From: Halarcobacter sp.
GTDB taxonomy: Bacteria; Campylobacterota; Campylobacteria; Campylobacterales; Arcobacteraceae
Reading direction: 5' to 3'
Assembly: GCF_963676935.1 (NCBI RefSeq)
Contig: NZ_OY781470.1
Location: forward strand, 2,018,680 to 2,082,679
DNA: 64,000 bases
Shown: piece by piece, positions 1 to 64,000 of the stretch
Numbering within the stretch: the stretch's first letter is position 1
How the letters are laid out: every line of letters starts with the position of its first letter
The notes under the pieces: model-generated
Databases searched by the model: none
What the model saw: the letters and a program-made list of their open reading frames with translations, nothing else
What the model was told of the DNA's origin: nothing
Program-made: the position numbers and the translations under genes

Positions 1-193
1 TTGATTTACCTGCACCATTTACACCTATGATACCAAGTGTTTCTCCTTCATATAAATCAAAACTAATATCTTTATTTGCTATAAATTCTTTATGATATTT
101 CTTCTTTGTAAATATTTCTTTAAATCTATTAAAGTTGTTATTATATATTTTATATATCTTAGAAACATTTTTTATTTCTAGAATTTTTTTCAT
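1..193 (-). CDS. ABC transporter ATP-binding protein, polysaccharide export (Wzt-like), partial
   Basis: Only the first 64 codons lie in the window; the rest runs off the left edge. Translation from the ATG at 193 gives MKKILEIKNVSKIYK and reaches a Walker A motif GVNGAGKS at residues 57-64, the ATP-binding loop of ABC ATPases. The ATG shares one base with the stop of the permease gene upstream (TAATG junction), so the two are translationally coupled. ATPase plus ABC-2 permease next to sugar-nucleotide genes is the arrangement of Wzm/Wzt exporters, which move undecaprenyl-linked O-antigen or a similar glycan across the inner membrane. The C-terminal carbohydrate-binding domain that would separate Wzt from KpsT is outside the window. 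Confidence 0.85.
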   Translation of the reverse strand, partial: MKKILEIKNVSKIYKIYNNNFNRFKEIFTKKKYHKEFIANKDISFDLYEGETLGIIGVNGAGKS

Positions 194-966
194 TAAATAA
201 TATCCTTAATTGTACCAATCATCTTTTTATATAAATATCCTGCAATTAAAACACTAAGAAATGTCATTAAAGATAATAGTCCTATTGTTTCAAAAGAAGG
301 TGCTCTAGAGTAAAGAAAAATATCTTGATATATTTTAACAAAATAATAAAATGGATTATATTTTAGAAGAAAAGGATATTTATTTTCTATCATACTTGAA
401 AGATAAATAATAGGTGTCATCCAAAACCACAGTTGTACAATAATTGGGACGACCTCTTTTAAATCTTTAAAAAATGCTGTAAATAAAGATAATGTTACAC
501 CTATACCAAATGAAAATAGCACCTGCAATCCCATGACTGGGATTAACCAAAAAAAGGTTAAAGTAATTGGTTGTTTAACAATAATTAAAAAACCCAATGC
601 AAATAAAATTGATATTAAAAATAAAAAAGCTTCAGTAATCACTATACTTAATTGAAAACTATACATAGGTACATTAATTTTTTTAATAAGATGTGATTTC
701 TCAAAAAATGATGTATTTAATCGCATAATAATAGTACTAAATGCAGTCCATGCTAACAATCCAGGTACAAGATATATACTGTAAGCATAACTATTATCTA
801 CTATATCTAATTTCATTTTCATAAAATCTGAAAAAATAACTGTATAAATAAATATCATTACCAAAGGAGAAATAAGATACCAAAACTGACCAAGTCCAGT
901 ACCTACATATCTTTCATTAAAATCTCTTCTAGCAAAACTAAATGCTAATAAAATATTTTCTTTCAA
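193..966 (-). CDS. ABC-2 type polysaccharide export permease (Wzm-like)
   Basis: The 257-residue protein has about six hydrophobic segments and an N-terminal cytoplasmic helix (FARRDFNERYVGTGLGQFW) typical of ABC-2 O-antigen and capsule permeases. It would form the membrane channel for the ATPase encoded next. The start is a TTG at 966, five bases after the manC stop, with only a weak purine stretch ahead of it; no better in-frame start precedes the conserved N-terminal helix. Length and fold fit Wzm, TagG or KpsM. I infer export of the glycan made by this locus, because no Wzx-type flippase gene is seen in the window. Confidence 0.85.
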   Translation of the reverse strand: MKENILLAFSFARRDFNERYVGTGLGQFWYLISPLVMIFIYTVIFSDFMKMKLDIVDNSYAYSIYLVPGLLAWTAFSTIIMRLNTSFFEKSHLIKKINVPMYSFQLSIVITEAFLFLISILFALGFLIIVKQPITLTFFWLIPVMGLQVLFSFGIGVTLSLFTAFFKDLKEVVPIIVQLWFWMTPIIYLSSMIENKYPFLLKYNPFYYFVKIYQDIFLYSRAPSFETIGLLSLMTFLSVLIAGYLYKKMIGTIKDII

Positions 967-971
967 TTTAA

Positions 972-2342
972 TTATTCTCTATTAAAATCATCATTAAGTC
1001 TAATAATATCATCTTCACCAGTATACTCTCCAACTTGAGCCTCTATTAAAACAACAGGAATCACGCCTTCATTAGATAGCCTATGAACTTCACCCATTTT
1101 TATATATGTTGATTCATTTGGTCTTACAAGTTTAGTTTCTTCTCCAACTGTTACTGTTGCAGTCCCTGATACAACTATCCAGTGTTCGTTTCTATGGAAG
1201 TGTTTTTGTAAACTAAGTCTCTTTCCAGGTTTTACTTCGATTCTTTTTATTTTATATCCAGGAGTATCTTCTAAAACAGTATATGTTCCCCATGGTCTGT
1301 GTGCAGTTAAGTGGATATTATGAAGTTCAGTATTTTTTCTAACTTCTTGAACTACTTTTTTTACTTTTTGAGAAGAACCTTTTTTACTTATAAGTAAAGC
1401 ATCTCCTGTATCAACTATGATTAGATCTTCAATATCAACTGCAGTTATTTTTCTTTCTTTTCCATAAATTAAATTATTTTTACTATCAATACTAATAAAG
1501 TTTTGATTTATAGTATTTCCATTTTGATCTTTTGGTAATTCTTCATACAAAGAATCAAAACTTCCTAAGTCAGACCAATCAATATTAGAAGGAACTACTT
1601 TTACCTTAGAACTTTTTTCCATAACAGCATAATCTATACTATCTTCAGGAATAGCTAACATATCATCACATTTAATTCTTATCATATTACTTGAATTTGC
1701 ATTTTTAAAAGCTTTTAATGAAGCCTCATAAATTTCAGGTGAATATTTTTTTAATTCATCTAAAAAAACCCCTGCTTTAAAACAAAACATACCACTATTC
1801 CAATAATAGTTTCCATCATTTACATATTTTTCTGCGGTAGTTTCATCTGGCTTTTCATGAAATGCTTTTACATCAAAGTCATTAGCCTCTATATATCCAT
1901 ATCCTGTTTCAGGATAAGTTGGAGTTATACCAAAAGTAACAAGATAATCCTCTTTTGCTAAAGATTCCGCTTTTTTAACAACATTTTTGTATTCAGCTTT
2001 ATTTTTAATTAGATGATCTGAAGGAGTTATAAGAACCATTTCTTCACAATCTAAAGCAAAACAAGCTAATGCTATTGCTGGAGCAGTATTTCTTCCAACT
2101 GGCTCAAGTAAATATTCAGATTCAAAAGAATTTTCTAATTGATCGATTTGGTCTAAGGCCAAAAAATACTGTTCACTATTTGATACAATAAAACTTTTTG
2201 AACAAAAATCTCTATTTCGATTTATTGTTAGTTGAAATAAAGATTTTTCATCAAACAATTTCACAAACTGTTTTGGCATAAGTGTTCTACTTATTGGCCA
2301 AAGTCTAGTTCCACTTCCACCACATAAAATCATATTTGTCAT
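972..2342 (-). CDS. manC: Mannose-1-phosphate guanylyltransferase / mannose-6-phosphate isomerase
   Basis: The 456-residue protein has the nucleotidyltransferase signature CGGSGTRLWP at residues 7-16 followed by MPKQF, and a sugar-binding EKP motif near residue 165. A C-terminal cupin domain from about residue 345 (PWGTYTVLED, then QKHFHRNEHWIVVSG) is the type II phosphomannose isomerase part. The bifunctional ManC/AlgA/CpsB family converts fructose-6-phosphate to mannose-6-phosphate and mannose-1-phosphate to GDP-mannose in the cytoplasm. It sits seven bases after manB, which supplies mannose-1-phosphate, so the pair forms a complete GDP-mannose module. Length is normal for the bifunctional form. 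Confidence 0.95.
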   Translation of the reverse strand: MTNMILCGGSGTRLWPISRTLMPKQFVKLFDEKSLFQLTINRNRDFCSKSFIVSNSEQYFLALDQIDQLENSFESEYLLEPVGRNTAPAIALACFALDCEEMVLITPSDHLIKNKAEYKNVVKKAESLAKEDYLVTFGITPTYPETGYGYIEANDFDVKAFHEKPDETTAEKYVNDGNYYWNSGMFCFKAGVFLDELKKYSPEIYEASLKAFKNANSSNMIRIKCDDMLAIPEDSIDYAVMEKSSKVKVVPSNIDWSDLGSFDSLYEELPKDQNGNTINQNFISIDSKNNLIYGKERKITAVDIEDLIIVDTGDALLISKKGSSQKVKKVVQEVRKNTELHNIHLTAHRPWGTYTVLEDTPGYKIKRIEVKPGKRLSLQKHFHRNEHWIVVSGTATVTVGEETKLVRPNESTYIKMGEVHRLSNEGVIPVVLIEAQVGEYTGEDDIIRLNDDFNRE

Positions 2343-2349
2343 AATACTA

Positions 2350-3714
2350 TTAATCCTTCATCAATTCTAATAATTTTTCTTGATACATAATTGCTGTATC
2401 CTTATCTTTTGCTTCAAATCTAGTAACAAGTTTAGGTGTTGTATTACTTGCTCTAATAAGTCCCCAACCATTTTCAAAAACAACTCTTACACCATCTACA
2501 TCAATTATTTTTTTTATTTTTGGAAAATTTGAAGGTGGATTCGATAATTTTTCTTTCAAATCATCAATTATCTCAAACTTTTTATCTTCTGTTGTATTTA
2601 TGTTGATTTCATCAGTGGCAAATATTTTTGGTAACTTTTCATATTCTGTATCAAAATCAAAACCATTCGAGACTAATTCTAATGCTCTGAGTGTTGAATA
2701 AATAGCATCATCATATCCAAAATATCTATCATTAAAAAATATATGCCCACTTACTTCAGCTGCAAAAGATGCATTTGTTTCTTTAATTTTAACTTTAAGG
2801 TTACTATGTCCTGTTTTATACATAATAGCTTTTCCATAGTTATTTATAATATCATACATTATTTGAGAACATTTTACTTCACCTATAACTGTTGGATTAT
2901 CTATAAATCTTGAGAAAAATATTGCTAGAACATCTCCTTTGAATCCATATTTTGAGGATAATACTGCTATTCTATCAGCATCTCCATCATAAGCAAAACC
3001 TAAATCATACTTTTCTGTTTTTAACTCTTTTTTTATATCAATTAAAGTTTCTTCTTCACTTGGATCAGGATGATGATTTGGAAAAGTTCCATCAGGTTTT
3101 TCATACATTATGTTTGAATCAATATTTAAAGCTTTAAGAATATCACCTAATACAGCACCTGCTGCTCCATTTCCGCAATCAAAAACAAAAGATTTCCCTA
3201 CTAGATTTAAATTTTTAAATTCATTCACTAAATAATCTATATATTGTTCTTTTGCATTAATATTAATAGAAATATTGTTGTCATCAATTTCTAAATTACT
3301 ATTCAATACTTTTTCACCCAAAGCATAAATATCATCGCCAAAAAAAGGTTGTTTATCAATAGTTATTTTGAATCCATTATATTCTGGAGGATTATGACTT
3401 CCTGTTATCATAATTGAAGCAGATGTAGTTTTCCCATTGAAATCTGTAAAATTTGAAAAATAATTAACTGGGGTTGGGACTAATCCCATAAATAAAACTT
3501 CTAAACCTGCTTGATTTATCCCACTAATTAACCAATTTGCAAGTTCAGGGGAATGAGTTCTTGCATCAAAACCAACGGAAATATATTTTGCATTAAAAAT
3601 CTTATTTTTTACTTCTTCTGCAAAGTAAAAACCTATTTTTTTTACTGTTTGTTCATTTAATTCAACTGAATAAATCCCTCTAATATCGTATTCTCTGAAA
3701 ATTGATTTTGCCAC
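2350..3714 (-). CDS. manB: Phosphomannomutase / phosphoglucomutase
   Basis: This 454-residue protein belongs to the alpha-D-phosphohexomutase family. The phosphoserine loop TGSHNPPEYNG places the catalytic serine at residue 106, and the metal loop DGDADR is at residues 243-248. It interconverts mannose-6-phosphate and mannose-1-phosphate, and often the glucose phosphates too, as in AlgC. The start is a GTG at 3714 preceded by an AGGAAA ribosome-binding site. It is the first gene of a run into manC and the ABC exporter. The 109 bases between it and cysQ are very AT-rich, include a 16-base palindrome at 3738-3753, and probably hold its promoter. Which sugar is preferred cannot be read from sequence. 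Confidence 0.93.
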   Translation of the reverse strand: MAKSIFREYDIRGIYSVELNEQTVKKIGFYFAEEVKNKIFNAKYISVGFDARTHSPELANWLISGINQAGLEVLFMGLVPTPVNYFSNFTDFNGKTTSASIMITGSHNPPEYNGFKITIDKQPFFGDDIYALGEKVLNSNLEIDDNNISININAKEQYIDYLVNEFKNLNLVGKSFVFDCGNGAAGAVLGDILKALNIDSNIMYEKPDGTFPNHHPDPSEEETLIDIKKELKTEKYDLGFAYDGDADRIAVLSSKYGFKGDVLAIFFSRFIDNPTVIGEVKCSQIMYDIINNYGKAIMYKTGHSNLKVKIKETNASFAAEVSGHIFFNDRYFGYDDAIYSTLRALELVSNGFDFDTEYEKLPKIFATDEININTTEDKKFEIIDDLKEKLSNPPSNFPKIKKIIDVDGVRVVFENGWGLIRASNTTPKLVTRFEAKDKDTAIMYQEKLLELMKD

Positions 3715-3823
3715 TATTAGTTTCCTATTTTAATTTATTAATATATATATTAACAAATTCTATCTTTAAAAAATATTATTAAGTATTTAAATTCTATATT
3801 TTATTATTACGTACTAATATTAA

Positions 3824-4594
3824 TTATTTTACAATAAACCATGGGTTTAATAAATTATTTTTATTATAATAAATTGGCTTATTATTTATAATATTATCAT
3901 TATATTGATATGTCATTTTACCCGAAACTCTTACTATTGCATCTGCTGCTGCTGTATCCCATTCCATAGTTGGTGACATTCTTGGATATATATCAGCAAC
4001 TCCTTCTGCTACCATGCAAAGTTTTAGAGAACTTCCTCTTGACAATTGTTTTATTTCTTTAGTTTCCAGGCTATCTATAAATCTTAGAGTCTCTTCTGAA
4101 AGATGTGATTTTGAAGTTACTACAAAAAGTTTTTCATTAGGAGTATTATTTTTTTTAAATGGTAATTTTTTCCCATTTTTAAATGCTCCTATGCCCTCTT
4201 TAGCCCAATATATTTCATTAAAGGCTGGAGCATAAACAACTCCTAATACAGGTTTATTTTTATGAATCAATGCTATATTAACAGTAAAATCACCATTTCT
4301 TTTTATGAACTCTTTTGTCCCATCAATTGGATCTATACAAAAATAAAATTCCCAATTTTTTCTTATATCATAATCTACTTGTTTATTTTCTTCTGACATA
4401 ATAGGGATTTGAGGATAATATTTATTAAGACTAGTACATATAATCTCGTTTGCTTTTAAGTCAGCTTCTGTTAAAGGAGAATTATCATCTTTATATTCTA
4501 TTTCAAAATCTTTTTTATAAATTCTCATAATAGCATTACCTGCTTTTACAGCAATTTCTTTTATCTCTTCAATATCTATATTTTTTAAATTCAT
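3824..4594 (-). CDS. cysQ: 3'(2'),5'-bisphosphate nucleotidase, inositol monophosphatase family
   Basis: The 256-residue protein carries the metal-binding motifs of the inositol monophosphatase superfamily: SEEN at residues 67-70, DPIDGTKEF at 88-96, and WDTAAADA near residue 213. DPIDGTKEFI and the overall length match CysQ, which hydrolyses 3'-phosphoadenosine-5'-phosphate to AMP and relieves its toxicity during sulfate assimilation. A ribosome-binding site AAAGG precedes the ATG. In surface-polysaccharide loci CysQ-like enzymes are common passengers; a sulfotransferase producing PAP would explain it, but none is seen here. A sugar-phosphate phosphatase role is an alternative. Confidence 0.85.
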   Translation of the reverse strand: MNLKNIDIEEIKEIAVKAGNAIMRIYKKDFEIEYKDDNSPLTEADLKANEIICTSLNKYYPQIPIMSEENKQVDYDIRKNWEFYFCIDPIDGTKEFIKRNGDFTVNIALIHKNKPVLGVVYAPAFNEIYWAKEGIGAFKNGKKLPFKKNNTPNEKLFVVTSKSHLSEETLRFIDSLETKEIKQLSRGSSLKLCMVAEGVADIYPRMSPTMEWDTAAADAIVRVSGKMTYQYNDNIINNKPIYYNKNNLLNPWFIVK

Positions 4595-4619
4595 AAATAC
4601 CTTTATATTTATATTTTAT

Positions 4620-5837
4620 CTAGCTATCACTATTAAATATATCCCTTGTATATACTTTTTTTCTTACATCTATGATATCTTCAGATAATCTATTAGCAAC
4701 TATTATATCTGATTTTCTTTTGAACTTTTCTAAGGAATCTATAACTTCAGAATTAAAAAAAAGATCTTCTTTTAACGCAGGTTCATAGATTATTACATTT
4801 ATCCCTTTTGCTTTTAATCTTTTCATTATCCCTTGAATTGCAGAGCTTCTAAAGTTATCACTATCTGTTTTCATAACAAGTCTATAGATACCAACTGTTT
4901 TATCACTATTAATCTCTTCGTGCATTGTCAAATTTAACTTTTCAATAATAGATTTTGCAATAAAATCTTTTCTTGTAGTATTTGCATTTACGATTGCTTC
5001 AATCATATTTGATGGAACATTTTTATAGTTTGCCAATAATTGCTTGGTATCTTTTGGTAAACAATACCCACCATAACCAAAACTTGGGTTATTATAATGG
5101 TTCCCAATTCTTGGATCTAAACCAACACCTTCAATTATATCTTTAGTATTTAGATTATGGGTTTGTGCGTAAGAATCTAACTCATTAAAATATGCAACTC
5201 TCATTGCTAAATAGGTATTTGCAAAAAGCTTTATAGCTTCTGCTTCTGTTGAGTTTGTATATAAAATAGATATATCTTTTTTTATTGCACCTTGAGCTAA
5301 AAGATTCGCAAATATTTCTGCTCTTTTTGATTTTTCCCCTACAATAATTCTACTAGGATATAAGTTATCATATAAGGCTTTTCCTTCTCTTAAAAATTCT
5401 GGAGAAAACATTATATTTGGGCAATTAAATTTTTCTTTTACTTTTTCAACATATCCTACGGGGATTGTTGATTTTATTACCATAACTGTATTTGGATTAA
5501 TATCTAAAACATCTTTTATAACATATTCAATAGATTTTGTATTAAAATAGTTTGTTTGAGGGTCATAATCTGTTGGAGTTGAAATTATTACAAAATCAGC
5601 ATCTTTATATGCTTCTTTTTTATTCAATGTTGCTTTAAAATTTATATTTTCTTTTTCTAAATATTCTTGTATCTCTTTGTCTTCAATTGGTGAGATCTTT
5701 TTATTTATCAACTCCACTTTTTCAGGGATTATATCTAAAGCTATCACTTCATTGTTTTGAGCTAACAATAATCCATTTGATAAGCCAACATATCCTGTCC
5801 CTGCAATTGCTATTTTATAGCTTTTCTTTTCCACCAT
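4620..5837 (-). CDS. ugd: UDP-glucose 6-dehydrogenase
   Basis: The 405-residue protein begins with a Rossmann NAD-binding motif GTGYVG (13-18) and shows [14 protein letters not shown] near residue 145. The catalytic cysteine loop [13 protein letters not shown] places Cys259. The sequence closely resembles the short E. coli-type Ugd across its length. It oxidises UDP-glucose to UDP-glucuronic acid using two NAD, supplying an acidic sugar for LPS or capsule. A GGAGAAG ribosome-binding site precedes the ATG, and the gene overlaps the end of waaF by 23 bases, indicating coupling. A UDP-N-acetylmannosamine dehydrogenase is less likely given the match around Cys259. Confidence 0.92.
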
Positions 5838-6774
5838 TTTCTTCTCCCAAAGTCTTTAAAACATCTTCTGCTTTAATAAGTTTCATACAATCATGGTGAC
5901 CTAAAGGACATTTTCTTTTCATACAAGGAGCACAATCCAAATTTTTAGTTATTATTGTTTCATTTGGATTATTCCATTGATTTGTTTCTGTAAATTTTGT
6001 TGGTCCAAATATTGCTACAGTTTCTATTTTAAAAGCTGCTGCAATATGCATTGGTCCACTATCATTTGTAATAAACAAATCAAGTCCTGCTATCTTTTCT
6101 ATTAATTCAGATACAGAAGTTTTTCCTGCAATATTCTGAAAATTTGTTATTTTATTTTTAACTAATATTTTTTCAATATCAGAAGCAATAGCTGTCTCAT
6201 TTGATCCACCAAATATTACAATATCATATTTGTTAGACAATTTGGTTGCAAGCTTAGCAAACTCTTCAGGATACCAACGTTTTGCACTTCCATATGTTGC
6301 ACCAGGGTTCAGTCCTAAAGTTGGCTTTTTATATGAAAATGGAGTAAAGTTAAGTTTTAAGTTTCCTGCTTTATTTTTTAAATTTAGTTTTCTATTTATA
6401 AAATCGTTGTATCTAAGTACTTGATGAATATCTTTTTTTGTATATCTTTTATAGGAAATCGTTTTTTTACTATTAATAAAAAACATCATAAGTTTTGAAG
6501 AAAAGCTTCTTCTAAAAGAGATGGCAATATCTACTTTTCCAACTTTTTTAGCCAGTTTTATTAGATTTAAATATCTACTTCCACCCTTTTTACTATCATC
6601 AATTATTACTTTTTCAATATTTTCAAAATTTTTTAAAGCTTCTATTGATACATAAGAGCCCAAAAGCGTAATCTTTGCTTCGGGAAAACTTTTTATAATA
6701 TTTTCAATAGCAGGAGTTGTCATAATAGCATCTCCTAACCATGTGGGGATCTCAATAAAAATTTTTTTAACCAT
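5815..6774 (-). CDS. waaF: ADP-heptose:LPS heptosyltransferase II
   Basis: The 319-residue glycosyltransferase family 9 protein has the N-terminal motif PTWLGDAIM, the WaaF-type [13 protein letters not shown] in the middle, and the nucleotide-binding [12 protein letters not shown] near residue 240. WaaF adds the second L-glycero-D-manno-heptose to the LPS inner core at the cytoplasmic face of the inner membrane. It overlaps the upstream glycosidase-like gene by 8 bases and ugd downstream by 23, so these are one transcription unit. WaaC, which adds the first heptose, is encoded 26 kb away at 32489-33484. Confidence 0.9.
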
Positions 6775-7828
6775 TGTTTTTAATCATCTCTTTATATGCA
6801 TAAAATTGTGGGTATTTGATTATTTTACCATCTCTATTATCAACAAGTCCGTATCCTGGAGCGATTAATTGATGCCAATAAACTCTCTTAATCTTTCTAC
6901 TTTTCTTTGCAATATTAAAATACTCTAACATATATTTTGTATAGGTCTCATTACTTACACACTCTTTTTCGCTTGTTGGAGCATATGGTGCTGTATTTGA
7001 GATTGGCCAGTTTGTTTCTGTAATATATATTTCATCACTACATTTTGAAGAAAGCTTAACTAAACTATAAAGTAAATCAATTTTGTTTTTTGTATCAAAT
7101 AAACCATACTGAGTGTTTGAAGGAGCGCCTCTTCTATCAACATATAGTAAAGAGCTTACAATATCATATTTAATATTTTTAAAATTAAACATTGCACTCA
7201 CATTGTAATAATATTCAAAATCTATAACACTAGGTCCTAAAAGTTTCAGTGTCGGATAATTTTCATCTCTTAAATCTTGAGCACATTTATAAAAAGTTAG
7301 ATATTCTGAGACACTAAAAAATCCCCATTTTGCTCTATTTATTGTAGATGCAATTTGGTATTCAAAAACTATGTTTTTAAATTTTGAAAAAACTATTTCT
7401 AAATTGTTTTTTAAAAGTGTTAAATCTTCAATATTTTCCCTATCTTGCATAATATTTATTAAAATATTTTTTGAAGATTTTTTATTAAAACTTTTTACAA
7501 AATCCACATATTCATCGATTTTTTCAATCTCCCATAAAGGAACTCTAATAATAAGATTTTTGACACCCAATTCCTCAACTAATTCTTGCTGAGCATCACC
7601 TTTATCAAGATTAACTCCTATTCCATAAATATCATTACTATCAAAAGTTTTTTCCCCTTTAAATAGTTTCATAATCAAAATTGCAATAGGCAAAATAAAT
7701 AATGAAGATAAAAGCATCTTAATATAATCTTTTAGATACTTCTTTCGAATTCTTTTTTTATATTCTTTATCTTTTATAATATGAGGTTGATCAGAGTATA
7801 CGTCCCAAAAAAATGGAGTTTTATTCAT
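6767..7828 (-). CDS. Membrane-anchored glycosidase-like protein
   Basis: The 353-residue protein has a basic N-terminus, one hydrophobic segment at about residues 37-54, and a body resembling a TIM-barrel glycoside hydrolase. Candidate features are the strand YITETNWP, whose Glu sits where retaining glycosidases keep a nucleophile, and the segment FEYQIASTINRAKWG, where an acid/base would be expected but no clear Asn-Glu pair is present. The basic N-terminus suggests the domain faces the periplasm. It overlaps both neighbouring GT9 genes by 8 bases, so it is firmly part of the LPS-core operon. I do not recognise a named family with certainty; it could be a trimming hydrolase or an inactive glycan-binding relative. 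Confidence 0.6.
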   Translation of the reverse strand: MNKTPFFWDVYSDQPHIIKDKEYKKRIRKKYLKDYIKMLLSSLFILPIAILIMKLFKGEKTFDSNDIYGIGVNLDKGDAQQELVEELGVKNLIIRVPLWEIEKIDEYVDFVKSFNKKSSKNILINIMQDRENIEDLTLLKNNLEIVFSKFKNIVFEYQIASTINRAKWGFFSVSEYLTFYKCAQDLRDENYPTLKLLGPSVIDFEYYYNVSAMFNFKNIKYDIVSSLLYVDRRGAPSNTQYGLFDTKNKIDLLYSLVKLSSKCSDEIYITETNWPISNTAPYAPTSEKECVSNETYTKYMLEYFNIAKKSRKIKRVYWHQLIAPGYGLVDNRDGKIIKYPQFYAYKEMIKNNG

Positions 7829-8741
7829 TCACTAACTCTTTTAGCTTTTTTTCTATTTTAAAATAAACCTCACTAATGTAATCTTTTGGAACAATAAAAT
7901 TGTTTTGATTTTCTATCTCACTAATAGTTGCCCATCTCTCAAAACTAGCAAACTTAGTATTTCCAAAAAATGAAATAGTTTTTGTATTAACTGCACCTGC
8001 TAAATGCATAGGTCCTGTTGAAGTACTAACAAAAATATTTGTCGCACTTAGATATTTTGTAAACTCAATCAAAGACATTTTTGAGTCTAAAAGTTTTGCT
8101 TCAAAATCTATATTTTTTGAGATATATTCTTTAGTTTCACCATCATCTGGACCAAAGGTGAAAACTATTTCATAAGCACTATCTTTTATACTTTTTGCAA
8201 GTCTTAAATAGTCATCTAAAATCAAATTTCCATCACTACTTCCACCAAAACCTGGATGAAAAACAACTCTTTTTTCTTTTTTGCTTTCTATATTTAATAA
8301 AGGCTTTGAAAACTCTAATTTTATATCAGGAAAAAGTGTTAAAGCTAAATCAAGATTATATTGCCATTCTGTTTTTTCAACTTTACTTCTTCTTTGAGTT
8401 ACCCTTTTATTAAAAAACAATTGTGCAATTTTTGTAGCTGGTGCAACTCTTTTTTTTATTTTAGATAGAAATAGAAGTTTTCCTAAATCTGTATCAATAT
8501 AAGCACTAATACTTGCATCAAATTTTCGTTTTTTTATCTCTTTTTTAGTTTCAAGTAAATCTTCCCTATCAAATAATATTACATCATCAATAAAATCAAT
8601 CTCTTTTGCAAAATCAAAATTTACTTTTGAAACTAGTGCTGTTATATTTGTATTTGGATATTGTTCTTTTATTGCTTTAAACAAAGGTAAAGTAACTACA
8701 AAATCCCCTATTTTATCATGTCGTGTTATTAATAGATTCAT
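7821..8741 (-). CDS. Glycosyltransferase family 9 (heptosyltransferase-like)
   Basis: The 306-residue protein starts with the GT9 signature RHDKIGDFVVTLPLF and ends with a nucleotide-sugar site STSTGPMHLAGAV near residue 235. GT9 enzymes transfer heptose or related sugars from ADP-heptose onto the LPS core; this one is a WaaQ- or WaaC-like third member beside the clearer WaaF and WaaC in the window. It overlaps the glycosidase-like gene downstream by 8 bases and the GT2 gene upstream by 4. Donor and acceptor are not readable from sequence; a third heptosyltransferase is the simplest inference. Confidence 0.82.
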   Translation of the reverse strand: MNLLITRHDKIGDFVVTLPLFKAIKEQYPNTNITALVSKVNFDFAKEIDFIDDVILFDREDLLETKKEIKKRKFDASISAYIDTDLGKLLFLSKIKKRVAPATKIAQLFFNKRVTQRRSKVEKTEWQYNLDLALTLFPDIKLEFSKPLLNIESKKEKRVVFHPGFGGSSDGNLILDDYLRLAKSIKDSAYEIVFTFGPDDGETKEYISKNIDFEAKLLDSKMSLIEFTKYLSATNIFVSTSTGPMHLAGAVNTKTISFFGNTKFASFERWATISEIENQNNFIVPKDYISEVYFKIEKKLKELVNE

Positions 8742-9496
8742 TTTTTTAACTCTTTATTGGCTTCATAAAGTTTTATATATTTATAAAAATTTGTTGCCAT
8801 ATGTGAAAATGCAATTACAAGTCCTGCATAACCATCTAAAAAACCTCTTTTTATAAAATATGTTTTAAAAAAAGAGAACCAACCATTAAAAAAAGCTTTT
8901 GTTGGAGAAGAGTTCTTTTTGCCTTTCTTATCTTGGGCAAAAAGAGTTGAATATCTATCAAGTTTTATTATAAAATCCGTAATGTTTGAATAAGGGTAAT
9001 GTTTTACTTCTCCATTTAAAAGTTCAACTTTCAAATCCTTTTCTAATACATATTCGTGTACTTTATTATCATTAAAAGAAGTTAATTTTCTGTTATAAAC
9101 TCTAACAATCTCATCTTTCCCCCAACAATGTCTAACTTCAGTTTTTTTGTAATAATTACTTCTTAAAATCTTATATACACAACTCTCATCTAAAGATAGT
9201 TTTGATAAATTTAAAATAAACTCTTCCGCTAATACTTCATCAGAATCCAATGATAGAATCCAATCATTTTTTGCATGTAAAGCTGCTTGATTTTTCGTAG
9301 GACCAAATCCAGTGAAATCACCCTCAATAATATTTATATTATCAAATTCTTTTGCGATTTCTACTGTATTATCTGTCGTATCATTCAAAAAAAGAACAAC
9401 ATCAGAAAAAGTTTTTAAACTTTTTAAAGTATTTTTTATTGTTAATTGTGCATTTTTTGCAATAATTACTACAGATATATTTTCAATACTTATCAT
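8738..9496 (-). CDS. LPS core glycosyltransferase, GT2 (WaaE/LgtF-like)
   Basis: The 252-residue GT-A enzyme begins ISVVIIAKNAQLTIKNTLKSL and has the metal-binding DSDE motif near residue 88 (ILSLDSDEVLAEEF), followed by segments KVHEYV and LDRYSTLFA typical of the WaaE/KdtX/LgtF group. Members add glucose or a related hexose to heptose I of the inner core. It overlaps the GT9 gene downstream by 4 bases and starts one base after the GDSL hydrolase stop. The operon context of waaF and a Kdo-kinase-like gene supports a core-assembly role; the exact sugar is unknown. Confidence 0.85.
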   Translation of the reverse strand: MISIENISVVIIAKNAQLTIKNTLKSLKTFSDVVLFLNDTTDNTVEIAKEFDNINIIEGDFTGFGPTKNQAALHAKNDWILSLDSDEVLAEEFILNLSKLSLDESCVYKILRSNYYKKTEVRHCWGKDEIVRVYNRKLTSFNDNKVHEYVLEKDLKVELLNGEVKHYPYSNITDFIIKLDRYSTLFAQDKKGKKNSSPTKAFFNGWFSFFKTYFIKRGFLDGYAGLVIAFSHMATNFYKYIKLYEANKELKK

Positions 9497-9497
9497 T

Positions 9498-10178
9498 CTA
9501 CATTTTCTTTTTTATAATTTCTGACCAAATTTCATAACCTTTATCATTCAAATGAATGCCATCTACTGTATATTTATCCATAAGAAGGTTATTGTTAGAT
9601 AATTTTGTATTAACACTTATATATATTAAATCATTTTTAATACAATAATCATATAGTAGTTTATTTAATTTTTCCACTTTTTTATTTATCTCTTTATAAT
9701 CCAATTTAAACTCATTTTTTGTCATATAAAGTGTCGATTGAATAACGGGTTCGATATTATTTTTTTCAATTTTTCTTATTATTTTAATATATGAATTAAA
9801 AACACTACTAACACTTTTATTAAAACCAAAATCATTAATACCTATCATTATAAATGCTTTATTAAAACCATTATCTAAATTATCAATTCTCGAAATCAAC
9901 CCATATTTTTTATTATTAATAATTAAATTAGTTTGATCTGCACTAACTCCTAGATTTAAGACTTTTTGATTGTCTAAAAGTTCATTCCAATAAGCACCAG
10001 CTGTTATTGAATCACCGAGCATTGCAATTTTATAATTATGATTTTCTGGTAAATTATTTAATAAATTGTATTTATTTTCATATTCTTTCAAGTAAGAGTC
10101 AAAAATATTATTTGCACTTATAAAATTAAAATAATTTATTATGAAAAAAAGTATTAAAATATTTTTGAAATCAATCAT
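9498..10178 (-). CDS. GDSL/SGNH-family esterase, exported
   Basis: The 226-residue protein has a hydrophobic N-terminus (about 6-21) that could be a signal peptide or anchor. The SGNH blocks follow in order: GDSIT with the nucleophile Ser57, GVSADQT, the block III motif IGIND, and DGIHL giving Asp206 and His209. All four catalytic blocks appear intact, so hydrolase or esterase activity is expected in the periplasm. It resembles the acetylhydrolase-type GDSL proteins often found near glycan loci. It overlaps the kinase-like gene upstream by 8 bases. A substrate such as an O-acetylated LPS core or glycan is inferred from context only. Confidence 0.8.
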   Translation of the reverse strand: MIDFKNILILFFIINYFNFISANNIFDSYLKEYENKYNLLNNLPENHNYKIAMLGDSITAGAYWNELLDNQKVLNLGVSADQTNLIINNKKYGLISRIDNLDNGFNKAFIMIGINDFGFNKSVSSVFNSYIKIIRKIEKNNIEPVIQSTLYMTKNEFKLDYKEINKKVEKLNKLLYDYCIKNDLIYISVNTKLSNNNLLMDKYTVDGIHLNDKGYEIWSEIIKKKM

Positions 10179-10905
10179 TTACTTTCTCTCCACGTAATTT
10201 TTTTTTGAAATTCTTCTTGTCTTTGTGTTTTTGACTAAAAAACAAACCCTTTTTTATAATTTTATCTTCATCAAGATTTCCATATTTTGAATATGCTTTT
10301 AATATAATAATCAAATCTTCATTTTTCGCCCAAAGTTTAGAAAAATTTTTAATCTTTTCATCAAGACTAAGATTTTTGAATTTCATCCTATTTATATCAA
10401 CTATTTTAAAAATATATCTATCTTCTTCTTTTTTAATCAATATATTCCCAGGGGAATAATCTTGATGAAAGATACCATTATTGTGTAAATGAAAAGTAAA
10501 CCTAGCAAAAGCATCAAAAATTTTATTTTTATCTGGATAGTTCTTTTCTAACAAAGGTTCTCTTATGGTTAAATCATATTTAAAGTTTTCACTTACAAAA
10601 AAACTTCTTTCAAGCAAGAAGCATTTTTTAAACTCTATATAGCCAATTGCTTTAGGTGCAAATTCTCCAATTTTTAAAGAGTTTTCATAAGATTTTTTTG
10701 CTTTACTATCTCTAAAAAAACCATATACAATTTTATTTAAAAAATGTGGTATTTTAAAAGATTTTACAACTAATTTTTCATCTTCAAAATCAATTATTTT
10801 TATTTCATTTCTTGCTTTATGTATAGAGGTTTCTGAGTTTTTGAAATACTCTTTGATATTTTCTAGAAACTTTGAATATCTATTATCAATTACGCTTTTA
10901 CTCAT
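10171..10905 (-). CDS. Lipopolysaccharide kinase (Kdo/WaaP family)
   Basis: The protein has a protein-kinase-like fold with the catalytic loop HQDYSPGNILI (Asp149, Asn154 counted from the ATG at 10905) and a metal-binding KIVDINRM (Asp170). This is the signature of the WaaP/KdkA/InaA family that phosphorylates Kdo or heptose in the LPS inner core using ATP. I took the ATG at 10905; a GTG one codon earlier is also possible. Both overlap the end of the upstream GT2 gene. Position beside heptosyltransferases supports core phosphorylation. Heptose versus Kdo as substrate cannot be decided. Confidence 0.85.
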   Translation of the reverse strand: MSKSVIDNRYSKFLENIKEYFKNSETSIHKARNEIKIIDFEDEKLVVKSFKIPHFLNKIVYGFFRDSKAKKSYENSLKIGEFAPKAIGYIEFKKCFLLERSFFVSENFKYDLTIREPLLEKNYPDKNKIFDAFARFTFHLHNNGIFHQDYSPGNILIKKEEDRYIFKIVDINRMKFKNLSLDEKIKNFSKLWAKNEDLIIILKAYSKYGNLDEDKIIKKGLFFSQKHKDKKNFKKKLRGEKVND

Positions 10906-11806
10906 CACTCATCTTTTGTTCATTTCTTAAACTATATTTTTGTTTATTTTTTTGAAATATAAAATTAAATAGTTTTTTATTTGTTTCATTTTTATTTGCT
11001 TTAAATAGATATTTTAAAAATATATGTAATTTAAGTAAACCTCTTCTAATAAATCCAAAATGTTTATCTAATAATTTAAAATATGAGATTATAAACTCTC
11101 TTTCTATTTTAAAGTTTCTACCTGTGCTTTTCCCACATAAGTGAATCAAATGTGCATTTGGTTCAAAACAAACTTTTAAACCATAATCTATTACTCTTTT
11201 TGATAAATCTTCCTCTTCACAATAAAGAAAGAAATCAGTATCAAACCCATTTATATTTTCAAAACACTCTTTATTAAAAAACATGGAAGCTCCACTTACT
11301 ACCTCTACATCTATGATATTTTCATACTCTTTTTTATTGTTATATCTTTTTTTTGTAGAAATAAAGTTTGAAAAACCTTTTCCTAGATATTTTTCTGATA
11401 CTGTTGGAAAATATCTAAAAGTTGTAGTTTTATTAATATTTTCATCAAAAAGTTGAGGAGAGATTAAACCTATATTATTATCATTTTCACAATCTTTATA
11501 TAAGATATCTATAACATTATTTATAAGTAAAGTGTCATTATTTAAAAAAAATAGGTATTTAGAATTGGCTTCTTTAAATCCAAGCATATTACCACCGGCA
11601 AAACCTAAATTTAACCTACTTCTTATAAGTTTTATATTTTCTTTTGTTTTTAATATTTCTAATTTTTTATATTCTTCAATAGAAGAATTATTATCAACAA
11701 CTATTATTTCATAACTTAGTGTTGTTTTATTTTCAACACTTTCTATCATGTTCAAGGTGTCATCTGAGCTATTATAATTAACAGTTATTATTGACACATC
11801 ATACAT
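10898..11806 (-). CDS. Glycosyltransferase family 2 (rhamnosyltransferase-like)
   Basis: A GT-A fold enzyme of about 302 residues with the N-terminal VSIITVNYNSSDDTLNMIESV, the metal-binding FLNNDTLL motif near residue 94, and a later acceptor-side motif FDTDFFLYCEEEDLSKRV typical of WbbL-type rhamnosyltransferases. I place the start at the ATG at 11806 because GGAGAAG lies just ahead of it; an ATG four codons earlier (11818) has no ribosome-binding site. It is the first gene of the minus-strand core operon and diverges from the plus-strand O-antigen block. A rhamnose donor would be available from rmlABCD, but specificity is inferred. Confidence 0.8.
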   Translation of the reverse strand: MYDVSIITVNYNSSDDTLNMIESVENKTTLSYEIIVVDNNSSIEEYKKLEILKTKENIKLIRSRLNLGFAGGNMLGFKEANSKYLFFLNNDTLLINNVIDILYKDCENDNNIGLISPQLFDENINKTTTFRYFPTVSEKYLGKGFSNFISTKKRYNNKKEYENIIDVEVVSGASMFFNKECFENINGFDTDFFLYCEEEDLSKRVIDYGLKVCFEPNAHLIHLCGKSTGRNFKIEREFIISYFKLLDKHFGFIRRGLLKLHIFLKYLFKANKNETNKKLFNFIFQKNKQKYSLRNEQKMSDE

Positions 11807-11818
11807 ATACTTCTCCAT

Positions 11819-11883
11819 ATTTAAAGTTATATTTTAACTACAAAATGATAAAATATAAATAAAAAGGTAACTTTCTTACACAT
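11819..11883. promoter_or_regulatory. Divergent promoter region between core and O-antigen operons
   Basis: The 65 bases between two divergent GT2 genes are extremely AT-rich and contain -10-like elements on both strands: TAAAAT on the plus strand around 11849 and TATAAC/TAAAAT on the minus strand. This is the only place where the minus-strand core operon and the plus-strand rml operon can start, so promoters are expected here. No recognisable -35 elements or operator symmetry were seen. Confidence 0.4.
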
Positions 11884-12735
11884 ATGAATGACTACGATAA
11901 CATAACGATTTCAGTTATAGTTTCTGTATATAAAGATACTGAAGCGTTAGATTTAATCTTAAATAGTTTGTTAAATCAAACAATTGATGATTTTGAAATT
12001 ATTATTTCAGAAGATTGTGAATCATCGGAGATGCAAACTTATTTAAAAAAATATAAAGATAATAAAAGAATAACTCATCTTTCGCAGAAAGACGATGGTT
12101 GGAAAAAGAATATTGCACTTAATAAAGCTGTTAGACACGCAAAAGGTGATTATCTTATTTTTATTGATGGTGATATAATACCTTATAGGGATTTTGTAGA
12201 AAAACATAAACAAAATATAACCCATAGCAGAATTCTTTGTGGTAAAAGAGTTGAGTTAGGAAGTTTTTTTAGTAAACTTATAAGAAAGGGCTATTTAGGC
12301 ACTTACATAATCGAAAAGCTATATTGGCTATTTCTTCCATTTCTTGCTCTTGATAAGGCAAGACATATTGAAGAGGGATTGAAGTTAAAAAAAGACTCTT
12401 CCCTTGAAAAAAAATTAAATAAAAAAAGACCTATGATTATAGGATGTAATTTTTCATGTTTTAAAAAAGATTTAGAATTTATAAATGGATTTGATGAAGA
12501 CTATACTACACCATCTGTAGGGGAAGATATAGATTTAACTTGGAGATTTCAACACTTTGGAATTGATTCAAAATCAGTTAGATATCTTGCAAATACATTT
12601 CACCTATATCATCCAAGAACTTGGAATAAACAAACAGTTGATAACAATAATAAAATCATGAAACAAAAATGGGATAATGAAGAGTTTATTTGTTACAATG
12701 GACTAATAAAAAAGCAAAAGGAGAAAACTGAATGA
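11884..12735 (+). CDS. Glycosyltransferase family 2
   Basis: The 283-residue GT-A protein begins [23 protein letters not shown] and has the metal-binding motif IDGDIIPY (DGD at about 98-100). A C-terminal galactosyltransferase-like segment follows, [22 protein letters not shown], in which GEDIDL is the ED-type catalytic motif. It is the first gene of the plus-strand operon and overlaps rmlA by four bases (ATGA). It probably adds one sugar of the repeat unit; donor unknown. An AAGG stretch lies a little too far upstream to be an ideal ribosome-binding site. Confidence 0.8.
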
Positions 12736-13622
12736 AAGGGATAATATTAGCTGGAGGTAGTGGAACAAGACTATATCCAATTACAAAAGGGGTAAGTAAA
12801 CAATTAACCCCAATATATGACAAACCAATGATTTATTATCCCCTTTCAGTTTTAATGTTAGCAGGAATAAAAGAGATTTTAATAATCTCAACACCACATG
12901 ATTTACCAAGATTTAAAGACCTTTTAGGTGATGGTTCAGATTTAGGAATAGAGTTTTCATATATAGAACAACCAAGTCCAGATGGACTAGCACAAGCTTT
13001 TATTTTAGGTGAAGAATTTTTAGATGGAGAAGATGCTTGTTTAATACTTGGTGATAATATTTTTTATGGACATGGAATGGATCAACTTCTTGCTAACTCA
13101 ATAAAAAATGCAAAAGATGATAACAATGCCACTGTATTTGGATATAGAGTTAATGACCCCGAAAGATACGGCGTTGCTGAATTTGATGAAAATGGAAATG
13201 TAACTTCTATTGAAGAAAAACCAAAAATTCCAAAATCAAACTATGCTGTAATTGGATTATATTTTTATCCTAAAGATGTAGTTCAAAAAGCGAAACAAGT
13301 AAAACCTTCAGCAAGAGGAGAACTTGAAATCACAACTTTAAACCAAGATTTTTTAGATGAAGGAAGATTAAAAGTTGAACTTATGGGAAGAGGATATGCT
13401 TGGCTTGATACAGGTACACATGAGAGTATGTTAGAAGCTTCAACTTTTATTCAAACCATTGAAAAAAGACAAGGTTTGAAAGTAGCTTGCTTAGAAGAGA
13501 TTGCTTTTGAGATGGGGTATATTTCTAAAGAAAAACTAATAGAATTAGCTCAACCATTAAAAAAGAATCAGTATGGTCAATATATGATAAAAAGAGCAAA
13601 TGAAGGAAAAATGACAAAATGA
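12732..13622 (+). CDS. rmlA: Glucose-1-phosphate thymidylyltransferase
   Basis: The 296-residue protein matches RmlA over its full length: [13 protein letters not shown] at residues 6-18, [17 protein letters not shown], the substrate loop [12 protein letters not shown], and [10 protein letters not shown]. It makes dTDP-glucose from dTTP and glucose-1-phosphate and is the shared first step for dTDP-rhamnose and for the 3-amino sugar encoded further downstream. A strong AGGAG ribosome-binding site lies ahead of the ATG, and both ends overlap the neighbouring genes by four bases. Confidence 0.96.
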
Positions 13623-14197
13623 ATTTTATAAGAACAGAAATTCCAGATGTTGTAATATGTGAACCAAAAGTATTTGGAGACCATAGAGGTTATTTTGTTG
13701 AAACTTTTAGGGAAGATAAACTTGAAGAATTTTTAGGATTTAAAATAAATTTTTGTCAAGATAATGAGAGCAAATCTTCATATGGTGTATTAAGAGGTTT
13801 ACATTATCAATTAGCACCCCATGCACAAACTAAATTAGTTAGAGTTATTACAGGAAAAGTATTGGATGTAGCTGTTGATATAAGAAAAGGTAGTCCAAGC
13901 TTTGGTAAATATGTTGCAGTTGAATTAAGCAGTGAAAATAAAAGACAACTACTAGTACCAAGAGGATTTGCCCATGGTTTTGTAGTATTAAGCCAAGAAG
14001 CTACTTTTGCATATAAAGTTGATAGCTATTATAGTCCAGAATGTGACAGAGGTATAGCTTTTGATGATAAAGACATTAATATTGATTGGCAAATTCCACA
14101 TGATAAATTAAGTCTTTCAGAGAAAGATACTAAACAACCAAAATTTAATGAAACTAATGATTTATTCGAATATAGTGTAGACTATTATAAAAAATAA
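13619..14197 (+). CDS. rmlC: dTDP-4-dehydrorhamnose 3,5-epimerase
   Basis: The 192-residue cupin enzyme shows the RmlC motifs [30 protein letters not shown] with the catalytic His, and [12 protein letters not shown]. It epimerises dTDP-4-keto-6-deoxyglucose at C3 and C5. Length is typical. It overlaps rmlA by four bases and is followed by a 51-base gap to rmlD. Together with RmlA, RmlB and RmlD the full dTDP-L-rhamnose pathway is present. Confidence 0.95.
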
Positions 14198-14248
14198 TTT
14201 ATTTTCATTGATTTTCAATAGTTATAATTTTACAAAAGGTTTACAAAA

Positions 14249-15115
14249 ATGATAAATATTTTAGTTACAGGTTCTAATGGACAATTAGGAAGTGAGATAA
14301 AAGCTCTTTCAAAAGATTATAGTTATAATTTCTTTTTTGCTTCTAAAGATAAACTTGATATTTCCCAAAAAGAAGAATTAGAAGAATTACTTGATAAAAA
14401 CAATTTTAATGTAATAATAAATTGTGCAGCATACACAGCAGTAGATAAAGCAGAAGATGATTATGATAATGCAAATAAAATTAATAATGATGCAGTAAAA
14501 AATTTGGCCCAAATTTCAAAAGAAAAAGATATTAAGCTTATCCATATTTCCACTGATTATGTTTTTGATGGTGAAAATTTTAGACCATATGTTGAAGATG
14601 ATGAGACTAACCCAAAAGGTGTTTATGGAGAAACTAAGCTAGCTGGTGAGAAAACTATGGTTAATATAAATCCACTAAATTCAATTATAATAAGAACCTC
14701 TTGGGTTTACTCTTTTTTTGGGAACAACTTTGTAAAAACAATGCTTAGACTAGGTGAACAAAAAGATTCTCTTGGTGTTATTTTTGATCAAGTAGGTACT
14801 CCAACTTATGCAAAAGACTTAGCAAAAGCAATTTTAGATATTCTACCAACAATAAAAAATGAAAAAGTAGAAATATATAATTATTCAAATGAGGGTGTTT
14901 TATCATGGTATGATTTTGCAAAAGAGATTATGAAAATGGCAAAATTAAATTGTAAAATCAATCCTTTAGAAACAAAAGATTATCCAACACCTGCAAAAAG
15001 ACCACACTATTCCCTTTTAAATAAAGCAAAAATAAAAAAAGATTTTAAAATAAATATTCCTTATTGGAAAGATAGTCTTGATGATTGTCTTATAAGATTA
15101 GAGGTTAGAAAATAA
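14249..15115 (+). CDS. rmlD: dTDP-4-dehydrorhamnose reductase
   Basis: The 288-residue short-chain dehydrogenase has the NADPH-binding VTGSNGQLGSE at residues 6-16, the segment INCAAYTAVDKAEDD, the STDYVFDG motif near residue 106, and the catalytic YGETKLAGE (Tyr-x-x-x-Lys). It reduces the 4-keto group to complete dTDP-L-rhamnose. AAAGG precedes the ATG. The stop overlaps the next ATG by one base. Confidence 0.95.
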   Translation: MINILVTGSNGQLGSEIKALSKDYSYNFFFASKDKLDISQKEELEELLDKNNFNVIINCAAYTAVDKAEDDYDNANKINNDAVKNLAQISKEKDIKLIHISTDYVFDGENFRPYVEDDETNPKGVYGETKLAGEKTMVNINPLNSIIIRTSWVYSFFGNNFVKTMLRLGEQKDSLGVIFDQVGTPTYAKDLAKAILDILPTIKNEKVEIYNYSNEGVLSWYDFAKEIMKMAKLNCKINPLETKDYPTPAKRPHYSLLNKAKIKKDFKINIPYWKDSLDDCLIRLEVRK

Positions 15116-15906
15116 TGGTATTAAAAGAGATAGATAGTTTAAAATATGAAAAACTATTTTCTATTTGTATCTTAACTGCAAGACAAGATGAACTTGAATC
15201 AGTAACTGAATCTTTTGAAAAAGCAGGCTTTACAGATGAAAATAGTGAATATTTATATATAGATAATATTTCAAAAAATAAATACGATGCATATGATGGT
15301 TATAATAAATTTTTAAATCTAGCCAAAGGTGAATATATTATATTAGCTCATCAAGACTTACTTCTTGATTTTGATAATATTGATGTTTTAAAGCAAAGAA
15401 TTGAGCAGATGAATAAACTTGACCCAACATGGGCAATATTAGGTAATTTTGGATTTTCAAAAGAGAATATAAATAAAAGATATTCAAGAATTACCGACCC
15501 TGGAGTTGATAATCTATTTGAAGGGCCACTTCCAGCAAAAGTAGGAAGTTTAGATGAAAACTTTTTAGTTGTAAAAAATGATGCTAATCTATCTTTATCT
15601 AAAAATATTGGACACTATCACCTTTATGGTACGGATCTTTGCATTCAAGCACAAAACCAAGGATATTCAACTTATGTTATAGATTTTCATCTAAGACATA
15701 AAAGTGGAGGTTTCCCAAATAAAAGCTTTTATGATACAAAAAAAAGATTAATCAAACAATATACAAATGCTTTTAAAAGTAGATTTGTAAGAACCCCTTG
15801 TACCATAATCTACATCTCAAACAATGGGTTTTTAAATAAAATCATGAATAAAAAATTTATTTATAGTATAAAAAAAAGAATTGATAAAATAAAAGGAAAA
15901 AAATGA
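15115..15906 (+). CDS. Glycosyltransferase-like protein, StrF-type GT2
   Basis: The 263-residue protein resembles the divergent GT2 group typified by StrF: after FSICILTARQDELESV it has YNKFLNLAKGEYIILAHQDLLLDF, in which HQDLLL replaces the usual DxD metal motif, and later GTDLCIQAQNQGYSTYVIDFHLRHKSGG. These proteins are found in glycan clusters but their enzymology is poorly known. Lying between rmlD and rmlB, with a one-base overlap to rmlD, it is clearly part of the operon. It probably transfers a sugar, perhaps rhamnose, but this is inference. Confidence 0.65.
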   Translation: MVLKEIDSLKYEKLFSICILTARQDELESVTESFEKAGFTDENSEYLYIDNISKNKYDAYDGYNKFLNLAKGEYIILAHQDLLLDFDNIDVLKQRIEQMNKLDPTWAILGNFGFSKENINKRYSRITDPGVDNLFEGPLPAKVGSLDENFLVVKNDANLSLSKNIGHYHLYGTDLCIQAQNQGYSTYVIDFHLRHKSGGFPNKSFYDTKKRLIKQYTNAFKSRFVRTPCTIIYISNNGFLNKIMNKKFIYSIKKRIDKIKGKK

Positions 15907-16919
15907 AATCAATATTAGTTACAGGTTGTGCAGGATTCATAGGAAGCAATTTTGTACCATATTTTCTAGACAAATTTGAAGAATATCAAATTATAAATAT
16001 TGACCTGCTTACTTATGCAGGAGATTTAGAAAATCTAAAAGAGTGTGAAAATGATTCAAGATATAAATTTGTTAAAGGTGATATTTGTAATAGAGAACTA
16101 ATAGAGTTTATTTTTAAAGAATACGACATAAGGGGAGTTATTCACTTTGCAGCAGAATCACATGTAGATAACTCTATTAAAAATCCAGGAGTTTTTATTG
16201 AAACAAATGTAAATGGTACATATACTTTAGTTGATGTAGCATATAAATATTGGATGGATAAACCATTTACTTACAAAGAGGAATATAAAGATTGTAGATT
16301 TCATCATATCTCAACAGATGAAGTTTATGGAACACTTTCTTCTGATCCTGAAGATCTATTTACTGAAAACACGCCTTATGCTCCAAATTCACCATATTCA
16401 GCTTCAAAAGCCTCATCAGATATGATTATAAGAGCTTATGTGGAAACTTTTGGAATGAATTGCGTTATTACAAATTGTTCAAATAATTATGGACCAAAAC
16501 AACATGATGAGAAACTAATACCAACTATTATTAGAAATGCCCTAAAAGGGAACCCTATTCCAATCTATGGGGATGGTAAAAACATTAGAGATTGGTTATA
16601 TGTACTTGATCATTGTAAAGGTATCGATTTAGTTTACCATAATGGGGAAAAAGGTGAAACTTATAATATTGGTGGAAGAAATGAGAGAACAAATCTTCAA
16701 ATAGTAAATAAAATATGTGAAATTCTGGATAAAGAGGTTCCTAAAGATTCATCGTATAAAGAGTTAATAACTTTTGTAGAAGATAGAGCTGGGCATGATA
16801 GAAGATATGCAATAGATGCAACAAAGTTAGAAGAAGAGTTAGGATGGAAAGCAGATGAAAATTTTGATACAGGTATTGTTAAAACTATTCAATGGTATTT
16901 AAATAAATATAATTATTAA
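15903..16919 (+). CDS. rmlB: dTDP-glucose 4,6-dehydratase
   Basis: The 338-residue extended short-chain dehydrogenase has the NAD-binding TGCAGFIGSNF at residues 7-17, the signature HISTDEVYGTL (TDE), and YSASKASSDM carrying the catalytic Tyr and Lys, followed by RDWLYVLDHCKGID. It converts dTDP-glucose to dTDP-4-keto-6-deoxyglucose, the branch point between rhamnose and the 3-amino sugar made by FdtA and FdtB. It overlaps the upstream gene by four bases, with an AAGGAAA site. Confidence 0.95.
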   Translation: MKSILVTGCAGFIGSNFVPYFLDKFEEYQIINIDLLTYAGDLENLKECENDSRYKFVKGDICNRELIEFIFKEYDIRGVIHFAAESHVDNSIKNPGVFIETNVNGTYTLVDVAYKYWMDKPFTYKEEYKDCRFHHISTDEVYGTLSSDPEDLFTENTPYAPNSPYSASKASSDMIIRAYVETFGMNCVITNCSNNYGPKQHDEKLIPTIIRNALKGNPIPIYGDGKNIRDWLYVLDHCKGIDLVYHNGEKGETYNIGGRNERTNLQIVNKICEILDKEVPKDSSYKELITFVEDRAGHDRRYAIDATKLEEELGWKADENFDTGIVKTIQWYLNKYNY

Positions 16920-16923
16920 AATT

Positions 16924-17982
16924 ATGAATAAAAGTAGAAATTGGGTAATTATTTTTATAGGATTAGTATTTATATGTTTAGGGATACTAACAAGTATAAA
17001 TTATATAATTGACCCTCTTTGGACTTTCTCACATTCAAATAAGTATAATAGTAAACAATCTGATTTTAATGAAAGACAACAAAAAACAAACCTTGTCTAT
17101 TTCCAAGGATTTGAAAAATATGATGGTATTCTTTTAGGTAGTAGTAGAAGTACCTTTATAAATCAAAATCATTTTACAGATATGAATATATTTAACTTCG
17201 CGCTAAATAGTATATATCCATATGAGTATGAAAAATACATTGATTTTGTCAAGAGAATAAAGAAAAAAAACTTAAAATACATAATAATTGGAGCTGATTT
17301 CTATAATACAGCTATTCCCAAGAACATAAAATTTGAAAAACCCGAATTTTATATAAGAAATACCACAAAACCATTTTATAGATATAAAATGCTTTTATCA
17401 AAAGATACACTAAAATATAGTAAAAGAAATTATAAAAATACTAAAATAGATAATAAAATATATTATGATAGAAATAATATAAAATATCAAAAAAAAGTTT
17501 CAGAAAATGAAAGACGGCTCAGATATAAAATTAGTTTAAATCATCATTTAGAAGAACTAGATAGTAGAAATTATATTTATAATGAAAACTATAAAACTAT
17601 ACTAGAAAAAATCAAAGATAAAAATAAAAATACTAAATTTATAATTTTCACATCTCCAATAAGTAGTAATCTACTTGCTTCAATAATACAAAAATCAAAG
17701 AGGTTAAAAGAATATAAAAGATGGTTAAAAGAATTAGTTAATGTATTTGGAGAGGTAAATCATTTTATGACGATAAATGAAATTACAACAGATTTAAATA
17801 ATTATCCTGACGATGATCACTATTATCCATATATTGGTAAAATACTTGCAAATAAAATTACAAATAAAGATCTAAAAACACCTGAAAATTTTGGGATTAT
17901 ATTAAATAAAAATAACATAGATAACTATTTAAAAACCTTTGAAGAGAAAATACTTAAATATAAAATAAATGAAAAACTATAA
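16924..17982 (+). CDS. Membrane-anchored SGNH-like protein of unknown function (GSS type)
   Basis: The 352-residue protein has an N-terminal transmembrane helix (about 8-27) followed by YIIDPLW, then a strand ending in LLGSSRS (72-76) where SGNH hydrolases have GDS, a later strand YIIIGADFYN, and a C-terminal DDDHYYP that could supply the Asp-His pair. The same order of elements occurs in the gene at 24400-25479, so the two are distant relatives. Most of the protein should face the periplasm. The gene follows rmlB by four bases. A glycan acyltransferase or esterase role is plausible from the fold and context but not shown. Confidence 0.55.
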   Translation: MNKSRNWVIIFIGLVFICLGILTSINYIIDPLWTFSHSNKYNSKQSDFNERQQKTNLVYFQGFEKYDGILLGSSRSTFINQNHFTDMNIFNFALNSIYPYEYEKYIDFVKRIKKKNLKYIIIGADFYNTAIPKNIKFEKPEFYIRNTTKPFYRYKMLLSKDTLKYSKRNYKNTKIDNKIYYDRNNIKYQKKVSENERRLRYKISLNHHLEELDSRNYIYNENYKTILEKIKDKNKNTKFIIFTSPISSNLLASIIQKSKRLKEYKRWLKELVNVFGEVNHFMTINEITTDLNNYPDDDHYYPYIGKILANKITNKDLKTPENFGIILNKNNIDNYLKTFEEKILKYKINEKL

Positions 17983-18053
17983 ATTGTATAATTTAATTAA
18001 ATTGTTTGTACAATAATAATCTTAAAAATATATATTAATCAACAGGAAACTAA

Positions 18054-19691
18054 TTGACTTCAAATACAGATATCAATTTTGATATTATAATAGATTTAAC
18101 TCGGCTTGATAGTTTTAAATTCATTGATATAATTACTAATTTAGAAAAATTAAATTATAAAAACTGTTCTACTTGTTTTATTGTTAATTCTTTAAATGAT
18201 TTAAAAAACCATCAAAACTTTAAAACTATTGAAAAAAAAGAAAAAGAACTATCTGAAATTTATAATGATATAATTTTTTCTGCTAAAAGTGACTATCTGA
18301 TTTTTTTAGAAGGAAATGAAAAACTTATTCCAAATAGTTTAAATATATTAAATGATATTTTGAAAAAAAACAACTATAATTTTATATATTCAAATAATTT
18401 CTTACTAAAAAATAATAAATCAATTATCAAATACAAATCAAATATTTCTAAAAATCTTTTATATAGTTACAACTATATAGGGAAGTCTACCATTTTTAAA
18501 AGAACTTTTTTAAAAGATATAAAAGGATTTGATAATTATAAAAGTGTAGAAAGTATTTTTTATGATTTGACTCTAAGAATAATTGAAAAAACGAAAAATA
18601 TATATTTTTTGGACCAAGAATTATTCTATAATGATTTAACATTAGAAAAAGAATTTAGTTCAAATGAAAATTTACAAGTTTTAGAAAATATGAGAATAAG
18701 AAATAATCTTAATGCAAATATTGAAAAAGGTTTATTTCATAATTCTTATAGAATAAAATTCAATTTAGAGAATAAACCTTTAGTATCAATTATTATACCA
18801 TTTAAGGATCAGCCAAAACTACTTCAAAATTGCCTTAATTCTATTATTAACCTATCAACATATGATAATTTTGAGATAATTGGTATTTCAAATAATAGTA
18901 AAGAAAAAGAAACTTTTAAACAAATGGAAATATTTGAAAATAAAGATTCAAGAATAAAATTTGTAGAATATAATGTACCTTTTAACTACTCACATATTAA
19001 TAATTATGCTGTTAAAAACCATTCAAAAGGTAAACATATCATTTTTTTAAATAATGATATTGAAATAATTTCAAATGACTGGATTGAATCTTTACTTGAG
19101 TATTCACAACAAGAAGAAATAGGATGTGTTGGAGCAAAACTTTTATATCCAAACAATACAATTCAACATTGTGGGATAAAAGTTGGAGGAGACAACGTAG
19201 CTCAACATTTTTTAGCTCACCTAAAAATTGAAAATAACGGTTATGAATATAGAGAATCTTTAGTTCAAAATGTTACTGCTGTTACCGCTGCTTGTATGAT
19301 GATAAAAAAATCTCTTTTAGAAGAGATTGATTATTTTGATGAGAATCTTACTGTTGCTTATAATGATGTTGATTTATGCTTAAAAGCTATAAAAAAAGGA
19401 AAGGTAAATATTTTTACTCCTTATTGTAAAGCATATCATTATGAATCAATTTCAAGAGGCTCAGATAGAAATGGAGAAAAACTCAAAAGACTTCTAAAAG
19501 AGCAAACTATTTTAAAAGATAAAAATAAAGATATATTAGAAAAAGAAGATTTATATATTACTGATAATATATTTAATCAAATGCAATTAGAAATTCATGA
19601 TATAAAAAATAAAAATATATTAAAAAAAATAAGAATATACTCTAAACCAATTAGAGAAAAAATTAAAAAATTTATAAAAGGGTCTAAATAA
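18054..19691 (+). CDS. Glycosyltransferase, tandem GT2-like domains
   Basis: The 545-residue protein appears to have two GT-A-like halves. The first, about residues 1-225, is divergent, with no clear DxD. The second begins PLVSIIIPFKDQPKLLQNCLNSI near residue 242 and has FLNNDIEIIS (metal motif) and FDENLTVAYNDVDLCLKAIKKG, the ND-type motif of rhamnosyl and related transferases. Such two-domain proteins often add two sugars, or one half is inactive. The start is a TTG at 18054 with AGGAAA ahead of it. A 71-base gap separates it from the upstream gene. Donors are unknown. Confidence 0.8.
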   Translation: MTSNTDINFDIIIDLTRLDSFKFIDIITNLEKLNYKNCSTCFIVNSLNDLKNHQNFKTIEKKEKELSEIYNDIIFSAKSDYLIFLEGNEKLIPNSLNILNDILKKNNYNFIYSNNFLLKNNKSIIKYKSNISKNLLYSYNYIGKSTIFKRTFLKDIKGFDNYKSVESIFYDLTLRIIEKTKNIYFLDQELFYNDLTLEKEFSSNENLQVLENMRIRNNLNANIEKGLFHNSYRIKFNLENKPLVSIIIPFKDQPKLLQNCLNSIINLSTYDNFEIIGISNNSKEKETFKQMEIFENKDSRIKFVEYNVPFNYSHINNYAVKNHSKGKHIIFLNNDIEIISNDWIESLLEYSQQEEIGCVGAKLLYPNNTIQHCGIKVGGDNVAQHFLAHLKIENNGYEYRESLVQNVTAVTAACMMIKKSLLEEIDYFDENLTVAYNDVDLCLKAIKKGKVNIFTPYCKAYHYESISRGSDRNGEKLKRLLKEQTILKDKNKDILEKEDLYITDNIFNQMQLEIHDIKNKNILKKIRIYSKPIREKIKKFIKGSK

Positions 19692-19692
19692 A

Positions 19693-20658
19693 ATGGATAA
19701 AAAATTGATTTCAGTTGCAATGTGTACATATAATGGGGGTAAATACTTAAAAGAACAATTAAATTCTATTATAAATCAAACATATAAAAATATTGAAATC
19801 ATAATATGTGATGATGGTTCTTCTGATAATACAATTGAAATAATTAAAGAATATTCAAAAAAATATAGTTTCATAAAATTTTTTCAAAATGAAAAAAATC
19901 TTGGCTTTGTTAAAAATTTTGAAAAATCTATATCTTTATGCAGTGGAGACTATATAGCCCTTGCTGATCAAGATGATATTTGGAAAGAAAAAAAACTTGA
20001 ACTTTTTATCAATGAAATAAAAGAAAATCTTCTTATCTATTCTGATGCAATAATCATGGATGGAGATGGAACTATTTCAAATAAAGAATTAATTAGACCA
20101 AAAGGAAATTTAGTAAAAGGAAAATGTAACAAAGCTTTTCTTTTTACAAACTGTGTATCAGGCAATACTCTAATGTTTAAAAAAGAACTATTAGAAAATA
20201 TTTTACCAATCCCTGAGACTATTACTTATCATGATATTTGGATTGCTTTTGTTGCCTCTACTTATGGGACAATTACTTTTACAGAAGAAGCAATGACTTA
20301 TTATAGACGATATTCTGAACAAATAACAAGTACAAGAGAAAAAAACTATAAAAGTTTAAGAGATAGATTTAATACTAAAAAAGCTTCAAATATTAAATCT
20401 GCTAAAGATGCAATCAATAATCTTACTATATTTAAAAAAATTAGTATTTTAGATAATGAAACTAAATTAATAATTGATATATCATTAAAACATTTAAAGA
20501 ATTTTTCAAATAGCTACTTTTCAAATAACTTATATAGAGTTCTAAAAAAATATAAAGATGAAGTATTTGAAATTAAAAAAGATAAAAAACGTATAAAATA
20601 TGTAAGAAGATTGAGTTATGGATTGAAAATGCATAAATTAACTTTTTTTGCAATATAA
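19693..20658 (+). CDS. Glycosyltransferase family 2 (rhamnosyltransferase-like)
   Basis: The 321-residue protein begins ISVAMCTYNGGKYLKEQLNSIINQTYKNIEI and carries ICDDGSSDNT and LADQDDIWKEKKLE (DQDD metal motif near residue 94), features of the WcaA/RfbF-like GT2 group that often transfer rhamnose. A ribosome-binding site AAAGGG lies upstream. It begins two bases after the preceding gene's stop. A rhamnose donor from rmlABCD is a reasonable inference. Confidence 0.82.
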   Translation: MDKKLISVAMCTYNGGKYLKEQLNSIINQTYKNIEIIICDDGSSDNTIEIIKEYSKKYSFIKFFQNEKNLGFVKNFEKSISLCSGDYIALADQDDIWKEKKLELFINEIKENLLIYSDAIIMDGDGTISNKELIRPKGNLVKGKCNKAFLFTNCVSGNTLMFKKELLENILPIPETITYHDIWIAFVASTYGTITFTEEAMTYYRRYSEQITSTREKNYKSLRDRFNTKKASNIKSAKDAINNLTIFKKISILDNETKLIIDISLKHLKNFSNSYFSNNLYRVLKKYKDEVFEIKKDKKRIKYVRRLSYGLKMHKLTFFAI

Positions 20659-20696
20659 CAATTACTTCCATTACAAATTTTTAATGATTTTTTCAG

Positions 20697-20702
20697 TATA
20701 AT
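20697..20702 (+). promoter_or_regulatory. -10 promoter element ahead of fdtA
   Basis: A TATAAT hexamer preceded by CAG lies 34 bases before the fdtA TTG, in the 77-base gap after the GT2 gene. It fits the extended -10 promoters of Campylobacterota, which often lack a -35. It may drive the fdtA-GNAT-fdtB module separately from the rml genes. Confidence 0.45.
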
Positions 20703-20735
20703 CTACACTTAAATTAAAAAATAAGGTTATTGTAA

Positions 20736-21137
20736 TTGATAGGGAAATTAATAGATTTTAAAATAAATGGGGATAATAGAGGATCATTAATTGCAATAGA
20801 AAATAATCATAATGTTCCATTTGATATAAAAAGAGTCTACTATATATTTGATACTAAAAAAGATGTAAGACGAGGATTTCACGCTCACAAAAACCTTAAA
20901 CAACTAGCAATAAGTGTATCTGGAAGCTGTAAATTTCTATTAGATAATGGAAAAGATAAAGAATACATAGAATTAAATTCACCAAATCAAGGTCTCCTCC
21001 TTGACGGATTAGTTTGGAGAGAAATGTTTGACTTTAGTGAAGATTGTGTACTACTTGTATTAACTAATGAATATTATGATGAAAATGATTATATTAGAGA
21101 TTATTCTAAATTCTTAGAAGAAATAAATAATGATTAA
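20736..21137 (+). CDS. fdtA: dTDP-4-keto-6-deoxyglucose 3,4-ketoisomerase
   Basis: The 133-residue cupin protein matches the FdtA/QdtA family: DNRGSLIAIE, IKRVYYIFDT and RGFHAHKNLKQ, with the catalytic histidine pair at 49 and 51. It moves the keto group of dTDP-4-keto-6-deoxyglucose from C4 to C3, preparing for transamination by FdtB two genes on. Whether the product has the galacto (FdtA) or gluco (QdtA) configuration at C4 cannot be told from sequence alone; the symbol marks the family. The start is a TTG with AAGG ahead of it. Confidence 0.85.
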   Translation: MIGKLIDFKINGDNRGSLIAIENNHNVPFDIKRVYYIFDTKKDVRRGFHAHKNLKQLAISVSGSCKFLLDNGKDKEYIELNSPNQGLLLDGLVWREMFDFSEDCVLLVLTNEYYDENDYIRDYSKFLEEINND

Positions 21138-21221
21138 TACAGCAGTATATTTACAAATAATAAATATCATTAAAAAGCATAAAATGGAGAAGGTAAATAA
21201 TTGTAATTACCTAAAAGTATC

Positions 21222-21740
21222 ATGATTATTTGTGGGAAAAATATAAATATGAGAACAGTTATGTTAGAAGATGCAGAATTTATTTATAACATAAGGCAAA
21301 ATCAAAATAAAACGAAATATCTTTCAAAAATTACAGGAACAGTTCAATCTCAAAAAGAATGGATAAAAAGTTATAAAGAAAGAGAAAAAATAGAAAAAGA
21401 ATTTTATTTTGTGATAGAATCAAAAAATGATGAAAGACTGGGCCTTGTAAGAATGTATGATTTCCAATATGATTCATTTTGTTGGGGAAGTTGGCTTATA
21501 AAAGAAAATGCCCCAAAAACTACGGCTATAGAATCAGCACTTCAAATATATGAATTTGGATTTTATAAATTAGGATTTAAAAAATCTCATTTTGATGTAA
21601 GAAAAGAAAATAAAAAAGTAATATCATTTCATAAAAGATTTGGTGCACAAATTATAGATGAAAATGAACTAGATTATTTTTTTAATTTTGATAAAAATCA
21701 GTATGAAGTAATAAAAGAAAAATATAAAAGGTATTTATAA
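21222..21740 (+). CDS. GNAT-family N-acetyltransferase
   Basis: The 172-residue protein has a RimJ/RimL-like GNAT layout: [22 protein letters not shown] at the start, [20 protein letters not shown] in the middle, and the late [21 protein letters not shown] strand-helix seen in sugar N-acetyltransferases such as WecD and PseH. Between fdtA and fdtB it is the obvious candidate to acylate the 3-amino group of the dTDP sugar using acetyl-CoA. Characterised partners of FdtA/FdtB are hexapeptide-repeat enzymes, so a GNAT here would be a non-homologous replacement (inference). No ribosome-binding site is evident; a short inverted repeat (21189-21210) lies just upstream. Confidence 0.75.
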
Positions 21741-21741
21741 G

Positions 21742-22842
21742 ATGATTCCATTCTTAGATTTAAAAAAGATAAATGCTCAATATAAAGAAGAATTAATTAA
21801 TGCTTGTACTCAAGTAATAGATAGTGGTTGGTATATCCAAGGCAACGAATGTAATAAATTCGAGGAAGAGTTTGCAGACTATTGTGGCACTAAATATGCA
21901 ATTGGTGTAGCAAATGGATTGGATGCTTTAACACTAATAATAAGAGCATATAAGGAATTATCTATCATGAAAGACGGTGATGAGATTATTGTTCCTTCTA
22001 ATACTTATATTGCATCAATACTAGCAATAACTGAAAACAATTTAACCCCTATATTAGTTGAACCTGATATATATACATATTTGATAGATCCTAATAAAAT
22101 CGAAGAAAAAATAACTTCAAAAACAAAGGCTATAATGCCTGTTCATCTTTATGGTCAAACTTGTGAAATGGAAAAAATAAATCTTATTGCAAAAAAATAT
22201 AATCTTAAAATTATAGAAGATTCAGCACAAGCACATGGTTCTTATTTTAAAGAAAAAAAAGCAGGTAATTTAGGAGATGCTAGTGGATTTAGTTTTTATC
22301 CAGGTAAGAATTTAGGAGCTTTAGGTGATGGAGGAGCTGTCACAACAAATGATAAAGAATTAGCTAGAACTATAAAAGCTATAGGAAATTATGGAAGTAA
22401 TGAAAAATATAAAAATTTATATAAAGGAATAAATAGTAGACTTGATGAAATTCAAGCGGCTATGTTAAGAATTAAATTAAAATACCTAGATATAGAAATA
22501 AAAAAAAGAAATCAAATTGCTGATTATTATATAGAGAATATAACAAATAAAAATATAATTTTACCAAAAATAAGACAAAAAGATAATCATGTTTGGCATT
22601 TATTTGTAATAAGAACAGAAAATAGAATAAAGTTGCAAAACTATTTATCAAATTATAAAATTCAAACACTCATACACTATCCACTTGCTCCACATAAACA
22701 AGAAGCATATAAAGAATGGACAAAAGAAATTTATCCTATAAGTGAAAAAATCCATAATCAAGTATTAAGCTTACCTATCAGTGGAGTACAAACACTTGAA
22801 GATACAAAAAAAATTGTAGAAGTAGTTAATACATATGATTAA
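21742..22842 (+). CDS. fdtB: dTDP-3-keto-6-deoxyhexose aminotransferase (DegT/DnrJ/EryC1 family)
   Basis: The 366-residue PLP enzyme starts [17 protein letters not shown] and has [19 protein letters not shown] with the cofactor-contacting Asp160, and [16 protein letters not shown] with the Schiff-base Lys189. These are hallmarks of FdtB/QdtB-type sugar aminotransferases. It should convert dTDP-3-keto-6-deoxyhexose to the 3-amino sugar using glutamate. An AAAAGG site precedes the ATG, one base after the GNAT stop. With RmlA, RmlB, FdtA and the GNAT it completes a pathway to dTDP-Fuc3NAc or dTDP-Qui3NAc. Confidence 0.88.
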
Positions 22843-24403
22843 TAAAAATATAAATCAAAAAATCTTATCTAACACAAGTTTTGTAAAAGATTTAAAAAAA
22901 TTATATTGTGATAGTTTTACAATAAAGGATAAAATAAATTACTTAAATTCGCTAGTATACTTTTTAACTTCTAATGTAACTACAAAATTCAGTGATCAAT
23001 TTCTAGAAGAAGAATTAAATAAAATTAGTAAAAGTTTAGAATTTAACTTGTCAAAAGAATACAAAAAGAAATCAATACTTCACGTAATGACTGAATCATA
23101 TTCAATTGGTGGTCACACTAAGCTTGTTGAATTGTTCATTGAAAATTCTAAACTTAATTACCCTTATCAAAGTTTAGTTATAACTGATCAAAAAGTTGAA
23201 CTAGCAAATTCATTAAAAGATACAATAGATAATTTAGGAGAATTGATTATTATTGATGTAAATAAATCACCTATTGACAAATCAAAACAACTAGCTAACA
23301 TTGCTTCAAATTATGAATTAATTGTTTTACATATTCATCCACATGATATAACTGCAAATCTAGCTTTTGGAAATACAAAATTTAAGAGACCTATAATATA
23401 TTTAAATCATGCAGATCATATATTTTGGTGTGGAGTATCAATATCAGACCTTGTATTGGACTTAACTGAAGAGGGAAGTTACTTTTCTAAAAATATAAGA
23501 GGAATTAAAAAATCAAAAATTATTAATATACCAATAATCGAAAAGAAAAGTAATTTGACAAAAGAAGATGCAAGAAATTATTTAAATATAGACCATAATA
23601 AAAAAATTATATTATCTATTGCTAGCGAATATAAATACGGGAAAACAAAAAAAGAAATATTAAACTTTGCCAATATGGCAATGAATATTACAAAAAATGT
23701 TCAGAATAGTCAATTTTTATTAATTGGTCCAAGCAAAGAAAACTCTCACTGGAATGAAGTCTTTTCTAAAACAAAAGGAAAAGTAGTCCCATTGGGACCA
23801 AAAGACAGAGAACTATTGGAATATTATATTCTTTCTTCAGATCTTTATATAGAAAGTTTTCCATTTGCATCTTATACAGCCTTTTTAGATACAGCTTTGT
23901 TTGGGATAAAAATGATGAATCTTGATACACCAATATTTACTTTAGACGTGGTAAAAGAAAATAATATATCATATAAATCAATTGAAGAATTAGAAAGTAA
24001 TGCTATTAAATTTTTAAATAGTGATGTAAAAAATAATGATATTTTAGATTTAAGTAACCATTTAGAAGATAAATGGGGTAAGAATTTAATTAATATACTA
24101 AAAAATGATATAGAAAACGACCATCAAATTTATGAATTCATATCCAAAGAAGGAGATTCAAAATATCTTAATTATATAATAAAAGCTATCGGAAGTAATT
24201 TATCTCTTATGATTTTTGTAAAAAAACTTCCATATGGACTTCAATTAAAAATTGAAGATAAATTATTAAAATATAAAATCATGGGATATGATGATAATTG
24301 CACTAATATTTTCAAAGAAAAATGTTTTAGAAAAAAAACTAGATATATTAGGTATAAAATAAAAAATAAGATTAACCAGCTTATTTACAGAATAAAAAAT
24401 TAA
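22835..24403 (+). CDS. GT-B fold glycosyltransferase-like protein
   Basis: The 522-residue protein has an N-terminal helical region (about 1-80), then [24 protein letters not shown], the glycine-rich start of a GT-B N-domain. Later it has [27 protein letters not shown], and [21 protein letters not shown], where ESFPF corresponds to the nucleotide-sugar part of group 1 glycosyltransferases. The basic C-terminus may contact the membrane. It overlaps fdtB by 8 bases and is the last gene of the plus-strand block. It probably transfers one sugar of the repeat unit; donor unknown. Confidence 0.65.
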
Positions 24404-24418
24404 TTTTTATTCTGTAAA
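24384..24418. terminator. 15-bp perfect inverted repeat at convergent gene ends
   Basis: Arms 24384-24398 and 24404-24418 are perfectly complementary, with a five-base loop ATTAA that holds the overlapping stop codons of both convergent genes. An RNA hairpin would form on either strand, so a bidirectional terminator or transcript-end stabiliser is likely. A long U-tract after the stem is lacking on both sides, so intrinsic termination is not certain. Confidence 0.6.
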
Positions 24419-25479
24419 AGTCCACTTATATCATACTTTTTAGTTTGTTCATTTAACTTTTTTATAAAAATATCAACATTTTTTGAAGTAACTAAATAAT
24501 TATTATTTGAAATTTGTTTTAACATCCATAAATTTATATCTTCTGAATAATGAGCTAAATCTTTATAATTTTTAAGATCATGTGTTATTTTATCAACACA
24601 TTGGAAATCATAAATTTTTATATTTTTATATTTTTTTAATTTATTAAAAATATATTTTTTAAATTTTAAATGATTTTCAAAGTAGTTAGATAATTCCATA
24701 ATTTTATACTGTCCTACTGAATAAGGCGGATAAAAAATATAGAAATTTTTATCCTTATTTTTTTTAATAATTGGTAATAAAACATTATCAAACTTTTCTT
24801 TTAATGAATTTAAATCAAATAATTTGCCTGATATAGGATTTTTACTAATTAAATATAATGACTGCAGTTGTAGTTTATAATTTTCCAAAGTAAAACTTGA
24901 ACTATATTCACGTTGCCAAGAATATAATGAATTCAAATTTTCGTTAATTTTTTCTTTATTATAAGGTTTAAAAAGAGATTCGATTGAGTTTTTTAAAACG
25001 CTAAAATTTAAAAGATATATAATATCGTTAGATATATCATCATCATACAAATATTCAGGAAACTTTTCATTTAATTCGACAGGTTGTGCAATTAAACTAA
25101 ATGCATATATATCTAACCCAAAAAGAACATTTTTAACATTTTGATTATTAATTGCCGTTTCTAAAGTTTTCATCTCTTCATAAATAGTTCCTCCACGAGT
25201 AGCAAGTTTAATTACTTTTTTAAATCCTAAATATTTTTCAATATCTTTTGCATAAAAATTTTCTACCATAGATGAACCAATAAGAACTGAATCATAATCA
25301 TAATTTTTTGCAAGTCCAGCATTTAGATATCTGGGTTTTTCAGTATCAAATGTATAAAAAAATGCTTTTCTATATTGTTGAAAAGGATCAACTATAAAAT
25401 TAAAAATAACAATTAATCCCAATCCTCCAAAAAAGATAATTACAAATAAATTTACCCAATATCTATATTTTTTAATCAT
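24400..25479 (-). CDS. Membrane-anchored SGNH-like protein of unknown function (GSS type)
   Basis: The 359-residue protein has one N-terminal transmembrane helix (about 10-28) followed by FIVDPFQQY, then VLIGSSMVEN (GSS at 68-70), the strand VLFGLDIYAFS, and a late DLAHYSEDINLW that could hold an Asp-His pair. The same layout occurs at 16924-17982. Most of the chain should be periplasmic. It is the last gene of the minus-strand O-acylation operon, nine bases after an SGNH gene. Function unknown; modification of the exported glycan is inferred from context. Confidence 0.55.
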   Translation of the reverse strand: MIKKYRYWVNLFVIIFFGGLGLIVIFNFIVDPFQQYRKAFFYTFDTEKPRYLNAGLAKNYDYDSVLIGSSMVENFYAKDIEKYLGFKKVIKLATRGGTIYEEMKTLETAINNQNVKNVLFGLDIYAFSLIAQPVELNEKFPEYLYDDDISNDIIYLLNFSVLKNSIESLFKPYNKEKINENLNSLYSWQREYSSSFTLENYKLQLQSLYLISKNPISGKLFDLNSLKEKFDNVLLPIIKKNKDKNFYIFYPPYSVGQYKIMELSNYFENHLKFKKYIFNKLKKYKNIKIYDFQCVDKITHDLKNYKDLAHYSEDINLWMLKQISNNNYLVTSKNVDIFIKKLNEQTKKYDISGLLQNKN

Positions 25480-25487
25480 TATATACC

Positions 25488-26588
25488 TTAAAACTTTTGT
25501 ATTCTAAAAATAATTTCAGGTGCTTTAAAAGACCAATGTGTATCGTCAGGATAATACAAATCCTTTACTCTATTATTAATTAAAGTATTAAGTAATATCT
25601 TTTTTGTATCTATAAAAATATAATTTTTATCAAGTTTTCTTAAAGATTCAAAAAATACACTATCAGGATGTTTTTTATCAATAATAAACTTTGAGTATAA
25701 TGTATATTTATCAACTGCCGGCATAAATATTAACTTTATTCCTTTCTTTTCTAATATCTTTCCAAGTTTGTTAAAATTACTATTTAATTTTTTTATATTG
25801 TCTTCAGTAGCTTTGTATAAAGAATCAATATCTCCTTTATAGTACAATAGACTATTTTTATCTTTTGAAGTAAAAAAATCATCAACTAATTCAGTTTTAT
25901 AACACTTTGAACCAAAAGGCCTTTCAACAAAATTGTACAATAAATTGTTTTTTAGTGCTGTAAAATTTTTATCATTTATAAATTTTATATCTTCATCTTT
26001 CCCTAAATATGGGCTTCTTTGTTTTATTAGTTCAGAGATTAAAATCTCTTTTTCTCCATTGATTTTAAAATTAGTATCTATAGCAAACCTATCGATACTA
26101 AATCTTTCAACTGATTCAATTAAAATATACTTAGGATTTATTTCGTCAAGAACTCCACTATTCAATAAAAGCATAACACTCTCAATGTAATTTAATGTTC
26201 TAGGTAATAAAGTTATATTTAAAATATTAAAATTATTGTAAGATGCAATATAATCTTGATAAAAAGGATTTTTTCCCTGTGTAGCTGCATTTGAAAAAGA
26301 ATCTCCTATTGTAAGCATATCAATTTTTTCTTTTTTACCATTATTGAACCAATAATTAAAGTCAAAATGCTGTTTAGGTAAAGTTATACTATTTTTTGAT
26401 GGATATGCTTGTCTAGGAAATGCAGAATCTGGATAAAGAGACATTCTTCCTAAATCTCCAGTATATATATTATCTTGAACTAAAAGAACATGACTTGTAT
26501 ATTTAATCCAAGCAATATAGTGAATAGAAACTAATAATGGCAAGGATATAGCGAATGCTAAAACAAATTTTTTATATTTATTAATCAA
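25488..26588 (-). CDS. AlgJ/AlgX-like SGNH acyltransferase paralogue 3
   Basis: The 366-residue protein has one N-terminal transmembrane helix (about 8-26), then IDMLTIGDSFSN with Ser97 as candidate nucleophile, the family motif YILIESVERF, and a C-terminal DDTHWS giving Asp349 and His351. It belongs to the same set as the genes at 26581 and 28989. Together with the AlgI-like MBOAT protein it should work in the periplasm to O-acylate the polysaccharide. The start is a TTG at 26588 nested in the upstream gene's TTTGATTAA end, with AGAGG ahead of it. Acyl group and target sugar are unknown. Confidence 0.75.
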   Translation of the reverse strand: MINKYKKFVLAFAISLPLLVSIHYIAWIKYTSHVLLVQDNIYTGDLGRMSLYPDSAFPRQAYPSKNSITLPKQHFDFNYWFNNGKKEKIDMLTIGDSFSNAATQGKNPFYQDYIASYNNFNILNITLLPRTLNYIESVMLLLNSGVLDEINPKYILIESVERFSIDRFAIDTNFKINGEKEILISELIKQRSPYLGKDEDIKFINDKNFTALKNNLLYNFVERPFGSKCYKTELVDDFFTSKDKNSLLYYKGDIDSLYKATEDNIKKLNSNFNKLGKILEKKGIKLIFMPAVDKYTLYSKFIIDKKHPDSVFFESLRKLDKNYIFIDTKKILLNTLINNRVKDLYYPDDTHWSFKAPEIIFRIQKF

Positions 26589-27693
26589 AATTAACCTCTT
26601 TAAAAATTAACTCACTTGCTTTATATGACCAATGAGTATCATCTGAGTAAAAAATATCTATTTCACCTCGATTTAATGCTCTTGATAAAATCTTTTTTGT
26701 GTCAATAAATTTATACTTTTTAGGTAACTCTCTTAAATATTCAAAAAATTGACTTTTGGGATAACTTTTACCATTAACTAAATAATTTGAATATAAATTG
26801 TATTTATCAACAACAGGCATGAAATAAAGTTTTATTCCTTTTTTTTCTAAAATTTCTGATAATTTATTAAAATTATTATTTAATATTTTTATTTTTTCTT
26901 TTGTAACTAAATTAGTATTATCCACATCTTCTTTTAAAAACAATAATGTATTAGAATCATTTGAAGAAAAAAAATCTTTTTTAAGTTTTTCAATATATAC
27001 ATGAGAAAATAATTTTTCATCAGTAAAGTTAAATAATATCTGATTTCGTATAGCTTTAAAATTATTAAGATTTAAAAAGGAAAAAATATTATCATCAATT
27101 ACTTTTTCAGTTTTAATATTTTTTGTTAATTTCAAAGATTCAAAAAATTTATTATCTGTTTTAGTAAAATCTAATTTTTTTGAAAATCTCTGAATACTAT
27201 ATCGCTCTACAGATTCAATTAATATATATTTAGGCTTCATTTTATCTAAATAGCCCATATTATTTAATATCTGAATTTCTTCAATATAATTAAATGCATC
27301 AATAAAAAATCCTTTAATCTTAAATAGTCTAGGTATATTTAAGACTTTTAAATTATTATAAGTAGCTATATAATCTTGATAAAAAGGATTTAACCCTTGC
27401 GTATCACCATTTGAAAAAGAATCGCCTATTGTAATAAAATCGACCTCATTACCATCCCAATCAATTAAAGGAATATGCCTATTTTTTAAATTATTATTAT
27501 CTGGATTAAAATAAGATGGCCTAGGAAAAACGCTATCAACTTTATAAACTTTTCTTGTTAAATCACCTTTATATATCATCTTATTATCTTGACGAACGTG
27601 TTTAGTATATATATTCCAAGTTAAAAAATGAAAACTTAAGAATAATATTATTATTAAAAAAAAGAGTTTGCTGAAATTTTTATATATTTTCAT
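26581..27693 (-). CDS. AlgJ/AlgX-like SGNH acyltransferase paralogue 2
   Basis: About 370 residues from the ATG at 27693; an upstream TTG at 27741 would add 16 residues and overlap the ligase gene by 47 bases, and neither has a good ribosome-binding site. The shorter form matches its paralogues in length. It has an N-terminal membrane helix, FITIGDSFSNGD (Ser92), ILIESVERYSIQRF, and the C-terminal SDDTHWSYKAS (Asp352, His354). These give the Ser-Asp-His set of the SGNH fold with the AlgJ-type DTHW signature. It likely acts in the periplasm on the exported or lipid-linked glycan. Confidence 0.75.
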   Translation of the reverse strand: MKIYKNFSKLFFLIIILFLSFHFLTWNIYTKHVRQDNKMIYKGDLTRKVYKVDSVFPRPSYFNPDNNNLKNRHIPLIDWDGNEVDFITIGDSFSNGDTQGLNPFYQDYIATYNNLKVLNIPRLFKIKGFFIDAFNYIEEIQILNNMGYLDKMKPKYILIESVERYSIQRFSKKLDFTKTDNKFFESLKLTKNIKTEKVIDDNIFSFLNLNNFKAIRNQILFNFTDEKLFSHVYIEKLKKDFFSSNDSNTLLFLKEDVDNTNLVTKEKIKILNNNFNKLSEILEKKGIKLYFMPVVDKYNLYSNYLVNGKSYPKSQFFEYLRELPKKYKFIDTKKILSRALNRGEIDIFYSDDTHWSYKASELIFKEVNFD

Positions 27694-27694
27694 T

Positions 27695-28996
27695 TTATAT
27701 ATTTTTATTATAAATTTTTTGTTCGTGATTATACTGAACAATTACTATTGAAATAAATAAACCAAAAAGTAACATTAATTCATAAAAGAAAAAAATATCA
27801 CAAGAAAAAGCAACAAATAAAAAAACTAAACTTGTAATATAAGATATATACTTAATAAATGTATTTTTAATTTTAATTTTAAAAAGTGAATAAAAAAGAA
27901 AAAGTAACAAAAATAATCCTATTATTCCATTTGAAATCAATATTTCTAAATACATATTATGTAGCCTCCCATATTCCCAAAAACTTTTTATTTGTTTATA
28001 GGGATATTTATTCTCATGAAGTCTTTTTTTAACATATTCTTCTTTATCTCCAATACCCACACCAAATAATATATTTTTTGGCTCAAAAATATAAATAATT
28101 GCGTGATATGCTAACAATCTATCACCTACACTTGAGTGTTTAATATCATGATTATAAATAACATTTTTAATATCATCAATACCTTGATTAATTCTTATAT
28201 TAAAAGTATTAATATTGTAATAAGCAAATATAAATAGTGAAAACAAAGATATAATTAAGAATACAACTTTTTTAATATTTTTATAATAATAAATAAAAAT
28301 TAAAATAATTAATGTCAAAAGAAGTGAAAACTGTCCAGTACGTCCAATAGAAATAAATAAATTCATACTCATTGTAATTAAAAAAATCAAAAAAACTAAT
28401 TTAATATATTTATTAGAAATATGTTTAAACTTATATAAGGATAATAAAATTGTAAAAGCTATAAAAACACTATAACTAATATGAATCCCACTTAACTGAA
28501 ATGGTACAGGATTAAAAGAATTACTTTTAGGAATCCCTGTACTCCATAAATCAAAAAAAATCCCATAAGATATAATCTCATTAACAAACATTGATAAGAG
28601 AAAACTACTTACTACAAATACAATATATTTTGCTTTTAGAGATGAGACAATAATAATAATAGGAAAAAGATAAAAGTATCCAAATGCCTTAAAAAAGAAA
28701 TTAAAATCACCATAAACGGTATTAGGATAATTTTTACTCCATAAATATGATAATAAGATCAAAAAACTAATACTCAAAACTAATTGAAAAATTTTATTTT
28801 TTTTTATTGATCTTATAATAATTTTAATTCTATTATAGTCAAAAGAGATTATCCATAAAATAATCATAATCTTAATAAGTTCTTTTGTAATAGTATATTC
28901 AAAAGGAATAATGAAAGCATATATTATAATTATAAAATTAAGTAATAAGTTGATATTCTCACGAAGTGTTAAAATATTTTGTCTGATATTAATCAA
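27695..28996 (-). CDS. O-antigen ligase / polymerase family membrane protein (WaaL/Wzy)
   Basis: The 433-residue protein is almost wholly hydrophobic, with about 11-12 membrane segments, a SIGRTGQFS turn in the middle, and a large loop ending GRLHNMYLEILISNG, the conserved Wzy_C/WaaL loop whose histidine is required in WaaL. WaaL transfers undecaprenyl-linked O-antigen to lipid A-core on the periplasmic side. Because export here is of the ABC type, ligase is the better guess than polymerase. The start is a TTG nested in the upstream gene's TTTGATTAA end, with GAGAAGG ahead. It sits between two SGNH paralogues. Confidence 0.8.
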   Translation of the reverse strand: MINIRQNILTLRENINLLLNFIIIIYAFIIPFEYTITKELIKIMIILWIISFDYNRIKIIIRSIKKNKIFQLVLSISFLILLSYLWSKNYPNTVYGDFNFFFKAFGYFYLFPIIIIVSSLKAKYIVFVVSSFLLSMFVNEIISYGIFFDLWSTGIPKSNSFNPVPFQLSGIHISYSVFIAFTILLSLYKFKHISNKYIKLVFLIFLITMSMNLFISIGRTGQFSLLLTLIILIFIYYYKNIKKVVFLIISLFSLFIFAYYNINTFNIRINQGIDDIKNVIYNHDIKHSSVGDRLLAYHAIIYIFEPKNILFGVGIGDKEEYVKKRLHENKYPYKQIKSFWEYGRLHNMYLEILISNGIIGLFLLLFLFYSLFKIKIKNTFIKYISYITSLVFLFVAFSCDIFFFYELMLLFGLFISIVIVQYNHEQKIYNKNI

Positions 28997-30062
28997 ATTT
29001 TACCTTCTCAAATATAGCTTTACTTGCTTTATAAGACCAATGGGTATCATCAGAATAAAATATATCTTTTTCACCTTTCTTTAACTCTTCAAATAAAATC
29101 TTTTTTGTATCAATAAAAATATAATCTTTTGGAAGTTCTCTTAAATATTTAAAAAAAGTACTTTGAGGATACTTGTTATTTTTTATAAAACTTGAATACA
29201 AATCATACTTATCAACTGCAGGCATAAAATAAAGTTTAATATTTTTCTTTTTTAAAAGATTTGCAACTTTGTTAATATTATCATTAAGAATAATCATATT
29301 TTCTTTAGTTGCCATATGCAATCTTTTAATATCATCTTTATATGTCAAAAGTGTATTTGATTTTTTTGAAGTAAAAAGTTCTTTAGTTAATTCATGTTTA
29401 TAAACATTTGAAGAATATGCATTATCTTTAAAGTTATAAAGAATATTATATTTAATAGCATTAAAATTTAAATTACTAATAAATGTACGATTATCATCAT
29501 CTTTAGGCTTACCATGAAACATATTAAAACTATCAGCAAGTTTTTTATCTATTTCATCAATAGGTAAGGTTAAACTTAAATCAGTTTTCATAGTAAATCT
29601 TCTTACAGCTTCTCTTTCAACCGATTCTATTAAAATATATTTTACATTTACTTTATCAAAAAAACCACTGTTATAAAGAATAATAATACTATTTAAATAA
29701 TTATCATTTTTTGCTAATTGTTTTATATTTAAAACTCTAAAATCATTATATGAGGCAAGATAGTCTTGATAAAATGTATTTTTACCTCCCCCTCCGCCAT
29801 TAGAGAAAGAATCTCCTAAAGTTATAACATCTACATCTTTACCATCCCACTCATCAGATTCAATATGTTGTTTTGGTAAAGTTATTTCTGCATTTCTAGG
29901 GAAAAGACTATCTTTTAAATAAGACATTCTTCCCAAATCTCCAACATTATAGTTTTCAGGAAATACATATTTTGTATACATATTCCATGTAACTAAGTGA
30001 AAAGAAATTAGAAGTATTAAGACTAAAATAAATCCATATACAAATCTTTTATAATTAAACAA
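28989..30062 (-). CDS. AlgJ/AlgX-like SGNH acyltransferase paralogue 1
   Basis: The 357-residue protein has one N-terminal membrane helix (about 8-25), then VITLGDSFSN with Ser85 followed by a run of five glycines, YILIESVEREAVRRF, and the C-terminal SDDTHWSYKAS (Asp339, His341). It follows the MBOAT gene directly, so it is the likeliest periplasmic partner of that acyl exporter. The start is a TTG at 30062 with AGGAT eight bases ahead. It shares the C-terminal VKFD stop context with paralogue 2. Confidence 0.78.
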   Translation of the reverse strand: MFNYKRFVYGFILVLILLISFHLVTWNMYTKYVFPENYNVGDLGRMSYLKDSLFPRNAEITLPKQHIESDEWDGKDVDVITLGDSFSNGGGGGKNTFYQDYLASYNDFRVLNIKQLAKNDNYLNSIIILYNSGFFDKVNVKYILIESVEREAVRRFTMKTDLSLTLPIDEIDKKLADSFNMFHGKPKDDDNRTFISNLNFNAIKYNILYNFKDNAYSSNVYKHELTKELFTSKKSNTLLTYKDDIKRLHMATKENMIILNDNINKVANLLKKKNIKLYFMPAVDKYDLYSSFIKNNKYPQSTFFKYLRELPKDYIFIDTKKILFEELKKGEKDIFYSDDTHWSYKASKAIFEKVKFD

Positions 30063-30070
30063 ACTATATC

Positions 30071-31528
30071 CTAGAAGTTAAAGTATAAAAATTCAGATAG
30101 TTTATTCATATTTGAAACTGTATAACAAATTAAAATAACACTGTAAATTAAATACCAGATATTTGGTTTAAATGTATCTTTTAATTGCATTGCATTTTTC
30201 ATAAATACAGTAATAATAAGTGCAACAGCGATCCAAGTAAAACTTTTATTTCCATTTATGTGAATTAGCCATTGCCCAAAGTCTACTCCATGCTCTTTTA
30301 AAAAGTCTAGCTTTTCAGCATATTTTTGAGACATCACAATTCCATTTAATCCAACCATACCTTTTAAAACTTTTATTGCATCTTCCCATTCTTTTGCTCT
30401 AAAAAATACCCATGTAACATTTACAAAGTTAAAAGTAATGAACCATGCCAATACTTTTGGCATATTAAATCCTAAACTTTTCCAGAATCTATGTATACCT
30501 AAGGCTGCTCCATGAAGGAATCCCCAAAAAATAAAAGTCCATCCTGCTCCATGCCAAAGTCCACCTAATACGAATGTTATCATCAGGTTATTATATGTTT
30601 GAAAATTTCCTTTTCTATTCCCACCTAAAGGAATATAAATATAATCTCTTAAAAATCTTCCTAAAGTGATATGCCATCTTCTCCAGAAATCTTGAATATC
30701 TAAAGACTTATATGGTGAATTAAAGTTTATTGGAAGTTTGATATTAAAAAGTAATGCAGCCCCAACTGCCATATCACAGTATCCACTAAAGTCAAAATAT
30801 AGTTGAAAAGTATATGAAAGTGAAGTTGACCAAGCTTCAAATAATTCTAAGGTTAAAGCATTATCAAATCCTGCTGTTGCCCAGATTGCAAACTGATCTG
30901 CTATTATAACTTTTTTAAACAATCCTATTGAAAAAATAAACAAGCCCATTGCTATATGTTTATAGTTTTTTACAAGATTCCATCTACTTGCAAATTGTGG
31001 CATCATCTCTTTATGGTGCACAATAGGTCCTGCTATTAATTGAGGGAAAAAGGTTACGAACAATGCGTAGTTTAGGAAATCATATTCGCTAGTTTCACCT
31101 CTATAACTATCTACTAAATATGCTATTTGTTGGAAAGTAAAAAAAGAGATTGCTAAAGGTAAAGCTAGATGAAGAAGTTCTATATCTCCATTAGTTACCA
31201 TATTTAGGTTATTTATAAAAAAGTCTGCATATTTAAAATATCCTAGCAAAGACAAGTTTGCTATTACACCTACAGTTAATAAAGTTTTTTTTGATATTTT
31301 TACTTTTTTAAAGTTATCATTTAAAGAGTTCCCCACTATATAATTAAACAACATTGAGCTTAATATTAAGGGTAAGTATATTGGATTCCACCAGCTATAG
31401 AAAAACAAACTTGCAAATACTAAAAAACCTTTTGCTCCTACAACTAATCTTTTACTTAGCAAAAAGTAATATACAAAAAACGTGATTGGTAAAAATACAA
31501 ATATAAACTCGTAACTGTTGAATAACAT
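30071..31528 (-). CDS. MBOAT-family O-acyltransferase (AlgI-like)
   Basis: The 485-residue polytopic protein matches AlgI/DltB-type MBOAT proteins: SWWNPIYLPLILSSMLFNY, FFTFQQIAYLVDSY, FPQLIAGPIVHH, NFNSPYKSLDIQDFWRRWHITL (His286), and GGLWHGAGWTFIFWGFLHG with the catalytic-type His326 and a second His339. AlgI passes acetyl groups from cytoplasmic acetyl-CoA across the inner membrane to periplasmic SGNH enzymes. Three such SGNH genes follow it in one operon. An AGGACA site precedes the ATG. Acetyl is the expected group. Confidence 0.9.
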   Translation of the reverse strand: MLFNSYEFIFVFLPITFFVYYFLLSKRLVVGAKGFLVFASLFFYSWWNPIYLPLILSSMLFNYIVGNSLNDNFKKVKISKKTLLTVGVIANLSLLGYFKYADFFINNLNMVTNGDIELLHLALPLAISFFTFQQIAYLVDSYRGETSEYDFLNYALFVTFFPQLIAGPIVHHKEMMPQFASRWNLVKNYKHIAMGLFIFSIGLFKKVIIADQFAIWATAGFDNALTLELFEAWSTSLSYTFQLYFDFSGYCDMAVGAALLFNIKLPINFNSPYKSLDIQDFWRRWHITLGRFLRDYIYIPLGGNRKGNFQTYNNLMITFVLGGLWHGAGWTFIFWGFLHGAALGIHRFWKSLGFNMPKVLAWFITFNFVNVTWVFFRAKEWEDAIKVLKGMVGLNGIVMSQKYAEKLDFLKEHGVDFGQWLIHINGNKSFTWIAVALIITVFMKNAMQLKDTFKPNIWYLIYSVILICYTVSNMNKLSEFLYFNF

Positions 31529-31604
31529 CTAAAATGTCCTTATAAAAATTAGGACATTATTATATTAAAAAAAATATTTAAATCACATAAAAATCACAAA
31601 TTTA

Positions 31605-32492
31605 TTATTTTGAATAAATCCCCAAATAAATATCTTTCCAACGTCTATGTTGCCAAAACCAATCGTCTGGTTTTTCTAAAATTTGATTTGACATAGCATC
31701 AGCTTGTAATTGGGTGATTTTATTAACATCATTGTCATATTTTAAAGGATCAATTGCTTCACAAAACTTAATAGTATATTTTCTGAAATCATCTTTTATA
31801 AAAAATACTGGAATAATTAAAGCACCAGTTTTTATTGCAATTCTAGTTGAAGAATCTGTTTGAACAGCATCATGTCCTAAAAATTTGATTTTTTCACCTT
31901 TATTTACAGGTACATGTTGGTCTATTGCTAAACCAATTATTCTTCCATTTTTTAAAGCTTTTATCAATCCCTTTGCAGAACCTTTTTTATCAAGCATTTC
32001 ACTATTATGACTCTCTCTTGATTGCCTTAAATCATCATTTAGATATTTGTTATTTAACGGTCTTCCAACCATTGTAGTTGGTGCATATTTTAGTGAAATA
32101 TAAGAGGTTATATATTCCCAATTACCATAATGTGCAGAGATAAGGATAATATTTTTATTCTCTTTTAATGCATCAGTAATTATATCTTCATTTTCAAGTG
32201 TGATTTTCTTTTCTAATTCTTCTAAATCTAAATTATTGTTTTCTATTTGTTCATAAAGATTAAAAACTAAATTATAATAAGAGTTTTTTATAATTTCTTC
32301 TTTTCTTTCTTCTGAAATTTTATTTTCATATACTAAATCTAAATTTATTTTTGCATATTTTCTATGTTTTTTATCTAATAAATAAGCTAGTTTAGCTAAA
32401 AGGTTTAAAACAATTTTCATAAAACCTTTTGGTAAAAATAATACAAACCCTCTAAACAACTTATATAAAATATAAATTAAGTAGTCTTTCAA
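31605..32492 (-). CDS. lpxL: Lipid A biosynthesis acyltransferase (LpxL/HtrB family)
   Basis: The 295-residue protein has the HX4E motif HYGNWE (His121, Glu126) typical of LpxL/LpxM late acyltransferases, the downstream GRPLNNKYLNDDLRQSR and the AIDQHVP segment. It transfers a secondary acyl chain from acyl-ACP to lipid A at the inner membrane. The start is a TTG with AGGAAAC ahead; it overlaps the waaC stop by four bases (TTGA), so the two are coupled. LpxL versus LpxM cannot be decided here. Confidence 0.88.
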   Translation of the reverse strand: MKDYLIYILYKLFRGFVLFLPKGFMKIVLNLLAKLAYLLDKKHRKYAKINLDLVYENKISEERKEEIIKNSYYNLVFNLYEQIENNNLDLEELEKKITLENEDIITDALKENKNIILISAHYGNWEYITSYISLKYAPTTMVGRPLNNKYLNDDLRQSRESHNSEMLDKKGSAKGLIKALKNGRIIGLAIDQHVPVNKGEKIKFLGHDAVQTDSSTRIAIKTGALIIPVFFIKDDFRKYTIKFCEAIDPLKYDNDVNKITQLQADAMSNQILEKPDDWFWQHRRWKDIYLGIYSK

Positions 32493-33484
32493 TTTAAAAG
32501 TTTCCTTGCAATCTCAATAATGATATTTTCATCTATATCTTTAATAGAGAAATCATTTTTGTTTAATTTATAGTGATTTACCTTAGATGATGATTTTACC
32601 ACTTTATTTATTGATGTTTGATAAACTCTATTTATTGGGGTTGGTCCAAAAATAGTAATTGAAGGTTTACATAAAGCCCAAGCCATATGTGTAGGACCAG
32701 TATCATTTCCTATTAAAAGATCACATTTGGAGATAAGTGCCTTTAAAGTATTTAAATTTATTTTTGGCAATGCTTTTATATATTTACTGTTTTCTTCAAG
32801 CCAAGTTGCTTTTTCTTTCTCTTCTTCATTTCCCCAGACAACTAAACAATTAGCTTTTAAACTATTTGCTATATTTAAAAATTTCTCTTTAGGATAGTTT
32901 CTACTCTCCCAAGTAGAACCAATAACAAATATTATATTTTTTTTATCATCTTTTAAATACTCATAGATAATTTTATCTTCATCTTTATAATATAAAAATG
33001 GTTTCATATCTAAAATATCTGATTCTAATATTTCAAATCCTAAAGGTTTTGATAAGACTTTTGCATTTCTGTCTATTGTATTTTCATCATAAGCAATTGA
33101 AACTTTGTTTTTATAAAAATAAGATGCTGCTTTTTCTCTAATTGAGTCTTTACTAAATCCCGCAACCCTTTTTCCTAAAAGTTTAGATACTATTGCTGAT
33201 TTGATTAAGCCTTGAGCATCTATTACTAAGTCATAAGTTTTTTTAGAATATGTTTTTACTTGCTTAATCTGTGAAAAAAGTTGTTTTTTATCTTTTTTAA
33301 TTGCTTTAAGATTTAAAGAATATATATTATCTATATCAGGATTATTTTCTAAAACTTGAAAAAAAGCTTTTTCAACAAACCAATCTATTTGAATATTAGG
33401 ATTATGTTTTTTAATAAACTGCAAGGCAACCATAGCATGAACTATGTCTCCCATTGCAGAAAGTTTAACTATTGCAATCTTCAT
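32489..33484 (-). CDS. waaC: ADP-heptose:LPS heptosyltransferase I
   Basis: The 331-residue GT9 protein has KLSAMGDIVHAMVALQFIK at the start and GNDTGPTHMAWAL with FGPTP near residue 265, the WaaC variants of the GT9 motifs. It adds the first heptose to Kdo in the LPS inner core. It overlaps the end of the ppx/gppA gene by 20 bases and lpxL by four. Pairing of waaC with lpxL is usual in Campylobacterota. Confidence 0.92.
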   Translation of the reverse strand: MKIAIVKLSAMGDIVHAMVALQFIKKHNPNIQIDWFVEKAFFQVLENNPDIDNIYSLNLKAIKKDKKQLFSQIKQVKTYSKKTYDLVIDAQGLIKSAIVSKLLGKRVAGFSKDSIREKAASYFYKNKVSIAYDENTIDRNAKVLSKPLGFEILESDILDMKPFLYYKDEDKIIYEYLKDDKKNIIFVIGSTWESRNYPKEKFLNIANSLKANCLVVWGNEEEKEKATWLEENSKYIKALPKINLNTLKALISKCDLLIGNDTGPTHMAWALCKPSITIFGPTPINRVYQTSINKVVKSSSKVNHYKLNKNDFSIKDIDENIIIEIARKLLN

Positions 33485-34952
33485 AACAAATTTTAACCTT
33501 TAAGTTTTTAGGTGTTTCTATCTTTTCTATTTCATTTTCAATCATAAATATAGTTTGTTCTAAAGATATTTTTAGTTTATTTTCTTTTAAAGTATACTCT
33601 ACTTTAGGACAAGATAAATCTTGATTTATTAAAAGGTTCAAAGATATCATAAAAGATAGCCATTGCATCACTTCAATATCAGGAAGTAATTGTTCATACT
33701 CTTTTAAATCTTTTCTTTTAGGTAAAGACTTTTTCGAAAATTTTATAGTATGTGCGACAACAACTCTTGATGAATGTAAAAAGTCATAATTTAAACCATT
33801 GATTATAAAATCAAAAGTATTATCATTTGACTTATAAAAGTTTAAAGAGTTTCCTATAGAATGAACCTTTGAAGCTATTACTAAAAGTAATCTATATTTT
33901 TCTGGTAAATTGTGCATGGGTTGTAATACATCAAAAATAGCCCCTGCATTTCTTCCTAAATAAGCACTTTGTTTTTCATCAATTTGAAATCTATCTAATA
34001 AACTTTTTACACTAATATTAAAATTTGCTGGAAAAACATTGTTATTATTTCTTAATAAATCACTTAAATAAACCCCTTCTCTAACACCAGCTCCAGATGT
34101 GATTACCCTTTTTGTTTGTAATTCATCTAAAATAGTTTTAAAAATAAAAGTTCCCTCTTTTATTGTGTCATATCTATCTTTTTTTACACCTAAATATTTT
34201 AAAGCATCATTATCTTTTGCACCTAATATTGCATCATAAATATATTTATTTAAATCTACACTATAACTGTAGCCATGTAAAATATCAAGAGGATAATTGT
34301 TTTTAGACATTATTACCCTACTTAAGGCTCTTATTGTCCCACCTATTCCTACAACTGTACTAGGAATCTCATGACCACAAGATATAACCTCTTTTAACTT
34401 TTCTAATACATACTCTCTTGCACCATCAAAATCATCTTTTCTAAAAAACAATTCATTAAGCCTAACAGTACCTATATTTAAAGAAATACATTTTTCTATT
34501 TTTCTATTTTTAATAAAAGCAAACTCTGTAGAACCACCACCGATATCAACAGTAACGAATTCATCTCCATGAATCAAATTTAAAGCAGCCATACCACCAT
34601 AATAAGCCTCTTTTACTCCATCAATAACTTTTATATTTAAGCCTAATTCATTTTTTACTTTATTAATAAAAACTTTTGCATTTGGAGCATCTCTTAATGC
34701 TGAAGTGGCAACACATATAATTTTTCTGGATTTTAATGCTTTGGAGATATTTAAAAAAGATTGCAAAGAATTAAATGCTCTTTGCAAAGCAGCATCTTGA
34801 AGGTTACCAAAGTTATCATAACAACCTTCAGAAATTTTAACACGACTACGTGTTTCATTAATCAAGTTAAAAGCAAATCTACTACTCTTTTCTAAAACAA
34901 CCATACGCATTGAGTTAGACCCAATGTCTATAATAGTTGTTATTTTAGCCAT
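33465..34952 (-). CDS. Exopolyphosphatase / guanosine pentaphosphate phosphatase
   Basis: The 495-residue protein has the actin-like ASKHA fold motifs TIIDIGSNSMRMVV at the start and VTVDIGGGSTEFA near residue 142, plus a C-terminal HD-like helical domain (about 310-495). This is the Ppx/GppA family, which hydrolyses inorganic polyphosphate and the 5' phosphate of pppGpp; these two activities cannot be separated by sequence. It follows the ferredoxin gene by one base and overlaps waaC by 20, so it belongs to the fdx-ppx-waaC-lpxL operon. Confidence 0.9.
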   Translation of the reverse strand: MAKITTIIDIGSNSMRMVVLEKSSRFAFNLINETRSRVKISEGCYDNFGNLQDAALQRAFNSLQSFLNISKALKSRKIICVATSALRDAPNAKVFINKVKNELGLNIKVIDGVKEAYYGGMAALNLIHGDEFVTVDIGGGSTEFAFIKNRKIEKCISLNIGTVRLNELFFRKDDFDGAREYVLEKLKEVISCGHEIPSTVVGIGGTIRALSRVIMSKNNYPLDILHGYSYSVDLNKYIYDAILGAKDNDALKYLGVKKDRYDTIKEGTFIFKTILDELQTKRVITSGAGVREGVYLSDLLRNNNNVFPANFNISVKSLLDRFQIDEKQSAYLGRNAGAIFDVLQPMHNLPEKYRLLLVIASKVHSIGNSLNFYKSNDNTFDFIINGLNYDFLHSSRVVVAHTIKFSKKSLPKRKDLKEYEQLLPDIEVMQWLSFMISLNLLINQDLSCPKVEYTLKENKLKISLEQTIFMIENEIEKIETPKNLKVKICYEDCNS

Positions 34953-34953
34953 T

Positions 34954-35223
<270 letters not shown>

Positions 35224-35293
35224 CTAAAATATTATGTTGGAGTTATAACCTAAAAACCTTTAATAATTTCTTTAAGTGGTGTACAAATGTATA

Positions 35294-35351
35294 GATTTTT
35301 AGTAACAATTAAGATTTAAGTGAATTAAGGTACAAAAGGTTACTAAAAATC
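35294..35351. repeat. 13-bp perfect inverted repeat upstream of the ferredoxin operon
   Basis: GATTTTTAGTAAC at 35294-35306 is repeated in perfect inverse at 35339-35351, with a 32-base spacer. It lies between the gltD terminator and the ferredoxin gene, so it is in the promoter or leader of the fdx-ppx-waaC-lpxL operon. It could be an operator with two half-sites about 45 bases apart or a leader hairpin. No tRNA or known riboswitch pattern was recognised. Confidence 0.6.
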
Positions 35352-35375
35352 AAGAAAAAAAAGGGGAGAAGAAAA

Positions 35376-35404
35376 CACAAAATGAGAATTTTTCTCATCT
35401 TGTG
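35376..35404 (-). terminator. Rho-independent terminator of gltBD
   Basis: On the minus strand, 13 bases after the gltD stop, CACAAGATGAGAA and TTCTCATTTTGTG form a 13-bp stem (one G-U pair) with a three-base loop. It is followed by TTTTCTTCT and then a run of T, the pattern of an intrinsic terminator. Confidence 0.8.
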
Positions 35405-35416
35405 TAATATTAGTAA

Positions 35417-36790
35417 TTATAATATTGCTTTTGCAATCTCTTTTGCTGCCTCTCTACCATCAGCAGCGGCAGTTACTGCTAAGTGTGCACCTCTTTGACA
35501 GTCACCACCAGCATAAACTTTTTTATTTGAAGTTTGATAGTTTTGTGTAACTACACCACCCCATGAATTTATTTCTACATTTAACTCATTTAAAAATTTT
35601 GGAGCTTCAGGAGAGAAACCTAGTGCAAAGATAATGATATCTGCTTCTTCTACAAATTCACTTCCTTCTACAATAGTAACTCTTTGTCTTCCAGATTCAT
35701 CAGGCTCACTTAAAGCAGTTTCAAGTAATTCAATACCTGTTGCTAAGTCACCATCTTTTATCACTTTATTAGGGCTAACATTAAAAATAAACTCTACACC
35801 CTCTTCTTTTGAGTTAACAACCTCTTTTTTAGATCCTGGCATATTTGCTTCATCTCTTCTGTAAAGACATTTTACTGTTGCAGCACCTTCTCTAACTGAT
35901 GATCTTACACAGTCCATTGCTGTATCTCCACCACCAATAACAACAACTCTTTTATCTTTTACATCAATAAATTCGCTATCTTTCTTTCCAAGGTTTCTTT
36001 TTTGAATACCTGTTAAAAATTGCATTGCTAAATATGTATTAGATGCATCTTCACCATCAATCTTTGGAAATCTACCTTGTTTTGCACCAATACCTAAATA
36101 GATTGCATCAAACTCTTCTTCAAGCTCTTTAATTGATTTATCTTTTCCAATTTCACAATTTAAATGTAATTTCATACCAGCTTCAAGTAACCAATTAATT
36201 CTTCTATCAACTGTTGTTTTATCAAGTTTAAAACCAGGAATTCCATACATTAAAAGACCACCAGCTCTATCATCTCGTTCAAACATCTCTACATCTATAC
36301 CTTTTCGTAAAAGGAAAGTTGCAGCAGATATCCCAGAAGGTCCAGAACCAATAATTGCTACTTTTTTACCAGCTTTTGATTGAGTAAATTTTGGTTTTAA
36401 TCCATTCTCAAAAGCTCTTTCATTTAGATGGGTTTCAATTGCACCAATTGATATTGCACCATGTCCTGTATTTAAAGAACATGCACCTTCACAAAGTACA
36501 TCTTGAGGACAAATTCTTCCTAAAATTTCAGGGAAAGGAGATGTTTCATTTGATAAAGCAAAAGCTAATTCCATATTTTTTTCAGCAGTTTGTTTTAACC
36601 ATGCTGGAATAAAATTATGTAATGGACAACCTGTATGACAATATGGATCTCCACATTGCATACATCTATCTGATTGCTCTCTAGCTCTATGTTTTCCAAA
36701 TACTTGATACACTTCATTATAATCTTTTAATCTTTGTAAAACATCTCTTTTTTCAGGGTTTATTCTTTCAAATTTTGTAAAATTTAACAT
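35417..36790 (-). CDS. gltD: Glutamate synthase small subunit
   Basis: The 457-residue protein has the N-terminal cysteine-rich segment CMQCGDPYCHTGCPLHN with further cysteines at RICPQDVLCEGAC for two 4Fe-4S clusters, the FAD motif IIGSGPSGISAA, the NADPH motif VIGGGDTAMDC, and a C-terminal VYAGGDCQRGAHL. It passes electrons from NADPH to GltB. Length is standard. It begins three bases after gltB ends. A strong terminator follows. Confidence 0.96.
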   Translation of the reverse strand: MLNFTKFERINPEKRDVLQRLKDYNEVYQVFGKHRAREQSDRCMQCGDPYCHTGCPLHNFIPAWLKQTAEKNMELAFALSNETSPFPEILGRICPQDVLCEGACSLNTGHGAISIGAIETHLNERAFENGLKPKFTQSKAGKKVAIIGSGPSGISAATFLLRKGIDVEMFERDDRAGGLLMYGIPGFKLDKTTVDRRINWLLEAGMKLHLNCEIGKDKSIKELEEEFDAIYLGIGAKQGRFPKIDGEDASNTYLAMQFLTGIQKRNLGKKDSEFIDVKDKRVVVIGGGDTAMDCVRSSVREGAATVKCLYRRDEANMPGSKKEVVNSKEEGVEFIFNVSPNKVIKDGDLATGIELLETALSEPDESGRQRVTIVEGSEFVEEADIIIFALGFSPEAPKFLNELNVEINSWGGVVTQNYQTSNKKVYAGGDCQRGAHLAVTAAADGREAAKEIAKAIL

Positions 36791-36793
36791 CTC

Positions 36794-39700
36794 TTAATCT
36801 CCCTCCTCTGGATTAAGTGGTAAAACTGTCATATTTTTTGGTTTTACCAGCCAGAAGTTTCTAATCTCTGCTCTAAAGTTTTCTAAAATATCTTCAGCTC
36901 TTTGAGATTCTGTTTCATTTAAATAATCCATAAGCAATCTTTTTAGATACAGTCTTTCTCTTTCAGTATCATCTGTATCAATTCTAACTGCTTCAATTAG
37001 CTCTTGGTTCATTTTATCAACAAAATGTTTTTCAGGGTCATAAACAAATGATAAACCACCTGTCATACCAGCACCAAAGTTAATACCAGTGTCACCTAAA
37101 ATAACAACAATACCACCTGTCATATATTCACAAGCATTATCACCTGTTCCTTCTACAACAGCAGTACATCCAGAGTTTCTAACAGCAAATCTTTCACCAA
37201 CTGCAGCTCTTACATAAAGTTTCCCGCCAGTCGCACCATATAAACAAGTATTACCAGCACCAGCAAATTCCGGACCTTGATGAGGAGTATTTATAATGAT
37301 TTTACCACCATGCATACCTTTACCAACATAATCATTTGCAGCTCCATCTAAATAAAGGTTCATCCCTTTAGATAACAATGCTCCAAATGATTGACCAGCA
37401 ATACCTTTTAGGAAAATATTAATTGAACCATCAGGTAATCCTGCATCGCCATAATATTTAGCAATCTCACCAGAAATCAGTGTACCAAATGATCTATTTA
37501 AGTTAGAGATAGTCTCTTTAACTTTGATAGGTGTTGTTGGTTGCTCAATTGTTCTATGAACTTTTTTAAGTAATTCTCTTTCAAATTTATTTTTATCAAA
37601 TGGTTCATTTTTATCTTTTTGACATGTATCTACACCATCAATTTTTCTTAAAACATTTTGGAAATCAAATTTTTGTGCAAATTCATCATCAATAACTTTT
37701 AATAAATCACTTCTACCTACTATCTCTTCTAATGATTTATAACCAAGTTTAGCAAGAATTGCTCTTACATCTTCTGCAATAAAAGTAAAGTATGAGATAA
37801 GTCTTTCAACTGTACCATTAAAATGCTCTCTTAAATCTTCATCTTGAGTTGCAACACCAACAGAACATTTGTTTGTATGACAAATTCTTAAAATTTTACA
37901 TCCAAGAAGTGTTAAAGAAGCTGTACCAAAAGCATAAGATTCAGCTCCAAGCATTGCAGCTTTTACTACATCAAGACCTGTTTTTAAACCACCATCTGTT
38001 TGTACATGTACTGATTCTCTTAAATGGTTAGCTTTTAAAGCATTATGTGCTTCAGATAATCCCAATTCCCAAGGATTACCAGTGTGTTTAATAGATGTTA
38101 AAGGAGCAGCTCCTGTACCACCATCAGCACCAGAAATTACAATTCTATCAGCATATGCTTTTGCAACACCAGCTGCAATTGTCCCAACACCAATTGTTGA
38201 TACTAATTTTACAGTTATTTTAGCTTCTTGATTGATTTGTTTTAAATCAAAAATCAATTGAGCTAAATCCTCAATAGAATAAATATCATGGTGTGGTGGA
38301 GGTGAAATAAGTGTAACACCTTCAACTGTATGTCTTAAAGATGCAATAAGTGCTGTAACTTTGTGACCTGGTAATTGTCCACCCTCACCTGGTTTTGCAC
38401 CTTGAGCTACTTTAATTTGAATCTCTTGGGCACTTCTTAAATATCCTGGAGTAACACCAAATCTACCTGAAGCAACTTGTTTAATTTTAGAGTTTTTAAT
38501 AGTTCCAAATCTAGCTGGATCTTCTCCACCTTCACCTGAGTTACTCATTCCACCAATAGTATTCATAGCTATTGCCATAGCTTCGTGAGCTTCTGGTGAA
38601 ATAGAACCACATGACATAGCTGCAGTTGCAAATCTTTTAAATATTTCATCTTTTGATTCAACTTCACTTATATCAATAGCTTCTTTATCTGAATTAAACT
38701 CAAAGAAATCTCTAATAAACTTTTTATCTCTAGTTTCTACTAGTTCTCTTAGTTTATCAAAATCAGAAATATCTTCTTTGTTTTTTGCTTGTTTATTATG
38801 CATTGCATTAGTAGTAGCTGGACCATAATCATGGTATTCACCGCCATCTAAATATTTATAAAATCCACCAAGATTTAATGGGAACATATGTTTATCATCA
38901 AAAAAAGCATCAAAATGTGATTTTTCAATTCTTTTTTCAATATCTTCATATCCAAGACCAGATAAGTCAGAGTGACTACCTTCAAAACAATTTGCAATAA
39001 TTTCATCACTTAATCCGATAATATCAAATAATCTTGAATTTCTATACGAAGCGATAGTACAAATACCCATTTTAGACATAATTTTAAGAAGTCCAGCATT
39101 TACTGCTTTTTGGGTATTTTTAAGAAGTCTTTGCATCTTATATTTTGATATATCTTTTCTTTCATATAATGCAACTGTTGAAGCATACATCATATATGGA
39201 TAAATTGCTGTTGCACCATATGCTATCATTACAGCTGCCATATGTGGATCATATACTTCTCCTGATACAGCAACTAAAGATACACTGTGTCTAATACCTT
39301 CAGCAATTAATTTTTCATTTACATATCCAACTGCCATTGCCATAGGGATAAGCTTTGTATCTTCATTAATATCTCTATCATCTAAAATAATAACTGAAAC
39401 TTTGTCATCTCTTACAGCTTTTACAACAAAAGAAGCTAATTGTTCTAACGATGCTTTTAAATCACTTTTAAATGTAGTAGTAAAAGTTCTATTTTTATAG
39501 TAATCATCATATCTAGGAGACTTTGAATCACCAAATGAAACTAACACATCATATTTTTCTTTCATTAAAATTGGACTAGCAACTTTTAATCTTCTTGCGT
39601 ATTCAGGTTTTTCATCTAAAACATTATGAATATGACCAAAACCCGTCTCTAAAGACATTACAATTTTTTCTCTATATGGGTCAATTGGTGGGTTTGTTAC

Positions 39701-41233
39701 CTGTGCAAATTTTTGTCTAAAAAAGTCAGTAAAATTTCTATTTACATTTGAAAAACATGCTAAAGGAGTATCATCTCCCATAGAACCAACTGGTTCTTTA
39801 CCATCTTTTGCCATTGGATCAATCATTTGATCCAGTACTTCATAAGTAATATTAAAATATTTTTGTCTTTTTTCTAAATCTTCAAACTTATAATCATCAA
39901 CATCAACAAATGATTCATCAATATACTCTTGAAGATACTCCATATCTCCATTTAACCATTTGCTATAGTTTTGTGAAGATTTTAAATAAGTATTAATATC
40001 TTCCTCTTTTAAAACCTTACCATGTTTAAGGTCAAGTCCAATCATTTGTCCAGATTGAAGTCTTCCCCTTTCAAGAATATTATCTTCTTCTAAAAATACA
40101 GTTCCATACTCAGAAGTGATATAGATTTTATGATCTTTTGTAATAATATATTTTGATGGTCTTAAACCATTTCTATCAATTAAACATCCAATATGTCTAC
40201 CATCAGTTAAAGATACAGCAGCTGGTCCATCCCAAGCTTCCATTGCAGTTGATGTGTATTCATAAAATGCTCTTAATTCAGAGTCCATATGTGGTGCATT
40301 TTGCCAAGGTGCAGGAATCATACTTCTTGCAGCTTTGAAGAAATCAACACCATTTACAATTAAAAATTCAAACATATTATCTAATGATGCTGAATCTGAT
40401 CCACCATCTTGTAAAATAGGTAATATTCTTTTAATCTCTTCATCAGTAAATACTTCAGATTCAATTTGTTCTGATTTGATTTGTACATTTACTCTATTTG
40501 CTTCAACTGAATTGATCTCACCATTATGTGCTATTGATCTAAATGGTTGAGCTAATCTCCATTGTGGCAGAGTATTTGTAGAAAATCTCTGGTGAAAAAG
40601 AGAAAAAGAGATTTGAAAATCTTCATCCCTTAAATCGATATAAAAATGTTTGATATGCGTAGGCATAATAAGCCCTTTATAGGCTATTACTTTAGATGAA
40701 AACGTTGGAATATAAAAATCACTTTTTTCTACTAATTTGTGCTCACACTCTTTTCTTGTTAAGTAAAGCATTGCATCAAATCTTTTTAAACTCATTAAAG
40801 CATTTGCACTTACAAACACTTGTATAATATGAGGTAAAGATTCTAAAGCTTGTTTTCCTAAAGCATCCTTATCAACAGGTACTTCTCTAGTTAGTAGTAC
40901 CTTTAAATCATTCTCTTCACATTGTAATTTAAATGTTTCAATATCATCTAAATCTCTAGTAAATATCATTGCAACTGCATATCTTTCTGGTAAATCAATA
41001 CCACTTTCAGAAGCAATCTTTCTCATAAATTTATCTGGCATAGATAATAGTAAACCCGATCCATCCCCCGTTTTACCATCAGCAGCCACTGCACCTCTGT
41101 GCATCATTCGCTCTAGCGATGTTATAGCATCTTCTAAATTCTTGTGACTAGGTCTGTTTTTTAAATCTGCAACAAGACCAAAACCACAGTTATCTTTAAA
41201 AGAAGTAAGTAAATCTAAATTACATCCCATCAT
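36794..41233 (-). CDS. gltB: Glutamate synthase large subunit
   Basis: The 1479-residue protein has an N-terminal glutaminase (Ntn) domain with CGFGLVAD exposing the catalytic Cys16 after propeptide removal, then FMN-binding segments in the central and synthase domains (SGADGGTGAAPLTS). The 3Fe-4S motif CKILRICHTNKC has C-x5-C-x4-C spacing, and a C-terminal GXGXG beta-helix repeats Gly-rich units such as GTGDNACEYMTGG. It makes two glutamates from glutamine and 2-oxoglutarate with electrons from GltD. AAAGGA precedes the ATG; a second ATG follows immediately. Confidence 0.97.
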   Translation of the reverse strand: MMGCNLDLLTSFKDNCGFGLVADLKNRPSHKNLEDAITSLERMMHRGAVAADGKTGDGSGLLLSMPDKFMRKIASESGIDLPERYAVAMIFTRDLDDIETFKLQCEENDLKVLLTREVPVDKDALGKQALESLPHIIQVFVSANALMSLKRFDAMLYLTRKECEHKLVEKSDFYIPTFSSKVIAYKGLIMPTHIKHFYIDLRDEDFQISFSLFHQRFSTNTLPQWRLAQPFRSIAHNGEINSVEANRVNVQIKSEQIESEVFTDEEIKRILPILQDGGSDSASLDNMFEFLIVNGVDFFKAARSMIPAPWQNAPHMDSELRAFYEYTSTAMEAWDGPAAVSLTDGRHIGCLIDRNGLRPSKYIITKDHKIYITSEYGTVFLEEDNILERGRLQSGQMIGLDLKHGKVLKEEDINTYLKSSQNYSKWLNGDMEYLQEYIDESFVDVDDYKFEDLEKRQKYFNITYEVLDQMIDPMAKDGKEPVGSMGDDTPLACFSNVNRNFTDFFRQKFAQVTNPPIDPYREKIVMSLETGFGHIHNVLDEKPEYARRLKVASPILMKEKYDVLVSFGDSKSPRYDDYYKNRTFTTTFKSDLKASLEQLASFVVKAVRDDKVSVIILDDRDINEDTKLIPMAMAVGYVNEKLIAEGIRHSVSLVAVSGEVYDPHMAAVMIAYGATAIYPYMMYASTVALYERKDISKYKMQRLLKNTQKAVNAGLLKIMSKMGICTIASYRNSRLFDIIGLSDEIIANCFEGSHSDLSGLGYEDIEKRIEKSHFDAFFDDKHMFPLNLGGFYKYLDGGEYHDYGPATTNAMHNKQAKNKEDISDFDKLRELVETRDKKFIRDFFEFNSDKEAIDISEVESKDEIFKRFATAAMSCGSISPEAHEAMAIAMNTIGGMSNSGEGGEDPARFGTIKNSKIKQVASGRFGVTPGYLRSAQEIQIKVAQGAKPGEGGQLPGHKVTALIASLRHTVEGVTLISPPPHHDIYSIEDLAQLIFDLKQINQEAKITVKLVSTIGVGTIAAGVAKAYADRIVISGADGGTGAAPLTSIKHTGNPWELGLSEAHNALKANHLRESVHVQTDGGLKTGLDVVKAAMLGAESYAFGTASLTLLGCKILRICHTNKCSVGVATQDEDLREHFNGTVERLISYFTFIAEDVRAILAKLGYKSLEEIVGRSDLLKVIDDEFAQKFDFQNVLRKIDGVDTCQKDKNEPFDKNKFERELLKKVHRTIEQPTTPIKVKETISNLNRSFGTLISGEIAKYYGDAGLPDGSINIFLKGIAGQSFGALLSKGMNLYLDGAANDYVGKGMHGGKIIINTPHQGPEFAGAGNTCLYGATGGKLYVRAAVGERFAVRNSGCTAVVEGTGDNACEYMTGGIVVILGDTGINFGAGMTGGLSFVYDPEKHFVDKMNQELIEAVRIDTDDTERERLYLKRLLMDYLNETESQRAEDILENFRAEIRNFWLVKPKNMTVLPLNPEEGD

Positions 41234-41272
41234 TATCCTTTATAGTATCTTTATATTCCAAAAAAGTGGACG

Positions 41273-41278
41273 ATTATA
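41273..41278 (-). promoter_or_regulatory. -10 element of gltB
   Basis: TATAAT on the minus strand lies 40 bases before the gltB ATG in the 212-base divergent gap between gltB and the TRAP binding-protein gene. It has the expected distance and orientation; no clear -35 was seen. Confidence 0.5.
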
Positions 41279-41411
41279 CTCTTATTTTGTTTAAAACATG
41301 GTTAAGGTGGGAATGTGTTACTTTTTATGCAATTGCTATTTTAATGCTACGAAAAGAAGCTCTTTTTTTTAAATTTACACTTTTCTACATAAATCTTACA
41401 CAAGATTTGAT

Positions 41412-41417
41412 TATACT
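41412..41417 (+). promoter_or_regulatory. -10 element of the first TRAP binding-protein gene
   Basis: TATACT lies 29 bases before the ATG at 41446 in an AT-rich stretch, with TTGAT just ahead of it. It would be the promoter of the first DctP gene, divergent from gltB. Confidence 0.4.
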
Positions 41418-41445
41418 TTTTTTGATACGAAAACAAGGAGTGAAA

Positions 41446-42441
41446 ATGAAAAAACTATTAATGGGAACAGTTGCAGCTACACTTTTAGCTACATCTGGAT
41501 TAGCAGCAGAGTATACACTTAAGTTCTCTCATGTTGTTAGTGCTAACACACCAAAAGGGAAAGCAGCTGATTTTTTTGAAAAAAGATTAGAGGAACTTTC
41601 TGGGGGAAAAATTGATGTTCAGGTTTACCCATCATCTCAATTATATAATGACAATGCAGTAGTAAAAGCATTAAGATTAAATTCAGTTCAAATGGCAGCG
41701 CCATCTTTTTCTAAATTTGGTAAGATTGTACCAAACTTAGCTTTATTTGATTTACCTTTTCTTTTTAAAGATATTGACCACTTACATAGAGTTCAAGATG
41801 GTGAAGTGGGACAAAAACTTAAAGATATGGTAACAGCTAAAGGTATTGTTGCTTTAGATTTCTGGGACAATGGATTTAAACAATTCTCTTCATCTAAAAA
41901 AGCATTAATTATGCCAGAAGATGCAGAAGGTCAAAAATTTAGAATTATGTCTTCAAAAGTTCTTGAAGAACAAATTAAAGCGGTTGGAGGAAATCCTCAA
42001 ATGATGCCTTTCTCTGAAGTTTATTCAGGATTACAACAAGGTGTTATTGATGCAGCAGAAAATCCAATCTCTAATATCTATACAAAAAAATTCCATGAAG
42101 TACAAAAATATCTTTCAATTTCTAACCACGGATACTTAGGATATTTAGTTGTTATGTCTAAAAAATTCTGGAACTCTTTACCTGCTGACTTACAAGCAAA
42201 TGTAAAACAAGCTATGAAAGAAGCAACTGCAAAAGAGAGAGAATATGCACAACAATTAAATGATTCTCAATTTGAACAAATTAAAAAGTATGCAAAAGAG
42301 ACTGGAAAATTAGAAATTATAGAGTTAACTCCTGAACAAAAAGAAGCTTGGAGAAAAAAAGTTAGTACAATTTATCCTGATTTTTACAGTGATAGAAAAA
42401 TTGGAAAAGACTTAATTGAAGGTGCTTTAAATACTAAGTAA
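41446..42441 (+). CDS. dctP: TRAP transporter substrate-binding protein, DctP family (periplasmic)
   Basis: The ATG at 41446 has AAGGAG five bases ahead and starts a clear signal peptide (MKKLLMGTVAATLLATSGLAAEYT), so upstream in-frame codons back to 41266 are not part of the protein. The mature 310-residue part matches DctP: HVVSANTPKGKAADFF, PSSQLYNDNAV, the substrate-contacting FRIMSSKVLEEQ with its conserved Arg, and NHGYLGYLVV. It binds C4-dicarboxylates or related acids for the DctQM permease. In the pocket segment it reads VIDAAENPISN. It is a close paralogue of the next gene and is followed by a hairpin. Confidence 0.92.
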   Translation: MKKLLMGTVAATLLATSGLAAEYTLKFSHVVSANTPKGKAADFFEKRLEELSGGKIDVQVYPSSQLYNDNAVVKALRLNSVQMAAPSFSKFGKIVPNLALFDLPFLFKDIDHLHRVQDGEVGQKLKDMVTAKGIVALDFWDNGFKQFSSSKKALIMPEDAEGQKFRIMSSKVLEEQIKAVGGNPQMMPFSEVYSGLQQGVIDAAENPISNIYTKKFHEVQKYLSISNHGYLGYLVVMSKKFWNSLPADLQANVKQAMKEATAKEREYAQQLNDSQFEQIKKYAKETGKLEIIELTPEQKEAWRKKVSTIYPDFYSDRKIGKDLIEGALNTK

Positions 42442-42449
42442 TTTCAAAT

Positions 42450-42479
42450 TTTAAACTATCGGTTTTCCGATAGTTTAAA
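42450..42479 (+). terminator. 13-bp perfect hairpin after dctP
   Basis: TTTAAACTATCGG and its exact inverse, separated by TTTT, lie eight bases after the dctP stop. The following bases are A-rich rather than T-rich on the plus strand, so it may attenuate or protect the transcript rather than fully stop it. That would give more dctP message than downstream message. Confidence 0.6.
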
Positions 42480-42606
42480 TCCTAAAAAAAATATCCTAAA
42501 AAATTCCCACACACCCCTATTTTATTATGTTTAAGACCTATTATACAAATTTCAAAATTTCTTCTTATGTACACAATAGATACATAAATTTTAATTATAA
42601 TTTATC

Positions 42607-42612
42607 TATAAT
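42607..42612 (+). promoter_or_regulatory. -10 element of the second TRAP operon
   Basis: TATAAT lies 16 bases before the ATG at 42629 and just ahead of the AAGGAG ribosome-binding site, implying a very short leader. It gives the lipoprotein-DctQM operon its own promoter. Confidence 0.5.
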
Positions 42613-42628
42613 AGAATAAGGAGAAAAA

Positions 42629-43687
42629 ATGACAACAACATTAAAATCAGTAGTGTCTAGTATTGTTATTGTGCCAATACTATTATTTACTGGTTGTGGG
42701 GAAAAGAAAAAAGAACAGAAAATTTCAGAAGTTCAAAAAGCTTTAATAAAGGGTGAATATATCCTTAAATTTTCACATGTAGTAAGTCCTAATACTCCTA
42801 AAGGTAAAGCTGCAAGTTATTTTGAAAAAAGACTTGAAGAGCTTACAAAAGGTAGAATTGATGTACAAGTTTATCCATCATCTCAACTTTATAAAGATAA
42901 TGCTGTATTAAAAGCATTAAAACTTGATTCTGTTCAAATGGCAGCTCCAAGTTTTTCTAAGTTTGGGAAAATTGTACCTCAATTAGCACTTTTTGATTTA
43001 CCTTTTCTATTTAAAGATATGGCACATTTACACAGAGTTCAAGATGGTGCAGTGGGTCAAAAACTAAAAGATATGGTTAATTCAAAAGGGTATATTGCTC
43101 TTAACTTTTGGGATAATCATTTCAAACAATTGTCCTCTTCTAAAAAACCTTTAATTCTTCCAGAAGATGCAAAAGGACAAAAGTTTAGAATTATGTCATC
43201 TAAAGTATTAGAAGAACAATTTAAAGCAGTTGGCGCTAATCCTCAAATGATGCCTTTTTCAGAAGTCTATTCTGGATTACAACAAGGGGTTATAGATGGA
43301 CAAGAAAATACTAATTCAAATATCTACACAAAAAAATTCCATGAGGTTCAAAAGTACTTAACTGTAACCAATCATGGATATTTAGGATATTTAGTTGTTA
43401 TGTCTGAAAAGTTTTGGAACTCATTACCTAAAGAGTTACAAAATGATGTTATTCAAGCTATGAATGAAGCAACGGTAAAAGAGAGGGAATATGCAGAAGA
43501 GTTAAATACCAAGCAATTTAACTTAATAAAAGAGTATGCAAAACAGACAGGTAAGTTAGAAATAATAAACCTAACAAAAGAGCAAAAAGATGCTTGGAGA
43601 ACAGCTGTTAGTAAAATCTATCCTGATTTTTATGATAAAGATAAAATTGGTGAAGATTTAATTAAGGGCTCTTTAGCAACGGAGTAA
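42629..43687 (+). CDS. TRAP transporter substrate-binding protein, DctP family, probable lipoprotein
   Basis: The 352-residue protein is highly similar to the preceding DctP along its whole length, but its N-terminus ends in LLFTGCGEKKK, a lipobox-like site with Cys23 (Phe at -3 is slightly atypical). It is then probably a lipoprotein rather than a free periplasmic protein. It keeps FRIMSSKVLEEQ and NHGYLGYLVV. The pocket segment reads VIDGQENTNSN, differing from its neighbour at two positions. Asp after Cys would favour inner-membrane retention, but Gly is found, so sorting is uncertain. It begins the operon containing DctQ and DctM. Confidence 0.88.
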   Translation: MTTTLKSVVSSIVIVPILLFTGCGEKKKEQKISEVQKALIKGEYILKFSHVVSPNTPKGKAASYFEKRLEELTKGRIDVQVYPSSQLYKDNAVLKALKLDSVQMAAPSFSKFGKIVPQLALFDLPFLFKDMAHLHRVQDGAVGQKLKDMVNSKGYIALNFWDNHFKQLSSSKKPLILPEDAKGQKFRIMSSKVLEEQFKAVGANPQMMPFSEVYSGLQQGVIDGQENTNSNIYTKKFHEVQKYLTVTNHGYLGYLVVMSEKFWNSLPKELQNDVIQAMNEATVKEREYAEELNTKQFNLIKEYAKQTGKLEIINLTKEQKDAWRTAVSKIYPDFYDKDKIGEDLIKGSLATE

Positions 43688-43690
43688 AAG

Positions 43691-44317
43691 ATGATTATAT
43701 TTAAAATGATAAGTAAAACTATTGGTTTTATAAACCAATCAATTGCAGCCATTGGTATTTCTGCTGGTGTTGCAGTTGCATTTACAAATGTAGTGGCAAG
43801 ATATGTATTTGATGCCTCATTAGTTTGGGCATCAGAGTTAAGTGTATACTTGTTCTTATGGAGTGTATTTTTTGGAGCAGCTTATTGCTTTAAAAAAGAT
43901 GCACATATTGCAGTAACAATTGTACTTGATGCAATGCCATCAAGATTAGCAAAAGCGATGTTATTATTGTCTCATATTATTACAATTGTATTTTTAATAG
44001 CAGTTGCATATTATGGTTATGAATATCTGCTTTTAGTTATAGATTTAGATGAAAGATCAATAGATATGTGGGATATGCCTATGTGGATTCCATATTTGGT
44101 AATTCCGGTTTCATTTGCATTTGCATCATATAGAGTTGCAGAAAGGATACATGCAATTTTATCTACACCCCATGATAAAATCTTAAAAGAGAGCGAAGCT
44201 GAACACGTATTGGCTGAAATGGGTATTGGGGCTAGAAGAAACCAAGAAAATGAAAATGTTAAGGAATTAAACGAAATGGTTAAAGAAGTAGAAAAGAAAA
44301 CAGGAGGGATGCTATGA
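43691..44317 (+). CDS. dctQ: TRAP transporter small permease subunit
   Basis: The 208-residue protein has four predicted membrane segments and the DctQ motifs ARYVFDASLVWASELSVYLFLW and KKDAHIAV. The C-terminal 45 residues are charged and probably cytoplasmic, longer than in many family members. It pairs with DctM to form the sodium-coupled permease. GGAG precedes the ATG, three bases after the binding-protein stop, and it overlaps dctM by four bases. Confidence 0.92.
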   Translation: MIIFKMISKTIGFINQSIAAIGISAGVAVAFTNVVARYVFDASLVWASELSVYLFLWSVFFGAAYCFKKDAHIAVTIVLDAMPSRLAKAMLLLSHIITIVFLIAVAYYGYEYLLLVIDLDERSIDMWDMPMWIPYLVIPVSFAFASYRVAERIHAILSTPHDKILKESEAEHVLAEMGIGARRNQENENVKELNEMVKEVEKKTGGML

Positions 44318-45597
44318 GTTTAGCTGTATTATTTGCAATATTTTTCTTCCTTGTTATTTTAGGAACACCTATTTCAATCTGCTTAGGTGCTTCAACTTTT
44401 GTAACACTTATGTTTTTTACTGATATTTCACCTATTGAAATCTCAGCTATGATATTCGAAAAAGTTCACCATTATTCATTAATGGCTATTCCAATGTTTA
44501 TTTTTGCAGGTAACTTACTGAGTAAAGGTAGTGCAGCACAAAGAATTATTGAGTTTGCAAAATCTTGTGTTGGACACTTACCAGGTGGTCTTCCTATATC
44601 AGCTATTTTTGCATCTATTATTTTTGCTGCTGTTTCTGGTTCATCTCCTGCAACTGTTGTTGCTATTGGTTCAATTATGTTTGGTGCAATTATGCAAGCT
44701 GGTTATCCTAAGAAATATGCAATTGGTACGATTGCAACATCTGGGTCGTTAGGTATTCTTATTCCACCATCAATTGTATTAATCGTTTATGGTGTTACAG
44801 CAGAGGTTTCTATTGGTAAACTATTTATGGCAGGTGTTGTTCCAGGACTTATGCTTGGTATTATGTTAATGACTGTAACTTATATTGGTGCAAGAAGACT
44901 TGGTTTTGAAAAAACTGAACCGCAACCTATGAAAATTAGATTAGCGAAAATGAAAGATGCATCATGGGGATTATTTACAATTGTACTTGTAATTGGTGGT
45001 ATCTATGGTGGTATCTTTACTCCAACTGAAGCTGCTGCAGTTGCTTGTGTTTGGGCATTTATTGTTTCTGTATTTATTTATAAAGATATTAAATTATCTA
45101 AAATATATATTACTGCTTTAGAATCAGCAAAAACAACTGCAATGATTATGTTTATTATTGCAAATGCTATGTTATTTGCTCACTTCTTAACTATTGAGAA
45201 TATTCCCCATATGATTACAGAAGCTTTAGTTGAAGCAAATGTAAATAAATATATGTTCTTACTTATGGTTAACTTACTTCTAATTTTAGCTGGTTCATTT
45301 ATGGAGCCAAGTGCTATTATTATGATTATGGTTCCATTATTACTTCCTGTTGCCGTTGCACTTGGAATTGATCCTATTCATTTTGGTATCTTAATCACAG
45401 TAAATATGGAGCTAGGAATGGTATCCCCACCTGTTGGACTGAATCTTTTTGTAACCTCAGGTCTTACAGGAATGAGTATCAAAGATGTAATCGTCGCCGC
45501 ATTCCCTTGGACAATGACTATTTTAGTTGGACTTATATTAATCACATATATTCCAGATATTTCATTGTTCTTACCAAATTTAATGTATGGACATTAA
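44314..45597 (+). CDS. dctM: TRAP transporter large permease subunit
   Basis: The 427-residue polytopic protein has the DctM signatures GTPISICLGAS, YSLMAIPMFIFAGNLL, SGSSPATVVAIGSIM, GILIPPSIVLIVYG and the duplicated late motif MELGMVSPPVGLNLFV. It is the transport subunit of the TRAP system. GGAGGG lies ahead of the ATG. A strong terminator follows, so it closes the operon. Confidence 0.94.
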   Translation: MSLAVLFAIFFFLVILGTPISICLGASTFVTLMFFTDISPIEISAMIFEKVHHYSLMAIPMFIFAGNLLSKGSAAQRIIEFAKSCVGHLPGGLPISAIFASIIFAAVSGSSPATVVAIGSIMFGAIMQAGYPKKYAIGTIATSGSLGILIPPSIVLIVYGVTAEVSIGKLFMAGVVPGLMLGIMLMTVTYIGARRLGFEKTEPQPMKIRLAKMKDASWGLFTIVLVIGGIYGGIFTPTEAAAVACVWAFIVSVFIYKDIKLSKIYITALESAKTTAMIMFIIANAMLFAHFLTIENIPHMITEALVEANVNKYMFLLMVNLLLILAGSFMEPSAIIMIMVPLLLPVAVALGIDPIHFGILITVNMELGMVSPPVGLNLFVTSGLTGMSIKDVIVAAFPWTMTILVGLILITYIPDISLFLPNLMYGH

Positions 45598-45613
45598 TTA
45601 AATTAAACTATCC

Positions 45614-45641
45614 GATTTTATGGGGCATTCCCCATAGAATC
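45614..45641 (+). terminator. Rho-independent terminator of the TRAP operon
   Basis: GATTTTATGGGG and CCCCATAGAATC form a 12-bp stem (one G-U pair) around a CATT loop, 17 bases after the dctM stop, followed by AAAGTTTTT. It is the most GC-rich hairpin in the neighbourhood. Confidence 0.8.
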
Positions 45642-45664
45642 AAAGTTTTTAAATAGTATTTCCT

Positions 45665-45931
45665 CTATCTAAAAATAAAAACTATTGATATTAAAATCAC
45701 AGTAACTACAATTTCTGGAATAAAATAAAACGAAAATCCGTAAAGTTTTTTATACTTGATTTTCAAATAATTTTCAAATTTTTTTACAGGATTTCCTAAT
45801 AATTTATAAAATATAAAGCTTATGATTAAAGTAATAAAGAATACAATTAGATAATTTGATGAATTTTTACTAATTAAATCTTCAAATAACACAAGAATCA
45901 AGAGATAAAAAACTAATATATAAATTAACAT
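45665..45931 (-). CDS. Small hypothetical membrane protein
   Basis: The 88-residue protein is strongly hydrophobic with three predicted membrane segments (about 1-16, 26-45, 65-87) separated by a basic loop VKKFENYLKIKYKK. A ribosome-binding site AAAAGGA precedes the ATG. I do not recognise a family. It stands alone between the TRAP operon and the lactate dehydrogenase gene. The 232 bases upstream of it, up to 46163, are very AT-rich and show nothing beyond promoter-like sequence and a short GATATC-centred repeat. Confidence 0.6.
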   Translation of the reverse strand: MLIYILVFYLLILVLFEDLISKNSSNYLIVFFITLIISFIFYKLLGNPVKKFENYLKIKYKKLYGFSFYFIPEIVVTVILISIVFIFR

Positions 45932-46163
45932 TTTAATCCTTTTGATATCTAAACTACACTTACAAATGGAGATATCTTTTAATTTTAATAATAAATATCA
46001 ATATTATATTTTATTAAGACTTTGTTTTTTATTAATTTAATAATGTTCTATAATTTAAATCTTTCACCATATAATATAAATTTAAAAACTTAGTTATGTT
46101 ACTTATTTCAATTTAACACTTTAATAGATAAAATTTTCCAAAATAAAAATAAAAGATTATATT

Positions 46164-47105
46164 ATGTCAAAATCAAAAATTGGTGTTATTGGAGCAGGAA
46201 ATGTTGGTGCAGCTATAATAAATGCACTAGTTTTGAGAAATATTGGAAAAGAGTTAATTCTATTTAATAGAGATAAAGAAAAAGCTCTAGCAGAGGTAAT
46301 GGATATAGATGATACTATCCCTTTATTATCTGAAATGCAAATCAAAGCTACCAATGATTACAAAGACTTAGAAGATTGTTCTATTATAGCCATTACAGTT
46401 GGGGCTAGACAAAAAGAAGATGAAACAAGATTAGAACTTTTAGGAAGAAATGCCAAAATTATGCAAGATGTAGTTTCAAATCTTGATAAATATGCATCTG
46501 ATGCTATATTACTTATAGTTTCAAATCCAGTTGATATATTAACAAGAGTTGCCCAAGAGACTTCTGCAAGAGCTCACAATAAAATCTTTGGTTCAGGAAC
46601 GGTTTTAGATACTTCCAGACTAAGATATCAACTTGGAAAAGAGTTAGAAGTAAATAGAAAAAATATTCATGTTCATGTAATTGGGGAGCATGGTGATAGT
46701 GAATTTGCAGTTTGGTCTAATGCAATTATTGGTTCAATAAAACTTGAAGATTTTCCACTAAAAGATTCTATAACTCTTAAAAAGTTAAAAGACAAAGTGA
46801 TGTCAATTACTAAAAAAAGAGCTTATGAAATAATCCAAAGAAAAGGTTATACTAATTTTGGAGTTGCAGTTGCAGTTGCAAAACTAATTCAATGTGTTAT
46901 TAGAGATGAGAAAAAAATATTTTCAGTATCAATTAAAGCAAATAAAGAATACTTACTTCATAAAAATACAGTTCTTAGTCTACCTTGCGTAATTGGTAGA
47001 AGTGGCGTGGAAAATAGACTTATTTTAACTTTATCAAAGAAAGAGAAAGAAAAACTATTAGAAGCCTCTAATAGTTTAAATAATGCCTATAAAAATTTAA
47101 GATAA
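46164..47105 (+). CDS. L-lactate dehydrogenase-like NAD(P)-dependent enzyme
   Basis: The 313-residue protein is of the lactate/malate dehydrogenase family: GAGNVGAA at residues 10-17, Gln83 in ARQKEDETR where lactate enzymes have Gln and malate enzymes Arg, Arg89, VSNPVDILT, GSGTVLDTSRLR (Asp149, Arg152) and GEHGDSEFAVWS with catalytic His176. These point to lactate or another 2-hydroxy acid as substrate. The second beta strand ends LFNRD, so the acidic residue that usually binds the NAD ribose is Asn35, followed by Arg36, which may favour NADP. It converges on and overlaps mntP by nine bases. Confidence 0.82.
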   Translation: MSKSKIGVIGAGNVGAAIINALVLRNIGKELILFNRDKEKALAEVMDIDDTIPLLSEMQIKATNDYKDLEDCSIIAITVGARQKEDETRLELLGRNAKIMQDVVSNLDKYASDAILLIVSNPVDILTRVAQETSARAHNKIFGSGTVLDTSRLRYQLGKELEVNRKNIHVHVIGEHGDSEFAVWSNAIIGSIKLEDFPLKDSITLKKLKDKVMSITKKRAYEIIQRKGYTNFGVAVAVAKLIQCVIRDEKKIFSVSIKANKEYLLHKNTVLSLPCVIGRSGVENRLILTLSKKEKEKLLEASNSLNNAYKNLR

Positions 47106-47651
47106 AAGAGTATGTTCTATTAGTATTTTAAGACCTATACCTATTAGAACTATTCCACCAATTTTTTCTGCTTTATCTTCTAAAAACTCTCCACCTCTTG
47201 TTCCTAAAAAATTTCCAAGAAAAGAGAATATAAAAGTTACAAAAGCAATAATTAACATTGATAAATAAGGATTTAAATTTAATAGATTTAAGGTAAATCC
47301 CGCTGCCATAGCATCAATACTTGTTGCAATTGCAAGTATTAATAAAACTTTGTTGGAAATAACACTAATCTCTTCTTCCGTACTTTCACCAAAACTTTCA
47401 TATAACATCTTTCCACCTATTAAACTTAAAAGGAAAAATGCAACCCAATGATCAATTGATTCAATAAAATCACCTAAACCAACACTTGCAAGAAAACCAA
47501 TTAAGGGCATAAAACCTTGAAAAAAACCAAAAAATAAAGCAATTTTTAGCGCTAAAAATTTATCAAATGTTTTGTTTTTTACTCCTAAACCAATAGAAAC
47601 GGCAAAAGCATCCATAGCCAAAGCAAATGACAATAATAATACTTCAAACAA
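47097..47651 (-). CDS. mntP: Manganese efflux pump
   Basis: The 184-residue, six-segment membrane protein has the duplicated MntP motifs SFALAMDAFAVSIGLG and LAIATSIDAMAAGFTL, each with the Asp residues needed for metal transport. It exports Mn2+ from the cytoplasm. The start is a TTG at 47651 with AGGAG ahead. It converges with the lactate dehydrogenase-like gene and diverges from the ZIP transporter gene, giving a metal-transport pair. No yybP-ykoY-type riboswitch was recognised in the 83-base gap. Confidence 0.92.
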   Translation of the reverse strand: MFEVLLLSFALAMDAFAVSIGLGVKNKTFDKFLALKIALFFGFFQGFMPLIGFLASVGLGDFIESIDHWVAFFLLSLIGGKMLYESFGESTEEEISVISNKVLLILAIATSIDAMAAGFTLNLLNLNPYLSMLIIAFVTFIFSFLGNFLGTRGGEFLEDKAEKIGGIVLIGIGLKILIEHTLLS

Positions 47652-47734
47652 AATTAACTCCTATAAAAATGGAATTATACCAAAACAATAAAAAATATCT
47701 ATTATGATAGAATATAAAAAAACAAAGAGAATAG

Positions 47735-48577
47735 ATGTTTGAATTATATGGAATAGAAGATTATCTATATGCCTTTTTATTAACTTTATTTGCTGGTTTA
47801 TCTACTTCTTTTGGAGCAATAATAGCTTTTTATTCAAAAGCAAAAAGTGATATTTTACTTTCACTTGGACTTGGTTTTTCAGCTGGGGTAATGATTTACG
47901 TTTCATTTATGGAGATACTACAAAAAGCAAAAGATTCCTTTATAGAGATCACTTCAAATGAAATTGTTTCAGAAACATTTGTATTAATCTGTTTTTTTGG
48001 TGGAATTCTTTTTAGTGCTATTATAGATAAGTTAATACCTGAAGATGTAAATCCCCATGAACCAAAATCCTATAATGAATTAGAAGAATTAAAACCAAAC
48101 CATAATATAAAAAACAAACAAACACTACATAGAACAGGTGTTTTTACAGCTTTGGCAATAGGAATTCATAATTTTCCTGAAGGCTTTGCAACTTTTATAT
48201 CCTCTTTAAATGATATATCAATTGGAATTACAATTGCTTTAGCAATAGCTATTCATAATATACCAGAGGGTATGGCTATATCACTACCCATATACCATGC
48301 AACAAATAATAAGAAAAAAGCTTTTTGGTATTCTACACTTTCTGGTTTTGCTGAACCAATTGGAGCGATTGTAGGATTTTTTCTACTTTACCCAATAATG
48401 GGAGAAGCTACATTAGGTGTAACTTTTGGTATCGTTGCAGGGATAATGATATATATATCTTTTGATGAGTTATTACCAGCTGCAAGAGTTTATGGCAATG
48501 CACATACAACAATTTTAGGACTTGTTTTAGGTATGTTTATTATGGCTTTAAGTCTTTTAACTTTCAATTTTATTTAA
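47735..48577 (+). CDS. zupT: ZIP-family metal transporter (ZupT-like)
   Basis: The 280-residue protein has eight hydrophobic segments and the paired ZIP signatures GIHNFPEGFATF and AIHNIPEGMAIS, whose His and Glu residues form the binuclear metal site. ZupT imports zinc and other divalent metals. The loop between segments 3 and 4 is acidic (about residues 110-130). AAAGAG lies ahead of the ATG. It diverges from mntP, so import and efflux of divalent metals are encoded back to back. Confidence 0.88.
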   Translation: MFELYGIEDYLYAFLLTLFAGLSTSFGAIIAFYSKAKSDILLSLGLGFSAGVMIYVSFMEILQKAKDSFIEITSNEIVSETFVLICFFGGILFSAIIDKLIPEDVNPHEPKSYNELEELKPNHNIKNKQTLHRTGVFTALAIGIHNFPEGFATFISSLNDISIGITIALAIAIHNIPEGMAISLPIYHATNNKKKAFWYSTLSGFAEPIGAIVGFFLLYPIMGEATLGVTFGIVAGIMIYISFDELLPAARVYGNAHTTILGLVLGMFIMALSLLTFNFI

Positions 48578-48650
48578 TAAATTTATATTGATACACTTTT
48601 GATACACTTCCTTAGTATAGTAATAATATATAAAGAGGAAAGGATTAATT

Positions 48651-48839
48651 ATGGTACAAGGTGTAAATAAAAATAAAATCTTAGATATTCAAAATATCTT
48701 AACAAAAAAAGAGATACAGATGTTACAAAATGTGGGTTATATATTATTATCTGATGATGTAGTGAAAAAAGCAGAAAACTCAGAAAACTATAAAATTAAA
48801 AAAATCGATAATATACTTCTTCTACAACTAAATAGTTAG
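48651..48839 (+). CDS. Small hypothetical protein
   Basis: The 62-residue, lysine-rich protein has no recognised domain and no membrane segment. GAGGAAAGG lies ahead of the ATG and a hairpin overlapping its stop follows, both of which support a real gene. A direct repeat GATACACTT occurs twice in tandem just upstream (about 48590-48608), which could be a regulator site. I cannot assign a function. Confidence 0.55.
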   Translation: MVQGVNKNKILDIQNILTKKEIQMLQNVGYILLSDDVVKKAENSENYKIKKIDNILLLQLNS

Positions 48840-48866
48840 TAGTTTATTATTATATTAAACTACTAA
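48836..48866. terminator. Bidirectional hairpin between convergent genes
   Basis: An 11-bp perfect stem (48836-48846 with 48856-48866) encloses a nine-base AT loop and includes the stop of the small gene at 48651. It lies between that gene and the convergent kinase gene ending at 48883; AT-rich, moderately T-rich sequence follows on the plus strand. Confidence 0.6.
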
Positions 48867-48882
48867 ACTATTTATTTTAAAA

Positions 48883-50001
48883 CTATTCTTGAATTTTATC
48901 AAACTCCATAATAAACTTAACACCAACATTTGAATTTTCTAAAGTTAAATTCCCCTCAAAAGAGTTTTTTACAACAAGTTTTACCATATATAACCCAATA
49001 CCTGTACCTTCTGATTTAGTTGTATAATAAGGGTCAAAAACTTTTTCTAAATCTTGTTCATCTATCCCTCCAGCATTATCACTGATTGTTAAATAGTTTT
49101 TATCATCTTTTGAATAAACTTCTAGAGTTATTTTTCTATCATCTACATTTCTGTCTTGAAAAGCTTGAATTGAGTTCGTTACTATATTCATTAAAACTTG
49201 GGTTAATTCCATCTCTACACCTTTTAATGTAAAGTCATTTTGAAAATCAATATTCAGTTCAACATTGTTTTTCTTAATAATAGAATCAACTAATTCAAAA
49301 CTTCCATCTAATGTTTTTCTAATTGAAAAACTTTTTTTATCTTTATCTGCTTTAAAAAATTCTAAGAAACCATCAATTGTATCTCTCATATGATGAATTT
49401 GAAGTTTTGTATTTTCTGAAAAATCATCTATTGCTTCTTTATCTAATTCTCCATAATCATACGAATATTTAATATCATCACAATATAAAGACAAGATATT
49501 TAAAGGTTGTTTTAATTGATGTGAGATTACGCCAATCATTTCTCCAATTGAAGCCATTTTTGTATTATGAACAACTAGTTTATTTGCCTCTTGTAATGAC
49601 TCTTTTGTTTCTTTATTTTTATGAAATAAATCAATATATACTTTTAGCTTTGAACTTAAAAGATTAACATCAATTGGTTTAGAGATATACTCAATAACAC
49701 CTAAATCATAACCTTTTTGTTGATAAGCATCTTTATCATAAATACCTGTAATAAATATAATAGGTATATCTTTTAACTTATCAATCCCTTTTATATATTC
49801 AACAAACTGAAATCCATCAATATCTGGCATTTGAATATCACTTAAAATTAAATCAATATCATTATCCATCAAAATTTGAATTGCATCTGTTGCATTAAGT
49901 GCTGTATATATATCAACATCAAACTCTTCAATTAACAACTGTAAAGAGTAAATATTCTCTTCAACATCATCTAAAATTAAAATTGAGAATTTATTTTTCA
50001 T
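48883..50001 (-). CDS. Hybrid response regulator-histidine kinase (REC-HisKA-HATPase)
   Basis: The 372-residue soluble protein starts with a receiver domain (ILILDD, phospho-acceptor Asp55 in LILSDIQMP, Lys108) followed by a short coiled linker and a kinase core. Its H-box is GVISHQLKQPL with His161, and the ATPase boxes are NIVTNSIQA, DNAGGI and GTGIGLYM. With an N-terminal receiver it likely acts inside a phosphorelay fed by the kinase encoded just upstream. It has no sensor domain. It begins two bases after the upstream kinase stop. Confidence 0.88.
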   Translation of the reverse strand: MKNKFSILILDDVEENIYSLQLLIEEFDVDIYTALNATDAIQILMDNDIDLILSDIQMPDIDGFQFVEYIKGIDKLKDIPIIFITGIYDKDAYQQKGYDLGVIEYISKPIDVNLLSSKLKVYIDLFHKNKETKESLQEANKLVVHNTKMASIGEMIGVISHQLKQPLNILSLYCDDIKYSYDYGELDKEAIDDFSENTKLQIHHMRDTIDGFLEFFKADKDKKSFSIRKTLDGSFELVDSIIKKNNVELNIDFQNDFTLKGVEMELTQVLMNIVTNSIQAFQDRNVDDRKITLEVYSKDDKNYLTISDNAGGIDEQDLEKVFDPYYTTKSEGTGIGLYMVKLVVKNSFEGNLTLENSNVGVKFIMEFDKIQE

Positions 50002-50003
50002 TA

Positions 50004-51503
50004 TTATCTCCCTATAAAATCTATTATATCTGGTATATCTACAATATTGTCTTTTATTACATAAATATCTTTTTTATAAGTTTCTTTTAGGATATTTAAT
50101 TCATGTTTTGATATACCATTACTATCAACAATTAAAACATCAAAATTATTATCTATTTTTTCTAAAAGTTCCTCCATATCTCTAACTTGTGTTAGTTTAT
50201 GATCTTTTTGTAATGTTATAACTATATTTATAAACTTAACTGCATCGGTATTATAAATAAGTATATTTTTACTAATTGCTTGTTTTTCTATCTCAACTAT
50301 TTTTTTCTTTTTATTATATTCATCATCTAAAGTTAAAATATCTAAACATTTAATAGCATCACTATTTTTAGGTATAGTTACATAAAATGTTGTACCTATT
50401 CCAACTTTACTTTTAACAAAAATAGAACCCTTTAAAAGTTCTAATAACTCTTTTGTAATAGCTAAACCTAAACCTGTACCCCCAAATTTTCTTGTAGTAC
50501 TACTATCAGCTTGTTTAAACCTGTCAAATATATCACTTAATCTATTTTGAGGAATTCCTATCCCCTCATCTTTTACTGAGATATTTATTTGTTCATCTTC
50601 ATCTTTTACACGCAGATAGATAGATTTACCTTTTTCTACAAATTTTATAGCATTACTTAATAGATTTTTAACTATCTGTTTTATTTTTTTCTCATCACTA
50701 TATATATTTGGTTCTATCTCTTTATCAAATTCAAAATACAAATTAATACCTTTTTCTTTTGTCTGAGGAAGAAACATATTATAAATTTCATCTAAAAGTG
50801 TTAGTAGATTTATTTCTGAATAATCAACTACTATTCTCCCCGATTCCAATTTTGAAAGGTCTAAAACATCATTTATCAAATCTAATAAATAATTACCAGA
50901 ACTTTGTATGATTTCAAGATTTTTAATATCTCTAGCAGAAAGATTTCCATTTTTATTTTCTTTCATTACAGAAGAGATTACATTTATTGAATTTAGTGGT
51001 GTTTTTAACTCATGACTCATATTTGCCAAAAAATCATCTTTTGATTTATTTGCAGCTTCTAACTCCTTTTTTTGTTCCCTTAAAAGTTCATTATTCTTTT
51101 TCATTTTATGTACATTTAGACATGACTTTATACTAAGATTTAATTTATTTATAAAACTTTCAAACATAGAGATAAAAAACTCTACATCTAAATTTAATTG
51201 TTTTATAACTAAATACATAGAACCATATTCTAATCTTAATATAAGAATAATTTTATCCTCTTCATAAATCTTATTTATTACCTCTTTATAATCATCATAT
51301 AAAAAAGGATCAAAATTATCAATTTTTCCAAATGATGCAAGCTCTTTAATATCATCATCCTCTTCTATTGAATATAGACCATAAACAGCATAAGTTTCAC
51401 TTACAAATGTTCTTAAAACTTCTTTCATCATCAAAGGAAGGTCTAAAGAGTTCCCTATGGAACTATAACATTTGTATGTTATTGCTAAATTATTTACTAG
51501 CAT
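50004..51503 (-). CDS. Histidine kinase with N-terminal GAF-like and C-terminal degenerate receiver domain
   Basis: From the ATG at 51503 the protein has about 499 residues: a GAF-like region (1-125), a coiled linker, the H-box NMSHELKTPL (His164), and ATPase boxes NLLSNAIKF, DEGIGI and GGTGLGLAI. A C-terminal 90-residue segment follows that looks like a receiver (VLIVDSN) but lacks the usual acidic pair and the Lys. An upstream TTG at 51521 could add six residues. It overlaps the FIST gene by seven bases. The whole protein appears cytoplasmic. Confidence 0.83.
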   Translation of the reverse strand: MLVNNLAITYKCYSSIGNSLDLPLMMKEVLRTFVSETYAVYGLYSIEEDDDIKELASFGKIDNFDPFLYDDYKEVINKIYEEDKIILILRLEYGSMYLVIKQLNLDVEFFISMFESFINKLNLSIKSCLNVHKMKKNNELLREQKKELEAANKSKDDFLANMSHELKTPLNSINVISSVMKENKNGNLSARDIKNLEIIQSSGNYLLDLINDVLDLSKLESGRIVVDYSEINLLTLLDEIYNMFLPQTKEKGINLYFEFDKEIEPNIYSDEKKIKQIVKNLLSNAIKFVEKGKSIYLRVKDEDEQINISVKDEGIGIPQNRLSDIFDRFKQADSSTTRKFGGTGLGLAITKELLELLKGSIFVKSKVGIGTTFYVTIPKNSDAIKCLDILTLDDEYNKKKKIVEIEKQAISKNILIYNTDAVKFINIVITLQKDHKLTQVRDMEELLEKIDNNFDVLIVDSNGISKHELNILKETYKKDIYVIKDNIVDIPDIIDFIGR

Positions 51504-52567
51504 AATGCACCCACCACGCAAGTTTTATTATAAAAATTAATATATTCATTTCCATTATTTGCAATTTCACCTAATGTTAAAGCACCAAAAACTCTTCTAT
51601 TAGGTACAGGTTCTTTAATACTTGCCAATTCTTTTTTAAAATATTTTTCTAAAAATATTGTTCGTGAAATACAATCAAAAAGTACTATATGTTTTATTGT
51701 ATTTAAATCATCTACTTTTTTTATTGCATTATTTATAGCAACGGATGAAGATTTAATCAATTTTTCTTTTTCACCTTTTAAAATATTAACCGTTGAATTT
51801 TGTTCAATATCTCCTACAAGTATCATATTCCCATTTTCGTCTAAACCAATTGGATCTCTTACAACAATTTCATTATTAAATTTTACAATTCCTAAAGGGT
51901 ATGCTTTTGCAATATCAAAAAAATCCATCTCATCAAATTTTAAACCACTATTTTCTTCAACAAACTCTTTATAAACATCAAAAGCATTTTTAAAATTAAG
52001 TGATTTTAAGATATTTTTTTCAGCTGAAGTTACGATAAATGGTCCCTCTAAATACTCCCAACCATTTTCAACCCCAACACTTAAAGTTGATTTTCCTGCT
52101 AAAATTATAGCTGCGTCTTGAAACATTCCATTTTTAGAAAAAATTACAGGTTCTTGTTTGAATGTTAATTTACCTGCTCCACCACCAATAATTTCACTTT
52201 TCATTGGTAGTGTTTGGAACACTGCTTCCAAAAAAGTGGTAATATGTTTGCTAAGACCATCTACAATAAGCATAATAGAATCAAACTCTTGTAATTGTTC
52301 TTTATCTATATCTATTGTAGTCATATCTTCTAAGATAAAAGCTCCAATACTATCATCTAGTTCACAAGCAACCATCCCTCTATCAGTATTAAAATCTTCA
52401 TAAACAATTTGAGGGACAATTGCTCCTTTAAAATCTAAACCTGAGTAGTTTAATAAATCAAAATTAAAATTAAAATTTTCAGCAACTAAAAGAAAAAATT
52501 TACTTTTACTATTTTTGTTTGTATCAATAAAAACTTCTAATTTTTCATAATATTTAATACTTTTCAT
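51497..52567 (-). CDS. FIST domain sensor protein
   Basis: The 356-residue protein has FIST_N (about 20-200, with GGGAGKLTF) and FIST_C (about 210-350, ending FGALTLGEIANNGNEYINFYNKTCVVGAL) features. FIST domains are thought to bind small ligands, possibly amino acids, and occur beside kinases and chemotaxis or c-di-GMP proteins. AAAGGAA precedes the ATG. It overlaps the kinase gene downstream, so it probably senses a ligand and works through that kinase. No signal peptide, so it should act in the cytoplasm. Confidence 0.82.
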   Translation of the reverse strand: MKSIKYYEKLEVFIDTNKNSKSKFFLLVAENFNFNFDLLNYSGLDFKGAIVPQIVYEDFNTDRGMVACELDDSIGAFILEDMTTIDIDKEQLQEFDSIMLIVDGLSKHITTFLEAVFQTLPMKSEIIGGGAGKLTFKQEPVIFSKNGMFQDAAIILAGKSTLSVGVENGWEYLEGPFIVTSAEKNILKSLNFKNAFDVYKEFVEENSGLKFDEMDFFDIAKAYPLGIVKFNNEIVVRDPIGLDENGNMILVGDIEQNSTVNILKGEKEKLIKSSSVAINNAIKKVDDLNTIKHIVLFDCISRTIFLEKYFKKELASIKEPVPNRRVFGALTLGEIANNGNEYINFYNKTCVVGALC

Positions 52568-52580
52568 AATTTTTCCTTTT

Positions 52581-54356
52581 TTAATCTTTTAAACTCTCTT
52601 TTATTTTAAGAACTTTATCTATATTTCTAAAAAATAGTTCAACTAATTTTGGTTCAAACTCAATTCCAGATTTCTTATACATATAGTTTTTAATCTCGTC
52701 AAGAGACCAACCTTGTTTATAACATCTTGTTGAACTTAAAGCATCAAAAACATCTGCAACAGCGGTTATTCTTCCAAAGATATGTATCTGCTCACCTTTT
52801 AATCCTCTAGGATAGCCTGTTCCATCCCACTTTTCATGATGTTCATGTGCTACTATTGAAGAACTTTTTAAAATCTTTCTATGTGAATTTTTAAACATAT
52901 TAAAACCTATAGTTGTATGAGTTTTCATAATCTCATACTCTTCAGAAGTTAATTTACCAGCTTTTTTTAATATAGAATCAGGTATTCCAATTTTTCCAAT
53001 ATCATGCATAGGAGAGGCCAACTTAAGTAAAGTTGCTTCCTCTTCACTAAGTCCATACTCTTTTGCTAACATATAAGAAAATAAAGCAACACGAGTTACA
53101 TGGTTTGCTGTTTCTTTACTTCTTGATTCACCAACTGAACCTAAAGTTAAAATCAAATCTTTTTGTGTTTTTTCTATTTCATGCTGTAATTCAATAATCT
53201 CGCTTACATCATGTCCAACAGCTAAATATTCAATAACCTGTTTATTTTCATTAAATACTGGTGAAAAAGTGAAATCTATATATTTCTTTTTATCTTCATT
53301 AAAATCTATTTTTATTACTTTATGTTTACTCTTACTTTCTATTAAGTCTTCTACTATTTCAGCATAAAGTTGCTCATCTTTTAATATATCTTTTAATGTT
53401 TTATCTTTAAAACTCTCAATTGATTTTTTAGCAAGTTCTAAAAATTTACTATTTAAATTAGTTATCTTAAAATTCTTATCAAAATTGATTAATATAGAAG
53501 AGATATCTAAACATCTTTTATATTCATTCAAAAGATAACTTTTACTTGTTAAATCATCTTTTGATTCTTCAAGTTCAGCTTTTAAGACTTCACTTAACCC
53601 CTCTTCTTCTGTAATATTATTTGAAATACATAAGTACTCTAATATTTTTTTATTATTATCTACTATTGGTATAGTTGTTGAATTAAAAACATACTTTTTA
53701 TCTTCAGATGTTCTTCCAAATATTTTACCTTCCCATATTTCAACATTATCCAATTTTTCCCAAAGCTTAGAGAATGTAGAAGAAGAGGTATCATTTAAAG
53801 TATTAAAATTAAAAAATCTATCTTTAACCTCTTCAAATTTATAACCAGTAATTTTTTCATATTGATTATTTACAAAATTTATTTTACCTTCTGTATCAAA
53901 TTTTATTACTATTGAGCTTTCATCTATCGCATCTTTATATTGTTCTAGCAATTTTCTAGATTGATTTGCTTCAATTTTATCTGCTATAGTATATATCTTA
54001 TCAATTAAAGTATCCAATTCTATTGGCTTTAAAAGGTAACTATCAATATTTAATTCTATTGCTTTTATTAAGCAAGGTGTTTCTGTTCTTGCTGTTGTTA
54101 AGATTATTGGTATGTTTGGATTTATCTCTTTGATTTTCTCAGACATCTCTAAACCATCTATTATAGGCATATTTAAATCACTAATAACTAAATCAATTCT
54201 TTTCTTTGAAAATACTTCTAATGCTTCTTTTCCATTAGAAGAATAAAATACAATATTAAATAATCTATCTAAAAACTTTGAAAGTTTATTTGCTGCTTCC
54301 AATTCATCTTCAACATATAGAACATTTAAACGTTTCAAAAAACCTTTATTTACCAT
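52581..54356 (-). CDS. Response regulator with two PAS domains and HD-GYP output
   Basis: The 591-residue protein has a receiver (Asp60 in LVISDLNMP), two PAS domains (about 145-265 and 285-400), and a C-terminal HD-GYP domain with MHDIGKIGIP, HHEKWDGTGYPRGL and GRITAVADVFDALSS. HD-GYP proteins are c-di-GMP phosphodiesterases; all metal-binding signature residues seem present. AAAGGA lies ahead of the ATG. It heads the minus-strand operon with FIST and two kinases, and it diverges from a regulator gene across a highly symmetric promoter region. Confidence 0.9.
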   Translation of the reverse strand: MVNKGFLKRLNVLYVEDELEAANKLSKFLDRLFNIVFYSSNGKEALEVFSKKRIDLVISDLNMPIIDGLEMSEKIKEINPNIPIILTTARTETPCLIKAIELNIDSYLLKPIELDTLIDKIYTIADKIEANQSRKLLEQYKDAIDESSIVIKFDTEGKINFVNNQYEKITGYKFEEVKDRFFNFNTLNDTSSSTFSKLWEKLDNVEIWEGKIFGRTSEDKKYVFNSTTIPIVDNNKKILEYLCISNNITEEEGLSEVLKAELEESKDDLTSKSYLLNEYKRCLDISSILINFDKNFKITNLNSKFLELAKKSIESFKDKTLKDILKDEQLYAEIVEDLIESKSKHKVIKIDFNEDKKKYIDFTFSPVFNENKQVIEYLAVGHDVSEIIELQHEIEKTQKDLILTLGSVGESRSKETANHVTRVALFSYMLAKEYGLSEEEATLLKLASPMHDIGKIGIPDSILKKAGKLTSEEYEIMKTHTTIGFNMFKNSHRKILKSSSIVAHEHHEKWDGTGYPRGLKGEQIHIFGRITAVADVFDALSSTRCYKQGWSLDEIKNYMYKKSGIEFEPKLVELFFRNIDKVLKIKESLKD

Positions 54357-54370
54357 TATAAATCCTTTGA

Positions 54371-54458
54371 AAAATTATAACTATAAATAGTATTTCAAAA
54401 GTATCATATTATATTGAAAAAAAAATACTTTTGAAATATTTTTTATTGTTATAATTTT
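54371..54458. promoter_or_regulatory. Large symmetric palindrome forming a divergent promoter/operator
   Basis: Two nested inverted repeats share one centre (54414.5): an inner perfect 14-bp pair (54391-54404 with 54425-54438) and an outer perfect 11-bp pair (54371-54381 with 54448-54458). Six of nine positions between them also match, so 31 of 34 arm positions are symmetric around a 20-base centre. Both outer arms contain TATAAT pointing outward, and each is followed by a purine-rich ribosome-binding site and ATG. The inner arms sit where -35 contacts would be, a good place for a dimeric regulator. Confidence 0.75.
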
Positions 54459-54477
54459 GAAAAATAAGGAGCTTATT

Positions 54478-55158
54478 ATGACAATGAAATCAACTACTTA
54501 TCAATTTGTAGAAGATAAATCAGTTCTTCTGATAGGAAAAGATAACACTGTAAATAATACAGTAAAAAAGTCTTTAAAAAATCATATATTAAATATTGAT
54601 ACTTTAGCAGATATTCCAGCTTATCTTAATCTATCTAGATATGACTTAGTAATAATAGATATAGAATATTATGATAACAAAGATTTGGTTCACACTTTTT
54701 CTAATGACTTTTATAATACTCCAATTATCTTTTTAACCTCTGATGTAAATAGTGTAGATTTTAATGCACTATATAATATATCTGTAAAAAATATATTACA
54801 AAAAGATGAAACATTGAATAACATTTTTATCTACAGTTATATTATTCTTCAAAAAAAAGATAAATTGATATTTAAAAATGGTTATTTATACTCTTTAAAA
54901 GATAATAGATTCTATTATCAAAATAGAGAAGTCGCATTAACAAAACTTGAACTTAAACTATTTGAATTTTTAGTGAAAAATATCAATAGAATTATTAGTT
55001 ATGAAGAGATAAGAGAAAAAGTGTGGGATAATAATTCTTGTACTATTTATAGTGTAAGAAACGTAATAAACAAAATTAGAGAGAAGTCATATTACGAAAT
55101 AATTAATAATTTTTCAAAACAAGGTTATACAATAAATAATGATTATATCTATATTTAG
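54478..55158 (+). CDS. OmpR-family regulator with degenerate receiver
   Basis: I place the start at the ATG at 54478, which has AAGGAG seven bases ahead; an upstream TTG at 54457 would overlap the -10. The 226-residue protein has a receiver-like domain in which the usual acidic pair is replaced by GKD (20-22) though Asp61 and Lys109 remain. A winged-helix DNA-binding domain follows (about 135-226, with LTKLELKLFEFLVKN and YSVRNVINKIREK). It may respond without phosphorylation. It diverges from the HD-GYP gene and is the natural candidate to bind the symmetric promoter. Confidence 0.82.
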   Translation: MTMKSTTYQFVEDKSVLLIGKDNTVNNTVKKSLKNHILNIDTLADIPAYLNLSRYDLVIIDIEYYDNKDLVHTFSNDFYNTPIIFLTSDVNSVDFNALYNISVKNILQKDETLNNIFIYSYIILQKKDKLIFKNGYLYSLKDNRFYYQNREVALTKLELKLFEFLVKNINRIISYEEIREKVWDNNSCTIYSVRNVINKIREKSYYEIINNFSKQGYTINNDYIYI

Positions 55159-55203
55159 TGAAATATGGTATTATTATAATACCTTATTAAATAGAATAGA
55201 GCC

Positions 55204-55938
55204 ATGGAAAATTTTAAAGATTATGAAAAAAACATTAGGATTTTGTTAGTTGAAGATGATTATCATACACAAATTAAGTTAGTGAAAATCTTAAATAGAG
55301 TGTATGATGATATTGTTGTTGCAAAAAATGGAGATGAAGCTTTAACCATTTTTAGAGCGTATCACTTACAAAACAAATCTTTTGATTTGGTTATTAGTGA
55401 TATAAATATGCCTATAATGGATGGGATTAATCTTCTAGAAAATGTAAGACAAATAGATGAACTTCTACCTTTTATATTTGTAACTGCACAATTAGATGTA
55501 GATACACTATTAAAAGTAGTTAAACTAGATATTGATAATTATATTTTAAAACCTATTGATGTAAATACTTTATTACAAAGTATTGATAAAACAATTAAAA
55601 AAAGTTTTAAAAGAAGGTTTTTTGCAACAGATAAAGAGAAGCTTTATCTAAATAAAGAACTATATTGGGATCCAGTTGAAAAATCTATTTATAAAAAAGA
55701 AGAACAAATAAAACTAACAAAAAAAGAGATAATGTTTTTAGATATGTTATGTAGTAGAATAAATCAAGTAGTAAGTACAGATGATATTATCTACACATTA
55801 TGGGAAGATTCGCTTGAAATTGATTCTTCTATATCAAATCTAAAAAACCTTATTTCAAGAATAAGAATTAAGATTCCAAATTTAAACATAGAAAATGTCT
55901 ATGGACTGGGATATAAATTAAGGATGCAGCATGAATGA
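55204..55938 (+). CDS. OmpR-family response regulator
   Basis: The 244-residue protein has an intact receiver (ILLVEDD, Asp66 in LVISDINMP, Lys116) and a winged-helix DNA-binding domain (about 150-244, ending NVYGLGYKLR). It is a transcriptional regulator activated by phosphorylation, presumably from one of the nearby kinases. It overlaps the next gene by eight bases, so it is co-translated with the REC-PAS protein. The ribosome-binding site (TAGAG) is weak. Confidence 0.9.
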   Translation: MENFKDYEKNIRILLVEDDYHTQIKLVKILNRVYDDIVVAKNGDEALTIFRAYHLQNKSFDLVISDINMPIMDGINLLENVRQIDELLPFIFVTAQLDVDTLLKVVKLDIDNYILKPIDVNTLLQSIDKTIKKSFKRRFFATDKEKLYLNKELYWDPVEKSIYKKEEQIKLTKKEIMFLDMLCSRINQVVSTDDIIYTLWEDSLEIDSSISNLKNLISRIRIKIPNLNIENVYGLGYKLRMQHE

Positions 55939-57205
55939 GATTGATACTTCAACATTTAAAGTTTTATATATAGAAGATGAAGACTTGGCAAGGGAGAAAT
56001 TTGGTAAGTTTTTAAATAGAAGGTTTGGTGAAGTTGTTTTATGTGCAAATGGGGTTGAGGGGTTTATGAAATTCCAAGAATACTTCACAAAAGATTCTAA
56101 ATTTGATTTGATTATTAGTGATATAAATATGCCAAAAATGGATGGATTAGAAGTTTTAGATGGGATAAGACAATACGATACAGAAGTACCTGTAATATTA
56201 ATTACTGCGCGTTCAGAATCTGAACAAATGTTAAAAGCTATAAATCTACATGTAGAAAGTTATATTTTAAAACCTATTGATTTTGATGTAGTAAATATGA
56301 CTTTAGACAAAGTATCTAAAGATATTTATTATAAAAAAATGTTTGAAAAACAAAACCAAGAGATGGAAACATATCTAGAGATTATTGATCAAGAAGCTTT
56401 AGTTTCAAAAACAGATTCAAAAGGTAAAATAACTTTTGTAAATGATGGTTTTTGTGAAGTTTCTGGATATACAAGAGAAGAACTTATAGGAAATGCTCAT
56501 AATATTGTAAGACACCCAGATATTCCAAAAAATTTTTTTGAAGAGATGTGGGAAACTATAAAAAATGGTAATGTTTGGAATGGGATTCATAAAAACTTAG
56601 CAAAAGATGGAACAACTTATTTTGTAAACTCAAAAATATTTCCAATTTTTGAACTTGATAAAACTACTATTAAAGAATATATGGCAGTTAGATTTTTAGT
56701 AACTAATTTAGAGGAACAAAAAAGAGAAAGCCATAAAAATTTTTTAAGTCAATTGACAAATTTAAAGAAACTTATAAACTCTCTTACCAAAGAGAAAGAA
56801 ACTTTACAAAAAACTGTTAGAGACTTAGAGTTTAGAATTTCAGGCTTTGATGAGAAGTATAGAGTTAGTGAAGCAAAAAGAAAAGAGTTACACAGTCAAC
56901 TTGAAGCCTATGAAAAAAACAAATTAGAATACAATAAAATGGATTTAATGACTAAAAAAGATAAAACAAAACAATTTGAAGAGATATACAAATCATATAA
57001 TCAGTTAAAAGGTAAATTAAATAGAGCAGAAAAAGAGATAAAAGAGAAAGATAAACTATATCAAAGCAAAGTTGAACAAATCGATGATTTATTATCAAAA
57101 GAGATAAAACTTACAAAAAGAATTTCTGACTTAAAAGATTTAGTTACTAATCTTCAAAAAGAGAATACTCAAGTAATAAAAAACAAAAAGATTCTACCTT
57201 TTTAA
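55931..57205 (+). CDS. REC-PAS-coiled-coil protein without output domain
   Basis: The 424-residue protein has an intact receiver (Asp64 in LIISDINMP), a PAS domain at about 145-255 whose sequence NIVRHPDIPKNFFEEMW resembles the FAD-binding PAS of the aerotaxis receptor Aer, and a long charged coiled coil (about 262-420) to the end. No DNA-binding, kinase, GGDEF or methyl-accepting domain was found. It could act by protein-protein contact, for example as a scaffold in the phosphorelay. AAGGA precedes the ATG. Confidence 0.82.
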   Translation: MNEIDTSTFKVLYIEDEDLAREKFGKFLNRRFGEVVLCANGVEGFMKFQEYFTKDSKFDLIISDINMPKMDGLEVLDGIRQYDTEVPVILITARSESEQMLKAINLHVESYILKPIDFDVVNMTLDKVSKDIYYKKMFEKQNQEMETYLEIIDQEALVSKTDSKGKITFVNDGFCEVSGYTREELIGNAHNIVRHPDIPKNFFEEMWETIKNGNVWNGIHKNLAKDGTTYFVNSKIFPIFELDKTTIKEYMAVRFLVTNLEEQKRESHKNFLSQLTNLKKLINSLTKEKETLQKTVRDLEFRISGFDEKYRVSEAKRKELHSQLEAYEKNKLEYNKMDLMTKKDKTKQFEEIYKSYNQLKGKLNRAEKEIKEKDKLYQSKVEQIDDLLSKEIKLTKRISDLKDLVTNLQKENTQVIKNKKILPF

Positions 57206-57206
57206 A

Positions 57207-58763
57207 TCATTTTGGCAAGATTATCTCAAATCTTGCCCCAAATTCAGCTTCTCTAACTTTTAATTTACCATGCATACTTTTTTCAACAATTATTTTTGAC
57301 ATATATAGCCCTATTCCTGTTCCATCACTATCATCTTTTGTTGTAAAGTAAGGTTCAAAGATTTTTGATTTTGGTTCAATTTTTATTCCTCCACCATTAT
57401 CTTCAATATAAATTATTACCCTATCCTCCTGATCAATAATTGCATCTATTTTTATCCAAGGATTCTCAACATTATTCTCAATTAATACGTCTTTTGCATT
57501 GCTAATTATATTTAAAATAACTTGTTGAAACTCATTTAAATAAGTATTTAAAACCACCTCATTGTCTATACAAATTGTAATATTTATATTGTTATTTGAT
57601 AAAGAGCTAGAGATAATAGTCATAATAGAATCCATAGCAATTTTTAAACTAAATTTTTCTTTCTCTTTTTTGGGCATAAAGAAATTTCTAAAATCATCAA
57701 TAGTATGAGACATATATTCTAAAACAGCATCAGCCTCTTTAGATTTCTTTTTCATTAACTCTTCATCTAATTGACCTAAATTGTATTTAAACTTTATAAA
57801 CATAAATATTGTTGATAACTCAGATAAAGGTTGTCTCCATTGATGAGCTATATTTGAAATCATTTCACCAAGTGCTATAAACTTTGATTTTTGTACTAAA
57901 AGTTGTTCATGTTCTCTATTTTTATCTATCTCTTCCTCAACTCTTTTTTCTAAAGTTTCATTTAACTCTTTTAAAGCTTTAGATTTTGATTGTACACTTT
58001 TTTTATAACGCTTTAATACCTCATCTATCTTTTGTGAGACTATAATAGAAATAACTATTGCCATTGATAAAAATAGTAAAAATAGTAAAATATTTTGAAA
58101 AACTTGATTTTGAACTCTTTTAGTTAAATGCTCTTTGTTTTTTGCAATCTCTTTTTCTATATCATCAACATAAACACCAACTGCTATAACCCAATTCCAT
58201 CTTGGGAAATATTTAAAATATGAAAGTTTTTGTCTTGCTTCATTTGTATAAACTTTATTATATGAATATTCTGTGTATGATTCACCAAAAATTCTTATTT
58301 CATTCATAAACTCTTCTCTAAATCTTTTGCCATTAGTATCTTCATAGTTTGTAGAGATCGGTTTTCCTAAAAGATCTGGACGATTTGGATTTACTAAAAG
58401 TTTTGCAAAATTATCTCCACCATTCATATTCAAAATTTCATAAACAAAGATATAATTACTTTTATCTCTATCAAAAGTAATATTGTTTAAAAGTCTTACT
58501 GTATCTGCTTTTAATTCAGTTTCATCCTCATCACTTTTTGTTGCATTATAATTTATAATATCAATAATAGTATTTATCTCTTTTTTCAAAATACTTTTTT
58601 GACTTCTATATTGATCTTGTACTGACTTTTCCATTTGTCTTTCAAAATCTTCATAAGTATTTTTAACATAAAAATATGAGATTAAAAATATCATTGTACT
58701 CATAATAATAATGAAAATATAAATTATCATTTTTGAGATATTTTTTTCTGTAATAAACTTCAC
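57207..58763 (-). CDS. Membrane histidine kinase with periplasmic Cache sensor domain
   Basis: The 518-residue protein has membrane helices at about 12-32 and 222-243 flanking a periplasmic single Cache domain (YIFVYEILNMNGG, LLGKP, and PRWNWVIAVGVYVDDIE), then a coiled coil, the H-box NIAHQWRQPL with His307, and ATPase boxes NIISNAKDV, DNGGGI and GTGIGLYM. Cache domains bind small extracellular ligands such as acids and amino acids. The start is a GTG with GGAAG ahead. It diverges from the regulator at 58825 and is its probable partner. A 9-bp hairpin (57214-57237) lies within its 3' end. Confidence 0.92.
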   Translation of the reverse strand: MKFITEKNISKMIIYIFIIIMSTMIFLISYFYVKNTYEDFERQMEKSVQDQYRSQKSILKKEINTIIDIINYNATKSDEDETELKADTVRLLNNITFDRDKSNYIFVYEILNMNGGDNFAKLLVNPNRPDLLGKPISTNYEDTNGKRFREEFMNEIRIFGESYTEYSYNKVYTNEARQKLSYFKYFPRWNWVIAVGVYVDDIEKEIAKNKEHLTKRVQNQVFQNILLFLLFLSMAIVISIIVSQKIDEVLKRYKKSVQSKSKALKELNETLEKRVEEEIDKNREHEQLLVQKSKFIALGEMISNIAHQWRQPLSELSTIFMFIKFKYNLGQLDEELMKKKSKEADAVLEYMSHTIDDFRNFFMPKKEKEKFSLKIAMDSIMTIISSSLSNNNINITICIDNEVVLNTYLNEFQQVILNIISNAKDVLIENNVENPWIKIDAIIDQEDRVIIYIEDNGGGIKIEPKSKIFEPYFTTKDDSDGTGIGLYMSKIIVEKSMHGKLKVREAEFGARFEIILPK

Positions 58764-58824
58764 TTCAACTTCCGTAAAATGGTTTTTTGTTATGATACCA
58801 ATATCTTTATTAATAAGGCTTTTT

Positions 58825-59508
58825 ATGGATAAAACAATAATATCAAAACTTAGTAGCTTTTCTGTTCTGTATGTAGAAGATGAAGAGGGGATCAGAAATA
58901 ATATTTATGAAATCTTAAGACACCTTTTTAAAAAAACATTTCTTGCTAAAAATGCAAAAGAAGCATTTAATATGTACGAATCCAATAAACCTGATTTAAT
59001 CATTACAGATATAAAAATGCCAAATGAAACAGGGATCGATTTAATAAAAAGAATTAGAAAAAGAGATAGTAAAGTTAGAGTAATAATAACTTCAGCTCAC
59101 ACAGATTTAAACTATATGTTAGATGCAACCGAACTTCATCTTGTTAAATATATTATTAAACCTATTACAGAAGACAAACTTGATGCGGCATTTGAAGCAT
59201 TTATTAAAAGTTATGATGATTCAAAAATCTTTAACCTAAAAGAGGGTTGGCTTTTTGATGCAAGTAAGTCTATTATACAAAATGAAAATACAGAATTTAA
59301 ACTAACAAAAAAAGAGAATCAATTTTTAAAACTTCTAATTAAGAAAAATAGAATTATAACTTATGAAGAGATGGAAAATGTTATTTGGAATGAAGATAAT
59401 ATAATGACTCCAAATGCAATGAGACTTTTTATTAAAAACTTTAGAAAAAAACTACCAAATGATGTACTTAGAAATGTACAAGGAACAGGATACAGATTAG
59501 TTCTGTAA
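58825..59508 (+). CDS. OmpR-family response regulator
   Basis: From the ATG at 58825 (ATAAGG six bases ahead) the protein has 227 residues; an ATG at 58792 would add 11 residues but has no ribosome-binding site. The receiver is intact (VLYVEDE, Asp62 in LIITDIKMP, Lys112), and a winged-helix domain follows (about 135-227, with LTKKENQFLKLLIKK and NVQGTGYRLVL). Divergent from the Cache kinase with only about 60 bases between, it is very likely its cognate regulator. It converges on and overlaps the EI24 gene by 12 bases. Confidence 0.9.
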   Translation: MDKTIISKLSSFSVLYVEDEEGIRNNIYEILRHLFKKTFLAKNAKEAFNMYESNKPDLIITDIKMPNETGIDLIKRIRKRDSKVRVIITSAHTDLNYMLDATELHLVKYIIKPITEDKLDAAFEAFIKSYDDSKIFNLKEGWLFDASKSIIQNENTEFKLTKKENQFLKLLIKKNRIITYEEMENVIWNEDNIMTPNAMRLFIKNFRKKLPNDVLRNVQGTGYRLVL

Positions 59509-60330
59509 TCCTTGTTCGATTAAATCCTTATCATTTTTAATATCTCTTATTTTATTTAGTTCTTGAAAATATCCATGTCCTAAATATATTATAAAAAATA
59601 CAGCAGAAAAAAGCATTAAAGATGGAATCATAGATAAGAAATATAATAAAAGTGTTCTAAATCTAAAACTATTAGCTTTTTTATAATGTATATATTTATA
59701 CTGTTCTTCTGTTAAGATTGTTGAAGCAACATCATAATTTAACATTTTATGAAAAAAATAGTAAAAAGGTAAATTAATAGCCACAATATTTACTAAAGGT
59801 ATAAAATATAAGGGTATAAAAAGAATAAAAAGAAACAGCATTATAATCAAACTTTTAATAGCAATAAAGATTGGACTTAGAAGGGAACCAAAACCATTAA
59901 TCTCTAAATGTGCATAATGCCTTTTATGAATCACATTTAAAATCATTGGTGTTAAAAATCCAATAATCATTACAGTAAGAAAAACTGAAAACATCATAAT
60001 AAAAATTGTCCCTACTGTATAAAGTAGAAATCCAACTAACCAAGAAGTAATAGAGTATTTAAATAAAAATGCCATTAATGAAGTTATCCAAATAAAATAA
60101 AAAGGGGCATTTTCATCAATCATTACATCTTGACCATTTTGTGTTTGTTGAATATAAATCTCTAAAGAATCAAAACCATAACCTGCAGCTGTGTAAAACA
60201 TTATTAACATAATAATTAATGTAAAAAACAAAGGTAAAATAGCAATTTTAAGCATTGGTTTTGTAAAAAAATCTTTTATACTTAAAGCAATAATCTCACC
60301 CTCTAACAAATTTTTATCTTTATTAATCAA
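59497..60330 (-). CDS. EI24/CysZ-like membrane protein
   Basis: I place the start at the TTG at 60330 because AGGAG lies just ahead and it nests in the upstream TTTGATTAA end; the ATG at 60393 would force a 71-base overlap. The 277-residue protein has five or six membrane segments and matches the EI24 domain (IIALSIKDFFTKPMLKIAILPL, FLTPMILNVIHKRHY, PLYFIPLVNIVAINLPFYYFFHKMLNYDVAS). In proteobacteria this family includes CysZ, a sulfate importer, but most members are uncharacterised. It is the last gene of the kinase-radical-SAM operon. Confidence 0.78.
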   Translation of the reverse strand: MINKDKNLLEGEIIALSIKDFFTKPMLKIAILPLFFTLIIMLIMFYTAAGYGFDSLEIYIQQTQNGQDVMIDENAPFYFIWITSLMAFLFKYSITSWLVGFLLYTVGTIFIMMFSVFLTVMIIGFLTPMILNVIHKRHYAHLEINGFGSLLSPIFIAIKSLIIMLFLFILFIPLYFIPLVNIVAINLPFYYFFHKMLNYDVASTILTEEQYKYIHYKKANSFRFRTLLLYFLSMIPSLMLFSAVFFIIYLGHGYFQELNKIRDIKNDKDLIEQGLQN

Positions 60331-61195
60331 ATCTTCTCCTATAATCACATTTCTGACAAAGTTCTTCAATAACCTTACCATTTTTAAATCCATTTTGAAT
60401 ATCTTTAACTCTTTTAGTATTTAAAATATCAGATATTTTATCATTATTTATATTACCTAAATTGATTATACCATCCTTATCTAAACAACAAGGGACAACA
60501 TCTCCACTACTTAAAATCCCAAAGTGAGAATCTAATCCATAACACTTTCCAGTATTTGAGATAAAATCATTACTTAAATCTGGCCATTCAAAATAATCAT
60601 CAAAATTAAAAAACACCATTCTTGCTATTTTTATATTTTTAGGTCTATTTTTATATATCTCTTCAATATCAAGATTTAAAGAAAACTTTTTATTTATTTT
60701 TTCAAAAACACTTCTATTAAACTCTTTTGCACTCATAGAATCATCTAAATTCCAAATTCTTAAATTAATAAAAAAATGTTGTTTTTTATTAATAGCATAA
60801 TCTAGAAAATCTAAAATAGGTTTTAAATACTCATCTAAACTTTTTTTATGAGAGTTTGCATTATATGAATTTATAGAAAAATTAATCTGCTTTATAGCTT
60901 GATGCATCAAAGTATCAAAATGACCTTCTTCTAAGTTATTAGCAGTAGTTGTTATATTAACTTTTAAATCTGACTCAAAACTTATATCTAAATATTTTTC
61001 AAGATTACTTATTACTAAAGGATCTCCTACTATATGATATGCTAACTCTTTAGTAATATTTTTTAATTGTGTATTAATATTTTTGAAAACATCTAAAGAC
61101 ATTGTTTTATTAGGTAATATTTTTGGTGGACAAAAACTACATTTAAGATTACATATATTTGTTATTTCAATATATACTTTTCTAAATTTTTTTAT
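60323..61195 (-). CDS. Radical SAM/SPASM protein with non-canonical start codon
   Basis: The first ATG (61102) lies after the radical SAM motif, so it cannot be the true start. Upstream in the same open frame is KVYIEITNICNLKCSFCPPK, with the [4Fe-4S]-binding CX3CX2C at Cys15, Cys19 and Cys22 counted from an ATA at 61195. A stop (TAA at 61210) bounds the frame, and no ATG, GTG or TTG lies between. AGGA at 61205-61202 fits initiation at ATA 61195 or ATT 61198. The C-terminal SPASM-like cysteines (Cys-Cys in VVPCCLD, and LCQKCDYRRRF) are intact. It probably modifies a peptide or protein; target unknown. Confidence 0.75.
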   Translation of the reverse strand: MKKFRKVYIEITNICNLKCSFCPPKILPNKTMSLDVFKNINTQLKNITKELAYHIVGDPLVISNLEKYLDISFESDLKVNITTTANNLEEGHFDTLMHQAIKQINFSINSYNANSHKKSLDEYLKPILDFLDYAINKKQHFFINLRIWNLDDSMSAKEFNRSVFEKINKKFSLNLDIEEIYKNRPKNIKIARMVFFNFDDYFEWPDLSNDFISNTGKCYGLDSHFGILSSGDVVPCCLDKDGIINLGNINNDKISDILNTKRVKDIQNGFKNGKVIEELCQKCDYRRRFD

Positions 61196-61203
61196 AATAA
61201 TTC

Positions 61204-61746
61204 CTATTTAAGTAAATATGGTAAGTCTCTTTTTAAAGACTCTAGTAGATCTTCATTTATAAAGAATCTAGCATACTCTTCAGTTTTATTTTTGTAAGCA
61301 AATGCACAAATATATCTATTTCTTCTAAGTAGTTCTAAACTTTCTTCTAAAGCAACTTTAATATCATCATCACTATTTTTATAATATTCATATATAGCGT
61401 TCAAAGGTTCTTCATAATTTGTGTCTTTAAAAAATACAACATTGTCTTCTAAAAATTCAATTACATTTTCATCATTTGATTTTATATTTAAAAAGGCTTG
61501 TTTAATATCATCCATTCGTAAATCAAATTTATAGCCTAATAAAAGTAGTTCTTTAAAATTTGATATACTATTTTTTTGAAAATAATATTGTAAAAGAAGT
61601 TTTAAATAATGATCTTTAACATCATCATCAAAATTTTCTATATACTCTAAAACATAATCAACATCATCTATTTTTTCATCTTCTAATAAAGATTTATGTA
61701 TCATACTAACTTGTGCTAATATTTCATGTAATCTATCATCCATCAA
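61204..61746 (-). CDS. Hypothetical acidic helical protein
   Basis: The 180-residue protein is acidic, without membrane segments or recognised motifs. The predicted content is mostly helix, with repeated short acidic helices reminiscent of tetratricopeptide or HEAT-like folds but without a clear repeat. It overlaps the kinase gene upstream by 11 bases and ends eight bases before the probable start of the radical SAM gene, so it belongs to their operon. I cannot assign a function; a substrate or partner of the radical SAM protein is possible. Confidence 0.6.
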   Translation of the reverse strand: MMDDRLHEILAQVSMIHKSLLEDEKIDDVDYVLEYIENFDDDVKDHYLKLLLQYYFQKNSISNFKELLLLGYKFDLRMDDIKQAFLNIKSNDENVIEFLEDNVVFFKDTNYEEPLNAIYEYYKNSDDDIKVALEESLELLRRNRYICAFAYKNKTEEYARFFINEDLLESLKRDLPYLLK

Positions 61747-63328
61747 TTTCCTTTTTTGTATCTAAAGGCAACTTTATACTAAAGCATGCACCTTTATAAA
61801 CTTTATTTTCATACTCTAATAGTTCATTTCTTACATCGATTTGTCCATGTAGATGTTTTACAATATTGTTTGACATATAAAGACCTATTCCTGTACCGTG
61901 ATATCTATGTTTAGTTGTAAAATATGGCTCAAATATTCTATCTATTATTTTTTCACTAATTCCACCACCACTATCTTTTATTTCTAAGATTATAAAAGTT
62001 TCATCTGTATAAAATCTAATAGCAATTATCTTCTTATTTTTCTTTTTTATCAACTCATCCACAGCATTACTTATAATATTTAAAAGCACTTGAAGAAACT
62101 CATTTTCATACGTAAACAGTTTCATATCTTCTATATCTAAAGTAAAAATTATAGAAAGCTGATTGAAACGAGATTTTATAAGTTTTATAGCACTTTGAAC
62201 TAAATCTCTAATCTCAAAAAGATTTTTCTCTTTATCTGGTTTAAAAAAATTCCTAAAATCATCGATAGTTTTTGATAAGTATTGTACTTGTTCATGTATT
62301 GTATTTAATCCTGAACTTAACAACTCTTTATCTAAAACACCTTGTTCATTTTGTAAAATCATACCACTAGAAAGTACAGAAACTGCAGATAAAGGTTGTC
62401 TCCACTGATGAGCAATGTTTTCTATCATTTCACCCATAGCAGCCATTTTTGATTGTTTTTTCATCATTGTTTCGTATTCAATCAACTCTTTTTTGGCTTT
62501 GGATATCTCTTGCTGAAGTGTTCTGTTATACTCTTTTAATTTTATATTTAATTCTTCTTTCTCTTTTTCTATCTCTATTCTTTCTCTAATATCTCTTGAA
62601 ATTGCAGTAACAAAATTTGCATCCAAATAGTTTTTTAAATGTAAAGAGCTTTCAACTGGTATTTCAGTTCCATTTTTACTTTTATATATACCAAAAGTAA
62701 TTAAATTTTTTTTCTCTTCTAGCCTTCTAAAAACCTCAGGTATATCTATTTTTTGACTTCCTTCAAAGGGTTTTCTTATTTCACTAATCTTTTTACTTTT
62801 TAATTCTGCTAAACTATAACCTAAACTTTTACAAACTTTTTCATTTGCAAACTCTATCATCTCATTTTCTTTATTAATCAAAAAAATCATATCACTTGAA
62901 GAGTTAATTAGTTCAAAATATAAATTTATTTTTTGTGTTCTTTCTAATCTATTGGTAATATCTTTTACATACGAAATAACATATTCTTTGGAATCAATTA
63001 TTTTAAATTTTGATACAACCTCAACAGGGAAAACTTCTCCTGTTTTTTTTCTATGAGAAGTCTCAATTATATTTGAGTTTTCTATAAATTCATTATTCTT
63101 AAAACTATTTAAAGCATTTATATACTTCTCTTTGCTATTGAAATTTACATCAATATCCCAAAGCTTTAATTCTAATAACTCTTCTAAACTATAACCTAAA
63201 CAGTCTAAGGCATTATCATTTGCGAATACAAAACTACCCTCTTTATCTATCCAATATATTGCTTGATTTGACAAAGCAAATGATGATTTTAAAATTTCAT
63301 TACGATTTTTTTCTAAAAAATTGGTCAT
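61736..63328 (-). CDS. Soluble histidine kinase with two PAS domains
   Basis: The 530-residue protein has two PAS domains (about 12-125 and 135-250), a coiled coil, the H-box NIAHQWRQPL with His307, and ATPase boxes NIISNAVDE, DSGGGI and GTGIGLYM. There is no membrane segment, so it senses a cytoplasmic signal such as redox state or a ligand. It heads the operon with the hypothetical, radical SAM and EI24 genes, and has no response regulator directly beside it. It diverges from the NUDIX gene. Confidence 0.9.
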   Translation of the reverse strand: MTNFLEKNRNEILKSSFALSNQAIYWIDKEGSFVFANDNALDCLGYSLEELLELKLWDIDVNFNSKEKYINALNSFKNNEFIENSNIIETSHRKKTGEVFPVEVVSKFKIIDSKEYVISYVKDITNRLERTQKINLYFELINSSSDMIFLINKENEMIEFANEKVCKSLGYSLAELKSKKISEIRKPFEGSQKIDIPEVFRRLEEKKNLITFGIYKSKNGTEIPVESSLHLKNYLDANFVTAISRDIRERIEIEKEKEELNIKLKEYNRTLQQEISKAKKELIEYETMMKKQSKMAAMGEMIENIAHQWRQPLSAVSVLSSGMILQNEQGVLDKELLSSGLNTIHEQVQYLSKTIDDFRNFFKPDKEKNLFEIRDLVQSAIKLIKSRFNQLSIIFTLDIEDMKLFTYENEFLQVLLNIISNAVDELIKKKNKKIIAIRFYTDETFIILEIKDSGGGISEKIIDRIFEPYFTTKHRYHGTGIGLYMSNNIVKHLHGQIDVRNELLEYENKVYKGACFSIKLPLDTKKEIDG

Positions 63329-63430
63329 TATAAAAATATCTTTTCTCTAATTTGAAAATGATTTTATATAACTTAAAATTAAAAATAGTTAAATACTGCT
63401 ATTATTAAACATCTAAAAGAAGGCATTTTT

Positions 63431-63847
63431 ATGATTGAGACCCCTTATTTAACAACAGATGGAATTATTGAACTTTATAATGAAGATAAGTTTTTAGGCA
63501 TTGTTTTAATAGAAAGACTTAATGAACCTCATGGTCTAGCACTTCCTGGAGGGTTTGTTGATATTGGAGAAAGTGTAGAAAATGCACTAATTAGAGAGAT
63601 GAAAGAGGAAACCTCTTTAGATGTAAAAATCTCTAGATTACAAAATATCTATTCAGAACCAAGTAGAGACCCTAGATTTCATACGGTATCAGCAGTATAT
63701 GTATGTAAAGCAGAAGGAATACCAAGAGCATGTGATGATGCAAAAGAGGTTTTTATTTATAAATTAGATGAAATACCACTTGAGAAACTAGTATTTGACC
63801 ATAGAAAAATTATTGAAGATTATATAAAAAATAATCAGATTAAATAA
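63431..63847 (+). CDS. NUDIX hydrolase
   Basis: The 138-residue protein carries the NUDIX box GGFVDIGESVENALIREMKEE (residues 37-57), here with GX5EX7REXKEE; together with LPGG ahead of it this is a normal active site. An ADP-ribose pyrophosphatase or a related nucleoside-diphosphate hydrolase is likely. GAAGG lies ahead of the ATG. It precedes an EamA transporter gene by 45 bases and may share a transcript with it. Confidence 0.88.
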   Translation: MIETPYLTTDGIIELYNEDKFLGIVLIERLNEPHGLALPGGFVDIGESVENALIREMKEETSLDVKISRLQNIYSEPSRDPRFHTVSAVYVCKAEGIPRACDDAKEVFIYKLDEIPLEKLVFDHRKIIEDYIKNNQIK

Positions 63848-63892
63848 ATATTAAAGATTATTGATTAAAATTCACCTTTTAAAAGGTACTTT

Positions 63893-64000
63893 ATGAAATC
63901 TCAAAATAAAGCATATAAATATGCACTTATTGCAGTTTTTTTCTGGTCTACAGTTGCAGCTGTATTTAAAATTGCACTTTTAACTTTAAATCCTATAACT
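63893..64000 (+). CDS. EamA/DMT-family transporter, partial
   Basis: Only the first 36 codons are in the window. They encode MKSQNKAYKYALIAVFFWST and then a hydrophobic helix with FKIALLTLNPIT, the usual first segment of EamA drug/metabolite transporters (W-S/G-T motif). AAAAGG, part of a short palindrome CCTTTTAAAAGG, lies just ahead of the ATG. The rest runs off the right edge. Confidence 0.7.
   Translation, partial: MKSQNKAYKYALIAVFFWSTVAAVFKIALLTLNPIT

Follow-up and report, generated by a model that had tools for sequence, protein, structure and literature searches.

Two predicted head-to-head promoters with candidate OmpR-type tandem sites account for a long inverted repeat between an HD-GYP operon and a regulator operon in Halarcobacter

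The long inverted repeat that separates an HD-GYP operon from an OmpR-type regulator operon in Halarcobacter sp. appears palindromic because two predicted outward-facing OmpR-type promoters sit head to head across 20 bp. Judged from its bases, either arm makes up a full OmpR-type site, which stands in place of a -35 element. We propose that the palindrome is the head-to-head form, locking a sensor/c-di-GMP operon to the operon of its regulator, of a family-specific Arcobacteraceae promoter class (ATACTWTT-N3-ATACYWTTT-N5-TATAAT) that is dedicated to signalling genes and read by an OmpR-type clade related to gene 55204; we give such a class, so defined, an even chance. Its genes would comprise response regulators, kinases, chemoreceptors and c-di-GMP enzymes as well as some adhesin and secretion genes.

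In the window, which is the whole stretch of 64,000 nucleotides that was analysed, the inverted repeat has arms at 54366-54404 and 54425-54463, with 34 of 39 positions complementary and a loop of 20 nt. Its core at 54371-54458 consists of 34-nt arms with 31 of 34 positions paired in runs of 14, 1, 5 and 11 bp, which reproduces exactly the symmetric positions and the perfect 14- and 11-bp runs of the preliminary description. The symmetry is therefore real, but the wording “near-perfect 88-base palindrome” was generous, as the central 20 bp (54405-54424) form an asymmetric AT-rich spacer between the boxes, which measures 19-20 bp in three relatives. The palindrome region has a GC content of 14%. 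Its palindrome score of 25 compares with a maximum of 15 among 300 dinucleotide shuffles, none of which reaches 25, and ranks first among the 300-bp windows of the 64-kb stretch, where the next unrelated one scores 15.

A feature missed by the preliminary description is the internal repetition of the arms, each of which is made up of an 11-bp direct repeat (ATACTTTTGAA followed by ATAYTWTTTAT), 3 bp and TATAAT. Rightwards, the order is ATACTTTTGAA-ATATTTTTTAT-TGT-TATAAT: the tandem box occupies 54425-54446 on the forward strand, where a -35 element would be (half-sites 54425-54435 and 54436-54446), and the predicted -10 hexamer of the 54478-55204-55931 operon lies at 54450-54455, in the same place in five orthologous regions. 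Leftwards, the order is ATACTTTTGAA-ATACTATTTAT-AGT-TATAAT, with the tandem box at 54383-54404 on the reverse strand (half-sites 54404-54394 and 54393-54383) and the predicted -10 hexamer of the HD-GYP/FIST/kinase operon at 54374-54379 on the same strand, likewise seen in the orthologous regions. Shine-Dalgarno sequences follow on both sides, AAGGAG at 54466-54471 (+) for gene 54478 and AAAGGA at 54363-54368 (-) for the HD-GYP gene, ahead of ATG codons at 54478 (+) and 54356 (-). The outward TATAAT elements, ribosome-binding sites and start codons are all where they had been placed before. On the HD-GYP side (54357-54374), transcription is predicted to begin within the Shine-Dalgarno sequence itself, leaving a very short leader of ~11 nt; in the related genomes G068 and G057 this region is ~10 bp longer.

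Among lags of 5-14, only lag 11 is distinct over 14 sites (identity 0.515 versus 0.366 for permuted columns, p 0.019), which is a modest signal for the ortholog set by itself, and in the right arm the second half-site has ATAT instead of ATAC. The earlier proposal of mirror-image divergent promoters with mirror-image operator sites is supported, with the symmetry kept in relatives that have the gene pair. What changes is the symmetric unit, which is no dyad operator whose half-sites take up a single dimer; each arm instead contains two head-to-tail 11-bp half-sites. A single palindromic operator was rejected because the spacing of the arms varies, being 19-20 bp in four genomes, 67 bp in G055 and 7 bp at L059, while the spacing between box and -10 stays constant.

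Synteny of the locus extends to G068, G057, G054 and, in inverted orientation, G055. Identity of the right 31-mer, which ends in TATAAT, amounts to 31/31, 28/31, 28/31 and 27/31 in these four genomes, and that of the left 31-mer to 28/31, 26/31, 27/31 and 21/31. When the two 31-mers are compared with each other within G068, G057 and G054, they agree at 26, 24 and 25 of 31 positions across gaps of 19-20 bp, and the palindrome scores are equalled or beaten by 0, 1 and 0 of 300 shuffles. The symmetry is thus kept in three relatives with the gene pair, and the palindrome is conserved over orthologues of 61% identity. The disappearance of symmetry among close relatives that would have spoken against the preliminary description was not observed. 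In G055, 67 bp separate the promoter boxes; a third box in between faces the right one across 19 bp, and there is no significant palindrome. Since these distant arms keep their boxes and -10s, the constant element is each box relative to its own -10.

Further relatives show other arrangements. G058 has neither a 54478 orthologue nor the HD-GYP gene at the locus; its FIST-kinase-hybrid operon lies opposite a different kinase operon, with head-to-head boxes and a 19-bp gap. A Poseidonibacter-related genome (L059) has the FIST operon directly opposite the 54478 gene, and the left one of its two boxes, which are 7 bp apart, is weak. In the same genome, the relocated 55204 relative has its own promoter with a near-perfect repeat, ATACTATTATA-ATACTATTTAA-TAG-TATAAT; this site was sought only once the box had been defined, and the prediction held. 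Orthologues of 54478 have retained an ATAC box immediately before the gene, even without an adjoining 55204 (G099/L058: GATACTATTTTTGGCTATAAT). A contig scan for 54478 relatives gave only three, all apparently the same Poseidonibacter-related loci.

The left operon is encoded on the reverse strand and contains i) a NosR-like response regulator with receiver-PAS-PAS-HD-GYP architecture (52581-54356; Pfam) and HDxGK and GTGYP motifs that look intact, ii) a NosP-like FIST-domain sensor (51497-52567; PF08495, PF10442), iii) a NosK-like histidine kinase (50004-51521; HisKA and HATPase_c) and iv) a receiver-histidine kinase hybrid (48883-50001), identified by its ORF, motifs and synteny (L137-L140). 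The first three genes (50004-54356), which are separated by 13 bp or overlap, have by their Pfam domains the gene content of nosRPK, and this suggests NO/haem sensing tied to c-di-GMP breakdown. On the forward strand, the right operon encodes two OmpR/PhoB-family regulators, 54478 (54478-55158; PF00486) with a degenerate receiver and 55204 (55204-55938; Pfam) with an ordinary one, followed by the receiver-PAS coiled-coil protein 55931 (55931-57205; Pfam). Trans_reg_C is present in both regulators according to Pfam. In the alignment, the acidic pair of the 54478 receiver reads IGKD (VEDD in 55204) and the conserved Lys is replaced; Asp61, the equivalent of the phosphoacceptor, is retained in all orthologues but one. 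The predicted structure of 54478 (pLDDT 75) matches OmpR/PhoB regulators including KdpE, PhoP, CosR and HP1043.

We consider it rather probable that a tandem-binding OmpR-type response regulator co-activates the NosRPK-like c-di-GMP operon together with its own operon. On each arm, the two 11-bp repeats (ATACTWTTNNR-ATACYWTTTNN) would be occupied by an OmpR/PhoB-family response regulator as a head-to-tail dimer, which, bound at the -35 position, would contact RNA polymerase for transcription from the adjoining TATAAT. The left arm would drive the NosRPK-like operon (receiver-HD-GYP, FIST sensor, kinase and hybrid kinase) and the right arm 54478, 55204 and 55931; one activated regulator would raise both operons at once, with positive feedback on its own gene. 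With facing half-sites 30-33 bp apart, or about three helical turns, both dimers would lie on one face of the DNA, so that they might cooperate. Cooperation would not be required, because spacings of 7 and 67 bp also occur: the three-turn spacing is not universal, the boxes of the Poseidonibacter-related locus being 7 bp apart.

Besides this locus, the box is found throughout the family. The generalised pattern ATACTWTTNNRATACYWTTTNNNNNTATAAT (≤2 mismatches, site total summed over the genome table) was tuned on sites that include the present locus and gives 197 sites versus 25 for the reversed control in 104 Arcobacteraceae genomes, counts that ignore kinship. In the same genomes, a repeat period of 12 or 10 instead of 11 leaves 21 and 14 sites, and a change of the box-to-TATAAT distance by -1 or +1 leaves 21 and 13. 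The box shows no enrichment in 138 genomes of other families of the order, where 6 sites face 15 in the control, and is thus lineage-specific. The strict arm variant CTTTTGAAATAYNNTTTNTNGTTATAAT (≤3 mismatches) finds only the two arms in the own genome. Convincing head-to-head pairs among the 104 genomes are restricted to the present locus, with the FIST-operon orthologue in G058, and to G006; that symmetry this extensive is uncommon, as first described, is borne out by these two loci. Widespread head-to-head pairing was rejected, the remaining pattern matches being close to control level. The pair in G006 is independent (G006:C2:30242-30325; L135:3743-3826), has a gap of 22 bp and separates two other signalling operons, with a PAS-domain gene on one side and a PAS/chemoreceptor operon on the other.

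The genes behind the boxes are enriched in signalling functions. With the present locus and its orthologues left out, 53 proteins behind fetched boxes form 32 clusters, at least 18 of which have signalling domains (receiver, kinase, OmpR effector, chemoreceptor or GGDEF/EAL/HD), compared to some 11-14 among 85 control ORFs (Fisher p 5e-6 to 4e-5), a control figure that is an upper estimate because of overlapping domain tallies. Receivers by themselves occur in 9/32 clusters versus 4/85 control ORFs (p 0.001). HDOD, LapA-like, TolC and solute-binding genes are likewise found behind boxes. Genes with a box in front of them in the own genome include kinases (L085, L087), a chemoreceptor (L088) and a CheY-like gene adjoining an OmpR-type regulator (L089). 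Some of its boxes have no OmpR-type gene within ~6 kb, and the regulator may therefore act in trans. Local autoregulation as a rule for every box was discarded, since several own-genome boxes precede lone kinases or chemoreceptors.

Several arrangements recur around such boxes. An OmpR-type regulator of ~254 aa is followed by an ATAC box right after its stop codon and then, in the cases checked, by a CheY-like gene (G058:C1:496398, G000:C1:1386856, G054, G057, G068, G056, G062-G064, G077-G079 and G017). Regulators of 190-230 aa with a barely or not recognisable receiver stand behind ATAC boxes in other genera (L062, L074, L078, L080 and L097:4082-4660); the one at L062 has an OmpR effector domain, and as a group they may be more degenerate OmpR-type regulators. 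There is also a sister box, AGACTTTTTAG-AGACTTTTTT-TATAAT, a tandem AGAC repeat with the same 11-bp period in several genera. It lies ~30 bp upstream of the first ORF at L067, L079, L082, L083, L084 and L126 and precedes large adhesin-like genes (one weak LapA match, cadherin repeats), possibly as the code of a paralogous regulator for biofilm adhesins.

Concerning the regulator that reads the box, the degenerate-receiver protein 54478 had been named as the obvious candidate, a claim that is not supported in view of the many genomes that have the box class without 54478 and of the boxes that adjoin 55204 relatives. Orthologues of 54478 (E < 1e-30) are limited to 8 of the 104 genomes, and genomes that lack one are rich in boxes of this class. 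Relatives of 55204 are widespread; at 12 of 25 of their loci, the orthologues of the present locus excluded, a box lies within ~1.5 kb (expected 0.003 per locus), and at several it is directly upstream of the 55204 relative. Because 54478 occurs in few genomes and boxes occur at 12/25 loci of 55204 relatives, 55204 appears at least as good a candidate binder as 54478, in terms of association rather than binding. Most likely the binder is 55204 or its paralogue clade, to which we would assign about half of the probability; otherwise it would be 54478, for which roughly half as much remains, or another OmpR-type regulator. Both 54478 and 55204 could bind, and box variants may be recognised by further paralogues.

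The best surviving alternative is that 54478 needs no phosphorylation to bind the two arms, in which it would resemble HP1043, and that it controls its own gene along with the HD-GYP operon. It has in its favour that 54478 comes first in the right operon, belongs to the OmpR/PhoB type and no longer has the acidic pair or the conserved Lys, that its orthologues retain the upstream box even where 55204 is not adjoining, as in G099, and that the arm variant CTTTTGAAATAYNNTTTNTNGTTATAAT is confined to these two arms within the own genome. However, the box class is abundant where 54478 orthologues are absent, G058 has kept head-to-head boxes without 54478, and the association of the boxes with the 55204 clade extends to sites directly upstream of clade members. 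We regard this alternative as possible but doubtful.

Rather less likely, the boxes are repressor operators, with a regulator over the -35 region that silences both promoters until a signal releases it. The boxes do overlap the position of RNA polymerase, and OmpR-family proteins can repress. Repressors, however, tolerate variable operator placement. A sharply fixed box-to--10 distance across the family, together with the missing -35 element, is typical of activators that replace the -35 (PMC5253667, PMC3847290).

That the inverted repeat works as a DNA or RNA structure, i.e. a cruciform, a bidirectional terminator or the remnant of a small mobile element, seems very improbable. Its hairpin potential is strong in four genomes (z -2.8 to -6.1), with a folding z of -6.1 for a single DNA strand of the palindrome region. 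Nevertheless, transcripts are expected to start outside the arms, and the persistence of boxes and -10s in G055 does not depend on a significant palindrome. A cruciform is further disfavoured because the arms diverge in G068, where the left arm has 3 changes and the right arm is unchanged, with pairs broken and no compensation. A BLAST search of the own genome for a further copy of the palindrome gave none, the remaining matches being short (76-83%) and two weak ones (L003, L004) covering part of one arm or AT-rich sequence only, and an Rfam search with the palindrome region returned no match. A coincidence without function in AT-rich DNA, for which the 14% GC might speak, is practically negligible in view of the 0/300 shuffles that reach the score, the conservation over 61%-identity orthologues and a phasing that beats the shifted controls.

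The tandem sites and the left operon have close parallels in known systems. HP1043 (HsrA) of Helicobacter pylori binds to TTTAAG-5bp-TTTAAG, whose repeats have their centres 11 bp apart, directly before the -10, where the site replaces the -35 and HP1043 stimulates transcription (PMC5253667, PMC8345958). Both cases involve an OmpR/PhoB-family regulator of the same bacterial order and two direct repeats 11 bp apart before a -10, but the two differ: ATACTTTTGAA-ATACTATTTAT (ATACTWTT) departs from the HP1043 consensus TTTAAG-N5-TTTAAG, HP1043 has a highly degenerate receiver whereas that of 55204 is ordinary, and the head-to-head duplication present here is not reported for HP1043 operators in the parts of the sources at hand (PMC5253667, PMC8345958). 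The PHO box of PhoB consists of two 11-nt direct repeats, each with 7 conserved and 4 less conserved nt, that are bound head to tail (PMC4415409); it shares the 11-nt layout with the ATAC box and differs in sequence (CTGTCAT) and regulon. Sigma70 promoters without a -35 box are described for C. jejuni (PMC3847290). In Sulfurospirillum, RR2 is likewise a Campylobacterota OmpR-family regulator with direct repeats overlapping the -35, but these are CTATW-N17-CTATW at organohalide respiration genes (PMC7755780). In the nosRPK system, the FIST protein NosP senses NO and controls the kinase NosK, which targets NosR, a protein with an HD-GYP domain (PMC12570481). The left operon resembles nosRPK of Burkholderia by gene content, since receiver-HD-GYP protein, FIST sensor and histidine kinase share an operon in both (PMC12570481), and differs from it by HD-GYP motifs that look intact, by additional PAS domains and a fourth, hybrid kinase gene, and by the divergent OmpR-type regulator operon that shares its control region. 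The open-access literature searched gave no account of the ATAC box, its family-wide signalling use or its head-to-head form, which is weak evidence of absence. The kind of operator is already known; sequence, family-wide signalling use and head-to-head form are, to that extent, apparently new.

The locus illustrates that an apparent long palindrome can come from two directional head-to-tail operators. With the sharply phased, lineage-specific box that stands before many signalling genes, the palindrome becomes a testable control code in a family whose members carry dozens of two-component proteins. Should the box be read by one clade of regulators, regulons of Arcobacteraceae would be predictable from sequence and the NosRPK-like c-di-GMP operon would be linked to a named regulator. 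If the proposed class holds true, the box would represent a shared code through which signalling regulators control other signalling genes.
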